Assembly (NCBI RefSeq): GCF_002849615.1
Contig: NZ_PDNV01000006.1
Span: 62,001-126,000 of the forward strand
Length of the DNA stretch: 64,000 nucleotides
Source: Pollutimonas nitritireducens
GTDB taxonomy: Bacteria > Pseudomonadota > Gammaproteobacteria > Burkholderiales > Burkholderiaceae_B
Reading direction: 5' to 3'
In this document: piece by piece, positions 1 through 64,000 of the stretch
Position numbering within the stretch: the first letter of the stretch is position 1
How the letters are laid out: the number at the start of each line of letters is the position of its first letter
Made by a program: the position numbers and the translations under genes
Notes under the pieces: model-generated
Seen by the model: only the letters and a program-made list of their open reading frames with translations
Told to the model about the DNA's origin: nothing
The model's database searches: none

Positions 1-645
1 AAGATAACTACCGACATCAGCCACCGAGATGCGGCGTTGTTCGGCTGCGCCGTCCTTACGGGCGCAGGTGCTGTGATCAATCGCGCCCGGATGAAAGCGG
101 GTGATACCGCTGCAGTGGTTGGCTTGGGCGGCGTGGGCTTAAGTGCCCTGCTGGCCGCCGCCGCGTCGGGCGCACGCCGTATCGTGGCCGTAGATCTGTC
201 GGATGAAAAATTGCAGCTTGCCAGGGAACTGGGTGCCACTCACTTGGTCAACCCGCGCGACATCGCCAGCGATGCCGATCTCATGGATGCTGCTGGGGGT
301 CCCGTAGACTATGGCTTCGACATGGCGGGCGCCGTGCCGGCCTTTGAAACCGCGTTCAAGTTGACGGCGCGTGGTGGTTCCACCATAACTTCCGGACTGC
401 CCAATCCCAGCGCACGCTTTCAACTGCCGCTCGCTCAATTGGTCGGGGAAGAGCGCGAAATAAAAGGAAGTTATCTAGGCTCGGGTGCGCCGGCTGAGGA
501 TATTGCACGTTATATAGACCTCTACAAGGCCGGCCGCCTGCCGGTCAACAAGCTCCTGGGTAAGACCTTCACCCTGGATGAAATCAATGAAGGCTTTGAT
601 CATCTGGCGTCGGGTAGCAGCCTGCGCGACGCGATCGTTCTGTAG
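1..645 (+). CDS. Zinc-type alcohol dehydrogenase, C-terminal part (cut by window start)
   Basis: The reading frame is open from base 1, so the N-terminal zinc-binding GroES-like domain lies outside the window. The visible 214 residues hold the nucleotide-binding Rossmann domain. The glycine motif GLGGVG is at visible residues 41-46, followed by a strand ending in Asp (IVAVDLS) that would bind the NAD ribose. The segment GCAVLTGAGAV just before the fold is typical of medium-chain dehydrogenases of the class III/AdhC type. It would oxidise an alcohol or reduce an aldehyde with NAD(H); the substrate cannot be read from this part. A binding-protein gene follows 19 bases later, so the two may be co-transcribed. 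Confidence 0.85.
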   Translation, partial: KITTDISHRDAALFGCAVLTGAGAVINRARMKAGDTAAVVGLGGVGLSALLAAAASGARRIVAVDLSDEKLQLARELGATHLVNPRDIASDADLMDAAGGPVDYGFDMAGAVPAFETAFKLTARGGSTITSGLPNPSARFQLPLAQLVGEEREIKGSYLGSGAPAEDIARYIDLYKAGRLPVNKLLGKTFTLDEINEGFDHLASGSSLRDAIVL

Positions 646-664
646 TTCATTTTGGAGACAAAAA

Positions 665-1966
665 ATGTTAATGAAAAATAAAATTGCTGGCGTCGTTATC
701 GCCATGATGATGGCTGCCAGCAGCACGGCGGCCATTGCCGCCGACAAGCCGGCGGAATTGAACGTTGGCATTTCTACTTATCTATCGGGTTCGGCATCCG
801 TCTTTGGTGTCCCCGCCAAAGAAGGCGCTGACATTATCATTGCAGACATGAATGCCAAGGGCGGGATTGGCGGCATTCCAATCAAGGTAACCTACATTGA
901 CGAGGGCGGCGGCAGCGAGAAATTGCTGTCCGAGTATCGCCGCTTGGCGGAAAGTGGTACAGACGTCATGTTATCGGCCATTTCCAGTGGTCATTGCGGC
1001 ATCGTGGCTCCCGTGGCCGAAGACCTGAAAATTCTGAATATTCTCTGGGATTGCGGTACCCAGAATGCCCTTGAAGGGAAAAAGCTCAAGTACGTAGTCC
1101 GTACGCAGGCTAATGCGACGACGGAAATGATCGCTCAGGTCATCTACCTGATGAAAGTTAAACCTGACTTCAAGACCCTTGCCATTGTCAACCAGGATTA
1201 CGCCTGGGGTCGCGATTCACGCGATATCTTCCTTGCCGCCTTGAAAAAGTTCAAGCCAGACGTCAAGGTTGTGGCTGAGATGTTCCCTAAATTCGGGGCA
1301 TCTGACTTTTCCACAGAGATCAGCCGGTTGCAAGCGCTACGCCCTGATGTGATCGTTTCGACTTCGTGGGGCGGTGATTTGGACAACTTCGTGCGCCAGG
1401 CTTCGCAACGAAATCTGTTCAAAAACTCCACTTTTGTGCTTTCCCTGGCTGAAAGCTCGCTCGAGCGCCTGGGTAAGGCCTTGCCCGAAGGTGTGATCGT
1501 AGGCGCTCGTGGCGACCATTACTGGCAGCATCCCGAGACCAAGGACGACGCCGCTCACAAAGAATTTATCAAGAAATTCCACGACAAGACTAATGCTTAT
1601 CCCATTTATTCTGTGTATCACATGGCTCAGGCGCTTGCCGGCTTGAAAGCGGGCTTCGAAAAGGCCATTGCAGACAACAAGGGAGAATGGCCCACTACCG
1701 AGCAAGCCGCTGCCGCCATGCACGACATCAGCTTCAAGGGCTATGGTCGTGAAGTCACCATCAATCGTCCGGATGGCCAGGGGCTGGAAGCCCAGCTGTT
1801 CGGCATCACCACCTCATCCAAAGATCATTCTTTCAAAGTTTTGAAAAACATGATGATCATTCCGGCTGAACTGGTAACACCTCCCGCGGGCGTGAACACT
1901 TTCGAATGGATCGAAAAAAATCTGACTGCCGACGTGTTGAAAAGCGATAAATTGGCTACGTTCTAA
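665..1966 (+). CDS. ABC transporter substrate-binding protein, LivK type
   Basis: This 433-residue periplasmic protein is of the type I (Peripla_BP_6) fold used for branched-chain amino acids, amides and other small carboxylates. A signal peptide covers residues 1-25 with an AIA cleavage site before Ala-Asp. The mature start (ELNVGISTYLSGSASVFG) is the usual first strand and ligand loop of the family. GGAG at 654-657 is seven bases before the chosen ATG; an in-frame upstream start at 578 lies inside the dehydrogenase gene and has no such site. Two cysteines (SGHCG and WDCG) could form a disulfide. No permease or ATPase gene is present nearby, so it may use a transporter encoded elsewhere. The ligand is unknown. 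Confidence 0.88.
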   Translation: MLMKNKIAGVVIAMMMAASSTAAIAADKPAELNVGISTYLSGSASVFGVPAKEGADIIIADMNAKGGIGGIPIKVTYIDEGGGSEKLLSEYRRLAESGTDVMLSAISSGHCGIVAPVAEDLKILNILWDCGTQNALEGKKLKYVVRTQANATTEMIAQVIYLMKVKPDFKTLAIVNQDYAWGRDSRDIFLAALKKFKPDVKVVAEMFPKFGASDFSTEISRLQALRPDVIVSTSWGGDLDNFVRQASQRNLFKNSTFVLSLAESSLERLGKALPEGVIVGARGDHYWQHPETKDDAAHKEFIKKFHDKTNAYPIYSVYHMAQALAGLKAGFEKAIADNKGEWPTTEQAAAAMHDISFKGYGREVTINRPDGQGLEAQLFGITTSSKDHSFKVLKNMMIIPAELVTPPAGVNTFEWIEKNLTADVLKSDKLATF

Positions 1967-2016
1967 ACTTCGCCTGGCTTCGTCTGGAGCGCCGCACCGG
2001 TAGCCATCCGCATGCC

Positions 2017-2054
2017 GAATGACAGCTGCCCGGTCCGCCGGGCAGCTGTCATTC
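2017..2054. terminator. Perfect 17-bp hairpin between binding-protein gene and kynB
   Basis: Bases 2017-2033 pair perfectly with 2038-2054 around a TCCG loop (arms GAATGACAGCTGCCCGG). It lies 50 bases after the binding-protein stop codon and before the kynB promoter region. It lacks a clear T-run, so termination is inferred from stem strength and position. Confidence 0.65.
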
Positions 2055-2141
2055 ATACGCCAACAGCAACATAGGAAAGACTAATTCGTTTAAGCTTCGA
2101 ATATTCACCGCTTTCAATACCATCCCGGCAAAGGATAGGCC

Positions 2142-2798
2142 ATGAGCCAATTGTGGGACATTTCCCCGCCCGTCTGCGCGCAATCGCCCGTATTCCCGGG
2201 CGACACGGCCTATACGCAACGCTGGAACGCATCAATAGGCCCAGGCTGTCCTGTGAATGTCAGTGAAATCACGATGTCGCCCCACATCGGGGCGCATGCC
2301 GATGCTCCGCTGCACTATCACCCCGAGGGCCTGGCTGTCGGCAAGCTCGACCTTGTCCCATTTCTCGGGCCATGCCGGGTCGTCCATGCATTGAGCGGTC
2401 GGCCCCTCATCACCATCGACGACATCCTGCCCTGGCTGGAAGGGGCGCCGCCACGGCTGCTCCTGCGTACCTGCGAACGGGCGAACACGGATGGCTGGAG
2501 CAATGAATTCGCCGCGTTCGCTCCCGAAACCATCAACTTCCTGGCCTTCCGTGGCACTGTGCTCATAGGCATAGATACACCCAGCATCGATCCCGCGACC
2601 AGCAAGACACTGGATAGCCACCAGGCAATCTGGCGCCACGACATGCGCGTACTGGAAAACCTGGTCCTCGACCACGTTCCCCCCGGCGATTATGAACTGA
2701 TCGCCTTGCCCCTCGCACTCACCGACGCCGACGCCAGTCCAGTTCGCGCCATCTTGCGCACCCTGCGCGCAAATCCATCATCGACCAAGACAACATGA
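2142..2798 (+). CDS. kynB: Kynurenine formamidase (arylformamidase)
   Basis: This 218-residue cyclase-family hydrolase converts N-formylkynurenine to kynurenine and formate, the second step of oxidative tryptophan breakdown. The metal-binding signature H-x-G-x-H-x-D-x-P is at residues 48-56 (His48, His52, Asp54). The N-terminal WDISPPV and FPGDT segments and the length match bacterial KynB. AAGGAT precedes the ATG. Its stop overlaps the kynA start as ATGA, so the two proteins are translated together. An imperfect ATTCG/CGAAT inverted repeat at 2084-2102 upstream could be a regulator site, but this is weak. No kynU (kynureninase) gene is in the window. Confidence 0.95.
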
Positions 2799-3652
2799 AC
2801 ACTCGCGACACCCAGCCAGCCGGCTCCGCCATCGTCCACGATGAAAAGGCCAAGCTCGATTTCTCCAGTGACATGAGCTATAGCGACTACCTGCACCTGG
2901 ACACCCTGCTGGGGTCGCAACATCCGCTGTCGCCCGAGCACAACGAGATGCTGTTCATTGTGCAGCACCAGACCAGCGAGCTCTGGATGAAACTGATGCT
3001 GCACGAGCTCAAGGCGGCCATGCAGAGCCTGTCCGCCGATCGTCTTCAGCCTTGTTTCAAGATGCTGGCGCGGGTCAGCAAGATAATGGAACAATTGGTA
3101 CACGCCTGGGACGTCCTGGCCACCATGACGCCGCCGGAATACTCCGCCCTAAGGCCCTATCTGGCGCAGTCCAGCGGTTTCCAGAGCTACCAATACCGTC
3201 AAATCGAATTTTCGTTGGGCAACAAGAACGCGGCCATGCTCAAGCCTCATTCACACCGGCCCGAGCTTCTTGCACAGGTACGCCACGCTTACGAAGCCCC
3301 GTCCCTTTACGACCAGGCCTTGAAGGCGCTGCATCGGCAGGGACTGGCCGTGCCCGACAATTATCTCCATCGTGACTGGACCCAGCCGTATATCGTCAGT
3401 GCCGAGGTTGAACAGGCATGGCTCACGGTATATCGCGATCCGGATCAGTACTGGGACATGTATCAGCTGGGCGAAAAATTGACCGACCTCGAAGACGCAT
3501 TCCGGCTCTGGCGCTTCCGGCATGTCACAACGGTGGAACGCATCATCGGATTCAAGCGGGGAACGGGAGGGACGTCGGGCGTTTCCTACCTGCGTAAAAT
3601 GCTCGACATCGTGCTGTTCCCCGAACTCTGGCGACTCCGTACAGACCTTTAA
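2795..3652 (+). CDS. kynA: Tryptophan 2,3-dioxygenase
   Basis: This 285-residue cytosolic haem enzyme opens the indole ring of L-tryptophan with O2 to give N-formylkynurenine, the substrate of the KynB encoded just upstream. Family signatures are seen: the N-terminal [11 protein letters not shown] segment, the [14 protein letters not shown] helix that lines the active site, and a C-terminal glycine-rich loop [11 protein letters not shown] that closes over the substrate. His243, in [11 protein letters not shown], sits where the proximal haem ligand lies in this family. The start codon overlaps the kynB stop (ATGA). Length is normal for the bacterial enzyme. Confidence 0.96.
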
Positions 3653-3696
3653 GGTGTCGTCGCACAGTGCAACCTTGAATTCACGTCACAATCTGC

Positions 3697-3725
3697 TTGG
3701 ATGCGCAGCCTCCCCGTGCTAGAAT
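3697..3725 (+). promoter_or_regulatory. Candidate promoter of rpmE2
   Basis: TAGAAT at 3720-3725 resembles a -10 box, with a weak TTGGAT -35 at 3697-3702 and a 17-base spacer. The same TAGAATGCT string occurs upstream of rpmB at 9916-9924, which supports it as a ribosomal-protein promoter core. Confidence 0.5.
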
Positions 3726-3802
3726 GCTGCGTTACTTTGGATACGTTGCTGGTATGTGTACCGGCTGGCGACCCGCCCTTACAGTTACAACAGGAATAGA
3801 CC

Positions 3803-4072
3803 ATGAAAGAAGGCATCCACCCCGAATACCGCGAAGTGGTGTTTCTGGACCAGCAGACAGGCACTAAATTCATTTCGCGCTCAACGCTGCACAGCCGCGA
3901 AACCGTCGAACTCGATGGCAAGACTTACCCCTTGTTCAAGTGTGACGTTACCTCCGAATCGCATCCGTTCTACACCGGCGCCCAAACGCGCATTGTCGAA
4001 ACCGGCCGCGTCGAGAAATTCCGCGCCCGCTTCGCGCGTACTGCAGGCACGACCGCACGCAAGGCTTCCTAA
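3803..4072 (+). CDS. rpmE2: 50S ribosomal protein L31, type B
   Basis: This 89-residue protein starts [14 protein letters not shown] and has the [12 protein letters not shown] segment characteristic of L31. It is the zinc-free type B (YkgM-like) paralogue: the CxxC pair of the zinc-binding form is missing and only one Cys remains (FKCDVTS). Type B L31 is known to replace the zinc form under zinc limitation in some bacteria, but no Zur-like operator is evident upstream here, so it may be the housekeeping copy. A strong terminator follows. Confidence 0.95.
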
Positions 4073-4097
4073 ACCCAGGCTTGCAATTGTGTCCGCC

Positions 4098-4123
4098 AAA
4101 GGCAGCCTTCGGGCTGCCTTTTT
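4098..4123 (+). terminator. Rho-independent terminator after rpmE2
   Basis: AAAGGCAGCC (4098-4107) pairs with GGCTGCCTTT (4112-4121) around a TTCG tetraloop and runs into a T-tract. It is 25 bases after the rpmE2 stop. Confidence 0.92.
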
Positions 4124-4165
4124 AATTTAAGATAGTCCCTCTATCCCTCTCCTAGGGCCTGCCCA

Positions 4166-5926
4166 GTGTCTCCCAGCGACCACCCTTCCACGCCCGCGCG
4201 CCTTACAGCAACCGCAACCGTCAAGCTGCCCCGGCTATTCCTGCTGACCGTAGGCGTAGTCTACATACTCGCCGGACTCTTCTTTCGCGACCCCTGGAAA
4301 ACCGACGATGTTGTCGGGCTGGCAACCATGATGACGGCGTTGACCAACGGCGGCGGCGCCATGTTGCTGCCGCAGATCGGCGTGCTGGCTCACGCGCAGG
4401 ATGGCCCGCTGACCATGTGGGTGGGGGTATTCAGCATCTGGCTTTTCGGACCGCTGCTGGAGTATTTCACCAACCCCCTGGACGCCGCCATCATTGCGTC
4501 GCGCCTGCCCAATTTAATGTGGTTCGGCGTGCTGACTGCCTCGGTCTGGTATGGCAGTTACCTCTTGGGCCGACGACCTGAACCCCAGCCACTGGCCTTG
4601 CCTTTCGGCGGCGAGCCCACCGTGCAGGATTACGGCCGAATGATCGCGGATGCGGCACTCCTGCTGATTGTCGCCACCGTTGGCATTCTGTGGCGCATGC
4701 ACGAAACATCGGAAGTGCCGGCGCTCATCGCCTTCCAGGCTCTGGCTTTCTATGCCGTGGCTCGCATGCTAGATCAGCCTTTGTCCGGGGCCATCGCACT
4801 GGGTGTCGCGCTGGGCGCGGCCTTCCTCACCCGGGGATGGATAGGCGCGCTACCCATCATTCTTGCGGTACCGTTCTGCTTCCGGCCGGGCGGCACCTTA
4901 TGGCCGCAAAGAAAGCACCTGTTCATGACCGCAGGTATTTTTGTCGTCATGGCCTTGCTGTGGTGGATTCCGGCCAAACTGCAAGGCAGTTACTGGACCC
5001 ATAACTGGTGGCTATGGAATGTGCAGTCATTCACATGGCCGCGCTACGACGTCGTGCTCAGCCTGTTTCGCGATCTGCCGTGGTTCCTGTGGCCCACGTG
5101 GCCGTTCGCCATTCTGGCATTGTGGCGCTGGAGATCATGGTTGACCGCAGCTCACATCTGGATACCCCTGATGTTCGTCGTCTGGCCATTGATCGTCATG
5201 CTGTTTCTGGCGGATGTCTTTGAACCTGAATACAGTCTTATGGCGGTGCCGTCCGCCGTATTGGCCGCCTTCGCGCTGCCAACCCTGCGCCGCGGAGTGG
5301 TTAATTCACTCGACTGGTTTGCCGTCATGTGCTTCTCGCTTTCCACGGCAACCGTATGGTTGGGATGGGTTGCCCTTCAAACAGGATGGCCGCGTCAGAT
5401 TGCTCACAATATTGCCCGGCAGACCCGCGGCTACGAGGCTGTCATATCCTGGCCCGCGTTACTGATTGCCGCACTGGGCACGCTGGCCTGGATCGCCCTG
5501 GTCCGTTGGCGCCTGCACAGCAAGCCGGTTGCGCTGTGGCGCGGCACTGTGTTATCGGCTGGGGGGCTTATCGTCACATGGTTGATGCTCGTTACGCTGT
5601 GGATGCCCGTATTGGACTATGTTCGCAGCTACCGCGGCGTCTCGGCACAGTTAGCCTCGGCTCTCGAAACCCACAAAAAACCACAAGAGTGCGTGCGCGC
5701 CCTTGGCGTCGGCACTGGCCAGCGAGCTTCGTTCCTGGTGTTCGACGCCATCGATTTCAGCTACGAGTCCGATTGCACGCTCATCCTGCAGCAAACTTCC
5801 CCGGATAACGTCGCGCAGGGCAGCGCCGCCTATTCCGGCTCGGACGCCGTTACAGTAGTATGGCAAGGCAAACGCGGCGCAGACCGCCACGAGCTATTTC
5901 GACTTCTGCGTATCCAAAAACAATGA
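4166..5926 (+). CDS. Membrane glycosyltransferase, ArnT/PMT (GT39/GT83) type
   Basis: This 586-residue inner-membrane protein starts with GTG. It has a dozen or so hydrophobic segments and a soluble C-terminal tail. The first periplasmic loop carries RDPWKTDD (residues 41-48); an acidic pair here is the catalytic feature of the ArnT and protein-mannosyltransferase superfamily. Such enzymes move a sugar from a polyprenyl-phosphate donor to lipid A, a protein or a glycan. The acceptor cannot be told from sequence. It overlaps the following MATE gene by an ATGA, so the two are translationally coupled. That pairing suggests, without proving, a shared envelope role. Confidence 0.75.
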   Translation: MSPSDHPSTPARLTATATVKLPRLFLLTVGVVYILAGLFFRDPWKTDDVVGLATMMTALTNGGGAMLLPQIGVLAHAQDGPLTMWVGVFSIWLFGPLLEYFTNPLDAAIIASRLPNLMWFGVLTASVWYGSYLLGRRPEPQPLALPFGGEPTVQDYGRMIADAALLLIVATVGILWRMHETSEVPALIAFQALAFYAVARMLDQPLSGAIALGVALGAAFLTRGWIGALPIILAVPFCFRPGGTLWPQRKHLFMTAGIFVVMALLWWIPAKLQGSYWTHNWWLWNVQSFTWPRYDVVLSLFRDLPWFLWPTWPFAILALWRWRSWLTAAHIWIPLMFVVWPLIVMLFLADVFEPEYSLMAVPSAVLAAFALPTLRRGVVNSLDWFAVMCFSLSTATVWLGWVALQTGWPRQIAHNIARQTRGYEAVISWPALLIAALGTLAWIALVRWRLHSKPVALWRGTVLSAGGLIVTWLMLVTLWMPVLDYVRSYRGVSAQLASALETHKKPQECVRALGVGTGQRASFLVFDAIDFSYESDCTLILQQTSPDNVAQGSAAYSGSDAVTVVWQGKRGADRHELFRLLRIQKQ

Positions 5927-7332
5927 CCACGCATGCCCCCGAATCCAGGCGCTTCGGGTTCTACATCAAGGAAATCCTGCGCCAGGCCTGGCCGGTGCTC
6001 ATAAGTTCCTGGGCTGGCATTGCCTTCGGCGTCATCGACACCGCGATGGCGGGACATGTCAGTGCCGCCGACCTTCAAGCCATGGCCTTGGCGGTTTCCA
6101 TCTACATCACGATATTCGTAGGCCTCATGGGAGTCGTCCACGCGTTGATCCCCATCATCGCCCAGCACTTTGGCGGCCAGCGCTATATTGAAGTCGGGCG
6201 CGCATGGGGACAAGGAGTATGGCTGGCGTTTGGCCTGTCTGTAATCGGTGCCGCGACCATGCTGTTCCCCGACGCCTGGCTGGCAATTTCCGGGCATGTG
6301 GATCCGGCCGTGCGCAGCAATGTCACCTGGTATCTGCGCGCACTGATACTGGCGCTGCCGGCATCGCTGGTGTTTCGTAGCGTCTACGCCCTGGGCACGG
6401 CCGTGTCGCGACCCAAAGTGGTAATGGCCATAAACCTGGCCAGTATCGCGTTCAAGCTCTTCTTCAATTGGATCTTCATGCTCGGCAAGCTGGGGCTGCC
6501 AGCATTGGGTGCCGCAGGCGCTGGCTTGTCGACGGCAGTGGTTGCGTGGCTGACCCTTGCTGCGGGCCTGTGGGCCATTTATCATGATCCCTTCTACAAG
6601 CGGTTCAAGCCCACGCTGGGCGTGCCGAACTGGACCAGTCAGAAAGAACTGCTGCGCCTAGGCATACCCATGGGCGCCTCATACCTGGTCGAAGTCTGCG
6701 CATTCACTTTCATGGCCCTGCTGGTGGCGCGAGAAGGCATGTACGTGACTGGCGGGCATCAAATCATGTCCAATCTGGCGGCCCTGTGCTACATGATGCC
6801 GATGGCCGTGGGCATAGCGACAGCTTCCTTGACGGCCCAGGCGATCGGTGCACGCGATATGTCACGGGCACGAAGTACCGGCATGGCCGGCGTGGCCGTG
6901 GTTGCGACCGGCGCCTGCCTGACTGCGATACTGCTGATTGCTGGAAAATCGCCGATTCTACGCGCCTACACGGACGACTTGCAGGTGGCCGCCGTCGCCG
7001 TGACCCTGATGCAGGTGCTGCCCTGGTTCCATCTATGCGACGCCATGCAGTGCATCGGTTCGTACCTGCTGCGTGCGTACAAAGTCGCCGTGGTTCCATT
7101 GCTCCTGCAAATTGTTGCTCTGACCGGCATAGGCCTGATTGGCGGATGGTGGCTGGGGTTCGGGCCCGCCGCAGGCGCGCTGCAACCAGTCGTGGCCTAT
7201 ATCATGCCCAACGCGCCGATCGGCGCCGCCAGCATGTGGATGATGGCGCTGATGGGTCTGGCACTATCGGCAACACTTCTATTTGCCTGGTATGGCCATA
7301 TCGTCAGGCGGCATGCTCGCGCGATCGGCTAG
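5923..7332 (+). CDS. MATE family efflux transporter
   Basis: This 469-residue protein has about twelve hydrophobic segments and MATE hallmarks: QAWPVLISSWAGIAFGVIDTAMAGHVSAADLQA near the start and ALGTAVSRPKVVMAINL in the middle. MATE proteins export cationic drugs or metabolites by Na+ or H+ antiport. The ATG at 5923 is chosen because it overlaps the glycosyltransferase stop (ATGA); an in-frame start at 5860 lies inside that gene and would add non-family residues. The stop TAG shares a palindromic CTAG with the stop of the convergent methyltransferase gene, so the two genes meet with no spacer. Confidence 0.9.
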   Translation: MTTHAPESRRFGFYIKEILRQAWPVLISSWAGIAFGVIDTAMAGHVSAADLQAMALAVSIYITIFVGLMGVVHALIPIIAQHFGGQRYIEVGRAWGQGVWLAFGLSVIGAATMLFPDAWLAISGHVDPAVRSNVTWYLRALILALPASLVFRSVYALGTAVSRPKVVMAINLASIAFKLFFNWIFMLGKLGLPALGAAGAGLSTAVVAWLTLAAGLWAIYHDPFYKRFKPTLGVPNWTSQKELLRLGIPMGASYLVEVCAFTFMALLVAREGMYVTGGHQIMSNLAALCYMMPMAVGIATASLTAQAIGARDMSRARSTGMAGVAVVATGACLTAILLIAGKSPILRAYTDDLQVAAVAVTLMQVLPWFHLCDAMQCIGSYLLRAYKVAVVPLLLQIVALTGIGLIGGWWLGFGPAAGALQPVVAYIMPNAPIGAASMWMMALMGLALSATLLFAWYGHIVRRHARAIG

Positions 7333-8630
7333 CGGTCGCCGTACATGTAATCGCGGCGCCATGGATATGACAGGTCAGACGGAGAATCAAGCTCGTCGCG
7401 GCGACCATGAGTCCGGGGCTGCGCCAACACCTGATGCAAGCCCAGCCAGCCATGCTCGAAACCCATGGCACAACCCGCCAGATACATCCGATAAGCCCGT
7501 AAGGATCGCTCACCTTCGGGTCCAGTCAGAATCTGACGCGCTTCCGGCAGGCGCGCTTCGAGCGCATCGCTCCATGCCCATAATGTTCTGGCGTAATGCG
7601 GACGCAGGTTCTCGATATCCACGTCCTCAAGCCCGCCTTCAGTCATTCGCTCGAGTACGCGGCTGATATGCGTCAGTTCACCACCCGGGAATATGTATTT
7701 TTCAATGAACTCGCCCATACCGGCGCCAAGTTCGGTGTTGTCGACCCCGCCAGCCGTGATGCCGTGATTGAGCACCAGGCCGCCAGGGCGAACCAGCCGA
7801 CGCAGTTTTGAGAAATAGCCTTCGAGCAAAGCCCGTCCGACATGCTCGAACATACCTATGGACGCCACCTTGTCGTAGGGCCGGCTTTCATCGAGCTTGC
7901 GGTAATCCAGCAATTCCATGCGTACGCGCCCAGCCAATCCCTTTTCCTGGATCAGGCTATTCACATAGGCGTACTGGTTCTTTGACAACGTAATGCCAGT
8001 CGCGTCGACACCGTAGTGCTCGGCTGCCCACAATAGCAGCCCTCCCCAGCCGGCGCCCACATCGAGAAATCGTTCACCCGACGTCAACTTGAGCTTGCGG
8101 CAAATGTGCTCGAGCTTGGCTTCCTGGGCCTGCGCAATTGTCATATCCGGACGACGGAAATAGGCGCAGGAATACACTCGCCGGGGGTCAAGCCACAAGG
8201 AATAGAAATCATCGGAAAGATCGTAATGAAACTGGATCTGACGCGCATCGCGTTCGATCGAGTGACGCCAGACCGAAACCAGGCGGCGTATGAGGTCGGT
8301 GAGCCGGCCTATGCGCGCCGCATCGATCGGAGATCCCGGCAAGATCGCAGAGGCCAGACGCATGAGATCGCGCATGGACCCGTCGACGTCAAACTTGCCT
8401 TCAACGTAGTCTTCGCCCAGGACCCCGACCTGCCCGGCGACGAGATTGGCCAGGGTCGACCGGTCTTTGATGACAAGGCACACATCGGCGCCTGGAACCC
8501 CCAGCATCTGGCCGTCGGGCATGATGATCCGCACGGGCAGAGGAAGGGAGAAAAGCTTATTTTCAACTGCAGACAAGACCGCGCTCAAGGTCGACTCCCA
8601 TTGAAAACCCAGGAGCGAAAATAGTGCCAC
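7329..8630 (-). CDS. Cyclopropane-fatty-acid-synthase-like SAM methyltransferase
   Basis: This 433-residue protein has the layout of cyclopropane-fatty-acyl-phospholipid synthase: an N-terminal lipid-binding region (to about residue 120), the HYDLSDDFYSLWLDP and YSCAYF segments at 135-158, and a SAM-binding motif FLDVGAGWGG at 188-197. Such enzymes methylenate or methylate double bonds of membrane phospholipids. Several paralogues exist in this group, so the exact product is not certain. The start is taken as GTG at 8630 because no upstream ATG or clear Shine-Dalgarno is seen; it is the least certain part of the call. It converges on the MATE gene, sharing CTAG for both stops. Confidence 0.85.
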   Translation of the reverse strand: MALFSLLGFQWESTLSAVLSAVENKLFSLPLPVRIIMPDGQMLGVPGADVCLVIKDRSTLANLVAGQVGVLGEDYVEGKFDVDGSMRDLMRLASAILPGSPIDAARIGRLTDLIRRLVSVWRHSIERDARQIQFHYDLSDDFYSLWLDPRRVYSCAYFRRPDMTIAQAQEAKLEHICRKLKLTSGERFLDVGAGWGGLLLWAAEHYGVDATGITLSKNQYAYVNSLIQEKGLAGRVRMELLDYRKLDESRPYDKVASIGMFEHVGRALLEGYFSKLRRLVRPGGLVLNHGITAGGVDNTELGAGMGEFIEKYIFPGGELTHISRVLERMTEGGLEDVDIENLRPHYARTLWAWSDALEARLPEARQILTGPEGERSLRAYRMYLAGCAMGFEHGWLGLHQVLAQPRTHGRRDELDSPSDLSYPWRRDYMYGDR

Positions 8631-8698
8631 AGATTCGGTGAGAAAGAAACGTACATTCGCCCCATGTTAAGATCAAGTGATACTTCAAATGTCGATAC

Positions 8699-9895
8699 AT
8701 GGCGAATACCACCACTGCACTCACCGTCATTCCACGCTGGCTGATCTTGATGGGGTTGCTGACGGCCCTGGGGCCTCTTGCCATCGACATGTACCTGCCG
8801 GCCTTTCCGGCCATCGCACAAGGTTTGAACACCACACCAGGTCATGTGGAGCGCACGCTGGCCAGTTACCTGCTCGGCCTGGCTATGGCGCAATTGTTCT
8901 ACGGTCCCTTTGCCGACCGCTACGGCCGCAAAAAACCATTAGTCGCCGGTGTCGTCATATTCATTGTGGCCGCCATTGGCTGCGCTTTCACCACAGACAT
9001 CGAGCATCTTACGGCCTGGCGTATTGCGCAGGCTTTCGGCGGCGCAGCCGGGCTCGTCATACCGCGGGCCGTCATCCGTGATAACTTCAATACGCGCGAC
9101 GCCTCGAAGGCACTTTCCATACTCATGCTCGTCATGGGCGTGACCCCCATTCTCGCGCCGATACTGGGCGGACAGGTCCTGGCTTACGCCAACTGGCGCT
9201 GGATCTTCGGCATCATGGCACTTTGCGGCACCGGCTTATTGGTCGGCGTGCTGGTGACCATGAAAGAGACCCTGCACCCCGATCGTGTCATTCCGCTGGG
9301 CGTGGGAATCATAGGCCGCAACTATCTGGCCATGCTGCGCGACAAGAAATTTCTCTGTTATGCATTGGCCGGCGGCTTCGGCTCAGCCGGTATGTTCGCC
9401 TACATTGCGGGTTCACCACGCGTATTCATCGAAGTATTTCATGTGGATCCTCAGCACTTCGGATTGCTGTTCGGCATCAATGCGGCAGCGCTTATCATGG
9501 CCGCCCAGATCAGCGCGCGGCTGCTGAATCGCCACACACCTGAATTCCTGCTGAGAAAGGCCCAGGTATCGCTGGTCTTCATGACATCTCTGGCACTGAT
9601 CCTGACGCTCGCTGGCGCCATTACGATAGTGCTGCTCATGGTATGCTTGGCCGGCTTCATGGCCAGCCAGGGGTTCGTCAATCCCAACGCGGCCGCCCTG
9701 GCCCTGACCGATCAGGGCAAGCGCCTGGGTGTCGCCTCTGCACTCATGGGTACATTGCAAATGCTTTGCGGCGCCAGTGCCGGCATGGTGGTCAGCGTCT
9801 GGCAGACTCCTTCCGCTCTACCGCTTACAGGGACCCTGGCGCTTTGCGCTGCTCTCTCGTGGTTATTCGGCCGCATGGCGATGAAAGCCACTTGA
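8699..9895 (+). CDS. Bcr/CflA family drug-resistance MFS transporter
   Basis: This 398-residue, 12-segment inner-membrane protein carries the Bcr/CflA signature LGPLAIDMYLPAFPAI (residues 24-39) and MFS motif A, GPFADRYGRKKP (69-80). The subfamily exports bicyclomycin, chloramphenicol or other small molecules by proton antiport; its substrate here is unknown. It is divergent from the methyltransferase gene with 68 bases between starts. No strong Shine-Dalgarno is visible before the ATG. Confidence 0.9.
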   Translation: MANTTTALTVIPRWLILMGLLTALGPLAIDMYLPAFPAIAQGLNTTPGHVERTLASYLLGLAMAQLFYGPFADRYGRKKPLVAGVVIFIVAAIGCAFTTDIEHLTAWRIAQAFGGAAGLVIPRAVIRDNFNTRDASKALSILMLVMGVTPILAPILGGQVLAYANWRWIFGIMALCGTGLLVGVLVTMKETLHPDRVIPLGVGIIGRNYLAMLRDKKFLCYALAGGFGSAGMFAYIAGSPRVFIEVFHVDPQHFGLLFGINAAALIMAAQISARLLNRHTPEFLLRKAQVSLVFMTSLALILTLAGAITIVLLMVCLAGFMASQGFVNPNAAALALTDQGKRLGVASALMGTLQMLCGASAGMVVSVWQTPSALPLTGTLALCAALSWLFGRMAMKAT

Positions 9896-9921
9896 TCAAG
9901 CCAGCGTTTTCGTATTAGAAT
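9892..9921 (+). promoter_or_regulatory. Candidate promoter of rpmB-rpmG
   Basis: TTGATC at 9892-9897 and TAGAAT at 9916-9921 are separated by 18 bases. The -35 overlaps the stop codon of the upstream exporter gene. It is the only good match before rpmB. Confidence 0.6.
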
Positions 9922-10007
9922 GCTAGGCTTTACAGATACACGGTCGTTGTCTTTTACCGCTTTTTAGTTGCGGGGCCGAATCAAGCAAATTATCAAGGGG
10001 TATTACC

Positions 10008-10244
10008 ATGGCACGCGTATGCCAAGTTACCGGCAAAGGCCCAATGGTGGGCAACAATGTTTCGCACGCGAACAATAAAACCAAGCGTCGCTTTCTACCT
10101 AACCTGCAATCGCGCCGTTTCTGGGTCGAGAGCGAAAACCGCTGGGTTCGTCTGCGTATTTCAGCTCACGCGCTGCGCACCATCGACAAAAACGGAATCG
10201 ACTCCGTGCTGGCCGATTTGCGTGCCCGTGGCGTGCGTGCTTAA
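10008..10244 (+). CDS. rpmB: 50S ribosomal protein L28
   Basis: This 78-residue basic protein begins [28 protein letters not shown], the standard L28 start. It belongs to the large subunit near the exit region. AAGGGG lies a few bases before the ATG. rpmG follows after 31 bases, the usual rpmB-rpmG pairing in proteobacteria. A small overlapping frame at 10057 is a shadow. Confidence 0.98.
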
Positions 10245-10275
10245 GCCGCTCGCGAACTAACTCAAGGAGCTAAAC

Positions 10276-10443
10276 ATGGCAAAAGGTATACGCGAGAAAA
10301 TCAAACTCGAATCCACCGCCGGCACCGGTCACTTCTACACGACCACCAAGAACAAGCGCACCATGCCCGAGAAAATGTTGATCAAAAAATTTGATCCCGT
10401 TGCTCGCAAGCACGTCGATTACAAGGAAATGAAGCTTAAATAA
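10276..10443 (+). CDS. rpmG: 50S ribosomal protein L33
   Basis: This 55-residue gene starts [20 protein letters not shown] and ends [11 protein letters not shown], a full-length match to proteobacterial L33 of the cysteine-free (zinc-independent) type. AAGGAG at 10264-10269 precedes the ATG. It is the second gene of the rpmB-rpmG pair and is followed by a terminator at 10533. The 90 bases between stop and terminator show no further gene. Confidence 0.97.
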
Positions 10444-10532
10444 GCTGCTCCAGGTTGCGCACGCGCTGCGCTCGGAACCGGCCTGGCCCGGCCGTATTCT
10501 CTGGCAAGCGCTGATTTATCTGGCTCCTTGTG

Positions 10533-10558
10533 AAAACCCCGCTCCGGCGGGGTTTTTT
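10533..10558 (+). terminator. Rho-independent terminator after rpmG
   Basis: AAAACCCCGC (10533-10542) pairs with GCGGGGTTTT (10547-10556) around a TCCG loop, followed by more T. It ends the rpmB-rpmG transcript. Confidence 0.93.
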
Positions 10559-10605
10559 ATTTGCCTCACACCTCGTTCAATACCATGCCTTCCCGCCAAG
10601 CATCC

Positions 10606-10611
10606 TATAAT
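10606..10611 (+). promoter_or_regulatory. Candidate -10 box for the leuS operon
   Basis: A perfect TATAAT lies 37 bases before the leuS ATG. No convincing -35 hexamer is seen at 16-18 bases upstream, so it is a partial promoter call. Confidence 0.45.
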
Positions 10612-10647
10612 GTGCGGTTGCGCAACCAAAAACAACTACCGGATCTC

Positions 10648-13302
10648 ATGCAGGAACGTTATAACCCTACCGCCGTCGAGAAAGCTTCCCATCAAAACTG
10701 GCAAGAACGAGATGCCTATCGCGTCATCGAACACGCCCTGGCGCCCGACGGCACGCCCAAGCCAAAGTTTTATGCATGCTCCATGCTGCCTTATCCCAGC
10801 GGGAAATTGCATATGGGGCACGTGCGCAATTACACCATCAACGACATGATGACGCGGCAGCTGCGCATGCGGGGCTATAACGTTTTAATGCCCATGGGTT
10901 GGGATGCGTTCGGCATGCCCGCCGAGAACGCCGCCATCAAGTCGCGCGTACCGCCGGCAAAATGGACCTATGACAATATCGCCTATATGAAAAAACAGAT
11001 GCAGGCGATGGGTCTGGCTATCGACTGGTCGCGCGAGATGTGCGCCTGCGATCCAAAGTACTACAAGTGGAACCAATGGCTGTTCCTGAAAATGCTCGAA
11101 AAAGGCATTGCCTACCGCAAGACTCAGGTCGTCAATTGGGACCCCGTCGACCAGACCGTACTAGCGAATGAACAGGTCATCGACGGCCGGGGCTGGCGAT
11201 CCGGCGCGCCGGTCGAGAAACGCGAAATTCCTGGCTATTATCTGCGGATCACCGACTATGCCGAAGAACTGCTCGAAAACGTGAAGAACGGACTGCCCGG
11301 CTGGCCCGAACGGGTCCGCCTGATGCAGGAGAACTGGATAGGCAAGAGTGAAGGCGTGCGCTTTGCCTTTACGCACGATATCAAGGACAACACCGGCGCC
11401 CTGATCCAGGATGGCCGCATGCATGTGTTCACGACGCGTGCCGACACCATCATGGGCGTCACCTTCTGCGCAGTCGCCCCTGAACACCCGCTGGCTACCC
11501 ATGCCGCACAGTCCAACCATGCGCTGGCCGCTTTCATCGAGTCCTGCAAGCAGGGGGGAACCACCGAGGCCGAGCTGGCCACACGCGAGAAAGAAGGCAT
11601 GCCCGCGGGCCTGGCCGTCACACACCCGATTACTGGGGAATCTGTTCCCGTCTGGGTGGGCAACTATGTCCTCATGACTTACGGCGATGGCGCCGTCATG
11701 GGCGTGCCCGCGCACGACGAACGTGACTTTGCATTTGCCAACAAATACGCCCTGCCCATCAAGGACGTCATCGCGGTTGAAGGGAAGGTTTTTTCCACCG
11801 GGCAATGGCAGGACTGGTACGGCGACAAGCAACATGGCACCACGGTCAACTCCGGCAAATACAATGGCCTGACGCCGGCAGAGGCAGCCAATGCCGTTGC
11901 AGCCGACCTCGCTCAGAATGGCCAGGGCGAAAAGAAAACTACATGGCGCCTGCGCGACTGGGGGGTTTCGCGCCAACGGTACTGGGGCACACCCATACCT
12001 ATCATTCATTGTCCCGGCTGCGGTCCAGTGCCCGTGCCCGAAAAAGACCTTCCCGTCATCCTTCCCGACGACCTGATTCCAGACGGCAGCGGCAACCCGC
12101 TGGTCAAGCACGAAGCTTTCCTGGCATGCCAATGTCCCAAGTGTGGATCGGCCGCGCGGCGCGAAACCGACACAATGGACACGTTTGTCGACTCGTCCTG
12201 GTATTTCATGCGCTATACATCGCCGGGAAATGACGAAGCCATGGTTGATGCACGCAATGATTACTGGATGCCCATGGATCAGTATATCGGCGGAATCGAG
12301 CATGCAGTCCTGCACTTGCTGTATGCGCGTTTCTGGACGCGTGTCATGCGCGACCTTGGCCTGGTCAAGTTCGACGAGCCTTTCACGCGTCTCCTGTGCC
12401 AGGGCATGGTGCTCAATCACATCTATTCGCGCAAGACCGAACAAGGCGCCGTTGAATACTTCTGGCCCGAAGAGGTCGAGAACATATACGATGCCAAAGG
12501 CGCCATCACCGGGGCCCGGCGCATCGCAGACGGCACGCCGGTACAGTATGGCGGCATCGGCACGATGTCCAAATCCAAGAACAACGGCGTAGACCCACAG
12601 TCCTTGATCGACTCGATGGGCGCCGATACCGCCCGTTTGTTCGTCATGTTCGCCAGTCCGCCGGAGCAAACTCTTGAATGGTCGGATTCCGGCGTCGATG
12701 GCGCCCACCGCTTCTTGCGCCGGGTATGGGGTTTCTGCCACAGCCAGCGCGAAGCCATACTGGCGGGAAACACCGGCGCAGACTGGACCGGCGCCACCGA
12801 ATCGACCAAGACCCTGCGCCGTGAAATCCACAGCTTGTTGAAACTTGCCGACTACGACTACCAGCGCATCCAATACAACACCGTCGTTTCCACGTGCATG
12901 AAAATGCTGAATGCGCTCGAGTCGGCAAAGCTGGACGACAACGCCCTTGCCCGCCGCGCAATGGCCGAAACCACGTCCATATTATTGCGCGTGCTGTATC
13001 CCGTGGTTCCGCACATCACGTGGAAATTGTGGCAGGAGCTGGGTTTCGACAAGAGCGCCGGCGATTTGCTCGACGCCGCATGGCCCGCCGTGGACGAGAT
13101 GGCCCTGATTGCCGATGAAACCGAATTCGTCTTGCAAATCAATGGCAAACTGCGTGGTTCACTACGGGTGGCGCACGGTGCAACCAAGGATCAGGTAGAA
13201 CAAGTGGCACTAGCGCACGAGGCTACCGTGAAATACCTGGAAGGCCGCCTGCCGAAGCGGGTTATTGTCGTACCCGGTAAACTCGTCAATATTGTCGGAT
13301 AA
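10648..13302 (+). CDS. leuS: Leucyl-tRNA synthetase
   Basis: This 884-residue class Ia enzyme charges tRNA-Leu. The HIGH-like motif HMGH is at 55-58, and the KMSKS-like motif reads TMSKS at 639-643, with Thr for the first Lys. The CP1 editing domain shows the threonine-rich TTRADT at 262-267. Cysteines in CPGCG and CQCPKCG mark a zinc-binding insert. The start [11 protein letters not shown] fits the family; an in-frame start at 10561 would add 29 unrelated residues. The next gene, lptE, overlaps the stop as TAATG. This begins the leuS-lptE-holA-proA run seen in many Burkholderiales. Confidence 0.98.
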
Positions 13303-13985
13303 TGTCAGGCATGCATAGCTCCAAGCCCCTGCTCCCACCATTCAATCCAGTTTCGCTACGCCGCCTGGGCGGACTTGTATGCGTAACGCTGTGCCTGGTC
13401 CTGGCAGCTTGCGGCTTCAAGATGAAGGGCGTCTCGCCCCTGCCCTTCACCACGATTTACACCAATATCGCTGAAAACTCTGCTTTCGGCGCCAATATTC
13501 GACGGGCCATTATCGCCAGTTCGCCCCAGACCCGCTTTGTCAGCGAGCCGGCCGAGGCACAGGCACGGCTCATAGAGCTGGCCAACAACCAGTCCTTGCG
13601 TGAACTCTCGCTCGATGCCCAGGGACGTGTCGAAGAATATGAACTGAACCTCGAGTTCATCTTCCAGCTTACCGACGCGAAAGGCCACGTCATACTTCCC
13701 CCAACCACCTTGCGTTCCACTCGCGAGCTTCCCTACGACGACAGCGTCGTTCAAGCCAAGCAAGGTGAGATTACCACTGTGTTTCAGCAAATGCAGCAGA
13801 GTATGGTCGATCGCGTGGTTCGGCGCCTTGCCTCGCCCGATGTTGCCGAGGCGTTCGAAAACGCCCAGTCCCTGGCCGCCGACGATACCCCCGCTGACGC
13901 CACGCCCTTGCCGCCGCCGCAGACATCGCCAGCCCGAACGCCATGGGCGTCGCCACATGTGGACCCTCGCGCAGGCATGCGGTAG
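13302..13985 (+). CDS. lptE: LPS-assembly lipoprotein LptE
   Basis: This 227-residue outer-membrane lipoprotein forms the plug of the LptD-LptE complex that inserts lipopolysaccharide in the outer leaflet. The signal peptide ends in a lipobox LAAC with the lipidated Cys37, followed by GFKMKG, the conserved start of mature LptE. The last 50 or so residues are proline- and alanine-rich and look disordered. The start overlaps the leuS stop by one base (TAATG); a second ATG at 13311 is possible. It keeps its usual place between leuS and holA. Confidence 0.92.
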   Translation: MSGMHSSKPLLPPFNPVSLRRLGGLVCVTLCLVLAACGFKMKGVSPLPFTTIYTNIAENSAFGANIRRAIIASSPQTRFVSEPAEAQARLIELANNQSLRELSLDAQGRVEEYELNLEFIFQLTDAKGHVILPPTTLRSTRELPYDDSVVQAKQGEITTVFQQMQQSMVDRVVRRLASPDVAEAFENAQSLAADDTPADATPLPPPQTSPARTPWASPHVDPRAGMR

Positions 13986-13996
13986 GCTCAAATATC

Positions 13997-15058
13997 ATGG
14001 GACGCCGCCTGGAATCCGACAGTCTATTGTCTCAACTGCAAAAGATGCCGTCTGCCATTGAAGGTCTGTACATCGTATCTGGCGACGAGCAACTGCTGGT
14101 TATCGAAACCATCGACGGCTTGCGGGCCGCGGCGCTGCGGGCCGGCTATGGCGAGCGCGTCAGCCTGATCATGGATGCGCGCAGCGACTGGTCGGCAGTC
14201 ATTGGTGCGACACAGAACGTTTCCTTGTTCGGCGACCGCCGCCTGGTCGATGTCGCCTTGCCTACCGGCAAGCCCGGACGCATCGGCGGCGAGACCTTGG
14301 CAAAGCTTTGTGCAATGGTCGAAAGCGGCGCGCTGGTGGATACATTGGTGCTGGTCAGCCTGCCGCGCCTGGACAAGGCCACGCGCAGCGCAAAATGGGC
14401 GATGGGGCTGGCGCAGGCCGGCACCTGGGTCGATATCAACAACGTCGGCCGCGCCGAGCTGCCTCGCTGGATCGGGCAACGCCTGGCGCGCCAGGAACAA
14501 CAACTGGACACCGCCACCCTTGAATGGATGGCCGATAAGGTCGAAGGCAATCTTCTGGCAGCTTTTCAGGAAGTGCAAAAACTCGCACTGTTGTATCCTG
14601 AAGGCAAGATCAGTGCCAGCGACGTCGAGCGCGCGGTCTTGAATGTGGCGCGCTACGATGTCTTCGGTTTGCGCGACTCGATGCTGGCCGGTAATGCCGC
14701 CAGGGCAATGACAATGCTGGCGGGCTTGCGTGCGGAAGGCGAGGCGCTGCCGCTGGTGCTCTGGGCGGTGGGCGAAGAGGTCCGCGTGCTGGCGCGTCTT
14801 TCGGCCGCACAAGCGGCAGGTCAGGACATGCCAACCGAAATGCGCCGACACCGGATTTTCGGTCCGCGCGAACACCTGGTGCGCAAGACCCTCGACAGAG
14901 TCCCTGCGCGCACCTGGCCGGCGGCAGTGCAACACGCGCATGACATCGACCGACTGATCAAAGGCCTGAAGGTACCAGGGCGCCTCGACGATCCCTGGGA
15001 AGAACTGGGGCGGCTGGCCATGCGAATTGCCATCAGCAGGCCGTCCCCCACCCGTTAA
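13997..15058 (+). CDS. holA: DNA polymerase III subunit delta
   Basis: This 353-residue protein is the delta subunit of the clamp loader, which opens the beta clamp. Seen are the N-terminal domain start (GLYIVSGDEQLLVIETID), the AAA-like central part (VLVSLPRLDKATRSAKW) and the C-terminal collar (YDVFGLRDSMLAGNAARA), all typical of HolA. ATG at 13997 gives the family start; an in-frame ATG at 13943 lies inside lptE. The gene begins 11 bases after the lptE stop. Confidence 0.94.
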   Translation: MGRRLESDSLLSQLQKMPSAIEGLYIVSGDEQLLVIETIDGLRAAALRAGYGERVSLIMDARSDWSAVIGATQNVSLFGDRRLVDVALPTGKPGRIGGETLAKLCAMVESGALVDTLVLVSLPRLDKATRSAKWAMGLAQAGTWVDINNVGRAELPRWIGQRLARQEQQLDTATLEWMADKVEGNLLAAFQEVQKLALLYPEGKISASDVERAVLNVARYDVFGLRDSMLAGNAARAMTMLAGLRAEGEALPLVLWAVGEEVRVLARLSAAQAAGQDMPTEMRRHRIFGPREHLVRKTLDRVPARTWPAAVQHAHDIDRLIKGLKVPGRLDDPWEELGRLAMRIAISRPSPTR

Positions 15059-15115
15059 ACCCGCGCGTCGTGCACCACACAATACTCCTGACACTTCTAA
15101 CACCGTACCGCTGCC

Positions 15116-16414
15116 ATGACTCACAATACGCTTTCCAGCAATGCATTGGATGCCACGCCCTCCGCGGCGCTCGATATGACCCTGCTCGGCAAACAGGCAC
15201 GAAACGCCGCGCGGGCAATGCGCACGGCGACCGGAAAGGCCAAGGCCGACGCACTGTCTGCAATGGCCAAGCGCCTGCTCGAGCAAAAAGTGCAGTTAAT
15301 GGCCGAGAATGCTAAAGATATGGCCAAGGCGCGCGCCAACGGACTCGAACCAGCAATGCTCGACCGGCTCGCGCTGTCCGAAAAGACGATAGAAAGCATG
15401 GCCAATGGGCTACGACAGATCGCTGAGATGCCCGACCCGGTAGGAGCCTTTAGCGCCTCTACGACCCGACCCAACGGAATGCGTGTTGCCCAGATGCGGG
15501 TGCCGCTGGGTGTCATCGGCATCATCTACGAGTCGCGCCCCAACGTCACGATCGATGCAGCGGCGCTTTGCCTGAAATCGGGCAACGCAACCATACTGCG
15601 CGGCGGCAGCGAAGCGTTCCACTCCAACGTAGCCCTGGGCCTCGTCATCCAGCAAGGCCTGGCCGACGCCGGGCTGCCCGCCCATGCCGTGCAGGTCGTA
15701 GGCACGACAGACCGCGCCGCCGTCGGACAATTGATAACGCTTACCGAATACATTGACGTAATCGTGCCTCGGGGCGGCAAGAGCCTGATAACCCGACTCG
15801 CGGCAGACGCCAAGGTTCCTCTTCTCAAGCACCTCGAGGGAAACTGTCATGTATACCTGGACGCGGCCGCCGACCTGGGCAAGGCGCACGACATCGCAGT
15901 CAATGCAAAAACCTATCGTTATGGCATCTGCGGCGCCATGGAAACTTTGCTGGTTCACGCCGACATTGCTGCCTCGATACTTCCGCGGCTCGGAAAAACC
16001 TTGACCGACAAAGGAGTCGAACTGCGCGGCTGCGAGCAAACACGGCGCCTACTGCCGCAGGCCCTGGTTGCGACGGAGGAAGACTGGAGCACCGAATACC
16101 TGGCGCCAATCCTGGCCATACGCATCGTCAACAGCCTGGACGACGCCATGGACCATATCGCCCGTTACAGTTCTGAACATACCGAATCGATCGTCACTGA
16201 AAGCTTGCCGGCGGCAACCCGTTTTCAGCGCGAGGTCGACTCCAGTTCCGTCTACGTCAATCTACCCACGTGCTTCGCCGACGGTTTCGAATACGGACTG
16301 GGCGCCGAAATCGGTATCTCGACCAACCGAATGCATGCACGCGGACCAGTGGGCCTGGACGGCCTCACCACCATGAAATGGGTGCTGGTCGGCGACGGCC
16401 AGTTGCGCGGATGA
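15116..16414 (+). CDS. proA: Glutamate-5-semialdehyde dehydrogenase (gamma-glutamyl phosphate reductase)
   Basis: This 432-residue NADPH enzyme reduces gamma-glutamyl phosphate to glutamate semialdehyde in proline synthesis. The aldehyde-dehydrogenase-fold signatures are present: [29 protein letters not shown], and VPRGGKSLI. The catalytic cysteine is Cys272 in [13 protein letters not shown]. The C-terminal [13 protein letters not shown] and [16 protein letters not shown] segments complete the fold. The first 20 residues are an N-terminal extension. proB is not in the window. It follows holA, as in related genomes. Confidence 0.97.
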
Positions 16415-16424
16415 TGGGGCTGGC

Positions 16425-16841
16425 ATGCTTTGGATAAAAACATTACACATCCTCTTTGTCACGTCCTGGTTTGCAGGCCTGTTCTACCTCCCCCGCATCT
16501 TCGTGAACCTGGCTCAGACGCACGATGATGCGACGCTTGCGTGCCTGTTGGGCATGGCACGGCGCCTTTACCGTTTCATGGCACCGCTGGCGGTCCTTTC
16601 AATCCTGCTTGGCCTATGGCTTTTTCTCGGCTACGGTATTGGTAGCGGCCAGGGGTGGATGCATGCCAAGCTGGCGGCGGTGACCCTGCTGGGGGTCTAC
16701 CATCTGGCATGCGGACAAATGCTGAAAAAATTCGAAGTGGGCGCTAATACATACAGCCATCGGTTCTACCGCTGGTTCAACGAAATACCGGTTATTTTGC
16801 TGCTGATCGTTATTGCCCTGGTAGTAGCAAAACCCTTTTAA
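16425..16841 (+). CDS. hemJ: Protoporphyrinogen oxidase HemJ / CopD-like membrane protein
   Basis: This 138-residue inner-membrane protein has four hydrophobic helices. It matches the HemJ (UPF0093) family: His8 in the first helix (IKTLHILFVTSWFAGLFYLPR), Arg24 at its end, and the WMHAKL motif with Trp78, His80 and Lys82 in the third. Work on the family shows that HemJ binds haem b and oxidises protoporphyrinogen IX in bacteria lacking HemG or HemY. It starts 10 bases after proA and ends 12 bases before the methyltransferase gene, so it is probably in one transcript with them. Confidence 0.85.
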   Translation: MLWIKTLHILFVTSWFAGLFYLPRIFVNLAQTHDDATLACLLGMARRLYRFMAPLAVLSILLGLWLFLGYGIGSGQGWMHAKLAAVTLLGVYHLACGQMLKKFEVGANTYSHRFYRWFNEIPVILLLIVIALVVAKPF

Positions 16842-16853
16842 GCCTCCTAAGAC

Positions 16854-18401
16854 ATGACCGACGCCAAAACCGGCAAGACTCTCACCCTGAAGAAAAAAGC
16901 CGTCGACGCGGGCGATACCGCCGAAGGCGAACGCCGCAAACGTGCCGGAGGCCGCGCGCGGCAAGTCGCCCAGCTTGATCGGCAACGCGAACAGAAACGC
17001 AGCATCGCTCAAGCGCCCACACCCTCGCCCAGGCCCGACGCCGTATCCGAAAAACCGTCAGCACCACGCAAGCCATCAGCCGGGCGGGCACCCGCCCAGC
17101 GCGATCCCGCTGGGCGGCAACCCGCTGGGCGGCACTCCGCTGGGCGCAACCGCTACCCTGGCGAACCGGTTCCGGATCAATCGCCTGAATACTACGCACG
17201 ACAAGACGCGCCCGCGCCAAAACCGGCTGAGCGGGCGCCTGTCCCGTCGCGCGCAGAAATATTTCCCGTGTTCACACCGTGTCCGCAAGGGTTGGAGGAT
17301 GCGCTTGTTGCAGAGATGCAGGCACTGGGCTTCGAAGACGCCGTACCCGCGCGCGCCGGATGCCGGTTCCATACGGACTGGACCGGTATCCTGCGAGCCA
17401 ATCTGTATTCTCGCCTGGCGACGCGTGTACTGGTTGAAGTCGCGTACGGTCCCGTACACCACGAAGACGATATCCTGGAACTTGCATTGGATACGCCATG
17501 GGAACGCTGGTTTGGCGCGGAACAAACCTTGCGGGTGGATACGTCCGCCATTCGTAGCCCCATGCAAAGCCTGCAATATTGCAATCTGCGCGTCAAAGAC
17601 GGCATCTGCGATCGTCTACGCGAGCGCGAGGGCGAACGCCCCAGCATCGACACGGTACGTCCCGATGCACGCGTGCACCTGTTTCTCACTGAAGACAGTG
17701 GCACACTGTATCTTGACACGTCCGGCGAATCGCTGTTCAAACGTGGATGGCGTCTGGAAAAAGGCGAGGCGCCCCTGCGCGAGAACCTGGCTGCCGGCAT
17801 CCTGGCCTTATCCGGATGGGATCCATCCAAGGCGTTGATGGATCCGTTTTGCGGCAGCGGCACGATACTGATCGAAGGCGCATGGATCGCTTTGGGGGTG
17901 CCCCCGGGCATCTGGCGCCCATTCGGGTTCGAGCGGCTACGCCATCACGACGCCCGCCACTGGCGCGATCTCAAAGATGAAGCCCGTTCACGCATCGCCC
18001 CACGTCTTGAAAGCCCCATCGTGGGGTACGATCTAGACCCACACGCTATCGAGGCCGCAAAGTCCAATCTGGATCGGGCCTGGCTGACAACCGACACCAT
18101 ACGTTTCGAAGTCGGTGATGCACGCACAGTGCCGCCCCCTGCGGACACCGGGTGGCTGGTGACTAATCCACCCTATGGCGAGCGACTGCCCAGCGAGCAC
18201 GATACGGGTTTGTGGCGCGAGTGGGCACAGAATCTGAAGCAAAACTATAGCAACTGGAATGTCAGCATTATTTCCAGCGACATGGACTTGCCCAAAGCAC
18301 TACGCCTGAAACCGCTCCGCCGCTATCCTTTGTACAACGGGGCGTTGGACTGCCGTCTGTTCAGCTTCGAGATGGTGGCCGCCGGCTATCGACAGAAATA
18401 G
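16854..18401 (+). CDS. THUMP-domain 23S rRNA (guanine-N2)-methyltransferase, RlmL N-terminal type
   Basis: This 515-residue protein has three parts. Residues 1-135 are a basic, low-complexity arm rich in Arg, Ala and Pro. A THUMP RNA-binding region follows, starting at FPVFTPCPQGLEDAL. The C-terminal SAM methyltransferase has DPFCGSGT at 330-337 and the catalytic NPPY at 438-441, the pattern of amino-group methylation on guanine or adenine. It resembles the RlmL half of the E. coli RlmKL fusion (m2G2445). The RlmK half is absent. The arm contains a 15-bp tandem repeat at 17106-17150. The exact target is inferred from the family. Confidence 0.85.
   Translation: MTDAKTGKTLTLKKKAVDAGDTAEGERRKRAGGRARQVAQLDRQREQKRSIAQAPTPSPRPDAVSEKPSAPRKPSAGRAPAQRDPAGRQPAGRHSAGRNRYPGEPVPDQSPEYYARQDAPAPKPAERAPVPSRAEIFPVFTPCPQGLEDALVAEMQALGFEDAVPARAGCRFHTDWTGILRANLYSRLATRVLVEVAYGPVHHEDDILELALDTPWERWFGAEQTLRVDTSAIRSPMQSLQYCNLRVKDGICDRLREREGERPSIDTVRPDARVHLFLTEDSGTLYLDTSGESLFKRGWRLEKGEAPLRENLAAGILALSGWDPSKALMDPFCGSGTILIEGAWIALGVPPGIWRPFGFERLRHHDARHWRDLKDEARSRIAPRLESPIVGYDLDPHAIEAAKSNLDRAWLTTDTIRFEVGDARTVPPPADTGWLVTNPPYGERLPSEHDTGLWREWAQNLKQNYSNWNVSIISSDMDLPKALRLKPLRRYPLYNGALDCRLFSFEMVAAGYRQK
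17106..17150 (+). repeat. 15-bp tandem repeat, 3 copies, inside the methyltransferase gene
   Basis: Copies at 17106-17120, 17121-17135 and 17136-17150 share the core CCGCTGGGCG. They encode an in-frame PAGRQ/PAGRH/SAGRN repeat in the basic N-terminal arm. Changes in copy number would keep the frame. Confidence 0.85.
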
Positions 18402-18432
18402 GCGGGTCAACCGCACAAAAGCAACAATTGGC

Positions 18433-18461
18433 TTGTCATGATTGCGGGTTAACCCTATAAT
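18433..18461 (+). promoter_or_regulatory. Sigma-70 promoter of the 61-residue gene
   Basis: TTGTCA at 18433-18438 and a perfect TATAAT at 18456-18461 are separated by exactly 17 bases. It is the best promoter match I see in the window. The -10 box lies between two palindromes described next. Confidence 0.85.
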
Positions 18462-18472
18462 AGGGTTAACCC
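18446..18472. promoter_or_regulatory. Twin GGGTTAACCC palindromes flanking the -10 box (operator candidate)
   Basis: Two copies of the self-complementary decamer GGGTTAACCC lie at 18446-18455 and 18463-18472, 17 bases centre to centre. Together they form a larger perfect inverted repeat with 12-base arms and a TAA centre. Because they flank the -10 hexamer, a bound repressor would block RNA polymerase. The binding protein is unknown. Confidence 0.7.
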
Positions 18473-18507
18473 TGAACGAAACGTTCACTCATTAGCAAGA
18501 GGTTATC

Positions 18508-18693
18508 ATGAACACCCCAGGCAACGACATCCGTTTAACCGACGAACTCGAACGTCAACTAATGATGCAAGCCATCGAAGAACAGTTCCGCTTCAAGCCC
18601 ATGGTTGCATTGAAAGGCTTGGTCGCCAAGGTTGCGACACTATTTCCTGCCAGCAAGAAGGCAAGTCCCCAGACTGCTCATACAGCAAGCTGA
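18508..18693 (+). CDS. Small protein of unknown function, 61 residues
   Basis: I do not recognise this protein. It has a charged N-terminal half (DIRLTDELERQLMMQAIEEQF) that may form an amphipathic helix, then a short moderately hydrophobic stretch (MVALKGLVAKVATLF) and a polar Ser/Lys/Thr tail. There is no signal peptide and no Cys. AGAGG precedes the ATG, a strong promoter with twin palindromes lies upstream, and a terminator follows, so it is a well-formed single-gene unit. Its regulation looks deliberate even though its role is unknown. Confidence 0.65.
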   Translation: MNTPGNDIRLTDELERQLMMQAIEEQFRFKPMVALKGLVAKVATLFPASKKASPQTAHTAS

Positions 18694-18739
18694 ATACTGG
18701 CACACAGGAAGCAATGCAGCGCGACAAGCGCTCGCAATC

Positions 18740-18763
18740 AAAGCCGCGTCAGCGGCTTTTTTT
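18740..18763 (+). terminator. Rho-independent terminator after the 61-residue gene
   Basis: AAGCCGC (18741-18747) pairs with GCGGCTT (18752-18758) around GTCA, followed by a T-run to 18763. It separates the small gene from the RDD gene. Confidence 0.9.
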
Positions 18764-18822
18764 CATTATGACGCATAAGTGCGTGATAATAGCGCCCATC
18801 GCCTGCTTTAGATATCGTAGCC

Positions 18823-19353
18823 ATGCAAACCTCTCCTGCCCCGACAACCCCAACTTCCATCGTGTCAAGTCGCCTGCGGCGCTTCGCCTGCATGATGTAC
18901 GAGGCTGTGTTGCTGTTCGGTGTCATCTTCCTCGCCAGCTATCTCTTCGATACGCTGACGCAAAGTCGCGATGCCCTGATGCTGCGGCACGGCCGGCAGG
19001 CGATCGTGTTTCTAGCCGTGGGCGTGTACTTCATCATGTGCTGGCGCAAGCGCGGCCAGACGCTGCCAATGAAGACATGGAATATCCGTCTGATCGACCG
19101 CAATGGACTCAGTCCGACGCTTGGCCGCCTCATCGTCCGATACGTGCTGCTGTGGCCGCTGCCGCTGCTGGCTTCCCTCCTCGTCCTGCTCGCCTCGCGA
19201 ATGACCGGCTATAGCTCGACGGATCTCCTGATTGTTTTCGCCCCATTCAGCATCTTTGTCTGGACGTGGTTCGATCCCGAGCAACAATTCCTGCATGACC
19301 GCCTCCTCGGTACCCGCTTGATCGATGTACAGAAGGCTCGACAGTCGGTATAA
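18823..19353 (+). CDS. RDD family membrane protein
   Basis: This 176-residue protein has three or four hydrophobic helices. It shows the RDD pattern: Arg20 in the first helix, LPMKTWNIRLIDRNG with an Arg in the middle loop, and FLHDRLLGTRLID at the end, which is the commonest RDD C-terminal motif. The first conserved Asp is replaced by Glu27. RDD proteins are poorly understood; some take part in Na+/H+ exchange. The gene has its own start after the terminator at 18763, with a GATAAT -10-like box at 18785 and only a poor -35. Confidence 0.82.
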   Translation: MQTSPAPTTPTSIVSSRLRRFACMMYEAVLLFGVIFLASYLFDTLTQSRDALMLRHGRQAIVFLAVGVYFIMCWRKRGQTLPMKTWNIRLIDRNGLSPTLGRLIVRYVLLWPLPLLASLLVLLASRMTGYSSTDLLIVFAPFSIFVWTWFDPEQQFLHDRLLGTRLIDVQKARQSV

Positions 19354-19373
19354 ACCCTAGGGTGCTAGGGTTT
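19352..19373 (+). terminator. Inverted repeat overlapping the RDD stop codon
   Basis: AAACCCTAG (19352-19360) pairs with CTAGGGTTT (19365-19373) around GGTG and overlaps the stop codon. The T-run is short, so termination is only likely. Its AACCCTA/TAGGGTT half-sites also occur in the twin-palindrome element at 18451-18467, so it could be a protein-binding site instead. Confidence 0.5.
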
Positions 19374-19467
19374 CTAAGTAATGGGGATTGCGCAGTTCCT
19401 GCTTGTCGTTCATGCTTGCGATAAAGGAATTTGCGCCTTCCGTATGCCTTAGTTGAACCCAAAGCCA

Positions 19468-21141
19468 ATGAACGACCAATATTCGGTGCTGTACCCGACT
19501 TACCACTGGTTTGTCCCATCACAATTCAACATTGCACAGGCGTGCGTACACCGCTGGGCTGAAAACCCACAGGAAGGCCGACGTATCGCCATCTATCACG
19601 AAACCGAAGTCGGACAGCGTGAAATCTGGACGTATTCCCGGCTTTCAGAAACCACCAACAAGTTATCCAATGGCCTGGTCAAAATGGGTGTCCAGCCAGG
19701 CGCTCGTGTGGCGGTCATCATGGGACAGCGCCCCGAAGCCGTAGCGGCGTACATGGCTGTTTTCAGTGTCGGGGCGATAGCAGTTCCGCTGCAAACGCTC
19801 ATCGGCGCGGATGGTCTGGCAACACGGCTGCGCGACGCCGATGCGCGCGTCGCCATCGTCGATGCCACGACCGCCCCCGACCTGCTGCAGGCGCAAGCTC
19901 AGTGCGCCACACTATCGCAAATCGTCGCACTGGGGTTTGAGCACGAAACCGTCATACCCTGGCGTAGCTTGCTTGCGCGGCAGCCTTCCGAATTCAAAAG
20001 CATTGCAACAAAATCCGACACCGCCGCATTGTTGCTCTACACGGCCGGAACAGCAGGCGCCCCGAAAGGCGCGCTTCTGGCCCATGGGTCCCTTATCGGG
20101 ACCCTGCCTGGCTTTGTCGCGGCACAAAACTGGTATCCGCTGAAAGGCGACGTGTTCTGGAGCCCCACCGAATGGGCCCGCGGCACCGGCCTGATGAATG
20201 CCTTGTTGCCGCCTCTCTATTTCGGACAGAGCCTGGTTGGAACACTGGGCGATTTTTCACCGACCCGCTGCCTGGAGGTCATGGAGCGCTACCGCGTGAC
20301 AAACGCCTTCCTGCTTCCCAAGGCCATCAAACTCATCATGCACCACATACCGGCGCCACGCGACCGATACCAGCTTGCCTTGCGCGCCATCATGGCATCC
20401 GGCGAAAGCCTGGATGCCGGAGCATTCGAATGGTGTCGAAAGGCGCTGGGTGTGACGCCCAACGAAGTGTTTGGACAAACCGAAATGAACGCCGTCATCG
20501 GCAACAGCCACAAAAAATGGCCCGCCAAGCCGGGCAGCATCGGCAGACCTTATCCCGGACATCAGGTTACCGTCCTGGATTCGCGTGGCGAAAGATGCGC
20601 AGTGGGGGCGGTGGGCGAAATCGCGCTCAATCGTTACGATATTCACAAACACCCCGATCCCGCCTTGTTCCTGGGCTATTGGCGCAACGAGACAGCAACG
20701 CAAAGCAAATTTTCCGGAGATTGGTGCCTGACCGGTGATCTTGCTTCAATCGATGAGGACGGCTACCTGTGGTATGCCGGGCGCAGCGACGATAGTTTCC
20801 GGAGTTCCGGCCACCGAATCGGACCGGGAGAAATCGAAAACTGCCTGTTGGGCCATTCCGCCGTGTCAAGCGCCGCGGTCGTCCCCAAGCCGGACAGCCA
20901 CCGAGGTGCACTGGTTAAAGCCTATGTGGTGTTGCGCAACTGCGCCAAGGGCCTCGACGCCCAGGTTCTCCAGAAAGAGCTGCAAGAACATGTCAGGACC
21001 CGCCTTGCTTCTTATCAGACGCCGCGCGAAATTGAATTCGTCGATACCCTGCCGCTGACCAATACCGGTAACATACGGCGTCATATTTTGCGGGCGCGCG
21101 AGCAGCAACGCAGCGCGACCGTTGCCGCAGCCCGCAAGTAG
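19468..21141 (+). CDS. Acyl-CoA-synthetase-like AMP-binding protein lacking the catalytic lysine
   Basis: This 557-residue protein has the full ANL-superfamily fold and resembles medium-chain acyl-CoA synthetases. Seen in order: a P-loop reading YTAGTAGAPKG (191-201, where YTSGTTGxPKG is usual), NEVFGQTEMN, TGDLASIDEDGY, and the hinge region YAGRSDD with SGHRIGPGEIE. The C-terminal motif reads LTNTGNIRR: residue 535 (codon AAC at 21070) is Asn where the adenylation lysine is expected. Acs in this window keeps that Lys (624). The protein may therefore not make acyl-adenylates, or may use a different residue. ATG at 19468 is preferred over TTG at 19453; neither has a good Shine-Dalgarno. Confidence 0.82.
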   Translation: MNDQYSVLYPTYHWFVPSQFNIAQACVHRWAENPQEGRRIAIYHETEVGQREIWTYSRLSETTNKLSNGLVKMGVQPGARVAVIMGQRPEAVAAYMAVFSVGAIAVPLQTLIGADGLATRLRDADARVAIVDATTAPDLLQAQAQCATLSQIVALGFEHETVIPWRSLLARQPSEFKSIATKSDTAALLLYTAGTAGAPKGALLAHGSLIGTLPGFVAAQNWYPLKGDVFWSPTEWARGTGLMNALLPPLYFGQSLVGTLGDFSPTRCLEVMERYRVTNAFLLPKAIKLIMHHIPAPRDRYQLALRAIMASGESLDAGAFEWCRKALGVTPNEVFGQTEMNAVIGNSHKKWPAKPGSIGRPYPGHQVTVLDSRGERCAVGAVGEIALNRYDIHKHPDPALFLGYWRNETATQSKFSGDWCLTGDLASIDEDGYLWYAGRSDDSFRSSGHRIGPGEIENCLLGHSAVSSAAVVPKPDSHRGALVKAYVVLRNCAKGLDAQVLQKELQEHVRTRLASYQTPREIEFVDTLPLTNTGNIRRHILRAREQQRSATVAAARK

Positions 21142-21195
21142 ACGGGTATACATCCGCGTGGCGGCACGTTTGGCTTATGGGCTAAAATTTCGTCC

Positions 21196-22131
21196 ATGAC
21201 TGATCAATTTAAAAAGTATCTCTTACCTGACCACAGCACCCGGGTCCAGGCCGTAAAACTCACATCTGCCTGGCAAGCCGGCCTGGTGCACCAGCACTAT
21301 CCTGACTGCGTACGGCGCCTGCTCGGCGAATTGGTGTCCGCCGCAGTGTTGCTGGCCACGAACATAAAGTTCGATGGATCGCTGGTGCTGCAATTGCAGG
21401 GCGACGGCCCCATTGCGCTGGTGGTCGTAGAATGCACTGCGGACTTGTCCATACGCGCCACGGTGACGCTGCGCGAAGGCCATGAAATACCGGCGGACGG
21501 GACACTGCAGTCGCTGCTGAATGCACAAGGCAAGGGCCGTTTCGTTGTAGTGCTTGACCCGAATCGTGACACCACCGATCTGGAGCCCTATCAGGGTATC
21601 GTCCCTTTGGAGGGCGTATCGGTTGCACAGGTGCTCGAACTCTATATGCGCAATTCCGAACAGCTCGACACCCGTATCTGGCTGGCATCCGACGCGCAGA
21701 ATTCGGCCGGCTTGTTGCTGCAGCGTTTGCCCAACCACGGTGGTGTGGCCGGAAACGACCAGGAAGCGGCTGATGAAGCGCGCGAGGAAACCTGGACACG
21801 TATCTGCCACCTCGCCGGCACTGTAAAGTACGATGAGCTGCTGGCGCTCGACACTGACACCCTGATCCATCGTCTGTTCTGGGAAGAGGATCTTATCGTC
21901 TTCGAACCTCAAGAGGTCCGATGGCACTGTCCCTGCACGCGCGAACGCGTCGCCAACATGCTGCGCATGCTGGGTCGCGCAGAAATTGAGGACATACTCA
22001 CCGAACGCGAGGTGATTGACATTTCCTGCAGCTTCTGCGGCAAGCCATATCAGTTCGACGCCGTGGATTGTGCCGGGCTGTTCGTCGAAAACCTGGATAC
22101 CTCTCACGGCGAGCACAAGTCGGTCCACTGA
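21196..22131 (+). CDS. hslO: Redox-regulated chaperone Hsp33
   Basis: This 311-residue cytosolic holdase is switched on by oxidation of its zinc-bound cysteines. The four zinc ligands are Cys245 and Cys247 (HCPCTRERV) and Cys278 and Cys281 (CSFCGKPYQF). The N-terminal domain starts with the usual DQFKKYLLPDHSTRVQAV. The C-terminal domain EREVIDISCSFCG is intact, so the switch should work. Length is near the family norm. It begins 54 bases after the AMP-ligase-like gene. Confidence 0.96.
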   Translation: MTDQFKKYLLPDHSTRVQAVKLTSAWQAGLVHQHYPDCVRRLLGELVSAAVLLATNIKFDGSLVLQLQGDGPIALVVVECTADLSIRATVTLREGHEIPADGTLQSLLNAQGKGRFVVVLDPNRDTTDLEPYQGIVPLEGVSVAQVLELYMRNSEQLDTRIWLASDAQNSAGLLLQRLPNHGGVAGNDQEAADEAREETWTRICHLAGTVKYDELLALDTDTLIHRLFWEEDLIVFEPQEVRWHCPCTRERVANMLRMLGRAEIEDILTEREVIDISCSFCGKPYQFDAVDCAGLFVENLDTSHGEHKSVH

Positions 22132-22210
22132 AGGGGCGCGCCGGTAGATGTGCCGTTCTTAAGCACTATCCACAATCGACTGGTCTTTCGGCCGGCGCCA
22201 TACTGCCCCG

Positions 22211-23353
22211 ATGCGCCCGAACCATGCCCCACTTCGAACAGATCCACGCGGTACTTCGCGCCCGTGGCGCTACTTCGCCCGGGCGCCAGAACGCCAGGCT
22301 GGTACCAGCCTCATCGAATTCTTCGTCGCGGCCATACCTATCCTGCTGATCGGCATGGGCAGCATAGAAATTTCACAATGGTTCTTCAAGCGCCAGGCCC
22401 TCAGCCTTGCCCTGCTCGAGGCCGGTCGCGCAGCCATCACGGCACATGCCAGTCCCCGGATTATTGAATCGGCATTCGAAAAAGCATTGCTGCCCCTGTT
22501 CAGCACCGGGGCCCCGTCTACCGAATCCGGGTCTGGCGCGACCCGGTCTAGCGCGACCCGGTCTAGCGCGACCCGGTCCGGTGCGACGCGATCACAATAT
22601 GATGCCGTTCAACGATTGGAGCAGGCCCTGGCAGAACGCCGACTGCTGACCGGGGCTGCGCCCTGGCGTATCGAGATTCTCTCGCCAACGCGCCTGGCCT
22701 TTCTCGATTTTTCCGATCCCGCGCTGCCCATTGCGCAGGAAACAGGGTTGCATGCCATCAACAACAACTATCTGGCCGAACAGTCGCAACACGCCATGGC
22801 ACAGGGTTGGGCGGCTGCCCGTGGCCCCGAATCGGGCCAGGACATCCTGCAAGCCAATACGCTGGTATTGCGACTGACCTATTTGCATGAACCCATCCTG
22901 CCTGGCATCAAGGGGCTGATGCGGCTCCTGGGTTCGCAAGGCGGCTCATATGGCCAGAACGCCATGGCTCGCGGGGGCTACCTTCCAATCGTGCAAGATA
23001 TGGCCCTGGTCATGCAATCTCATCCGGTCGACTGGCCATCGCTCAGCAATGGCAAGGTCGTCAAACATCAGATGGCGCCGTCAGGATTGCCGACCGCCAT
23101 GGAAGATTGCCGGGGTTTATGGTGCATGGACGTGCCTTCGATTGCCGCAACCCGCGCAATAGCGCAGCCCTCTGCGGAAAGCGCGCTGCCTCGGTGGCCT
23201 TCGGTCGAAAATTCGCAGCCAGCCGACACGGCAGCCACGGGTGTCTTGCCAGGCAATGCCGCAGATGCTCCGGTGCCTGCCACCACTGTTTCCGGCCCGG
23301 CCGTAGCGGCCGATGATCCGGCTTGCGGAGTCATCTTGTGTTGTGCGGTTTAG
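22211..23353 (+). CDS. TadE-like membrane-anchored protein, isolated copy
   Basis: This 380-residue protein has one hydrophobic segment near the N-terminus (TSLIEFFVAAIPILLIGMGSI), preceded by a basic, Arg-rich stretch. The Glu inside that segment and its position match TadE/TadG-type pseudopilins. The remainder is probably outside the membrane. A 15-bp tandem repeat at 22532-22591 adds a GATRS/SATRS array. Cysteines occur in EDCRGLWC and at the end in CGVILCC. No other tad gene (ATPase, platform, secretin) is in the window. The start is uncertain as no Shine-Dalgarno is seen. It meets ftsB tail to tail with overlapping stops. Confidence 0.6.
   Translation: MRPNHAPLRTDPRGTSRPWRYFARAPERQAGTSLIEFFVAAIPILLIGMGSIEISQWFFKRQALSLALLEAGRAAITAHASPRIIESAFEKALLPLFSTGAPSTESGSGATRSSATRSSATRSGATRSQYDAVQRLEQALAERRLLTGAAPWRIEILSPTRLAFLDFSDPALPIAQETGLHAINNNYLAEQSQHAMAQGWAAARGPESGQDILQANTLVLRLTYLHEPILPGIKGLMRLLGSQGGSYGQNAMARGGYLPIVQDMALVMQSHPVDWPSLSNGKVVKHQMAPSGLPTAMEDCRGLWCMDVPSIAATRAIAQPSAESALPRWPSVENSQPADTAATGVLPGNAADAPVPATTVSGPAVAADDPACGVILCCAV
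22532..22591 (+). repeat. 15-bp tandem repeat, 4 copies, inside the TadE-like gene
   Basis: Four units at 22532, 22547, 22562 and 22577 follow TCTAGCGCGACCCGG. The two middle units are identical and the outer ones differ by a few bases. They encode a five-residue Ser/Ala-Thr-Arg repeat in frame. Confidence 0.9.
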
Positions 23354-23676
23354 TTTCCAGGTTTCACAGGAATCCGGGGTGTTCTGATCTCCGGCTCGTT
23401 CTCATGCGGCGCAAGTATCTGCACGAATACCTCGCCCTCCTTGATCATGCCCAGTTCAGCCCGCGCGCGTTCCTCGATGGCCGCTTTACCCGATTTGAGA
23501 TCCTGCACTTCCGCCTGCAGTGCATTATTGCGGGCAACCAGCGCTTCATTGGTCTCTTGCTGGCTCGTTGCCTTTCGTTCAAGTTCCTGCACGCGCAGCC
23601 ACCCGCCCTTCCCCCACCAGAGCGGGTATTGGGTAATAGCGGTCAACAAGACCAGAACGATAAGTAGCAGTCGCAT
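23350..23676 (-). CDS. ftsB: Cell division protein FtsB
   Basis: This 108-residue bitopic protein has a short cytoplasmic start, one membrane helix (about 3-19), the conserved QYPLWWGKGGW just after it, and a coiled coil (about 28-65). It matches FtsB, which joins FtsL and FtsQ in the divisome and helps activate septal peptidoglycan synthesis. It lies 47 bases downstream of eno on the same strand, the normal proteobacterial neighbour. The C-terminal tail after IKEGEVFVQIL is Pro-rich. Its stop overlaps the stop of the convergent TadE-like gene. Confidence 0.94.
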   Translation of the reverse strand: MRLLLIVLVLLTAITQYPLWWGKGGWLRVQELERKATSQQETNEALVARNNALQAEVQDLKSGKAAIEERARAELGMIKEGEVFVQILAPHENEPEIRTPRIPVKPGN

Positions 23677-23723
23677 GCTCTACACAGGAAACAGCCCGGC
23701 CGCAGCCCGGCTGTCGACCCGGC

Positions 23724-25070
<1,347 letters not shown>

Positions 25071-25221
25071 CTATTGACCAGCGCTGCGACACCACACGCA
25101 AACGACCGATTGTACCTGTGCCTCGCATGCTGAGGCTTCCCTTAGTTTAAAAGATTAGAAATTTTATTTTCTGTCACGCCCTGGACTGATGCAACCCCCC
25201 CCGCCGGGGAGACATTCCGGA

Positions 25222-25671
25222 TCAGGATTGCGTGTCGGCGGGGCTTGCCGCCTCCTGACGCAGACGCTGTTCAAGAATGCTTAACATCGTTCCAAGCGCT
25301 TGCATGTCATCGGCCGACAAGTCGGACAACGCCCGTTCAATAAACGCGGACCGACGGGGCATGGCCTGCGTCACGACGACCCTGCCTGCATCCGTCAATG
25401 CGACATTCGTGAGTCTGTTGTCCTGGGTGTCGTTATGTCGTTCGATCCACCCCTTTTTTTCGATGACCTTGATCTGGCGCGTGAGCGCTGCGGGATCGAT
25501 CCGCAACACATGCGCGAGCTGCTTCTGGGAGGTTTCACCGCACTGGTGCAAATGCAGCAGTATCCGCCAACGCGGCATCGAGTGCCCTATATTGGCCTCG
25601 AAGGCCGACATCATTGCACGATAGGTGCGCCCGAGCTGCTGCATGACATGCAGTTGCGGGATATCGCTCAT
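25222..25671 (-). CDS. MarR family transcriptional regulator
   Basis: This 149-residue winged-helix protein has the MarR core: a dimerisation helix at each end, recognition helix region TSQKQLAHVLRIDPAALTRQIKVIEKKG and wing ERHNDTQDNRLTNVALTDAG. The start is the ATG at 25671, which overlaps the stop of the upstream MFS gene (ATGA); an in-frame ATG at 25755 lies inside that gene. Being translated from the same mRNA as an exporter, it probably represses the pair and is released by an exporter substrate. A TTGACTTATCAA repeat downstream of the promoter is a candidate target. Confidence 0.9.
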   Translation of the reverse strand: MSDIPQLHVMQQLGRTYRAMMSAFEANIGHSMPRWRILLHLHQCGETSQKQLAHVLRIDPAALTRQIKVIEKKGWIERHNDTQDNRLTNVALTDAGRVVVTQAMPRRSAFIERALSDLSADDMQALGTMLSILEQRLRQEAASPADTQS

Positions 25672-27284
25672 GAACGTCCCCTTGTCGGCGGCGCGGGCTG
25701 GTCGCTGGCGGCAACGGTGCGCGAGAAACTTATCCGCGGCACGCGATACACCCATGCAAGAGCGATCAGGGCAGTCAACAAGGTCAGCGTCAACCCGCTA
25801 TGAACGGCCGAGACCAGCGACGTGCGGGCGATCTCTATCAAGGCATCGCCTTGTAGTCCCGCATCTCGCATCTGGATGATAAAGTCATTCTGGACGGCCT
25901 GACTGACCAACACTTGCGGATCTTCCAGCAAGGCCATCCATGATGTGCCGTCCCCCTGCGGGATGGATTGACGCACCGAGCCGGCGTGATAGTGTCCCAC
26001 CACGGTGCCAACCAGAGCCAGGCCGAACATGCCGCCTATCATCCTTACCGATTGCAAAAGCGCAGTAGAGATGCCCAGCAGCGCCCGGCCGGCAGTCTCC
26101 TGGGCGAAGACCGTGAGGTTGGGCATGACGAAACCCAGGCCTGTACCGCCGAGCATCATATAGACGGCAACGACCCAATGCGAGGTGGTTTTTTGCGTTA
26201 CCACCATTCCGGCGCATGCGAGGACCATAAGGCCAAACCCGAGATACAGTATGTGATTGGGAGAGTTCAGACGCACAACGATGCGGCTATTGGCGATACT
26301 GCCGACGGTTATGAACACGACCAAAGGAGTGATAAGCAAGCCCACCTGCTGCGGACTCAAGCCGAACCCGCCCTGTAGCAACAGCGGCAGATAGAACAGC
26401 AAGGTGAACATCACGAAACCCGTGAACAGTGAAAGAAAGAACAAGGCAACCAGACTCTTGTTGCGAAACATATCGGGCGGCAGCAAGGGCTCTTCGCAGC
26501 GCTTCTCCCAATAGATCAGTACAGCGAAAGCGGCAACCGAGAATAAGCCCAGCAAAACCATGGACAGGCTCGCGCCATGCAGGGGCACCAGTTCCACGAA
26601 GACCTGCAAGCTGCCCAGGCCAAGCGCAATCAAGCCCGCACCCTGCCAATCCAGTCGGATCCTGCCGCGCTGCGCTTGCTTGATATGAGGAAGGAAGCGC
26701 CAGATGAAATACAGTCCAACGACCCCTATTGGCAAATTGACATAGAACACCGAACGCCAGCCCATGTAATGCGTAAGGAACCCCCCCAGAGACGGGCCGA
26801 AAGCGTTGGCGATGCCAAAGGAAGCCGTCAGCAACACCTGCCAGCGCAGGCGGACATGGGTGTCGGTAAACAGGTCAGGAACGCAAGCGAACGCAGTGCC
26901 GATCAGCATTCCGCCACCTATGCCTTGCAATGCGCGTCCAAGCACCAGCTGCAACATGGTTTCGGCAATGCCGCACAGGGCGGAAGCGACGGTGAACACG
27001 ATAATTGATGCGATGACAAACGGCTTGCGTCCATGGAAATCACCCAGGCGACCGAAGATCGGGATGGTGATGACGGAAGTGAGCAGATAGGAAGTCGCCA
27101 CCCAGGCATACAATTCAAACCCGTTTAGCTCGGCGACTATTGTGGGCAGCGCAGTGCCTACGACTGTTTGGTCGACCGCAACGAGCATCGTAACAAAACA
27201 GAGGCCCAGCATCGCAAGCAAGGACTGGCGCACCGGAAGAACACGCCCGTTGTCGGGCGACTCCAGCGAAGGCCGTGGCGACAT
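25668..27284 (-). CDS. DHA2 family (EmrB/QacA-type) multidrug MFS exporter
   Basis: This 538-residue protein has about fourteen membrane helices. The start of helix 1 (VAVDQTVVGTALPTIVAEL) is the DHA2 motif, motif A-like GRLGDFHGRKP follows, and GRALQGIGGGMLIG and ANAFGPSLGGFL are the usual exporter motifs. It would expel hydrophobic drugs or metabolites by proton antiport. The ATG at 27284 is chosen because AAGGG lies six bases upstream of it; the ATG at 27305 would place that site inside the gene. It is coupled to marR by ATGA. No membrane-fusion partner (EmrA) is adjacent. Confidence 0.92.
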   Translation of the reverse strand: MSPRPSLESPDNGRVLPVRQSLLAMLGLCFVTMLVAVDQTVVGTALPTIVAELNGFELYAWVATSYLLTSVITIPIFGRLGDFHGRKPFVIASIIVFTVASALCGIAETMLQLVLGRALQGIGGGMLIGTAFACVPDLFTDTHVRLRWQVLLTASFGIANAFGPSLGGFLTHYMGWRSVFYVNLPIGVVGLYFIWRFLPHIKQAQRGRIRLDWQGAGLIALGLGSLQVFVELVPLHGASLSMVLLGLFSVAAFAVLIYWEKRCEEPLLPPDMFRNKSLVALFFLSLFTGFVMFTLLFYLPLLLQGGFGLSPQQVGLLITPLVVFITVGSIANSRIVVRLNSPNHILYLGFGLMVLACAGMVVTQKTTSHWVVAVYMMLGGTGLGFVMPNLTVFAQETAGRALLGISTALLQSVRMIGGMFGLALVGTVVGHYHAGSVRQSIPQGDGTSWMALLEDPQVLVSQAVQNDFIIQMRDAGLQGDALIEIARTSLVSAVHSGLTLTLLTALIALAWVYRVPRISFSRTVAASDQPAPPTRGRS

Positions 27285-27293
27285 GTAAATCCC

Positions 27294-27305
27294 TTGATAA
27301 GTCAA
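27294..27305. promoter_or_regulatory. Candidate MarR operator TTGACTTATCAA
   Basis: On the minus strand TTGA and TCAA form 4-base arms around CTTA, just upstream of the MFS Shine-Dalgarno and about 18 bases downstream of the -10 box. Short arms make this a weak call, supported by its position in a self-regulated marR operon. Confidence 0.35.
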
Positions 27306-27322
27306 TAATTGCTACGTCCAGC

Positions 27323-27350
27323 ATTTTAGCGCGGCGAGGCCGGATGGCAA
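27323..27350 (-). promoter_or_regulatory. Promoter of the MFS-marR pair
   Basis: Read on the minus strand, TTGCCA (27350-27345) and TAAAAT (27328-27323) are separated by 16 bases. Each hexamer matches five of six consensus positions. Confidence 0.65.
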
Positions 27351-27416
27351 AAGAATATCGGATGTGGGTCCGACACACCGTGAAGGACCAGTCCTGAACC
27401 TGGATACTGCGCAGGA

Positions 27417-29168
<1,752 letters not shown>

Positions 29169-29196
29169 TCATTCCGGACGAATAAAGAAGTTTTGA

Positions 29197-30990
29197 TCAA
29201 ATATCGACTGTACGTTCCAGGAGCCAGGTTTCGGCGGGTCCGGCCACCATGGGCAACAGGCGCCGGCGAACTTCGGCATGGTAGTCATTAAGCCATGCCC
29301 TCTCGGCAGGTGTCAGCAAATCGAGAGCAATGCAGCGCGTATCGATCGGGCATAAGGTGAGTGTTTCGAATTTCAAAAACTCGCCGAATTCGGTTTCGGC
29401 CGCCGGCACCGTGAGGACCAGGTTTTCGATTCTTATGCCCCACATGCCAGGGCGATACAAGCCGGGCTCGTTGGAAGTAATCATCCCGGGCTGCATCGCC
29501 ATGTCCGGATTGACAGCGGCGCGATAGGCGATGGACTGCGGTCCCTCATGGACGTTCAGGAAATATCCCACGCCATGGCCCGTACCGTGCCCGTAGTCGG
29601 CCCCCGCCTGCCAGATAGGCATACGCGCAATCGTATCGAGTAAGGGCGACATGGTGCCACGCGGGAATACGGCGAGCGCCAAGGCAATGTGTCCCTTGAG
29701 CACAGCGGTGTAGTCGCGTTTCTGCGCGTCGCCAACCTGTCCGACCGGCACGACACGGGTGATATCGGTCGTCCCGCCCAGGTACTGCCCGCCGGAGTCG
29801 ATCAGCAACAAGCCATCGCCTGCTATTTCGGCATGCGACGGCTCGGTCGCATGGTAATGCGGCATGGCGCCATTGGCGTTGAATGCAGCAATCGTGCCGA
29901 AACTCGGCGTGACGAAGTTGGAGCGACGGCTGCGCGCTTCTGTAATTATTTCGTCTATGGTCAATTCGGTGATACGGGTTGCACCCAATGCCGCTTCGAA
30001 CCACGCAAAGAACTCACACAGAGCCGCGCCGTCATGCTCCATGGTGCGCCGCACATGTTCAACCTCGGCGGCATTCTTGCACGATTTAAACAACTGCGAC
30101 GGGTTGAGGGCTTCGCGCTTGCCGACGAATGCGGCAGATGCCAACACACCCACCGTGGTTCGCGCCGGGTCGAAAAGCAGTGTTTCCGTGTCCGCCAGAC
30201 ATGCCAAGGCGCCTGCGGCGGCATCATAGGGTTCGATACCTATACCATCCTTCAACAAGGCATCCGAAATCGGGGCATCGATCTTGCCGGGCGCCACGAA
30301 CAAGCGCGCGCTGTCTTTCCCAATCAGGGCGTGCGCCAGAAAGACGGGGTTGTACGGAACATCATTGCCGCGCAAATTGAAAAGCCACGCTATATCGTCA
30401 AGCGATGAGATCCAGTGCCAATCTGCCCCGTTTTGCTCCATGGCGGCCCGTACCGCCGCGAGATTATCTTTTCGCGACCGGCATGCAAACGGAGGCAAAT
30501 GCTCGAAAACAGTGCCTTGAGGCAAGCCCGGACGCTGCGGCCAGATGTCGTCCAGCAAGTCACGGTCGCACGACACCTTGATCCCTTTGGCTGCAAGGAC
30601 TTCCTGCCACTGCCGATGCGTACGGATGGCCAACACCTGCCCGTCGACGCTCACGCATGCGCCGCGCGACAGTGTGCCGGCCAGCCACTCGATCGGTCCA
30701 GGCACGTCCGGCGCGCCAGCGCGCATGGTGGCTATACCTGTGCCGGCCAGATCGTTGTCGGCCTGTTCCCAATACCGACTATCTGTCCATAAGCCGGCGA
30801 AGCTTTCGGTCACCACCAAGGTACCGGCCGATCCGTCGAATCCAGTAAGCCACTGCCTGCCCTGCCAGTGGCCAGGCAAGTATTCGGACAAATGTGGGTC
30901 GGACGACAACACCACGCATGCATTGACGCCTCGGGCACTCATGGCGGCTTGCAGGGCGCGGATGCGATCAGCAAAAACATTGGGATTCAC
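29197..30990 (-). CDS. Xaa-Pro aminopeptidase family protein (M24B)
   Basis: This 597-residue metallopeptidase would remove an N-terminal residue before proline. It has the long, three-domain layout of eukaryotic-like aminopeptidase P: two creatinase-like N-terminal domains and the C-terminal pita-bread catalytic domain. In the latter LLIDSGGQYLGGTTDITR gives two metal Asp, GHGTGHGVG a metal His, and TSNEPGLY and RIENLV two metal Glu. The long form differs from the shorter E. coli PepP (about 440). It lies 42 bases downstream of scoB and 100 bases upstream of pyrG. Confidence 0.9.
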   Translation of the reverse strand: MNPNVFADRIRALQAAMSARGVNACVVLSSDPHLSEYLPGHWQGRQWLTGFDGSAGTLVVTESFAGLWTDSRYWEQADNDLAGTGIATMRAGAPDVPGPIEWLAGTLSRGACVSVDGQVLAIRTHRQWQEVLAAKGIKVSCDRDLLDDIWPQRPGLPQGTVFEHLPPFACRSRKDNLAAVRAAMEQNGADWHWISSLDDIAWLFNLRGNDVPYNPVFLAHALIGKDSARLFVAPGKIDAPISDALLKDGIGIEPYDAAAGALACLADTETLLFDPARTTVGVLASAAFVGKREALNPSQLFKSCKNAAEVEHVRRTMEHDGAALCEFFAWFEAALGATRITELTIDEIITEARSRRSNFVTPSFGTIAAFNANGAMPHYHATEPSHAEIAGDGLLLIDSGGQYLGGTTDITRVVPVGQVGDAQKRDYTAVLKGHIALALAVFPRGTMSPLLDTIARMPIWQAGADYGHGTGHGVGYFLNVHEGPQSIAYRAAVNPDMAMQPGMITSNEPGLYRPGMWGIRIENLVLTVPAAETEFGEFLKFETLTLCPIDTRCIALDLLTPAERAWLNDYHAEVRRRLLPMVAGPAETWLLERTVDI

Positions 30991-31032
30991 GATTGTCCTT
31001 GGTGGAAGGTCGAAAGTAAGGTTGCGAAAAGT

Positions 31033-31686
31033 CTAGGCCACGGCCGACACGTCCAGCCGGGCTGCGGTCTTGGACTGAATCTCGTCGACAGTTACGCCTG
31101 GTGCAAGCTCGATGAGCTTTAGGCCGTTATCACCCACCTCCAGGACGCCCAGGTCGGTAATAATGAGGTCGACAACGCCTACCCCGGTCAACGGCAGCGT
31201 GCACTCAGGCAGCAGCTTCATGTCTTCGGTGCCGTCTTTCTTGCGTGCCACATGCTCCATGAGCACCACCACCCGGCCCACGCCCGCGACCAGATCCATG
31301 GCGCCGCCCATGCCCTTGATCATTTTTCCAGGAATCATCCAGTTGGCGAGATCGCCTTTCTCGGACACCTGCATGGCGCCCAGTATGGCAAGATTTATCT
31401 TGCCGCCGCGGATCATGGCAAAAGAGTCAGCCGAAGAAAAAATGGATGAACCAGGCAAAGTGGTAATGGTTTGCTTGCCGGCATTGATCAAGTCAGGGTC
31501 GATCTCATCTTCTGTCGGAAAGGGGCCTATCCCGAGCAAGCCGTTTTCGGATTGCAGCCACACTTCCACACCCTCCGGCACATGATTGGCCACCATCGTG
31601 GGCAGGCCTATTCCGAGGTTCACATAGAAACCATCTTGCAATTCACGGGCAGCGCGGGCTGCCATTTCTTCACGATTCCAGGCCAT
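31033..31686 (-). CDS. scoB: 3-oxoacid CoA-transferase subunit B
   Basis: This 217-residue subunit carries the catalytic glutamate: Glu47 in SENGLLG forms the glutamyl-CoA intermediate in this family. Segments [19 protein letters not shown] and [16 protein letters not shown] are diagnostic. With the A subunit encoded two bases upstream it would move CoA between succinyl-CoA and a 3-oxo acid such as acetoacetate; a 3-oxoadipate preference cannot be excluded. GGAG lies 8 bases before the ATG at 31686; an in-frame TTG two codons earlier is less likely. Confidence 0.93.
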
Positions 31687-31688
31687 TC

Positions 31689-32396
31689 TCAAGCTCCTTT
31701 TGCGTTGCGGACAGTGCGCTGTTCAATTCGTTTTTCGGGTTGGGCATTGATTACAATGCGGTGAACGTAGATGCCCGGAAGATGGACGTCGTCTGGATCA
31801 AACGTACCGGTATCGACGACTTCCTCGACTTCCACGATAGTGACCTTACCGGCCATTGCAACGTTGGGATTGAAATTGCGCGCTGTCTTTCTGAAAATAA
31901 GGTTGCCGCTGCGATCGGCCTTGTAGGCCTTGACCAACGACACATCGGGCACCAGGGAGCGTTCCATGACATATTGCTCGCCGTCGAATTCACGCACTTC
32001 CTTGCCATCCGCAACAAGGGTGCCTACACCGGTACGCGTGAAAAACGCTGGGATCCCAGCGCCCCCGGCGCGCAGTTTTTCAGCCAAGGTGCCTTGGGGT
32101 GTGAATTCGAGCTCGAGTTCGCCAGCGAGGTATTGACGTTCGAACTCTTTGTTTTCACCGACATACGATGCGATCATCTTCTTGATCTGGCGGGTGTTGA
32201 GCAACTGGCCCAGTCCAAAACCGTCGACGCCAGCGTTATTGCTGATGCATGTCAGGTTCTGGACCCTAGTATCGCGCAAGGCCGCAATGAGGGCCTCGGG
32301 AATGCCACAAAGCCCGAACCCGCCCACGGCGATGGTTTGACCGTCGGCGACCACGCCATTAAGTGCTTCTGCGGCACTTGCATAGACTTTATCCAT
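31689..32396 (-). CDS. scoA: 3-oxoacid CoA-transferase subunit A
   Basis: This 235-residue partner of the B subunit shows the family glycine-rich start [14 protein letters not shown], the [14 protein letters not shown] loop and [18 protein letters not shown] near the end. The A and B subunits together form the active site, with the glutamate in B. The gene is followed after two bases by scoB and preceded by a thioesterase gene 72 bases upstream, a likely acyl-CoA and ketone-body utilisation unit. Confidence 0.93.
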
Positions 32397-32468
32397 TACT
32401 CCATCCTTATTTCAAAATAGCATGCTGGGCAGCGGATCAAATGACCCGCATGATGAGTGAATCAGTGA

Positions 32469-32909
32469 TCAAGAAATAAAAAATCTGGCAAACTGCGCGA
32501 GCTCCGCTTCGCTCCAGGGGGACGATTTACCCGTGGCGGCGTCTACACCGACAATAACGTAATTACCCTTGGCGTATGCCACGCCGGGCTCATCGTCACG
32601 CTCAATGACCGTATCGATCGTCATGCTTGACCTGCCGATTTTGGCGAGGATCTGGGTTACGACGATGGTAGCCGGGTACATAAGCGGCTTGATAAAATCG
32701 CACGAGGTATGGGCCAGAATGCCGACCTTGCTGGACGGCAAGGTAATGCCCACCCGCTGGAACAGCTGCATCCGCGCCTCTTCAAAATAGCGGAAGTACA
32801 AGGTATTGTTTACATGATTCTGGGCGTCCTGGTCACCCCAGCGTATCGGCAAGGCGCAACGAAAGGCGCCGCCTATCGCAGGCGAGAACGGCGGATCAGT
32901 AAGCTGCAT
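32469..32909 (-). CDS. Acyl-CoA thioesterase, 4HBT/YbgC-like hotdog protein
   Basis: This 146-residue single-hotdog protein has the motif WGDQDAQNHVNNTLYFRYFEEAR (broken here as Asp26, Asp28, then HVNN and the helix), typical of 4-hydroxybenzoyl-CoA thioesterase relatives. It would hydrolyse an acyl-CoA; the chain is unknown. Its place upstream of scoAB suggests a role in CoA recycling during fatty or keto acid breakdown. It is divergent from etfD with 227 bases between starts. Confidence 0.88.
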   Translation of the reverse strand: MQLTDPPFSPAIGGAFRCALPIRWGDQDAQNHVNNTLYFRYFEEARMQLFQRVGITLPSSKVGILAHTSCDFIKPLMYPATIVVTQILAKIGRSSMTIDTVIERDDEPGVAYAKGNYVIVGVDAATGKSSPWSEAELAQFARFFIS

Positions 32910-33041
32910 GAAAAAAAGCCCCTTTCACTATTTTCGAATGAACAAGTATAACGGCAAGAAAAGCCCGGTTTACGGTTGCGCAGCGCTACGCCACGATGGC
33001 TGCCGCACACGTAAAATCGTGGCGGAAGACCTCCCGATGAT

Positions 33042-33069
33042 GGGACATGACCCCAGACTGCAATACAAT
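33042..33069 (+). promoter_or_regulatory. Candidate promoter of etfD
   Basis: GGGACA (33042-33047) and TACAAT (33064-33069) are separated by 16 bases, 67 bases before the etfD ATG. The -10 matches five of six positions, the -35 four. Confidence 0.5.
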
Positions 33070-33136
33070 CGGGTCATAAATTCAGGCCCTAGCGGCCAAT
33101 GCCACAACATATCAGACACACGGGAGATCTCTAAAA

Positions 33137-34783
33137 ATGGCTGAACGCGAATCAATGGAATACGACGTTGTCGTGGTAGGTGCCGGGCCGGCAGGCCTGG
33201 CGGCTGCCATTCGTCTCAAGCAGCTGGCCGCCGAGCGAGACCACGAGATTAGCGTTTGCGTGCTCGAGAAAGGCTCCGAGGTGGGCGCACACATACTATC
33301 GGGCGCTGTCATGGACACCCGCGCGCTGAATGAGCTGATCCCCGACTGGAAAGAAAAAGGGGCACCGCTGAATACCGTGGTCTCCGAAGACAAATTCCTG
33401 TTTCTCACCGAAAAAGGCTCGCGCGCGACGCCAAACTGGCTTCTGCCTGACTGCTTCCAGAACCACGGCAACTACATTGTTCGGCTGGGCAATGTGGTGC
33501 GCTGGATGGGTGAACAGGCCGAAAGCCTGGGCGTGGACCTCTTTCCCGGTTTCGCGGCAACCGAGATTCTCTACACCGATACCGGCGCAATAAAAGGTGT
33601 TGCCACGGGCGACATGGGCCTGGCGCGCGATGGATCACGCACGCCGCACTACCAACCCGGCATGGAACTGCATGCCCGATACACCGTCTTTGCCGAAGGT
33701 TCACGCGGCCAGCTGGGCCGCGAACTCATCAGCCGCTACAAACTCGACGCAGGCCGGGATCCGCAAAGCTATGGCATCGGCATCAAGGAAATGTGGGAAG
33801 TCGATCCGTCACAGTCCCAACCGGGGCTGGTCATGCACACGGCGGGCTGGCCGCTTGATTCCGACACCTATGGCGGATCCTTCCTGTATCACATGGCCGA
33901 CAATATCGTCGTGGTCGGACTGGTCGTCGGACTGGATTACGCCAACCCCTGGCTATCTCCATTCGAAGAGTTCCAGCGCTACAAGACCCATCCCGCCATA
34001 CGACAAACGTTCGAAGGCGGCAAGCGAATAGCCTATGGCGCCCGGTCGCTTACTGCCGGCGGGCTGCTGTCATTGCCTAAGCTCTGTTTCCCGGGCGGTG
34101 TCCTGGTCGGCTGCGAAGCCGGTGTGTTGAATGCGTCGCGCATCAAGGGCAGCCATTCGGCCATCAAGACCGGTGCATTGGCTGCCGAAGCGGCATTCGA
34201 CGCCATCGTTGCCGATCGCCGCCATGACGAACTCGTGGCTTATCCAGCGGCATTCGAAAGTTCCTGGCTGCATGCCGAACTTAATAAGTCCCGCAATTTC
34301 AAGCAATGGTTCAAGAAGGGCCGTACCATCGCCACCTTGATGACAGGCGTCGAACAATGGCTGCTCAAGGGCAAGATGCCATGGACGCTGCACCACAGCA
34401 AACCAGATCACGCATGTCTGCAACCCGCGGCCGAATGCGCCCGCATCGACTACCCCAAGCCCGACGGCAAGATCACTTTCGACAAGCTGAGTTCAGTGTT
34501 CATATCGAACACCAATCACGAAGAGAACGAACCCGTGCACCTGACGCTAAAAGACCCGTCAATACCGGTGTCAGTCAACCTGGCCAAGTACGCCGGTCCG
34601 GAAGCGCGCTACTGTCCCGCGGGCGTCTACGAGTTCGTGAAAACCGACGCCGGCGAAGATCGCCTGCAGATCAACGCCCAGAACTGCGTCCACTGCAAAA
34701 CGTGTGATATCAAGGATCCTACGCAGAACATTGTTTGGGTGGCTCCACAAGGTGGTGAAGGTCCGGTTTACAACGGAATGTAG
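33137..34783 (+). CDS. etfD: Electron transfer flavoprotein-ubiquinone oxidoreductase
   Basis: This 548-residue membrane-associated flavoprotein passes electrons from reduced ETF, loaded by acyl-CoA dehydrogenases, to ubiquinone. The FAD Rossmann motif is VVVGAGPAGLAAAIRL near residues 11-26. The C-terminal ferredoxin-like domain binds one 4Fe-4S cluster through Cys493 (YCPAGVYEF) and Cys517, Cys520 and Cys523 (NCVHCKTC). Full length for the family. GGGAG lies upstream of the ATG. etfA and etfB are not in the window. Its divergence from the thioesterase-scoAB genes fits fatty-acid use. Confidence 0.97.
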   Translation: MAERESMEYDVVVVGAGPAGLAAAIRLKQLAAERDHEISVCVLEKGSEVGAHILSGAVMDTRALNELIPDWKEKGAPLNTVVSEDKFLFLTEKGSRATPNWLLPDCFQNHGNYIVRLGNVVRWMGEQAESLGVDLFPGFAATEILYTDTGAIKGVATGDMGLARDGSRTPHYQPGMELHARYTVFAEGSRGQLGRELISRYKLDAGRDPQSYGIGIKEMWEVDPSQSQPGLVMHTAGWPLDSDTYGGSFLYHMADNIVVVGLVVGLDYANPWLSPFEEFQRYKTHPAIRQTFEGGKRIAYGARSLTAGGLLSLPKLCFPGGVLVGCEAGVLNASRIKGSHSAIKTGALAAEAAFDAIVADRRHDELVAYPAAFESSWLHAELNKSRNFKQWFKKGRTIATLMTGVEQWLLKGKMPWTLHHSKPDHACLQPAAECARIDYPKPDGKITFDKLSSVFISNTNHEENEPVHLTLKDPSIPVSVNLAKYAGPEARYCPAGVYEFVKTDAGEDRLQINAQNCVHCKTCDIKDPTQNIVWVAPQGGEGPVYNGM

Positions 34784-34792
34784 CGCAAGCGC

Positions 34793-35719
34793 TTATGTAC
34801 GCAGGTTGCGCCGCCGCAGCCTGCGTAGCGCCTCTGGCGGCAGATTGATTGCCACCAGACCTGCCATGATGAACATCACGCCCCATGCTTCGAGCAGGGT
34901 GGGCCGTTCTCCAAGCAGAAGCCACGCGAGGATGATGGTTAACACGGGAACACCCAGGCTGGACATCCCCGCTATCGTTGCGCTGACCTTCCGCACGACG
35001 GACAACCACAGCCACCAGCCCAGCGCCGAGGCCAGTATGGCCATATAGGCCATGCCCCAGAACAGATCGGGTCCCCACACTATGCTGCGCTGGGGCCACA
35101 CCAGTGCCACCGGCAAGGCGAACAAGGCGCCCAGCAGCATTTGCCAGCTGCTCAGGTTCAGCACCTCCACCCGATGGCTGATAAACATTTTCTTGGTCAA
35201 TACCACACCCAGCGCCCAGCTCATACCCCCGCCCAGTGCCAGCAAGGAACCCTGGACGCTGCCCACGCCTTTCCAAGGTGCAATCACGGCAATCAGTCCG
35301 AGCGCTGCCAGCACCAGTGCCAAGATGTGACGCCGAGCCGGGCGTTCCTTAAGCAGTAGCCAGGCGAACACCACCACCCAGAACGGCATCGTATAGGCCA
35401 GCAATGCCACGTGGCCCGCTCCGCCGCTGGTCAGCGCCATCTGACAAAGACACTGGAAAGCCGTGGTCTGGAAGACAGCAATACCCACTGTCAACCAGAA
35501 GGGCGGAAAACGCAGGGATTTCCTGGTCGCCACGAGTATCGAGAACAAGACAAGAAAGGCCAGGCCGTATCGGCCAACGACCAGGTCGAATGGCCCAATG
35601 AGGGCGGACAGGTGCTTCATGACGATCCAGCTGAATCCCCACAGCACCACGGTAATGCCCATGAGGAACAAGGCCCCGCGGTCCGCCTGGTTTTCTTTCA
35701 ACAGAATGCGCCCTACCAA
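34793..35719 (-). CDS. DMT superfamily (EamA) transporter
   Basis: This 308-residue protein has ten hydrophobic helices made of two EamA repeats (first [16 protein letters not shown], second [18 protein letters not shown]). Such proteins export amino acids, metabolites or act as nucleotide-sugar-like carriers; the substrate is unknown. Its start overlaps the 3' end of acs by seven bases, so it is likely translated from the acs mRNA, though it need not be functionally linked. It converges on etfD with 9 bases between. Confidence 0.85.
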
Positions 35720-37692
35720 GCCTGCGACAACTGATCCAGAATTGCAGGATTCTCGAGCGTGGAAACGTCCTGGGTGACGGATTCTCCTTGGGCTACGACC
35801 CGAAGAAGGCGTCGCATGATTTTTCCAGAACGCGTCTTCGGAAGGTTTTCACCGAAGCGTATGTCCTTGGGCTTGGCGATGGGACCGATTTCCTTCGCCA
35901 CCCAGTCGCGCAGTTGCTTCGCTACCTTTGCGGCCTCAGCTCCTTCCGGTAGCGGCCCATTGAGCACGACAAAGGCGACCACGGCTTCTCCGGTCGTGGC
36001 ATCCGGACGCCCCACCACGGCGGCTTCGGCGACCAGTGAATGCGACACCAGGGCCGATTCGACCTCCATGGTGCCCAGCCGATGGCCAGACACGTTCAGA
36101 ACATCGTCAATACGGCCCATGATCCAGAAATAGCCATCCGCGTCGCACTGCGCGCCGTCGCCAGCCAGATAGGCGCCTTTCAGCTCGGAGGGAAAATAGC
36201 TTTTCTTGAATCGTTCAGGATCACCCCATATCGTGCGTATCATTCCGGGCCATGGGCGCTGCACCACCAGGAAGCCACCCTTGCCGCTTTCCAGCGGTTC
36301 GCCTGCCTCGTCAACGACCGCGGCCGCTATACCGGGCAGGGGCAAGGTGCAGGAGCCGGGCTTGAGCGGCGTCACGCCGGGCAAAGGTGTGATCATGTGG
36401 GCACCGGTCTCGGTCTGCCACCACGTGTCCAATACTGGGCAGCGCTCGCGACCCACATTGGTGTAGTACCACATCCAGGCTTCCGGATTGATGGGCTCGC
36501 CCACCGATCCGATAATGCGAAGGCTGCTGAGGTCATATTCGCGCGGGTGGTAATCGGGAGATCCCTCGGCGGCCTTGCTGAGCGAACGGATTGCCGTCGG
36601 AGCGGTGTAAAACACCGTAACCTTGTGACGCTGGATCATTTCCCAGAAACGGCCAACATTGGGATAGGTGGGAATACCTTCAAATACCACTTGCGTCAAG
36701 CCAGCGGCCAACGGCCCATAGGTAATGTAGGTGTGCCCTGTTACCCAGCCGACATCGGCCGTGCACCAGAAAACATCAGAGTCCTTGGCATCGAACGTCC
36801 ATTTGACCGTAAGCAAGGCCCACAGCAGGAAACCTGCCGTGGCATGCTGCACACCCTTCGGCTTGCCTGTCGAACCCGATGTGTAGAGGATGAACAGGGG
36901 ATGTTCGGCATTCAGTGAGACAGGTTCGCATTGGTCGGACTGGCCTTCCGACAGCGCGTTCATCCAGATGTCGCGGCCCTCGTTCCATTGCACCGGTCCG
37001 CCGGTGCGCTTGTAGACGACCACATGTGAGACGGCCTCGCAACCGCCCATGGACAGGGCTTCGTCGACCGCGTTTTTCAATGGAATGGACTTGCCGCCGC
37101 GCACCTGTTCGTCAGCAGTGATCACCAGCGTAGCACCCACATCGACAGTGCGCTCGTGGAGGCTCTTCGATGAGAACCCCCCGAACACGACTGAGTGAAT
37201 GATGCCCAGGCGCGCGCAAGCTTGCATGGCGACGACCGCTTCAATGGACATCGGCAGGTAGATAATGGCCCGCTCGCCAGCCTGGTGCCCCAGTGACTTC
37301 AGACCATTGGCGAATTTGCAGACTCGGGCATGTAACTCTTTATAGGTCACTGAAGTAACCTTCCCGTCGTCCGCTTCGAAAATAAGCGCCGTTTTATTGG
37401 CGGTTGGCGTAGCAAGATGCTTGTCGAGGCAATTCGCCGACACATTCATCTCGCCGTCCGCGAACCAACGATAAAACGGCGCTTCGGATTCATCCAGAAC
37501 CTGGCTGAAAGGCTTTGTCCAATTCAGGTTTTCCCGTGCAAGTCGCCCCCAGAAATCGTCGGGCGATTGTCGTGCCTCATCGCACAGCGCCTGGTACTCT
37601 TTCATTCCGGAAATAGCAGCACCTTCGACAAGATTGGGAAAAGGCGGGAAGACCCGGGTTTCGGTGAGTACAGACTCAATTCCACTAGACAT
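35713..37692 (-). CDS. acs: Acetyl-CoA synthetase
   Basis: This 659-residue AMP-forming ligase activates acetate (and probably propionate) to its CoA ester. The P-loop reads [11 protein letters not shown], the aromatic motif DTWWQTETG is present, and the C-terminal SGKIMRR holds the catalytic Lys624, the residue also acetylated for control in the family. The WWQTE tryptophan pattern supports a short-chain substrate. Length fits Acs, including the N-terminal ACAS_N part. The downstream EamA gene overlaps its 3' end. Confidence 0.95.
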
Positions 37693-37794
37693 GTTGCGCT
37701 CCTTAGAAGTATTTGTTCGAATTATTGCCTCACCGTACTGCGTCAGGCTTACAAAAGACTGACAATACGACCCAGCAGGTTTTCAAGGTAGGAC

Positions 37795-39141
37795 TCAGAC
37801 CGATATCATATCGTGTCGCCGCGCGTCGCGAGCCAATGCCCCTCTCGGGAAGTCCAGGCGCGTAAGGACAATCAGGCCGGCCACGAAAAAGACACCGGTA
37901 AATAGCAATGCGAGGCGATGATTGCCATCAGTGACCCAGGTCACAAGGCCGTAGCACAAGGGTCCGACCACGGCAGCCAACTGCGTGGCAAATGTCCATA
38001 GTGAATAGAACTCGGCCAATCGTGTTGGTGGTGCCAATGCGCCCACCATTGCACGGCCCGCGCTCTGGCTCGTTCCCATGCAAAGTCCGGCCAACGTAGC
38101 GGCCACCCAGAACACCCACAGCTGCACGGCCGCATAGGCAACCAGAATCATCATGATCCAGGCGACGAGTGTGATCGCAAGGGCGACCTTGTGACCGATC
38201 TTGTCCTGCACGTAGCCAAAAAGAAAAGCTCCCGTTGCCGCCGCGATATTGACGGTGAACACCAGCATCATCGTCTGTGCCATGGTAAAGCCCATTGCCT
38301 GTGTTGCATACACGGCCGATAAGGTGATGACAACCGCTATCCCGGCGTGATAGTACGCTGCGCACAATAGCAGAAGTCGGAAGTCGGGAAAATTCTGTCG
38401 CGTGTCGTACCAGGCGGCCAACAGATTGGCTAGTATCTTCCGAGGTTTCGTATGGCTGGGCGGGGTGCGTTCGCGCAAATACAAAAAGGACGGAATGGCG
38501 GACACCATGAATATCACGGCCGTCAAGACCATGATGTAAGGAACGTACTGACTGGCCGGAATGTTGCGCCCGCTTGCCCACGACACCAGAGCCAAGGCCA
38601 AACCCAGCGTGAGCATGCCGCCAAAATAGCCGAAGCTCCATCCCCAGCCTGAGACCCGGCCCAGTGCGCGTGGTCGGGCGATTTCCGGAAGAAATGCGGC
38701 CACGATGGACTCACCGACACAATAAAAGTAATTGGATAAAGCGATGATGAGCAGGCCCCAGGCGATATCGCCCGGGCCAGTGAACGCGAGCAGCAAGGTC
38801 GCTACCACGCAGCCCAAGGTACTGGTGAACAACAGCTTACGCTTGCCGGCCCGGGCGTCCGCGCGGGCGCCCAGCGACGGCATGCTCAGCATGATCATCA
38901 GATAGGAAAAAGACATCGCTGCGGTAAACGCCAATGTGCCCCATGTTTTGCCGTCGGCCACGACGCTGACGAAATACGCGCTGAATACCGTAGTAAGTAC
39001 AACCGTTGTGTAGCCCGAATTGGCGAAGTCGTACATCGCCCAAGCCCACACTTCGCGCTTCGTGACGCCTGGATTGACGGCGTCACGAAACGCGAGAGTC
39101 AGGCCTGCATCGGGCGACGCCTTTGAGCTTTCACGACTCAT
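37795..39141 (-). CDS. MFS transporter, UMF1/Atg22-like
   Basis: This 448-residue protein has about twelve helices and the UMF1 family start WAWAMYDFANSGYTTVVLTTVFSAYF, with ADARAGKRK in the first cytoplasmic loop and IARPRALGRVSGWGWSFGYFGG in the middle. Yeast Atg22 exports vacuolar amino acids; bacterial roles are unknown. It is translated after the GlcG/HbpS-like gene, overlapping its stop as ATGA, which suggests that the two work in the same process. Confidence 0.87.
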   Translation of the reverse strand: MSRESSKASPDAGLTLAFRDAVNPGVTKREVWAWAMYDFANSGYTTVVLTTVFSAYFVSVVADGKTWGTLAFTAAMSFSYLMIMLSMPSLGARADARAGKRKLLFTSTLGCVVATLLLAFTGPGDIAWGLLIIALSNYFYCVGESIVAAFLPEIARPRALGRVSGWGWSFGYFGGMLTLGLALALVSWASGRNIPASQYVPYIMVLTAVIFMVSAIPSFLYLRERTPPSHTKPRKILANLLAAWYDTRQNFPDFRLLLLCAAYYHAGIAVVITLSAVYATQAMGFTMAQTMMLVFTVNIAAATGAFLFGYVQDKIGHKVALAITLVAWIMMILVAYAAVQLWVFWVAATLAGLCMGTSQSAGRAMVGALAPPTRLAEFYSLWTFATQLAAVVGPLCYGLVTWVTDGNHRLALLFTGVFFVAGLIVLTRLDFPRGALARDARRHDMISV

Positions 39142-39545
39142 TGATTCAGAGCGGCTATTCCGGCGCGTGCAATCTCGACATCTTCACTGGATTTAACGCC
39201 CGAGACGCCTACGGCGCCGACGATGGCCGAATCGACAACAATGGGGATGCCGCCTTCAAGCATGCCTTCAAGGCCTGGAGCGGACAGAAACGAATAGCGG
39301 CCCTGGTTGATGCTGTCTTCATACCCTTTGGATTCGCGCCGACCCAATGCCGCCGTACGTGCCTTGGCTGGCGATATCTGTGCGGAAATCGGTGCTGCGC
39401 CATCCAGGCGCACCAGGCCCAACAGGTGCCCCCCGTCGTCCACCACCGATATGGTGACGGCCCAGCCATGCTGCGCGGCGAACACTTGAGCCGCTTCCAG
39501 TATGGATTTCACGTCGGTCATACTTAAAACTGGTTTTGTGTACAT
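39138..39545 (-). CDS. GlcG/HbpS family (DUF336) protein
   Basis: This 135-residue protein has the HbpS-GlcG fold pattern: a first helix (VKSILEAAQVFAAQHGW), VTISVVDDGGHLLGLVRLDGA, a helix PAKARTAALG, and C-terminal GGIPIVVDSAIVGAVGVSG. Members bind haem or cobalamin-like ligands or act beside glycolate and propanediol genes; here the ligand is unknown. The ATG at 39545 has GGGGA nine bases upstream; starts at 39554 and 39521 are possible. It has no signal peptide. The downstream MFS gene overlaps it. Confidence 0.85.
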   Translation of the reverse strand: MYTKPVLSMTDVKSILEAAQVFAAQHGWAVTISVVDDGGHLLGLVRLDGAAPISAQISPAKARTAALGRRESKGYEDSINQGRYSFLSAPGLEGMLEGGIPIVVDSAIVGAVGVSGVKSSEDVEIARAGIAALNQ

Positions 39546-39763
39546 CAGAAACATTCCCCGGTTGAATTGAAACATTGTGCTACGACCTTGTCAGCGACAC
39601 CGACAAACAGCCCATAGACTATCCCGCCGCCGCTACCGAGTAAAGTCAAAAAAATCGGAAATACTTCTTTACCGACCGGCGATGTTTCGTTAAACTCGAG
39701 GCCTCATTCTAGTACAACACGTGTGGGGCACATGCTTTTTAGAAGCGTGTTCATGCATTATGT

Positions 39764-39798
39764 TGTCGATTTCGCATAAATTCTCTAGCAAATCGACA
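39764..39798. repeat. Inverted repeat upstream of the NlpC/P60 gene
   Basis: TGTCGATTT (39764-39772) and AAATCGACA (39790-39798) are perfect 9-base arms with a 17-base gap, 43 bases before the chosen ATG. This 295-base gap between genes otherwise shows no gene that I can support. Confidence 0.5.
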
Positions 39799-39840
39799 CA
39801 TGCTGCAAAATCCCTGTTTAAGCGAAAACGAAAAACGACT

Positions 39841-40494
39841 ATGCCGCCCTCTTTGACTTCACTACTGTCTACGTTCAACTCTACTGAAAATCTCTGGCGC
39901 GGCGCCAAATGTTGTTTGCTTGTTACAGTTGTCTCATTGGCGGGATGCGCGACTAACGCCCAAAACCAGCAGGCGCTGTCCGACCCGGCGCATACTGCAC
40001 GCGATAATTACCTTTCTTATACCCAATCCGATCCATTGGGCGCCTACCTTGCGGGCAAGCCGCAGCCTTACCGCAGCAGTCCAAAAACTACCAAAACACT
40101 GGCAACTGCCGCGCTCAATATGCTGGGCATCAAGTATCGTTTTGGCGGGGAAACACCCAATACCGGATTTGACTGCAGTGGCCTTGTCAGTTATGCGGCG
40201 GAAAAATCGCTGGGCTTGAAACTACCTCGTAGTTCGGCGGAGATGGCACGGGAAGGTAAGTCGATAAAAACCAATGAGCTAAAAAAAGGCGACCTGGTGT
40301 TTTTCAATACTCGTGGGCATCGGTATTCGCACGTTGGAATCTATCTGGGCGACAAGAAATTCGTCCACGCACCGCGCTCAGGCGCCGTGGTCCGCATAGA
40401 AAGCATGGATATCGCTTACTGGAAAAAACGCTATAACGGTGCACGCCGACTGGCTGCCAATACAACGTCCAGTTCCCTGGCAACGGCAAACTGA
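39841..40494 (+). CDS. NlpC/P60 family lipoprotein peptidase
   Basis: This 217-residue protein would cut peptidoglycan stem peptides (D-Glu to diamino acid bond). The lipobox LAGC gives Cys36 as the lipidated residue. The catalytic triad is Cys112 (FDCSGLV), His164 (YSHVGIYLG) and His176 (FVHAPRSG), all in the family order. An Ala/Thr/Ser tail ends the protein. The start is uncertain: ATG at 39841 gives a long but usable signal region; in-frame ATGs at 39721 and 39760 would lengthen it and lie within a region with an inverted repeat. It resembles the E. coli Spr/MepS layout and ends before a terminator. Confidence 0.88.
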   Translation: MPPSLTSLLSTFNSTENLWRGAKCCLLVTVVSLAGCATNAQNQQALSDPAHTARDNYLSYTQSDPLGAYLAGKPQPYRSSPKTTKTLATAALNMLGIKYRFGGETPNTGFDCSGLVSYAAEKSLGLKLPRSSAEMAREGKSIKTNELKKGDLVFFNTRGHRYSHVGIYLGDKKFVHAPRSGAVVRIESMDIAYWKKRYNGARRLAANTTSSSLATAN

Positions 40495-40556
40495 TAACCC
40501 CCTGTCCTGTGTGCAGCGCCGATTTTCAAGTGCTGTTTAATCGCCAAGAACCGGGG

Positions 40557-40589
40557 ACGGCAGCTCTACTCCATGCAGGCTGCCGTTTT
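40557..40589 (+). terminator. Terminator after the NlpC/P60 gene
   Basis: ACGGCAGC (40557-40564) pairs with GCTGCCGT (40579-40586) and is followed by TTTT. The 14-base loop is larger than usual. It lies 63 bases after the stop and just before the convergent DUF2325 gene. Confidence 0.7.
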
Positions 40590-40591
40590 GT

Positions 40592-40945
40592 TTACACTAA
40601 ACGAACCTGACCGGACAATCGTTGCCGCTCCACAGGGCACGCTTCACAGTACCCACACTGATTCAACGCCTGCTTCATGCTGCAAACGGAACGACGGCAG
40701 GCAAGAACACGTATTCCAGAGCGCTGTGCTGCCGCGCGGAACGTTTTCATCACGTTATGCCCCAGAAAATCGGTGAGCAAGATCAATAGTTGGGTGCCGG
40801 AAGGCAGCTGCAGTGTCTTCTTCTGATGAGAAGGATCGCGACCACTGATATGCTGCCTGATGGCGATGTTGTGCCCTTTGAGCAGATCAGGAATATTACC
40901 CAGGCGATCGGCTCCTACGACGACGGCGTTGACGATTTCGGACAT
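40592..40945 (-). CDS. DUF2325 domain protein, probably iron-regulated
   Basis: This 117-residue protein matches the DUF2325 family by its ADRLGNIPDLL start, the ISGRDPSHQKKTLQLPSGTQLLILLTDFLGHN core and the C-terminal CRRSVCSMKQAL. Its last 35 residues contain five Cys (CRRSVC, then CGYC and a final CP), which may bind a metal or cluster. Function is not known. A Fur box overlaps its promoter, so it is probably made when iron is scarce. It stands alone: neighbours are convergent NlpC/P60 and an upstream CysB-type gene. Confidence 0.82.
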   Translation of the reverse strand: MSEIVNAVVVGADRLGNIPDLLKGHNIAIRQHISGRDPSHQKKTLQLPSGTQLLILLTDFLGHNVMKTFRAAAQRSGIRVLACRRSVCSMKQALNQCGYCEACPVERQRLSGQVRLV

Positions 40946-40977
40946 GATGACTCCAGATCAAGTAAACCAGCTCCGTA

Positions 40978-41006
40978 ACGATAATCATTCTTATTATCAA
41001 TGTCAA
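40978..41006 (-). promoter_or_regulatory. Promoter of the DUF2325 gene
   Basis: On the minus strand a perfect TTGACA (41006-41001) and a TATCGT -10 (40983-40978) are separated by 17 bases, about 33 bases before the start codon. The -10 matches four of six. Confidence 0.7.
40980..40998. promoter_or_regulatory. Fur box overlapping the DUF2325 promoter
   Basis: The 19-mer at 40980-40998 matches the classical Fur consensus (GATAATGATAATCATTATC) at 15 of 19 positions. It sits in the spacer and -10 box, where binding of Fe-Fur would block transcription. Confidence 0.8.
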
Positions 41007-41071
41007 CAAAGTTCTGCAACTGTTTGTCCGTCCCAGGTTGGATCGATACGTAACATGTTGCGCCGTCGAAA

Positions 41072-42022
41072 TCAATCGAGCTTGGGGCTCTTGTCGATGG
41101 CTTCCTGCACCACATCCCGCGTCAGCAGGGGTTGAAGCATCTCAAGCAAGATATAGACGTAGTCGCGCAGGAAGACGCCCGACTTGACGGCCACCCGGGT
41201 CACGTGAGTACCGAAAAGATGACCCGCCGGGAGCCCTGCCAGTGCCTTGTCGCGGCGCGGATCAAAGGCCATGCCCGCGATGATCCCGATTCCCAGGCCG
41301 ACGTCGACATAGGTTTTTATTACGTCGGCATCGATGGCTTCCAGCACGATATCAGGGCGTATGCCATTCGCGGCGAACACTTCGTCGATCGTGCCGCGCC
41401 CGGAAAACGCGTGGTCGTAAGTCACAATGGGGTACTTGGCAAGCTGCGCCAAGGTTATGGCCTTAGCCTCGCTGGAAGTCAGTTCCGCCAGGGGATGATC
41501 GGGCCGTACCACGATGATGTGTTCCCATGAGTACAGCGGCATGGCGGCCAGGCCCGGCGTGAGAGCCAGCGTCTCGGTTGCTATGGCGACGTCAGCCTGT
41601 TCATGCAGGACCATCTGTGCCAGGCTGGGAGGACTGCCCTCGGCCAATGACACCCTCACCTTGGGAAATCGTTCCCGAAAGGCGGGGATGACTTTGGGCA
41701 GGATGTAGCGCGCCTGGGCATGCGTGCAAGCTATCACCAGGCCACCCTCGTCACGTCGGGCGAACTCGTCGCTGACCTTCTTGAGGTTATCGACCTCGCG
41801 CATGATGCGATCAATGACCTGGGCCACTACGTGACCGGGTTTGGTAAGCCCCTTGATGCGCTTGCCATGACGCTCAAAAATCTTCAGCCCCAGTTCGTCT
41901 TCGAATTCGATAATGGCCTTGGATACGCCGGGTTGTGACGTGTACAACGTGCGCGCCGCCTCGGTAAGATTGAAATTACGGCGGATCGTTTCACGAACGA
42001 AGCGGAATTGCTGAAGATTCAT
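41072..42022 (-). CDS. CysB-type LysR family regulator
   Basis: This 316-residue protein has the N-terminal winged helix with the CysB-specific start MNLQQFRFVRETIRRNFNLTEAA and TSQPGVSKAIIEFEDELG, and a periplasmic-binding-like effector domain with ERFPKVRVSLAEGSP and DADVIKTYVDVGLGIGI. CysB and Cbl activate sulfate and sulfonate assimilation with N-acetylserine or APS as effectors; which paralogue this is cannot be decided. No cys genes are in the window. A terminator hairpin lies just before its start and contains its Shine-Dalgarno. Confidence 0.9.
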   Translation of the reverse strand: MNLQQFRFVRETIRRNFNLTEAARTLYTSQPGVSKAIIEFEDELGLKIFERHGKRIKGLTKPGHVVAQVIDRIMREVDNLKKVSDEFARRDEGGLVIACTHAQARYILPKVIPAFRERFPKVRVSLAEGSPPSLAQMVLHEQADVAIATETLALTPGLAAMPLYSWEHIIVVRPDHPLAELTSSEAKAITLAQLAKYPIVTYDHAFSGRGTIDEVFAANGIRPDIVLEAIDADVIKTYVDVGLGIGIIAGMAFDPRRDKALAGLPAGHLFGTHVTRVAVKSGVFLRDYVYILLEMLQPLLTRDVVQEAIDKSPKLD

Positions 42023-42050
42023 AAAAATAGCCCTTTCGGAAAGGGCTATT
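42023..42050 (-). terminator. Hairpin terminator and SD-sequestering element between mmsA and the CysB-type gene
   Basis: On the minus strand AATAGCCCTTT (42050-42040) pairs with AAAGGGCTATT (42036-42026) around CCG, followed by T residues up to the ATG at 42022. The AAAGGG in the 3' arm is also the only Shine-Dalgarno of the downstream gene. It can end mmsA transcripts and hide that site on any read-through RNA. Confidence 0.75.
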
Positions 42051-42094
42051 ATATGTAATAAAGAAATAAAAATATATTCTTTATGGTTATAAGC

Positions 42095-43588
42095 TTACTT
42101 CATTGAAATGGTCGTATTGACCCCTGAAGCATGCGCTGACCACCGTGCCGTGACGGTTTTGGTCTGAGTCCAGAAATTGATGGCCTGCTTGCCATTCGGA
42201 CCGGAGTCTCCCAGCTTCGATCCGCGCGAGCCGGTGAAACTGAACCACGCAACGGGTACAGGAATAGGAATATTGATGCCAATCTGGCCGACGTCGATAT
42301 TATTCTGGAAGTAGCGTGCCGAGCCGCCATCCTGTGTGAATACGGCGACGCCGTTACCGTTTGGGTTGCGATTGATGAATTCGACCGCTTCCTCGAGCGT
42401 ATCGACACTCACGACCGATAATACCGGGCCGAATATTTCTTCGCGGTAAATGGCCATATCGGCGGTCACGTTATTGAATATCGTTGGGCCGACAAAATTG
42501 CCCTTTTCGTAATTCAAGACTTCCAGACCGCGTCCGTCAAGCAAGAGCTCTGCTCCTTCATCCACACCTTGCTGGATCAGGCCTTCAACGCGTTTCTTGG
42601 CGTTCGGCGATACCAGCGGGCCCAGATCGGCATCGCGGTCGGAACCGATGCTGACCTTCAGTTTTTTCGCGCGTTCGACAAAGTCAGGAAGCCAGTCGCG
42701 GGCCTTCCCGACCAGGACAGCCACGGATGTGGCCATGCAACGTTGTCCAGCAGCACCGAATGCGGCCCCAACAAGCTGATTAAGCGCCACTTCGCGATCG
42801 GCGTCCGGAAGTATGACGCAGTGGTTCTTGGCACCCATCATGGCCTGGCAACGTTTGCCGGCCTTGGAAGCCCGGTTGTAGATTTCCGTGCCGACATGCG
42901 TCGAACCGATGAACGATATGGCCTTGATGTCGGGATGATCGCACAGGGCGTTGGCAATCTCCGGGCCACCGTGCACGACGTTCAGCACACCTGGCGGCAA
43001 GCCGGCTTCGAGTGCCAGCCTGGCCAGCATCAGCGACGCGCTTGGATCCTGTTCGGAGGGTTTGAGGATGAACGTGTTGCCTGCCGCTACGGCCAACGGG
43101 AACATGAAGCATGGCAGCATGATGGGAAAGTTGAAGGCGGTGATGCCAGCCACGACACCCAGAGGCTGTATCAGCGTGTAGACGTCAATGCCGGTCGCCG
43201 CATTTTCAGCGTACTCGCCCAGTTGCAACGAAGTGATCGAGCATGCATGCTCGATCACTTCGAGGCCTCGGCCCACTTCGCCTTCGGCATCTGGCAGGGT
43301 TTTGCCGTGTTCCAGCGAAATGGATTTTGCCAGCGCCTCGGTATTGTCGCGGACCAGTTTCTGCAGATTCAACATGATGCGCATGCGTGCGCCCTGGCTT
43401 GCGTTGCGCCAAGTCTTGAATGCTTCTTTGGAATTGGCCACTGCCAGATCCAGTTCTTCCTTGGTTGCAAACGGTACTTGGGCAACGACCTCCTGCGTGG
43501 CAGGGTTGACGATATCACGCCACTGCGTTGTCTTGGACTGTACAAGCTCACCACCGATAAGTAGTGGAATACGGGGAACTGCACTCAT
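42095..43588 (-). CDS. mmsA: CoA-acylating methylmalonate-semialdehyde dehydrogenase
   Basis: This 497-residue aldehyde dehydrogenase converts methylmalonate semialdehyde (valine and thymine breakdown) or malonate semialdehyde to propionyl-CoA or acetyl-CoA, with NAD and CoA. The catalytic Cys284 sits in GQRCMATSVAV. MmsA-specific features are GAKNHCVILPDAD and INIPIPVPVAWFSFTGSRGSKLG. AAGGAG before the ATG at 43588 decides the start over an in-frame ATG at 43618. mmsB is not adjacent. A binding-protein gene lies 37 bases upstream on the same strand. Confidence 0.94.
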   Translation of the reverse strand: MSAVPRIPLLIGGELVQSKTTQWRDIVNPATQEVVAQVPFATKEELDLAVANSKEAFKTWRNASQGARMRIMLNLQKLVRDNTEALAKSISLEHGKTLPDAEGEVGRGLEVIEHACSITSLQLGEYAENAATGIDVYTLIQPLGVVAGITAFNFPIMLPCFMFPLAVAAGNTFILKPSEQDPSASLMLARLALEAGLPPGVLNVVHGGPEIANALCDHPDIKAISFIGSTHVGTEIYNRASKAGKRCQAMMGAKNHCVILPDADREVALNQLVGAAFGAAGQRCMATSVAVLVGKARDWLPDFVERAKKLKVSIGSDRDADLGPLVSPNAKKRVEGLIQQGVDEGAELLLDGRGLEVLNYEKGNFVGPTIFNNVTADMAIYREEIFGPVLSVVSVDTLEEAVEFINRNPNGNGVAVFTQDGGSARYFQNNIDVGQIGINIPIPVPVAWFSFTGSRGSKLGDSGPNGKQAINFWTQTKTVTARWSAHASGVNTTISMK

Positions 43589-43625
43589 TAAGGTCTCCTT
43601 GGCGCATTCATGATGCAAAAGTGAA

Positions 43626-44837
43626 TCAGCTGTTCTTGACCAGCGGACATGTGGACTGGGACAAAGGCTGGAATGCTTCGTTGGCAGGAATGGTCGCGAC
43701 CAGCTTCGACAGATCCCACTCGTTCTTCGATTCCGCCGGGGTTTTCACCTCGTACAAATACATATCGTGTATGACGCGCCCATCAGGACGAATCGATGCG
43801 TTGTGCATGATCGGGTCCTTGATGGGTAGCTCCCGCATCTTGGCCGCGACAACATCACCGTTTGTGGATTCCGACGCGGCCACGGCCTTCAGGTAGTGCC
43901 TCACGCTGGAATACACACCTGCCTGCGTCATGGTAGGTTTCTGGTTCTTGAATGCCTTGGCAAAGTGGTTCGACCAGGCACGGGTGCCTTCGTCGAAATC
44001 CCAATAGAATCCGTCGACGTAGGTGAGTCCCTGGGCGGTCTCCAGCCCCAGGGCACGCAAGTCTGACAGGAATATCAGCAGCGAGGCCAGGCGCTGCCCG
44101 CCTGAAACGATGCCGAATTCGCGCGCCTGCTTGATGGCATTGACCACGTCGGCGCCGCCATTGGCCAGCGCGACCACCTGGGCCTTGGAGGTTTGTGCTT
44201 GAAGGAGATAAGACGCAAAGTCAGCCACATTCAGCGGATGCAGTACCGAACCTACCACCGTTCCGCCCAGTTCCTTGACCATATCCTGGGCACCCTTTTG
44301 CAGGGAATGCCCGAACGCATAATCGACCGTGACAAAATACCAGGACTTGCCGCCCTTACCTATCATTGCCCTCACGCCTCCCACCGACTGGGAATAGACG
44401 TCGAACATCCAGTGAAAGCCAACGGGGGAACAGCTGTCGTTGGTGAGTCCCGTGGTGGCGGGTCCCGAAAACATGACGACTTTGTTTTTTTCCTTGGCAA
44501 TGCCTTGCACAGCCAGAGCGACGGCTGAGTTGGTCAGGTCGGCGATGGCGCTGACGCCGTCACGATCAAACCATTCGCGTGCCTTGGCCGCACCGACGTC
44601 TGCCTTGTTTTGATTGTCGGCCGATACCAGCGAGATCTCCATGCCCTTGCACTCGGCGGCAAGACAGTCGTCAATGGCAAGCTGAGCCGCGGCCACTGAG
44701 CCGGGCCCGCCCATAGATGCGTATGTACCCGACATATCGGTAAGCACGCCTATCTTCACTGGGGGCGCCTTGGCATGAGCGAAGCCTGCAAGACCCATAC
44801 ATATGCTGGCAGCCAGCGTGATTGTGGTGTTGTTCAT
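43626..44837 (-). CDS. ABC transporter substrate-binding protein, LivK type
   Basis: This 403-residue periplasmic protein has a signal peptide (residues 1-22, AHA before KAPPVKIGVL) and the type I binding fold: KIGVLTDMSGTYASMGGPGS at the start, then VDYAFGHSLQKGAQDMVKELGG and VYSSVRHYLKAVAA. It probably captures a small organic acid or amide. Lying directly before mmsA and divergent from a LysR gene, its ligand may feed the MmsA step, but this is inferred from position. No permease or ATPase is close. Two Cys pairs (CLAAEC; a single CP near the end) are visible. Confidence 0.87.
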   Translation of the reverse strand: MNNTTITLAASICMGLAGFAHAKAPPVKIGVLTDMSGTYASMGGPGSVAAAQLAIDDCLAAECKGMEISLVSADNQNKADVGAAKAREWFDRDGVSAIADLTNSAVALAVQGIAKEKNKVVMFSGPATTGLTNDSCSPVGFHWMFDVYSQSVGGVRAMIGKGGKSWYFVTVDYAFGHSLQKGAQDMVKELGGTVVGSVLHPLNVADFASYLLQAQTSKAQVVALANGGADVVNAIKQAREFGIVSGGQRLASLLIFLSDLRALGLETAQGLTYVDGFYWDFDEGTRAWSNHFAKAFKNQKPTMTQAGVYSSVRHYLKAVAASESTNGDVVAAKMRELPIKDPIMHNASIRPDGRVIHDMYLYEVKTPAESKNEWDLSKLVATIPANEAFQPLSQSTCPLVKNS

Positions 44838-45007
44838 GGTTGTCTCCGATCGTTATTTTTGCGTCGTTTTGCGCTTATTTTCGCGGCCCGCCCTTTCTGC
44901 AGCTGAACACGGGGCACTTTGGGCCACTCATGCAGTGTAGTTGTGTAAAAAACTAATTTCCATCAAAATATTTGCACATTCAATGCTAATCAATGCACAA
45001 GGCTTTT

Positions 45008-45937
45008 ATGGATTGGGATGGGCTGCGTTATTTTCTGGAAGTTGCACGCACGCAGCGTGTAAGCGCCGCTGCACGTCGACTCGGCGTGCAGCACACGACG
45101 GTATCGCGCCGTATCCATGCCCTGGAACAGGAGCTCGGAACCGTACTCTTCAACAAATCCAAGTCCAGCGGCTTCACCATGACGGAAGAAGGCACACGGT
45201 TTTTCTCGTATGCTGAAGCGATCGAGAGTACCCTCTTGTCCGCGCGCGAAGACGTCTCAGGGCAATCACAAACGTTGTCAGGGCATCTACGCGTTGGCTG
45301 CACCGAAGGCTTCGGGAACTATGTGCTGGCACCGCTCATGACGGATTTCCAGCGCCGCTTTCCGGCCATTACGCTCGACATCATGCCGGTCCCGCGATTC
45401 ATCAGCCTGTCCAAGCGCGAGGCCGATATCGCCATATCGCTGGAACGTCCGCAACGCGGTCCCTATCTATGCACTAAGTTGATGGACTATTCGCTGAAAC
45501 TGTATGGAGCGACGAAATACCTGGACCAGCAGCCACACATAAACAACAAGTCCGACCTGGCCCGACACACGTTCATCGGCTACGTCGAGGAATTGCTTTT
45601 CAGCGACCGGCTGCGTTATCTGGAAGATATTGTTCCTGCTGATAGGGTGATTTTCAAGAGTACCAGCGTGATTGCCCAATACCAGGCAGTACTGCAAGGG
45701 CGTTCGCTCACCATACTGCCGTGTTTCATGGCGGCGCAGGATTCCCGCCTTCGTGCTGTTCTCGAGGACGACATCGTCCTGACGCGCAGCTTCTGGATGT
45801 ATTGCCACGAAGACCTGCGTCAATCCAGGCGTGTGATGGCGTTATGGGACTTCTTGAAGAAATCGGTGCAGCTCAACGGCCCCCTGCTGCAGGGCACCGG
45901 AACGGCTCTGCAATACCTGGAGGAAGATCCCTCCTGA
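45008..45937 (+). CDS. LysR family transcriptional regulator
   Basis: This 309-residue protein has an N-terminal helix-turn-helix (DWDGLRYFLEVARTQRVSAAARRLGVQHTTVSRRI) and an effector domain starting LSGHLRVGCTEGFGNYVLAPLM. The ATG at 45008 has AAGG five bases upstream; an in-frame ATG at 44993 has none. It is divergent from the binding-protein-mmsA pair with 170 bases between, the standard layout of a LysR regulator and its target. The gap is AT-rich before the LysR start and shows no recognisable element beyond that. Target and co-inducer are unknown. Confidence 0.88.
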   Translation: MDWDGLRYFLEVARTQRVSAAARRLGVQHTTVSRRIHALEQELGTVLFNKSKSSGFTMTEEGTRFFSYAEAIESTLLSAREDVSGQSQTLSGHLRVGCTEGFGNYVLAPLMTDFQRRFPAITLDIMPVPRFISLSKREADIAISLERPQRGPYLCTKLMDYSLKLYGATKYLDQQPHINNKSDLARHTFIGYVEELLFSDRLRYLEDIVPADRVIFKSTSVIAQYQAVLQGRSLTILPCFMAAQDSRLRAVLEDDIVLTRSFWMYCHEDLRQSRRVMALWDFLKKSVQLNGPLLQGTGTALQYLEEDPS

Positions 45938-45968
45938 CCGCGGCCTGCGAATTCTATCCACCCATCGG

Positions 45969-47096
45969 CTACGCAGGTTTGGGATTCGACGCAGACCCTG
46001 GATCCTTGGGCGCCTTGACGCGTAATTTGCGCCACATCATATACATCATCAGGGCAGTGAAAACGGCATGCACGAGCCATACTCCTATGCCGAAGTTGAG
46101 CTGGCCGTTTCCAATCCAACCGCGTGACAGGTTGATGAGGTTCATATAGAGCAAGCCCACCAGGCCGGCGATCAGAAGATCGCCCGATCGACCCAGCCTT
46201 GGATTTACAGCACCCAGCGGAATCGCCAGCAAGGCAAGATTGAGCGCCGCCAGGGGCAAGGCAATACGCCACATGATCTGCGAGCGGGCGTTATCGGTGT
46301 TGTCGGCAAAGAGCTGCATTGTGGGCCGTGCCTTTATTTGTTGTTCAGCCTGCGCCCTGACCGCGGCGGCCGAGCTGGCATCGTTTCTGCTTTCAAGACG
46401 GAAACCATAACGCTCGAAGTCCACCAGCCTGAAATCAGACTGCCCAGGCTTTAAATCGTAGCGGTGGCCCTCGTTGAGCACAAGAAACCGGTCGCCGTTG
46501 GGCTCGTTCTGGATACGGGCGCTTTCCGCGGTAATGACGCTGAGCCATTCGGGATCGATGACCCGCGCAATGATATTGCCCAGCTCCTGATCCGGCCCGG
46601 TAGGCTCCTCCGCAAAAAACACGCGCGCACCGTCCTGAGTTTCGATGAACTGTCCGGCCGTAACCTTGGAAAGATCGGAGCGTTGCTCGTAGCGCTGACG
46701 ATACTCGCTGATCTGGCGATATGCCCAAGGCGATGCCAGGAGCGTAAGAATGGAGATCATCACCGCGACAGGAACAGCGCAACGCAACACGGGCCCGACC
46801 CAGTCTTTCAATGAGAGACCGCTGGCAAACCAGACCACCATTTCAGATTCACGAAAGTTCCGTGTAATCGTGGTCAACACGGCAATAAACAAAGAAACCG
46901 CCAGGATGACTGGCAAGGCGGTTATGCTGGAAAACGTCGCCAGCCCCACGACCACATCGGCGCCGATGGCGCCGTTCGCGGCCTCGCCCAACAGGCGAAC
47001 CAGCAATACACTGAGCCAAACGACCAGCAATGTCGAGAACACGACACCCGCGTGACTCAGGATTTCAGATACAACAGAACGTTTGAATAGTGACAT
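45969..47096 (-). CDS. lptF: LPS export permease LptF
   Basis: This 375-residue inner-membrane protein has six helices around a periplasmic beta-jellyroll domain (roughly residues 120-270), the YjgP/YjgQ layout. It forms the LptB2FG transporter that drives lipopolysaccharide from the inner membrane onto LptC. The start LFKRSVVSEILSHAGVVF and the FARESEMVVW-like segment (FRESEMVVWFASG) match LptF. The normal partner lptG is not next to it: the downstream gene is the convergent LysR gene. It is divergent from pepA with 55 bases between. Confidence 0.93.
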   Translation of the reverse strand: MSLFKRSVVSEILSHAGVVFSTLLVVWLSVLLVRLLGEAANGAIGADVVVGLATFSSITALPVILAVSLFIAVLTTITRNFRESEMVVWFASGLSLKDWVGPVLRCAVPVAVMISILTLLASPWAYRQISEYRQRYEQRSDLSKVTAGQFIETQDGARVFFAEEPTGPDQELGNIIARVIDPEWLSVITAESARIQNEPNGDRFLVLNEGHRYDLKPGQSDFRLVDFERYGFRLESRNDASSAAAVRAQAEQQIKARPTMQLFADNTDNARSQIMWRIALPLAALNLALLAIPLGAVNPRLGRSGDLLIAGLVGLLYMNLINLSRGWIGNGQLNFGIGVWLVHAVFTALMMYMMWRKLRVKAPKDPGSASNPKPA

Positions 47097-47151
47097 GAGA
47101 GAATATGCGGGATAATCATCAGCATCCTATGGACACTTTCTGGAAACTCGA

Positions 47152-48660
47152 ATGGAATTTAGCACACAGACTACGGCTTCCTTGCATCAAATCAAGACTG
47201 CCGCCCTTGCGGTAGGGGTATTTGCCGACGGGATCCTGAGCCCCGCCGCCGACATTATCGACCATGCAAGCAACGGGGCACTGCGCAGTGTTCTGGATTC
47301 CGAGTTCAAAGCGAAACCCAACACCCACCTGGTGCTAAGAAACCTCCCGGGCGTTGCGGCGGTACGGGTGGTTCTGGTGGGCCTGGGCAAACAAGAGCGC
47401 TACAACGCCGCCGCCCACGCTGCAGGCGAACTTGCGTTCGCTCACTATACTGTAAGCGCCAATCTTGCTGAAGGCGTCTCAACGCTTGCGGCAATCGAAT
47501 GCCCCAACTCCAGCTTGCGTGCCCGCGCCCGGGCTGCCGCCATGGCAGCCGGACGCGCAACCTATCGTTACAGTGCAACCGTCACGAAGCCCGAAACAGA
47601 CACGCCGCCAAGACTCCGCAAGATTGCGGTGTGGGTGTCGCGTACGCAAGCCACTGAAGCGCAAAATGGCCTGCGTGAAGGCCGGGCCATTGCCAACGGC
47701 ATGAATCTTACGCGCCTGCTGGGCGATTTGCCTCCCAATGTCTGCACGCCGACCTATTTGGGTAATACGGCCAAGAAACTGACCAAGGAATTCAAGACGC
47801 TTAAAGCCGAAATTCTAGGCCGTAAGGAAATCGAAGCCCTGCAAATGGGGTCTTTCCTGTCGGTGGCGCGTGGTTCTTATGAAGCGCCCGTCTTTATCGT
47901 ATTGAAGCATACTCCGGCAGGTCCGAAGCCATCGCCCAAGAATCGGAAAGCGCCCATCGTCCTGGTTGGCAAAGGCATCACCTTCGACGCTGGCGGGATT
48001 TCCATCAAACCCGCCGCGAACATGGATGAGATGAAATACGATATGTGCGGTGCGGCCAGTGTGCTGGGCACCTTACGCGCCATTGCCGAACTGGAACTCG
48101 AACGGGAAGTCATCGCATTGATTCCTTCTTGCGAGAACCTGCCCAGCGGACGCGCCAACAAGCCTGGCGACGTCGTCACCAGCATGTCCGGCCAGACCAT
48201 AGAAATACTAAATACCGATGCCGAAGGGCGGTTGGTCCTGTGCGATGCCTTAACGTACGCCGAACGGTTCAAACCCGCTGCGGTCATTGATGTGGCCACG
48301 CTGACCGGAGCCTGCGTCGTGGCGCTGGGCCATATCAACACAGGGCTTTTCAGTCCCGATGACGCGCTGGCCCACAGCCTGCTGCAAGCCGGCCGCGATA
48401 CCAACGACCCAGCCTGGCGCATGCCGCTGGACGAAGCCTACCAGGAACAACTGCGTTCCAACTTCGCCGACATGGCCAATATCGGTGGACCGCCGGCCGG
48501 ATCGGTCACCGCGGCGTGCTTTTTGTCACGCTTCACCGGCAAGTATCCATGGGCGCATCTCGACATTGCCGGTACGGCATGGCGCAGCGGAAAAGACAAA
48601 GGTGCCTCGGGCAGGCCGGTACCTCTGCTGGTCCAGTACCTGGTCGACCAGGCGTCATAA
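47152..48660 (+). CDS. pepA: Leucyl aminopeptidase (cytosol aminopeptidase)
   Basis: This 502-residue dizinc or manganese M17 peptidase removes N-terminal residues, and in E. coli it also binds DNA. Metal-ligand motifs are seen: [11 protein letters not shown] with Lys274 and Asp279, and NTDAEGRL at 354-361 with Asp356 and Glu358. The N-terminal 160 residues are the macro-like hexamerisation domain. It is divergent from lptF and lies just before holC, four bases apart, as in many proteobacteria. Confidence 0.96.
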
Positions 48661-48664
48661 CAGC

Positions 48665-49111
48665 ATGTCGACCCGCATCGATTTCGCCTTCGGCGCGCCG
48701 GACCGCCTGGGGATGGCATGCGAAGTCGTGCACAAGCACTACATGGCCGGGCGACGGCTGGTGGTATATACCCGCGACAAACAACGACTCAGTCATTTCG
48801 ACCGGCTGTTATGGGGTTTTGATCCTACCGCCTTCATACCACACGTCATGTCCGCCGACCCTCTGGCGTCCCAAACAGCCATAGTGTTTACCTCTGACTC
48901 TCCGGCCCTTGCCATACCGGATGCGAGCCAGGCATCTGCCTGGCTTATCAATCTCGATCTGGAGTGTCCGCCAGCGCCCGAAAAATTCCCGCGCATCCTC
49001 GAAATTGTGGGCGACCATGCCGACGACAAGGCGGCTGCCCGGCAACGCTGGCGACAGTACAAGGCGTCGGGCTATGATCTTCACGCTCACGATGTGTCGA
49101 AAAAGCCCTGA
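48665..49111 (+). CDS. holC: DNA polymerase III subunit chi
   Basis: This 148-residue protein links the clamp loader to single-strand binding protein. It has the HolC start RIDFAFGAPDRLGMACEVVHKHYM, the YTRDKQRLSHFDRLLWGFDPTAFIPHV core and RQRWRQYKASGYDLHAHDVSKK at the end, all family hallmarks. It starts four bases after the pepA stop, so the pair is co-transcribed. A longer frame reading through from 48359 inside pepA is a shadow. Confidence 0.95.
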   Translation: MSTRIDFAFGAPDRLGMACEVVHKHYMAGRRLVVYTRDKQRLSHFDRLLWGFDPTAFIPHVMSADPLASQTAIVFTSDSPALAIPDASQASAWLINLDLECPPAPEKFPRILEIVGDHADDKAAARQRWRQYKASGYDLHAHDVSKKP

Positions 49112-49151
49112 TCCTGGCTCCCGACACTCGCCCACTTGCAAATTCAGCTAC

Positions 49152-49181
49152 TTGTAAGTTAATCTTGATGCTACATATAAG
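49152..49181 (+). promoter_or_regulatory. Candidate promoter of the BI-1 family gene
   Basis: TTGTAA (49152-49157) and TATAAG (49176-49181) are separated by 18 bases, 43 bases before the start codon. The -35 matches four of six positions and the -10 five. Confidence 0.5.
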
Positions 49182-49224
49182 GGGAAAGCCCTTTAGCCTA
49201 GCCTCACCTATTAAAGGACCCACC

Positions 49225-49932
49225 ATGAGCGATCTTCGTCAAACCACATTACCTGACCGCGGCTATGCCACGGCCTCGTCCGAGGTTGCGCGCAACCGCG
49301 TCATGCGCAACACCTACTGGCTGCTGGCGCTCTCCCTGGTGCCAACGGTACTGGGGGCGCTCGTCGGCCTGAATACCGGCATCAACCGCGTCATGGGTGC
49401 CAGCCCTGGTACTAGCGCGATCATTTTCCTGGTGGGCGCATTCGGGCTTATGTACCTTATTGAACGCAACAAGAACAGTTCGCTGGGAGTCGCCCTGCTA
49501 CTGGCTTTCACGTTCTTCATGGGCATCATGCTCTCGCGACTGCTGGGCCATGTAATGGGTCTGGCCAATGGCTCACAGCTCATCATGATGGCATTTGGCG
49601 GCACAGCGGCAGTCTTCGGCACCATGGCCACAGTTGCCACCACCACCAAACGCGACTTCTCCAACATGCAGAAGTTCCTGCTTATTGGCGTAGTCATCCT
49701 CATCGTGGCGTCAATCGCCAATATTTTCCTGCAGTTACCGGCCCTGATGCTGACCATCTCGGTAATGGCCATTGCCATTTTCTCGGCATTGCTGCTGGTT
49801 GATCTGCAACGCGTCATCAATGGCGGCGAAACCAACTACGTGTCGGCTACCTTGGCCATCTACCTGGACGTCTACAACATCTTTGCCAACTTGTTGATGC
49901 TGCTGGGAATTTTTGGCGGCAACCGCGAGTAA
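49225..49932 (+). CDS. BAX inhibitor-1/YccA family membrane protein
   Basis: This 235-residue protein has seven hydrophobic helices. The BI-1 signature is in the last ones (AIFSALLLVDLQRVINGGETNYVSATLAIYLDVYNIFANLLMLLG, here shortened to its key parts: a charged residue pair in LVDLQ and YLDVYN). E. coli YccA inhibits the FtsH protease; other BI-1 proteins are calcium channels. Either role is only suggested. AAAGGA lies before the ATG at 49225; a start at 49165 would add 20 polar residues without a ribosome site. Confidence 0.85.
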   Translation: MSDLRQTTLPDRGYATASSEVARNRVMRNTYWLLALSLVPTVLGALVGLNTGINRVMGASPGTSAIIFLVGAFGLMYLIERNKNSSLGVALLLAFTFFMGIMLSRLLGHVMGLANGSQLIMMAFGGTAAVFGTMATVATTTKRDFSNMQKFLLIGVVILIVASIANIFLQLPALMLTISVMAIAIFSALLLVDLQRVINGGETNYVSATLAIYLDVYNIFANLLMLLGIFGGNRE

Positions 49933-49975
49933 ACGGCAAGCCGTCCTGACCCGGCGCCAGGCGGCGGGCAGTCCA

Positions 49976-50006
49976 CCCGGTCAGCTCATTGCTGACCGGG
50001 TTTTTT
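49976..50006 (+). terminator. Terminator after the BI-1 family gene
   Basis: CCCGGTCAGC (49976-49985) pairs with GCTGACCGGG (49991-50000) around TCATT, followed by TTTTTT. The T-run overlaps the stop codon of the convergent rarD-type gene at 50005. Confidence 0.95.
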
Positions 50007-50901
50007 ATTTAGCGGCCGAATCGATCCATCGGTAAAGCCCTTCGCCGATCATCATCAACACCGCCATCCATATCGGCAGGTACGTGAACCACGCCGCGGC
50101 TGCCATCGGTTCATCCAGAAGAAGAAACGCGACCCAGAACAGCAACATGGGTTCGATGTATCCCAGGATGCCGAACAGTCCCATCGGCAATTTGCGACTG
50201 GCGGACACATAGGAGACGAGCGCTGCGGAGCTGATGAGACCCAATAATGGAATCAGACCCCACAAGCCGGGATATTGGCGAAGCTGGTCGACAATGTTGC
50301 CGTCCTGGATAGAGAGCAACCAGAGCGCAGCCGGGAGCATGAACAGCATATCGAACCATAGCGCGCTCAAGGCACCCATACGCAGTATGCGGCGTAAGAT
50401 GAAATAAGGCGGATAGCCCAACATCACGACCGCTGTGGCCCATGAGAACGCGTCAGCCCTCAATAGCTCGTGCCCCACTCCACACGCCGCCAGGAACACA
50501 GCCACGGTCTGGATACGAGTCAGGCGCTCGCCATAAAGAAAGCGCCCCACCAATACCATGACCAGGGGAAGCAGGAAATAACCCAACGAGACATCCAGCG
50601 CCCGTCCATGCAAGGGCGCCCACATGAACAAGAGCAATTGTGTACCGATCAGGACGGCGCTAAGCCCAAGCAGGAGCCACAAACGTGGCTCGTAGCGTAA
50701 ACGACGGGCTGTATGGCCAACCTCGCCCCATCCTCGCGCACGTGAGACCAACAAGGCCACTGCAGGCAGGCCCAAAAGAACACGCCACGCGAATATCGCG
50801 CCCCCTTCCAGCGGATATAACAAGGTCGTATAGTAATAAAGCGTCGCGAACAATATCGATGAAATGACCGATAGCGCTACGCCCTGTTTCAGGGGCGACA
50901 C
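50005..50901 (-). CDS. rarD: RarD-type DMT transporter
   Basis: This 298-residue protein has ten helices and matches RarD by KQGVALSVISSILFATLYYYTTLLYPLEG at the start and LGYIEPMLLFWVAFLLLDEP in the last repeat. RarD was linked to chloramphenicol resistance in Pseudomonas, but its natural substrate is not known. It overlaps the PIN-domain gene upstream by 13 bases, so it sits at the end of the rnc-era-recO run. Its stop codon overlaps the T-run of the convergent BI-1 terminator. Confidence 0.88.
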   Translation of the reverse strand: MSPLKQGVALSVISSILFATLYYYTTLLYPLEGGAIFAWRVLLGLPAVALLVSRARGWGEVGHTARRLRYEPRLWLLLGLSAVLIGTQLLLFMWAPLHGRALDVSLGYFLLPLVMVLVGRFLYGERLTRIQTVAVFLAACGVGHELLRADAFSWATAVVMLGYPPYFILRRILRMGALSALWFDMLFMLPAALWLLSIQDGNIVDQLRQYPGLWGLIPLLGLISSAALVSYVSASRKLPMGLFGILGYIEPMLLFWVAFLLLDEPMAAAAWFTYLPIWMAVLMMIGEGLYRWIDSAAK

Positions 50902-51509
50902 GGATAAAGCCGGTTCAGTCGGAACAAACGTTCCCGCTTCAAGATCACGTCGAGCGCCTCACTCTCTTTTCCGGGGGTACGCGCAAAGTCGGGGATTTCA
51001 TCGAAAGCTCGCGCGGCCTGCTGGGGGAATTGTTGCAGGCAACGTACCAATACTTCATCGGGATCAAGCAGCGTCAATCCATACCCGCGTAACTCCGTAC
51101 GATTGAAGTCCTTGATATTGCGCGTGACGATGCCGGCCGACGCGCCGGCCACCGGGGTGCCGGCCACCGCCCCCCCGGCCGCAGCCCTGGACTTCGCGGC
51201 GCGCGCGGCCGCAATGACGTGCCAATCCTTGGGATCGCTGCGGCGCAGGCCAGCCTTGAATGGCGCGATTTCCCCTTGATCAGCCTCTGGAAAATCCGCC
51301 TGGAGTTCAAGCCATTGAAGTTGTATGTCAGAGGCGGAAACGCCCCACAGGCGGGAAGCGTTGCGCTGCCACTCATCGCCGATGATGCTGCTCCAGGCCG
51401 GTTGGAAACACGCTTGCCCGGCCAGACGCAGCAGCAAGCGGCGCAGCACGTTCGAGATGAGCACGCAGGTATCGATGACCAGAATCTGTGGAAGAACAGG
51501 CTTATCCAT
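50889..51509 (-). CDS. PIN-domain protein of unknown target
   Basis: This 206-residue protein has the four acidic residues of a PIN nuclease: Asp13 (VIDTCVLISN), Glu46 (GDEWQRN), Asp95 (DPKDWHVIAAA) and Asp134 (NIKDFN). An Ala/Gly-rich stretch (107-126) lies in the middle, encoded by a very C-rich run, and a 60-residue tail follows the domain. VapC toxins have the same active site but are shorter and come with an antitoxin; no antitoxin gene is seen. It starts one base after recO ends and overlaps rarD, so it is translated with the rnc-era-recO genes. Its RNA target is unknown. Confidence 0.83.
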   Translation of the reverse strand: MDKPVLPQILVIDTCVLISNVLRRLLLRLAGQACFQPAWSSIIGDEWQRNASRLWGVSASDIQLQWLELQADFPEADQGEIAPFKAGLRRSDPKDWHVIAAARAAKSRAAAGGAVAGTPVAGASAGIVTRNIKDFNRTELRGYGLTLLDPDEVLVRCLQQFPQQAARAFDEIPDFARTPGKESEALDVILKRERLFRLNRLYPCRP

Positions 51510-51510
51510 T

Positions 51511-52116
51511 TCAGTAGCGCTGCAATTCCATCAGTACCTTGCGGGTAAGCAGTGGACGGCCCAATTGCTCGTCGAGCCGCTCTCTGAGCGATACACGCAG
51601 TCCGGGCTCCAGCGCCGGGTCGTCAAAGTCGGGAGCGCCTTCGCCCAGTCCGTAGCCGGTTTCATTCAGCAGCATCCATTCGAATCGCCGCAAAGCGCTT
51701 GCGGCCGAACGCGAGGGCTGGCCTTCCGTTCTTGTGCCGGCCAATTGCTGCAGGGCGGCATCATAAGCATCGTAAATGACAGGATGCGGATCCTCGCGAG
51801 GTAAAAGGCGCAGCAACAACTCATTCATATACCAGGCGGACATCAATGCACGGCCATTAAGCGGCCGTATGCCAACGCATTCAGCGCGTGTAAGTGTCTT
51901 GACCTCACCCGCCCCGCTCCATGAAAGGCTGATCGGCTGGAAGGCCGTCAGGACAGGGCGCAATACCGAATAAGGCCGCTTCGCGCCTTTGGCTACCAGG
52001 GCCATGTTCCCGTGCGATCGCGTAAAGACCTGGACGATCAGCGAAGTTTCACGCCAGGCGGCGGAATGCAGCACATAGCCGACTGCATCCTGGATGCGTG
52101 ACACCCGTCTAGTCAT
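51511..52116 (-). CDS. recO: DNA repair protein RecO, shortened
   Basis: RecO anneals single strands and loads RecA with RecR in RecF-pathway repair. The OB-fold N-terminus (VGYVLHSAAWRETSLIVQVFTRSHGNMALVAKGAKRPYS, seen as GYVLHS..ETSLIV..VAKGAKRP) and the central helices are normal. The protein is only 201 residues where about 240-280 is usual. The C-terminal part runs directly from NETGYGLGEGAP to GRPLLTRKVLMELQRY, so roughly 40-45 residues of the helical domain seem to be absent. It overlaps era by 8 bases and is followed one base later by the PIN gene. Whether this length is normal in this genus needs an alignment. Confidence 0.88.
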   Translation of the reverse strand: MTRRVSRIQDAVGYVLHSAAWRETSLIVQVFTRSHGNMALVAKGAKRPYSVLRPVLTAFQPISLSWSGAGEVKTLTRAECVGIRPLNGRALMSAWYMNELLLRLLPREDPHPVIYDAYDAALQQLAGTRTEGQPSRSAASALRRFEWMLLNETGYGLGEGAPDFDDPALEPGLRVSLRERLDEQLGRPLLTRKVLMELQRY

Positions 52117-52999
52117 ATCCCAGTTCGCGCAGCGTGCTCTCGCGATCGGACCAGCCCTTGCGGACCTTGATGTAAACCTCGAGGTGCACCGTCTTGTCGA
52201 GCAACTTGACCATGTCCTGGCGCGCTTCAGTCGCCATGCGCTTCATGTGTGCGCCGCCGGCTCCAAGCAGAATAGGCCGGTGCGTGTCGCGTTCGACCAC
52301 AATGCAGGCCGCGACGCGTACACCGGCCTCGTTTTCTTCCCATTCCTCGATGACTACCGTGCACCCATACGGCAGCTCATCGCCGACCAGACGGAAGATC
52401 TTCTCCCGTATAAGCTCGGCCACGATAAAGCGCATGGGACGGTCCGTGAGTGTGTCAGCCTCGAACATGGGCTCGCCTTCGGGCAAGCGCTGGGCAATCT
52501 CGCTGAGCAGATTTTCAAGCTGCACACCGCGCAGAGCGCTGACAGGCACGACAGCGGAATAAGGGTGTTGCGCCATAATCTTGTTGACATAGGCGAACAT
52601 CTCGTTCTTGCTTTTCAGGGCATCGACCTTGTTGACGACCAGTATGGTCTTCTGGCCGTCCTTGGGCAGCAGGGGTAAAAGCTGTGCGTCCCCGGCGGAC
52701 CATTTTCCCGCCTCGACGACATGCAGAATCACGTCGACATCGGCAAGCGCCTGCGTGACGACACGGTTCATCATGCGATTCATGGTACCGCCGTGGCGCG
52801 TCTGGAAGCCTGGCGTATCGACGAACACGAACTGTTCATGCTCACGCGTCAGGACACCATTGATGCGGTGGCGTGTGGTTTGCGCTTTGCGCGAGACTAT
52901 TGATATTTTGCTGCCTATCAGGGCATTGGCCAACGTTGATTTGCCCACATTGGGGCGCCCTACGACGGCGACGAAGCCGCAACGAAATGGATGGGTCAT
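52109..52999 (-). CDS. era: GTPase Era
   Basis: This 296-residue GTPase binds the 3' end of 16S rRNA and helps assemble the 30S subunit. Seen are G1 GRPNVGKST (residues 14-22), G3 DTPG (in FVDTPGFQT), G4 NKVD (in LVVNKVDAL), and the C-terminal KH domain ([20 protein letters not shown]). The start overlaps the rnc stop (ATGA) and its 3' end overlaps recO by 8 bases, so the genes rnc-era-recO are translationally linked. Confidence 0.97.
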
Positions 53000-53757
53000 T
53001 TGTTCTCCTGGGACACTGCCACAGGCAATGACAACTGTGTTGATTTACGCGCGCGAGCGGGGCGGGACCCTTTGGCAGGGGCCAGCGCATGAATGGCCGC
53101 GATGGCAAGTTCGGCGGCCGACTGTTCGGCAGCGCGGCGGCTGGAACCCGGCGCGCTGACCTTGATTTCGAGTTTGGGAATCTGGCATTCCACTTCAAAC
53201 AATTGGTTGTGCGCCGCACCATGTGTGGCGATCACCGTGTAGGCGGGAAGATCAAACTTGCGCGCCTGGAGGAGTTCCTGAAGCAGCGTCTTGGGATCCT
53301 TTCCCAAGGTCTTGGGGTCTACATGAACCAATATGGATTCGTACTGCCCCGCTATGACCTTTTGTGCTGCATCGAAACCACCGTCCAGGAAGACGGCGCC
53401 AAGAACAGCTTCAAGGGCATCCGCCAAAATCGAGGGGCGCCGGAACCCGCCGCTTTTAAGCTCGCCTTCGCCCAATCGCAAATATTGCGACAAGCATAAA
53501 CGTGTGGCGATGTCGGCCAGCGATGACTGCTTCACCAAATTGGCGCGCAACCGTGACAGATCGCCTTCATCGATCTTGGGGAAGCGCTTGAACAGCAGGG
53601 CTGCAACCACGAAATTGAGCACCGAGTCGCCCAGGAACTCCAGACGCTCGTTGTGATGGGCACTATGGCTGCGGTGAGTCAGAGCTTGATCCAGCAGTGT
53701 CTTGTCAACAAACTGGTAGTTCAGTGCCGCTTGCAGAGAGTCGACGCTAGTCATCAC
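52996..53757 (-). CDS. rnc: Ribonuclease III
   Basis: This 253-residue nuclease cuts double-stranded RNA, including rRNA precursors. The catalytic signature [11 protein letters not shown] is at 37-47 with Glu40 and Asp44. A second acidic pair is in [18 protein letters not shown]. The C-terminal double-stranded RNA-binding domain begins near [19 protein letters not shown] Lys/Ala/Arg-rich tail extends it beyond the usual 226 residues. The start overlaps the lepB stop (ATGA). Confidence 0.97.
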
Positions 53758-54641
53758 TGAAACCGGCCTATCCGGCCAGGCTCTTTAAAGTTCATCCAGA
53801 TTAAGAACGCACGCCCCACAATGTACTTGTCGGGCACGAAACCCCAATACCGGCTATCCAGGCTGTTGTCCCGGTTATCGCCCATCATGAAGTAATGACC
53901 TGCCGGCACGGTACACCGCACACCGCTGCCAAAGTATTCGCAATTCTCGCGGTACGGATAATCGGATATGGCCATGTAGTCTTGTCCCGCTTGCTTGTTG
54001 AGCAAGATTTTGTGCGCGACCGGGCCAAGCTGCTCGGTATAGCGCCCGACATACGACGAGCGGTCCGGCTCGAAAAAGTCACCATCGCGCTCGAGCGGCA
54101 CTTCCTTGCCGTTGATCGACAAAACCTTGTTGTGGTATTGCACTATGTCGCCAGGCAAGCCTACGACTCGCTTGATGTAGTCTACGCCTGGATCCACGGG
54201 ATAGCGAAACACCATCACATCGCCACGTTCCGGCGAACCGATATCAACGACTTTCTTGTCGATCACGGGCAGGCGGATGCCATACTGGAATTTATTGACG
54301 AGAATCAGATCACCATCCTGCAAGGTTGGTAGCATGGAACCCGAAGGAATACGAAACGGCTCCACTACGAAGGCGCGCAGGGCGAACACAAAGAGAATAA
54401 CCGGAAAGAAGCTGACACAGTACTCCACCCACCACGGCGCACGGTTGGCCTTGTCATAGGCTTCCTGGCGGATGCGCGACGCTTCGGATTGTTCCAGGCC
54501 GGCCACGGCCGGTGCTGTAGCAGCCATAGCTGAGACAGCACCGGCGCGCCTCCGGGAACGCAAGTAGAAGAAATCCAGACACCAGACTATTCCGGTCAGT
54601 ACCAGCAGCAAAAACAAGACCAGCGCAAAATCCCAGCTCAT
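53754..54641 (-). CDS. lepB: Signal peptidase I
   Basis: This 295-residue membrane serine protease removes signal peptides from exported proteins. Two helices are near residues 3-24 and 73-92. The catalytic serine is Ser102 in [11 protein letters not shown] and the general base is Lys157 in [11 protein letters not shown], as in E. coli LepB. The late motif [14 protein letters not shown] is intact. It lies 26 bases downstream of lepA and overlaps rnc by four bases. Confidence 0.97.
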
Positions 54642-54667
54642 ACCCGATATACCTTATTGTTTTTCAG

Positions 54668-56461
54668 TTACTTGTCTTCAACCTGCAGGATGGCAAGGAA
54701 CGCTTCCTGTGGAATTTCCACGTTGCCCACCTGCTTCATGCGTTTCTTACCAGCCTTCTGCTTCTCGAGCAATTTTTTCTTGCGGGAAATATCGCCACCG
54801 TAACATTTCGCAAGCACGTTCTTGCGCAGGGCCTTCACGTTTTCGCGCGCGATAACTTCGGCGCCGATGGCCGACTGTATGGCGATATCGAACATCTGCC
54901 GCGGGATGAGAGAACGCATCTTGGAGACGACCTCGCGGCCTCGGTACCTGGCATTGGATCGGTGCACCATCATCGACAGTGCATCGACGCGATCGCCGTT
55001 TATCAACAGGTCAACACGAACCACATCCGCCGCCCGGTACTCTTTGAACTCGTAGTCCATCGACGCGTAGCCTCGGGAAACGGATTTCAGCTTGTCGAAG
55101 AAATCGAGCACGATTTCTGCCAAAGGCATTTCGTACATCAGGTGGACCTGTCGTCCGTGGTACGTCATGTTCAGCTGCACGCCGCGTTTGACCATGCACA
55201 GCGACATTACCGGCCCCACATACTCTTGCGGCATGAACAATGTAACGGTCACGATGGGTTCGCGGATTTCTGTAATGTTGCCGACTTCAGGCATACGCGA
55301 GGGACTTTCGATCATCAACATCGACCCATCCCGGGTCTCGACTTCGTACACCACCGTCGGCGCCGTAGTGATGATGTCCATATCGAACTCGCGCTCAAGA
55401 CGCTCCTGCACGATTTCCATGTGCAGCAGCCCCAGGAAGCCGCAACGGAAGCCGAAGCCCAGAGCCTGCGAGACTTCGGGTTCGAACATGAGCGATGAGT
55501 CGTTCAGCTTGAGTTTTTCCAGTGATACGCGCAGTTGGTCGTATTCGCTGCTTTCCACCGGATACAAGCCGGCAAACACCTGCGGCTTGACCTCTTTGAA
55601 ACCCGGCAAAGCCGATTCAGCCGGCCTGCCCGCCAGGGTGATGGTGTCCCCAACCTTGGCGTGCTCGAGCTCCTTGATACCGGCAATGACGAACCCCACT
55701 TCGCCAGCCGACAATTCGGGACGGGGTTCAGACTTGGGCGTGAAGACGCCGATATGCTCGCACAGGTGGGTGTAGCCCTCGGCCATCAATAAGATTTTGT
55801 CTTTGGGCTTGAGCACCCCATTGACAATGCGCACCAGCATTACCACGCCCACATAATTATCGAACCAGGAGTCGACGATCAATGCCTGTAGGGGTTTTGT
55901 GGGGTCACCAACCGGAGGCGGAATCTTTGCAACAATGGTTTCCAGTATATCGTCGATGCCCATGCCGGTCTTGGCGCTACACAAGATAGCGTCGCTAGCG
56001 TCGATACCGATGACATCCTCGACCTCTTGACGGGCGCCTTCGGGGTCGGCGGAGGGCAGATCCATTTTATTCAGGACCGGAACCACCTCCACTCCCAGCT
56101 CGATGGCCGTGTAGCAGTTGGCCACCGTCTGCGCCTCGACGCCCTGCGTTGCATCCACGACGAGCAGCGCGCCCTCGCAGGCAGACAATGACCGGCTGAC
56201 CTCGTATGAGAAATCGACGTGGCCGGGGGTATCGATCAGGTTGAACGCGTACACCTTGCCATTTTTAGCCTTGTAGCTCAGGGCGGCCGTTTGGGCCTTG
56301 ATGGTAATGCCCCGCTCGCGCTCGATATCCATCGAGTCGAGGACTTGCGTGGACATTTCACGATCGGCCAATCCTCCGCAACGATGGATCAGGCGATCGG
56401 CCAATGTGGACTTGCCGTGGTCAATATGAGCAATGATGGAAAAGTTGCGGATGTGATCCAT
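54668..56461 (-). CDS. lepA: Elongation factor 4 (LepA)
   Basis: This 597-residue ribosomal GTPase starts with AHIDHGKST (11-19), the P-loop, and ends in the LepA-specific C-terminal domain ([25 protein letters not shown]). It can reverse or check translocation and affects ribosome assembly. The ATG at 56461 gives the family start; the in-frame ATG at 56518 would add unrelated residues and lies on the far side of a terminator. lepB follows it. Confidence 0.98.
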
Positions 56462-56516
56462 AAACCGGAAAAAAGAAGCCCACCGAAAGACATGAGCGAT
56501 ATTAAAGGAAACAAGC

Positions 56517-56547
56517 AAAAGGGACGCGCCCAGGGCGCGCCCCTTTT
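56517..56547 (-). terminator. Hairpin terminator between degP and lepA
   Basis: Bases 56517-56531 pair with 56533-56547 (one mismatch) to give a long GC-rich stem with A-T ends. On the minus strand it ends in TTTT, so it would stop transcripts from the degP side before lepA. Confidence 0.85.
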
Positions 56548-56578
56548 GCTATCGGGCCATTTTAGCCGTTTCTGGAGA

Positions 56579-58072
56579 TTATTTTCCGGGCGTGATCGTC
56601 ACCCACTGGGTTTGGTCACCTCGCATCACCAGCAAGGCCGCCGCACGGGATTTGTCGAGTCCCGCGACCAGCTTCGAATACTGTTCCGGACTGGTGATAT
56701 CGGTGTCATTGATGGTCAGGATGATGTCGCCCGCTGTCAGGCCGGCAGCCGCTGCCTGCCCTTCCGCTTCCACAACCTGGACGCCGCCCTTGATCTTCTG
56801 GCTGATCGCCTCGGGCACGGCGCTTACCTTCAGACCCAGTACATCGGTCGGAGCCGCTTTGGGCGCTTCCGGTTGTCCGCTGGTCGTTTCGCCTTCGGCC
56901 GACGGCATTTCGCCCACCTTGACCTTCAGCGTTACGGTCTTGCCCTTGCGCCATACCTCCATCGGGACGCGGACACCCGGTTTGGTCGAACCCACAATGC
57001 GTGGCAGGTCGGTCATATGGGTGATATCCTTGCCATCGAATTTGGTGATGACATCACCGGCGCGGATGCCAGCCTCGTCAGCCGGCCCACCCGCTTCGAC
57101 ATTACTGACCATGGCGCCCTTGGCGTCAGGCAAGCCTATGGCCTTGCCGACATCGTCGGAGACAGGTCCGATCTGAACGCCAATGCGGCCACGCGTCACC
57201 TTGCCGTGCGCCTTGAGCTGTTCAACCACTCGCATCACTTCGTCGATCGGGATCGCCAGGGAAATTCCCATGAAGCCTCCGCTCTGGGAAATGATCTGGG
57301 AATTCACGCCTACAACCCGTCCCGCCAAGTCGATCAACGGACCACCGGAGTTGCCAGGATTCACGGCCACATCGGTCTGGATGAAAGGAAGGTAATCGCC
57401 CGTATCACGGTTGATGGCGCTCACGATGCCCGACGTAACGGTGGAGTCCAGACCAAAGGGGGAGCCTATGGCCAATACCCACTGCCCTTTCTTGAGCGTG
57501 GTCGAGTCGCCAATTGGAAGAGGCGGCAGATTGGTGGCATCGATCTTCAGCAGAGCCACATCAGTTCTTGCGTCGGTACCGATGACCTTTGCCGTGTACT
57601 CTTTGCCGGAGGTCATGGTGACGAAAATGCCGTTGGCCTTTGCCACGACATGATTATTCGTCAGTACGTAGCCATCGGCCGAAATAATAAAGCCCGATCC
57701 CACGCCGCGCGGAATAGTGCGCTCTCGTTCTTGTGGCGCAGGCGAAGGTTTACCGCGCTGGCCAGGGCCTGGCATGCCTGGGGGCTGGAAATCAGGTCCG
57801 AAAAACCAGCGGAACATCTCGTAAGGATCGTTGCTATTGGGACCCATTCCGGGACCGCGCGTTGGCACGGACTCGGTGGTGCGAATATTCACGACCGAAC
57901 CTTCGGTCTTGGCAACGACCGACGTGAAATCGGGCACCGACAACGTAGGCGCTGAAGTTGTCTGTGCCGTGGCCGCGTTTCCGAGCGGCGCCAAGGCCAC
58001 TAGCACACTTGCCGACGCGCAGGCGATCATCTGCGTGATTTTGCTATTGCCTACTTGGGTAAAAAGCATCAT
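56579..58072 (-). CDS. degP: DegP/MucD-type periplasmic serine protease
   Basis: This 497-residue protease degrades misfolded envelope proteins. The signal peptide ends near residue 36. The triad is His141 (LTNNHVVAKA), Asp171 (ARTDVALL) and Ser242 (NPGNSGGPL). Two PDZ domains follow (about 270-360 and 395-490). A Pro/Gly-rich linker at 93-118 joins the mature start to the protease domain. It lies 24 bases downstream of mucB, the position of mucD in the sigma-E operon of other bacteria, so it is probably made as part of that response. Confidence 0.95.
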   Translation of the reverse strand: MMLFTQVGNSKITQMIACASASVLVALAPLGNAATAQTTSAPTLSVPDFTSVVAKTEGSVVNIRTTESVPTRGPGMGPNSNDPYEMFRWFFGPDFQPPGMPGPGQRGKPSPAPQERERTIPRGVGSGFIISADGYVLTNNHVVAKANGIFVTMTSGKEYTAKVIGTDARTDVALLKIDATNLPPLPIGDSTTLKKGQWVLAIGSPFGLDSTVTSGIVSAINRDTGDYLPFIQTDVAVNPGNSGGPLIDLAGRVVGVNSQIISQSGGFMGISLAIPIDEVMRVVEQLKAHGKVTRGRIGVQIGPVSDDVGKAIGLPDAKGAMVSNVEAGGPADEAGIRAGDVITKFDGKDITHMTDLPRIVGSTKPGVRVPMEVWRKGKTVTLKVKVGEMPSAEGETTSGQPEAPKAAPTDVLGLKVSAVPEAISQKIKGGVQVVEAEGQAAAAGLTAGDIILTINDTDITSPEQYSKLVAGLDKSRAAALLVMRGDQTQWVTITPGK

Positions 58073-58096
58073 GAGACTCCTGTTTCGGGATTGAAG

Positions 58097-59155
58097 TTAT
58101 TTGTTCCCGGCTGCGGGAACATATTCGGTGCGCTCTGCAATATCGCGCAAGGTCTGTGCCGGCACCTCGCCCAATGCCGTCAGCCAATAATCGTCGATCC
58201 GGGTACGAAAGACGTTCATGGCTCCCTTGCGCATGGCGCCTTTGGCCAAGGGGTTATCGTGCGCATCGTCGAAAGGTTCGATGAATACCGAAATGGCAGC
58301 GACACCATCGGATACCACCAATTGTTTGACCTTCCGGCCGGCTTTCATCGGCCGCGATACCTGCGTGAGCGCATGAAAGCCGGAGGGAAATGGAATACGC
58401 CAGCCGTCCTTGGCGAGATTCACCGGGTCCATGGGGGTTTCGATCACTTCCCAGCCACGGGTATTCCAACTGCTGGTCAGATCCTGGGAAGCAACAGTGT
58501 CGCCGACCTGCAAACTGTTGAATGAAATCTGGTCGATGACAGCACGATCGCTGTCCAGCGTTTGAGCCTTGAGCAACAGGTTCGTCTTGCTATCAGTGCA
58601 TATTCGATAGCCATACCGTTGCTGATCTTTGGGTACCAGTTCGACTATGGTGCATTCCCGACCTGCGATCCGATTATGTGACTCACTGATCTTGACGATG
58701 TAGTTGGCGGGGATATTCTTGCCATCATCCAGCAACATGCCCGGAAACCGGTCGCCGCGACGGCGTTCCAGAACGATCAGTTTCTTTTCCGGGATCAGGC
58801 ACTGCGTGACGTCGTTATGGCGGACATATTCGCGTGCCGGACCGTCAAGCATCTCGATGCGTTCGCGCTCTCCCGTACCATCGACGATATGGACGACACG
58901 GGATGACACCATCATCGTGCCCTGCTGGTAGGTATAGACACCGGAATAATCCAGGCCGCGCGCCGCTGCCTGCACCTTCTGCAACAGCACAATGCCTGGA
59001 TCCGGAGAAGTCTGGGTGGTTTCCGCCGCCTGCCCGGTTCGAGCCAAGACTACGGTGGCGGTGAGGACCAGCAAGTAGCAGACCAGGTTGCCTGCCACCC
59101 GTTGCGGAATACCGTTAAGAGGAAAGCGAGTTGTTATTTGCCCCACTACAGCCAT
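58097..59155 (-). CDS. mucB: Sigma-E regulatory protein MucB/RseB
   Basis: This 352-residue periplasmic protein guards the anti-sigma factor MucA and senses mislocalised lipoproteins or lipopolysaccharide. It has an N-terminal signal (residues 1-43, QAA site), the LolA-like first domain (LDYSGVYTYQQGTMMVSSRVVHIVDG, parts) and the second domain ending in FIEPFDDAHDNPLAKGAMRKGAMNVF. Two Cys form a likely bridge (TQCLIPEKK and RECTIVEL). The start overlaps the mucA stop by one base (TAATG). Confidence 0.93.
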   Translation of the reverse strand: MAVVGQITTRFPLNGIPQRVAGNLVCYLLVLTATVVLARTGQAAETTQTSPDPGIVLLQKVQAAARGLDYSGVYTYQQGTMMVSSRVVHIVDGTGERERIEMLDGPAREYVRHNDVTQCLIPEKKLIVLERRRGDRFPGMLLDDGKNIPANYIVKISESHNRIAGRECTIVELVPKDQQRYGYRICTDSKTNLLLKAQTLDSDRAVIDQISFNSLQVGDTVASQDLTSSWNTRGWEVIETPMDPVNLAKDGWRIPFPSGFHALTQVSRPMKAGRKVKQLVVSDGVAAISVFIEPFDDAHDNPLAKGAMRKGAMNVFRTRIDDYWLTALGEVPAQTLRDIAERTEYVPAAGNK

Positions 59156-59658
59156 TACCTGGAAGCTCCCGAACCAAAGGACACCTGTCGTACAGCGCTG
59201 GATCCGGAAATTTCACGATGAGCATCGAGGTAGTCTCGAAGCCCGGGATCCTCGTTGGCGCTGGCCATTATTTGGACCGATCCCGGCCCGGACGATTCAG
59301 GCCCAGAAAAATAAGGCAATGCGACCCACACCACCGTGGCAACCGCCGCCGCGACCGCCAAGCTGGATAGCCCCAGGCGTACGGGATGGCGGCCATGCAG
59401 GTTGCGCGGGGCAACAATGGAAGGTTCGGCGTCGAGCGCCTTGGACACCCGGGCATAGAAGAAATCGCTGGGCTTGATGGCGAGGTCTTGGTTGCGCAGC
59501 ACATCACCAATAAGATGGTAGGTGTCCCAGACTTGGCGCCCATATGGGCTGTCAAGGTCTTCCGGCCGAATGTCGGCCTCCCCGTCGATCCAGGAAGATA
59601 CGGAGGTCTCCCACGATGCCTGATCGTGATCTTGCCTGGCTTGATTACCTGCTTGCAT
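59155..59658 (-). CDS. mucA: Anti-sigma-E factor MucA/RseA
   Basis: This 167-residue bitopic protein holds RpoE at the inner membrane. Its cytoplasmic RseA_N domain includes ETSVSSWIDGEAD and a WDTYHLIGDVLR helix; the membrane helix is at 95-117; the periplasmic end would be cut by site-1 protease. The ATG at 59658 has AAGGAG eight bases upstream; the in-frame TTG at 59664 is less likely. It follows rpoE after 12 bases and is coupled to mucB. Confidence 0.92.
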   Translation of the reverse strand: MQAGNQARQDHDQASWETSVSSWIDGEADIRPEDLDSPYGRQVWDTYHLIGDVLRNQDLAIKPSDFFYARVSKALDAEPSIVAPRNLHGRHPVRLGLSSLAVAAAVATVVWVALPYFSGPESSGPGSVQIMASANEDPGLRDYLDAHREISGSSAVRQVSFGSGASR

Positions 59659-59670
59659 TTTCAAAACTCC

Positions 59671-60270
59671 TTACCAGCGACGCTCGGGATCATTGCCCAG
59701 CACAGGACGCAACTGCGCCGCGATAGCTTCCCGGGCGCGAAAAATACGCGAACGCACCGTACCTATGGGGCAGCCCATGCTCAATGCGATATCTTCGTAG
59801 CTCATGCCTTCAATCTCACGCAAGACGATCGCAGTGCGCAGATCCTCGGGTAACGTATGGATGGCGGCATTCACCGTTTCAACGATTTGCCGACTGGCCA
59901 ACAATGATTCCGGGGTGCTAATGTCTGTTAGGTTGTCAATCGGGCTAAAAGTTTCACCATCTTCTGTTTCTGTTGCGTTTGGCGTGCTGGGACGACGTCC
60001 GTTGGCTACCTGCCAGTTGCGCGCAGTGTTGATGGCGATGCGATAAAGCCACGTATAGAATGCACTATCGCCGCGAAATTGCGGCAAGGCCCTGTACGCC
60101 TTGATGAACGATTCCTGGGCGACGTCCTCGACTTCAGAGGGGTCCCGCACCATGCGCGACAGAAGTCGCATGATCTTGCGCTGGTATTTGAGGACCAGCA
60201 GGTCGAATGCACGCTTGTCGCCACGCTGCACGCGTGCAACCAATTCGGCATCAACGTCACGTTCGCTCAT
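59671..60270 (-). CDS. rpoE: Extracytoplasmic stress sigma factor RpoE (AlgU)
   Basis: This 199-residue sigma factor has region 2 (about 27-90, with DVAQESFIKAYRAL and the GDSAFYTWLYRIAINTA promoter-melting part) and region 4 (about 135-185, PEDLRTAIVLREIEGMSYEDIA with a helix-turn-helix). The match to RpoE/AlgU is close, and the next genes are mucA-mucB-degP. The ATG at 60270 overlaps the stop of the upstream ygfX-like gene (ATGA); an in-frame start at 60330 lies inside that gene. No sigma-E-type promoter was found immediately upstream. Confidence 0.95.
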   Translation of the reverse strand: MSERDVDAELVARVQRGDKRAFDLLVLKYQRKIMRLLSRMVRDPSEVEDVAQESFIKAYRALPQFRGDSAFYTWLYRIAINTARNWQVANGRRPSTPNATETEDGETFSPIDNLTDISTPESLLASRQIVETVNAAIHTLPEDLRTAIVLREIEGMSYEDIALSMGCPIGTVRSRIFRAREAIAAQLRPVLGNDPERRW

Positions 60271-60731
60271 AGGCCTTCCTTTTGCAGGACCCGGCCGGGC
60301 ATGGCGATTTGCCGGGCAACGTGTACGCACAGTTGGTTCCAGGCGTGCCTGGACATCTTCGATCTCCAGACTGTGATCTCGGTCGGCTTGCCGCCAGCAT
60401 CTGCAGCGTCAACAAACCCGAGAGTCATCCAGGCATACGCGGGCCAGGCATGGAAGAGGCACATGGTGTTCGTTGTCCCATATAACGTGACCTGCCAAAG
60501 TCCGGAATCAAGCAGGGACAGTGTACCCGCTTGAGCTGAAAAACCGGCCAAGCGATGAATCGTCAATTTTCCGGCGAGAGCCAAAGCGATGAGAGCGAGG
60601 CTGCAAGCCGCCCAATTGTCGCTGACCAGGGGCCATCCGACATGAGCCAGTACAGCAAGACCGCTGAAGCATGTCGCCATGCCAAGCAGACTGACCCAGC
60701 GCGGGCGCCGGATCGGCCATTGAGTGGTCAA
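60267..60731 (-). CDS. YgfX-like small membrane protein
   Basis: This 154-residue protein has two close N-terminal hydrophobic segments (about 13-34 and 38-58), then a soluble part with short strands (GTLSLLDSGLWQVTLYG, ITVWRSKMSRHAWNQLCVHV). That layout resembles YgfX, a protein found beside SdhE in E. coli and next to stress-sigma genes in others. It has been proposed to act as a toxin on MreB and FtsZ, but that is disputed. It lies between fabF and rpoE and overlaps rpoE by four bases. Confidence 0.6.
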   Translation of the reverse strand: MTTQWPIRRPRWVSLLGMATCFSGLAVLAHVGWPLVSDNWAACSLALIALALAGKLTIHRLAGFSAQAGTLSLLDSGLWQVTLYGTTNTMCLFHAWPAYAWMTLGFVDAADAGGKPTEITVWRSKMSRHAWNQLCVHVARQIAMPGRVLQKEGL

Positions 60732-60750
60732 GACGACGGGCCGCCCCAGC

Positions 60751-61980
60751 TTAGAGCCTCCGCACTATCATGGATCCGTTGGTGCCACCGAAACCGAACG
60801 AATTCGACAATGCAATGTCGATCTTCATGTCGCGTGCCTGGTTGGCGCAATAGTCAAGATCGCATTCTGGATCCTGGTTGAAGATATTGATGGTAGGAGG
60901 CGATACTTGATGGTGGACGGCCAGCGTGGTGAAAACGGCCTCGATTCCGCCCGCCGCGCCCAAGAGATGCCCTGTCATGGATTTAGTGGAATTCACCACC
61001 AGCTTCTTGGCGTGATCGCCGAATGCCAGCTTGAGGGCTTCTGTTTCGTTCTTGTCGCCCAAAGGCGTGGACGTGCCATGCGCGTTGACGTAATTGACTT
61101 CGTCGGCATTGATGCCACCATTACGCAATGCGTTCACAACGCCGCGCCTGGGGCCGTCGCGGTCGGGGGACGTGATGTGATAGGCATCGGAGCTCATGCC
61201 ATAACCAGCGAATTCGCCGTATATACGGGCGCCCCGCTTACGGGCGTGTTCGTATTCTTCGAGCACCAGGGCGCCTGCCCCTTCGCCCAGTACGAAGCCA
61301 TCGCGATCACGATCCCATGGACGTGATGCGGTGGTGGGGTCGTCGTTGCGGGTGGATAAGGCGCGCATTGCCGCAAAGCCGCCAACTCCCAAGGGAGAAA
61401 CCGTTGATTCAGCGCCGCCTGCCACCATGACATCGGCATCACCGTATTCGATGAGGCGTGCCGCGTCGCCGATGGAGTGCAGCCCAGTCGTGCACGCGGA
61501 AACAACCGCATAGCTGGGGCCCTTCAGACCCAGCATGATGGATAACTGGCCCGAAATGAGATTGATGAGCGAAGCAGGCACGAAGTACGGAGAGATTCGG
61601 CGGGCGCCACGCTCGAGATATTCGATCTGTTGTTCTTCGATGCGAGGCAGACCGCCGATGCCGGACCCGATGATGCTGCCAATGCGCACGGCATTGGCCT
61701 CGGTGACCTCGAGTCCTGAGTCGCGCCACGCCTGTGCGCCTGCCGCCACGCCATAATGGATAAAGGTATCCATCTGCTTGGCTTCCTTGGCGCTCATGTA
61801 GTGCGTGACATCGAAATCTTTGACCTCACCCGCTATCTGGGCGTTAAACGTCGACGGGTCGAAACGCGAGATGCGCCCGATACCCGAACGCCCATTAACG
61901 ATATTGTCCCATGCGCTGTCGATATTGCTGCCGACCGGCGAAACAATACCCAGACCGGTAATGACGACACGTCGTTTCAC
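60751..61980 (-). CDS. fabF: 3-oxoacyl-ACP synthase II
   Basis: This 409-residue condensing enzyme extends acyl-ACP with malonyl-ACP. The triad is Cys163 (SACTTGLHSIGDA), His301 (VNAHGTSTPLGD) and His338 (SMTGHLLGAAGG), with Lys333 beside it. The start MKRRVVITGLGIVSPVG is standard. It follows acpP after about 150 bases. That gap contains a short GATCCGG/CCGGATC inverted repeat at 62094-62111 but no clear terminator. It lies 19 bases upstream of the ygfX-like gene, so it may be co-transcribed with rpoE. Confidence 0.97.
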   Translation of the reverse strand: MKRRVVITGLGIVSPVGSNIDSAWDNIVNGRSGIGRISRFDPSTFNAQIAGEVKDFDVTHYMSAKEAKQMDTFIHYGVAAGAQAWRDSGLEVTEANAVRIGSIIGSGIGGLPRIEEQQIEYLERGARRISPYFVPASLINLISGQLSIMLGLKGPSYAVVSACTTGLHSIGDAARLIEYGDADVMVAGGAESTVSPLGVGGFAAMRALSTRNDDPTTASRPWDRDRDGFVLGEGAGALVLEEYEHARKRGARIYGEFAGYGMSSDAYHITSPDRDGPRRGVVNALRNGGINADEVNYVNAHGTSTPLGDKNETEALKLAFGDHAKKLVVNSTKSMTGHLLGAAGGIEAVFTTLAVHHQVSPPTINIFNQDPECDLDYCANQARDMKIDIALSNSFGFGGTNGSMIVRRL

Positions 61981-62130
61981 GGATGACTCCTAAAATGAAA
62001 AGGCGGCTTAAAGCGAATAGACCCGCCGTTTCGCCAGACCCTTGCAGATTTGGCCAACAGTGGACTAATCCCTAGAAACCGCCTCAAGGCGATGATCCGG
62101 AACTCCGGATCTGCACCGAAATTAGTTAAA

Positions 62131-62370
62131 TTATTGTTTGCTGTGCGACGAGATATAGTCAACAGCTTGCTGAACCGTCGTGATTTTCTCGGCCTCTTCG
62201 TCCGGAATTTCGGTTTCGAATTCGTCTTCGAGTGCCATCACGAGCTCGACCATATCGAGCGAATCGGCACCGAGGTCGTCAAGGAAGGAAGATTCGTTCT
62301 TGATCTCGGCTTCGTTAACGCCAAGTTGTTCAGCGACGATCTTCTTGACGCGCTGTTCGATGCTTTCCAT
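62131..62370 (-). CDS. acpP: Acyl carrier protein
   Basis: This 79-residue, strongly acidic helical protein carries growing fatty acids. The phosphopantetheine site is Ser37 in [12 protein letters not shown]. The ATG at 62370 gives the normal start [10 protein letters not shown]; a longer frame from 62412 would add 14 residues without support. AT-rich sequence (62371-62557, 187 bases) lies upstream, holding a likely promoter that I cannot place exactly. fabG precedes it and fabF follows, the standard order. Confidence 0.97.
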
Positions 62371-62557
62371 GCAGATCTCCAAGTTGGGAAAATTCCCGCG
62401 AATTATAGCCAAACAAAAGAATTATTGGGGTTGGCTATGATAAAAAAAACGGCATTACCGAATACAACGATATTTTGCTTGCTAGAGACAAAATGCCTGG
62501 TCGGAATACCTCTGGATCAACAGATTTTACCCTACGGGGGTTGGTCTGTTGAGGTTG

Positions 62558-63310
62558 TTACATGTACATCCCGCCATTGACGTGCAGCGTCGTGCCTGTA
62601 ATGTAGGCAGCCTGCGGCCCGGCGAGGAACCCCACGGCATTGGCGACATCGGCCGCAGCACCTAGTCGACCCAGTGGTATCTGGGCGAGAATGGCGGCAG
62701 ATTGCGTCTCATTGAGCGCACGTGTCATATCGGTGTCGATGAAACCTGGCGCAACACAGTTGACGGTAATGTTGCGGCTGCCAAGCTCACGTGCCAGCGC
62801 GCGAGCCATGCCCGCAACGCCAGCCTTGGCCGCCGCATAATTGGCTTGGCCGGGATTCCCGCTGGAGCCGATCACGGAGGTGATATTGATAATCCGGCCT
62901 GACCGTGCCTTCATCATGTTCCGGGTCACGGCGCGAGAAAGCCGAAATACCGCTGACAGATTTGTGGCAATGACGGCGTCCCATTCATCGTCTTTCATGC
63001 GCATGGCGAGGTTATCACGTGTGATGCCCGCATTGTTGACCAGTATATGGGGGCCACCATCTTGTTTGCCCAGTTCTGCGATCAGGTGGTCGCAAGCGGC
63101 GGCATCATCCACGTTCAATACCACGCCGCGCCCACCCGATGCCGAAAGCATCCCCGAAATAGCCTCTGCTCCGGATTCAGACGTTGCCGTGCCCACCACC
63201 ATTGCACCACGCGAAGCGAGTTCAAGGGCAATGGCCTGGCCTATGCCGCGCGTTGCTCCGGTAACCAGCGCCACCTTGCCGTCGAGTTCTTTGTCGTGCA
63301 TGGATGTCAT
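62558..63310 (-). CDS. fabG: 3-oxoacyl-ACP reductase
   Basis: This 250-residue short-chain dehydrogenase reduces 3-oxoacyl-ACP with NADPH. The cofactor motif GATRGIG is at 18-24, and the triad is Ser145, Tyr158 and Lys162 (ITSVIGSSGNPGQANYAAAKAG, here read as SVIG..NYAAAKAG). NNAGITRDN is also present. The start at 63310 overlaps the fabD stop (ATGA); an in-frame ATG at 63301 is possible. Confidence 0.97.
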   Translation of the reverse strand: MTSMHDKELDGKVALVTGATRGIGQAIALELASRGAMVVGTATSESGAEAISGMLSASGGRGVVLNVDDAAACDHLIAELGKQDGGPHILVNNAGITRDNLAMRMKDDEWDAVIATNLSAVFRLSRAVTRNMMKARSGRIINITSVIGSSGNPGQANYAAAKAGVAGMARALARELGSRNITVNCVAPGFIDTDMTRALNETQSAAILAQIPLGRLGAAADVANAVGFLAGPQAAYITGTTLHVNGGMYM

Positions 63311-64000
63311 CCTTGTAAAGTTTCCAGGGCCAGCTGTAAAGATGCCGGGTCGGTGATGGCCAAACCAACGAGGTCACGATCAATCCGCTTGGTCAGTCCG
63401 TTCAGCACCTTTCCCGGACCGCATTCTACGACATGAGTCACACCTTGAGACTTCATCGATTGTATGGTCTCGACCCAGCGCACAGCGTGCCAGGCCTGCC
63501 TCACCAGTGCATCCTTGATTGCGGCGGGGTCGTCGACGATGGCGACATCCACGTTATTGATCAACGAAATCCCCGGACTCGCCAGAGGAAGGTTTGCCAG
63601 CGCCGCCTGCAGCACTTCTGATGCCGGCCTCAACAAGCTGGAATGGAAAGGTGCGGATACGGCAAGCTCCAGGGCGCGCTTGGCGCCAGCCTGCCTGGCC
63701 AGCATGCACGCCCGGTCAACCGCTGCCTTGTGTCCCGCAATCACGACTTGCGCGGGAGCATTGAAATTGACCGCTTCAACGACCTCCCCTTGTGCCGCTT
63801 GTGCGCACAGGGATCTGACCAGATCGTCTTCAAGCCCAAGAATCGCAGCCATGCCGCCGCTGCCGACAGGCACGGCATGCTGCATGGCGTCGGCGCGAAT
63901 TCGGACCGTACGTACGGCGTCTTCCAGCGTCAAGGCCCTCGCCGCCGTAAGCGCGGAATACTCGCCCAGGCTATGGCCCGCCACAAGCAGTGGCTCGGTT
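63307..64000 (-). CDS. fabD: Malonyl-CoA:ACP transacylase, cut by window end
   Basis: The frame is open to base 64000, so the N-terminal part is outside the window; about 230 residues are visible. The nucleophile motif GHSLGEYSAL holds the catalytic Ser, and VSAPFHSSLL holds the catalytic His. The protein moves malonyl from CoA to ACP for fatty acid synthesis. It overlaps fabG by four bases and opens the fabD-fabG-acpP-fabF run. Confidence 0.95.
   Translation of the reverse strand, partial: TEPLLVAGHSLGEYSALTAARALTLEDAVRTVRIRADAMQHAVPVGSGGMAAILGLEDDLVRSLCAQAAQGEVVEAVNFNAPAQVVIAGHKAAVDRACMLARQAGAKRALELAVSAPFHSSLLRPASEVLQAALANLPLASPGISLINNVDVAIVDDPAAIKDALVRQAWHAVRWVETIQSMKSQGVTHVVECGPGKVLNGLTKRIDRDLVGLAITDPASLQLALETLQG

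Follow-up and report, generated by a model that had tools for sequence, protein, structure and literature searches.

The rdd-hslO interval of Alcaligenaceae harbors a gene whose product, in Pollutimonas nitritireducens, is probably a pseudoenzyme derived from a MACS-type acyl-CoA synthetase. Sequence comparisons suggest that adenylation has been lost several times independently at this locus, and that the N-terminal domain would have been kept for a non-catalytic function. The gene was examined within a 64,000-nucleotide stretch of contig NZ_PDNV01000006.1 (the window), which also encodes a canonical acetyl-CoA synthetase, Acs. The relevant features are the following.

18823-19353, + strand: gene of an RDD-family protein, the usual upstream neighbor (synteny)
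19468-21141, + strand: 557-residue acyl-CoA-synthetase-like protein, proposed pseudoenzyme, which carries Asn within the rdd-hslO family of positional orthologues (ORF, Pfam, synteny, AlphaFold2, Foldseek)
20041-20070, + strand: A3 or P-loop, residues 192-201, TAGTAGAPKG, with S193A and T196A relative to TSGTTGxPKG of canonical orthologues (alignment)
20170-20187, + strand: A4 region, residues 235-240, EWARGT for canonical DWAWTG, i.e. D235E, W238R, T239G and G240T (alignment)
20491-20493, + strand: residue 342, Tyr to Ala, directly after the A5 motif GQTE (alignment)
20800-20802, + strand: residue 445 in A8, with Lys replaced by Arg in the window species but kept in the P. subterranea orthologue L015 (alignment)
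21070-21072, + strand: AAC codon of Asn535, the site of the A10 catalytic lysine (sequence read)
21196-22131, + strand: hslO (Hsp33 chaperone), the usual downstream neighbor (synteny)
35713-37692, - strand: Acs, canonical acetyl-CoA synthetase, which served as control (SGKIMRR with Lys624)

Active-site motifs of the window protein

The window protein resembles the MACS/ACS-type acyl-CoA synthetases of the ANL superfamily in fold, in both Pfam domains and in motifs A5, A7 and A8. It matches the AMP-binding domain PF00501 (205 bits, cut-off 29.9) and the C-terminal domain PF13193 (74 bits, cut-off 24.5), and its AlphaFold2 model shows the two-domain ANL fold (mean pLDDT 91.3), with ACSM2A (3c5e, TM 0.88) as the best PDB match in Foldseek. 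None of the best 25 NCBIfam models reached its cut-off: the top two, NF003313 (acetate--CoA ligase) and NF047394 (MbcS), gave 355 and 329 bits against cut-offs of 729 and 850. The best 25 models likewise all remained under their cut-offs for the canonical orthologue L023 (397 and 371 bits for the two models named) and for three orthologues consisting of the N-terminal domain only.

Three features of an active acyl-CoA synthetase are missing from this protein: the A10 lysine, the P-loop consensus and the canonical A4 region. The sequence-only reading had drawn attention to Asn535 (in the motif TNTGNIRR, which begins at residue 531), to the unusual P-loop and to the intact lysine motif of Acs in the same window, and all of these were confirmed when the sequences were read. 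Compared to (T/S)SG(T/S)TGxPKG, the P-loop has lost Ser193 and Thr196, with its Gly, Pro and Lys positions intact. The further claim that the remaining motifs are kept stands only in part: it is correct for A5 (GQTE), A7 (TGD) and A8 (GRxDD, here GRSDD), which supply the nucleotide-binding Glu, Asp and Arg, respectively, but A4, Tyr342, Lys445 and Tyr449 (the last now His) are changed. According to excerpts of two papers, five residues, the A10 lysine among them, do not vary in 374 class I adenylate-forming sequences (PMC6122825), and this lysine is termed essential for adenylation (PMC11255334). Since this lysine is lost and the P-loop and A4 are altered, loss of the first half-reaction, as proposed earlier, is the most likely reading of the sequence. 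Descent and fold thus place the protein in the ANL superfamily, but by its predicted catalytic features it is not an acyl-CoA synthetase and is probably a pseudoenzyme. Salmonella Acs offers a parallel, judging by PDB titles, with structures in which the A10 lysine is missing (K609A, 2p2j) or blocked (acetylated Lys609, 1pg3); these are a laboratory mutant and a modification, respectively, and the active site is otherwise intact.

Asn535 is neither a sequencing error nor a private mutation, since the P. subterranea orthologue (L015), 87% identical to the window protein and thus separated from it by 13% protein divergence, also has Asn encoded by AAC, and a P-loop reading TGGTAGAPKG. The two proteins have Asn535, Ala196, Glu235, Arg238 and Ala342 in common, so these changes are not private errors. 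The three other genomes of the genus, at 73-76% identity, encode Lys and TSGTTG. Asn535 and the P-loop change T196A, whose conservation was to be judged by aligning orthologues, are shared with one species and absent from the three other genomes; Lys-bearing orthologues do exist (3 of the 5 genomes of the genus), but the recent mutation or error that they had been expected to signal does not fit the Asn of P. subterranea. The idea that a different residue substitutes for the lysine finds no support either: no lysine has been gained inside the catalytic motifs in both Asn species, and those gained in both (positions 65, 325, 349 and 494) lie outside these motifs. A substitute lysine is thus disfavored, with positions compared along the sequence. 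Elsewhere in the genome of the window, a match to the query contains one TGA (G000:C11:328108-328788, - strand).

Forms of the gene across Alcaligenaceae

Across Alcaligenaceae the gene is a positional orthologue, in the order rdd-[ACS]-hslO. In those in-family loci that have 1 kb of flank or more, rdd was found upstream in 69/88 and hslO downstream in 80/86; some of these flanks are only 1.0-1.5 kb long, and short flanks and rdd divergence could conceal further synteny. This neighborhood was found for canonical, Lys-less and truncated forms alike. hslO was not found downstream in L053, L054, L079, L080, L086 and L090, and is inverted near L054. At eight loci of seven genera (L141, positions 2813-3331, and the same place in L142-L148) an extra gene of 173 residues (185 in L148) stands between hslO and the remnant, immediately downstream of the latter; its L141 copy belongs to the hexapeptide-repeat proteins (PF00132), with gamma carbonic anhydrase as the best NCBIfam model, below cut-off. 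On the far side of hslO, the window and many related loci carry the gene of a TadE-like protein (22211-23353, + strand; PF07811, 23.6 bits, cut-off 22.9).

Twenty genomes, mostly from genera without a strong match to the query, were also searched for hslO, which was detected in 17. A remnant of the gene lies nearby in 9 of these, 6 have rdd without the gene, and 2 show no such gene in the stretch read. The six cases of whole-gene loss with rdd and hslO both present (L125, L126, L127, L128, L131 and L133) come from five genera. Judging by these absences, together with the two in the stretch read, some members of the family can do without the function.

The 99 in-family orthologues are not a census, as degenerate forms were sought deliberately and one genus (g4) is represented by 8 of its 44 matched genomes. 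They comprise 39 with Lys and a P-loop that fits the relaxed consensus, 11 with Lys and a non-consensus P-loop, 15 that are full-length and Lys-less (2 Asn, 5 Gln, 5 Thr, 1 Ala, 1 Arg, 1 Gly), 31 from 17 genera that are reduced to an N-terminal domain of 437-478 residues without any C-terminal domain, one degenerate full-length form and two cut by a contig end. The N-domain-only forms stop near the domain boundary, at similar end points, and the P-loop consensus is found in none of the 31; in its relaxed version it still fits 7 of the 15 Lys-less full-length forms (5 Gln, 1 Thr, 1 Ala). A non-Lys form is present in 25/34 genera with an orthologue read, in a sample that leans to odd forms. L006-L013 were excluded from alignments and counts as overlapping loci, identity having been checked for only some pairs, and L014 because it is cut by a contig end. 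Out-of-family loci (20 of 56 places listed, hand-picked mainly from the top) have the TSGTTGxPKG P-loop in 20/20 cases and Lys in 19/20. The Lys-less exception, L111, reads TTTGRCSAK where its relatives have TTTGKVQR, and its DNA looks as if one base had been deleted and the frame regained a little further downstream.

Several of the in-family forms deserve individual mention. All five loci of genus g38 (L081-L085) have Gln at the A10 position, with TAGTTGMPKG and a complete C-terminal domain. Gln resembles acetyl-lysine, and such uniformity looks less like free drift. In the full-length forms L069, L072-L074 (genus g43), and L079 and L080 (g30), Lys is kept despite a badly altered P-loop, so the change does not always start at Lys. 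The degenerate full-length form, L146 (genus g32), has 563 residues, with both domains strongly diverged and the usual motifs unrecognizable. Three genomes of genus g23 in which a stop falls inside the match are not disrupted copies, but carry intact 453-residue N-domain-only frames that end there. Besides the 31 classified, four more open frames of this kind were read. A split gene with a separate C-domain reading frame was also rejected, there being a single tblastn match on the coding strand at each locus examined.

A tree of 72 sequences, built with the active-site columns left out, needs at least 13 changes between Lys and not-Lys, at least 7 between truncated and full-length and at least 8 for the TSGTTG P-loop, all minimum counts on a tree that includes open forks, unsettled bootstrap values and two long branches (L144 and L124). 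Three placements carry starred support: the Asn pair beside the Lys-bearing L016, L061 beside L062 and L072, and L088 beside L034. There have thus been several independent losses, their exact number being uncertain.

The degeneration is specific to this locus. In the control, P-loop and Lys were intact in all 30 Acs-like copies read, from 27 genomes, and a genome-wide relaxation of such enzymes was rejected on this basis. The copies were read from among 36 listed places, spread over 27 of the 30 genomes searched; at the rdd-hslO locus, 24 of these 27 genomes have an N-domain-only form, 2 a Gln form and 1 a Lys form. Three genomes had no match at 1e-200, and the frames were chosen by their P-loop pattern, each of the 30 loci yielding a frame.

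Selection on canonical and degenerate forms

Constraint on the degenerate forms is relaxed, yet present. YN00 estimates of dN/dS for the window protein and L015, a single pair with dS of 0.7-1.0, were 0.10 for the N-domain and 0.054 for the C-domain. N-domain-only pairs gave 0.044-0.175 (9 of 11 pairs with an estimate) and canonical pairs 0.008-0.033 (7 of 13); 2 N-domain-only pairs, 6 all-canonical pairs and all 3 Gln pairs yielded no estimate, and dS was often near or above 1, so that the values are rough. Other full-length non-canonical pairs gave 0.005 (L061/L070), 0.024 (L072/L074) and 0.072 (L079/L080). The earlier view that the window gene is not in simple decay is supported.

We also asked where in the protein the Asn lineage has changed. 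Its share of the tree length is 39.5% for motif columns, 10.9% for the rest of the N-domain and 11.0% for the C-domain (37.2% against 11.8% with earlier, narrower windows around the motifs), in a comparison of 17 sequences with the topology fixed by hand from a tree. The motif columns hardly vary among Lys-bearing relatives, and a share computed in this way is inflated as a result. The C-domain rate of this lineage is not above that of the rest of the protein. Among sites invariant across 58 canonical sequences, those changed in both Asn species number 12/47 in motifs and 6/96 elsewhere (p = 0.0023) when the motif windows are extended by residues 281-291 and 309-318, which were added after the changes had been seen. 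The earlier windows gave 8/40 motif sites against 8/61 other N-domain sites (p = 0.41; whole protein, p = 0.21), and A3 and A4 alone, picked afterwards, 8/23 against 8/78 (p = 0.009). The data therefore suggest, but do not establish, that changes concentrate in the active site, as the outcome depends on the choice of windows; this lowered our confidence in the preferred explanation and slightly raised that in two of its rivals. In the Lys-bearing sister L016, 5/47 motif sites are changed compared to 0/54 elsewhere in the N-domain, a hint that change began before the lysine was lost.

To see what the N-domain-only forms retain, we compared 22 of the 31 with 23 of the 58 canonical sequences. Relative to the canonical forms, their conservation falls to 0.48 in A3, 0.62 in A4, 0.41 in residues 281-291, 0.40 in 309-318, 0.51 in A5 and 0.57 in A7, i.e. 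to 0.40-0.62 in the catalytic segments overall; some other segments are at 0.64-0.76, and four hold up well, namely residues 1-35 (1.12), 161-176 (1.09), 205-229 (0.95) and 346-371 (0.89). An N-domain-only protein is predicted to fold (pLDDT 90.9, pTM 0.91). Since these forms are under selection, something besides acyl-CoA synthesis is kept in them. One candidate, regulation of an active paralogue as its partner, cannot be general: in two reduced genomes (G023, 1.7 Mb, and G058, 1.6 Mb, both estimated 100% complete) the remnant is an intact N-domain-only frame, and a profile search (E <= 0.001) found no PF00501 locus besides it.

Preferred and alternative explanations

We propose the following scenario. 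The ancestor would have been an ordinary MACS-like acyl-CoA synthetase encoded between rdd and hslO in Alcaligenaceae. Its N-domain would carry a second, non-catalytic function maintained by selection, and catalysis, being dispensable, would have been lost several times independently. In the lineage of the window the A10 lysine, two P-loop residues and A4 have changed, so that the protein would no longer form an acyl-adenylate and would be retained as a folded protein under selection; sister lineages would be further along, with P-loop and C-domain gone and an N-domain of 437-478 residues preserved. The proposed role of the N-domain is most likely binding or scaffolding, via roughly the first 35 residues and the stretches near 161-176, 205-229 and 346-371, and orthology suggests that the window protein keeps the same function as its N-domain-only relatives.

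The constraint on the C-domain of the Asn lineage speaks against this account, as an N-domain function leaves it unexplained; a partial function that depends on CoA or AMP may thus persist in this species. It could mean that only the first half-reaction is lost and that the protein acts on a ready-made acyl-adenylate or acyl-CoA, by the thioester-forming or the reverse half-reaction or by binding acyl-CoA or AMP. The intact A5, A7 and A8 and the Gln forms, which combine a relaxed P-loop consensus with a C-domain, would agree with this, as would the case of AcsA with an acetylated A10 lysine, which in an excerpt of PMC11255334 the authors expect to form the thioester and not the adenylate. We nevertheless regard it as unlikely, because the P-loop, A4 and pocket positions are altered too, and because sister lineages retain the protein without a C-domain. 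The ANL C-terminal domain takes part in CoA binding, and with 31/99 orthologues devoid of the whole domain, the role in CoA transfer or binding that had been suggested for the window protein is unsupported as a general explanation.

Still less probable is a fully active acyl-CoA ligase in which Asn is tolerated or another residue takes over. The full length of the protein, the kept A5, A7 and A8 and a predicted fold near ACSM2A would be expected of such an enzyme, but so would the lysine described as invariant across class I sequences in the excerpt of PMC6122825, and different lineages have Asn, Gln, Thr, Ala, Arg or Gly in its place; moreover, no lysine gained in both Asn species lies at the motifs, and the P-loop and A4 are altered. 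Neutral decay of a dispensable enzyme, i.e. a pseudogene in progress, was already disfavored and appears very improbable. Although dN/dS is higher in N-domain-only than in canonical pairs (the latter range resting on 7 pairs) and several genera are without the gene, the ratio is far under 1 in every pair with an estimate, the N-domain-only frames are open and end at similar points in 17 genera, and the protein is retained in genomes of 1.6-1.7 Mb where no other PF00501 locus was found. Least credible is a reading frame that persists solely for an effect in cis, for example coupling to hslO, which in the window begins a mere 54 bases downstream, given the constraint at the amino-acid level, the failure to find hslO downstream in L079 and L080, its inversion near L054 and the intervening gene in L141-L148.

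Among known systems, the closest parallel for a functional partial AMP-binding domain is a Burkholderia cenocepacia phenylacetate-CoA ligase with PF00501 domain atrophy (PMC4432964, excerpt); there the missing elements are N-terminal and the protein is presented as a ligase, whereas the losses here concern catalytic motifs and the C-domain. A search of open-licence papers, covering titles and the starts of abstracts, returned nothing that we recognized as a description of this family or of such an acyl-CoA synthetase pseudoenzyme.

Pseudoenzymes generally keep their fold under selection and lose catalytic residues. The present case differs in that a superfamily-invariant residue has disappeared several times independently, always at the same locus of a single bacterial family, and that intermediates exist. 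A residue that an excerpt of PMC6122825 reports as invariant in 374 sequences has thus been given up again and again at one locus, and the protein kept. The family offers many stages, from canonical forms through forms that have altered motifs but still carry Lys to forms without Lys and forms without the C-domain, so that the transition from enzyme to pseudoenzyme becomes testable with real intermediates. The findings also caution against annotating such genes as acyl-CoA synthetases, and point to a hidden function in genomes of 1.6-1.7 Mb. In a bolder reading, which we consider about as likely as not, the non-catalytic function of the N-domain would predate the loss of catalysis, and the activity would then have been discarded in many parallel events, the end point being an N-domain-only protein that survives in reduced genomes with no other gene of the AMP-binding family found. 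If this is true, the rdd-hslO locus of Alcaligenaceae would provide a natural replicate series leading from enzyme to scaffold.
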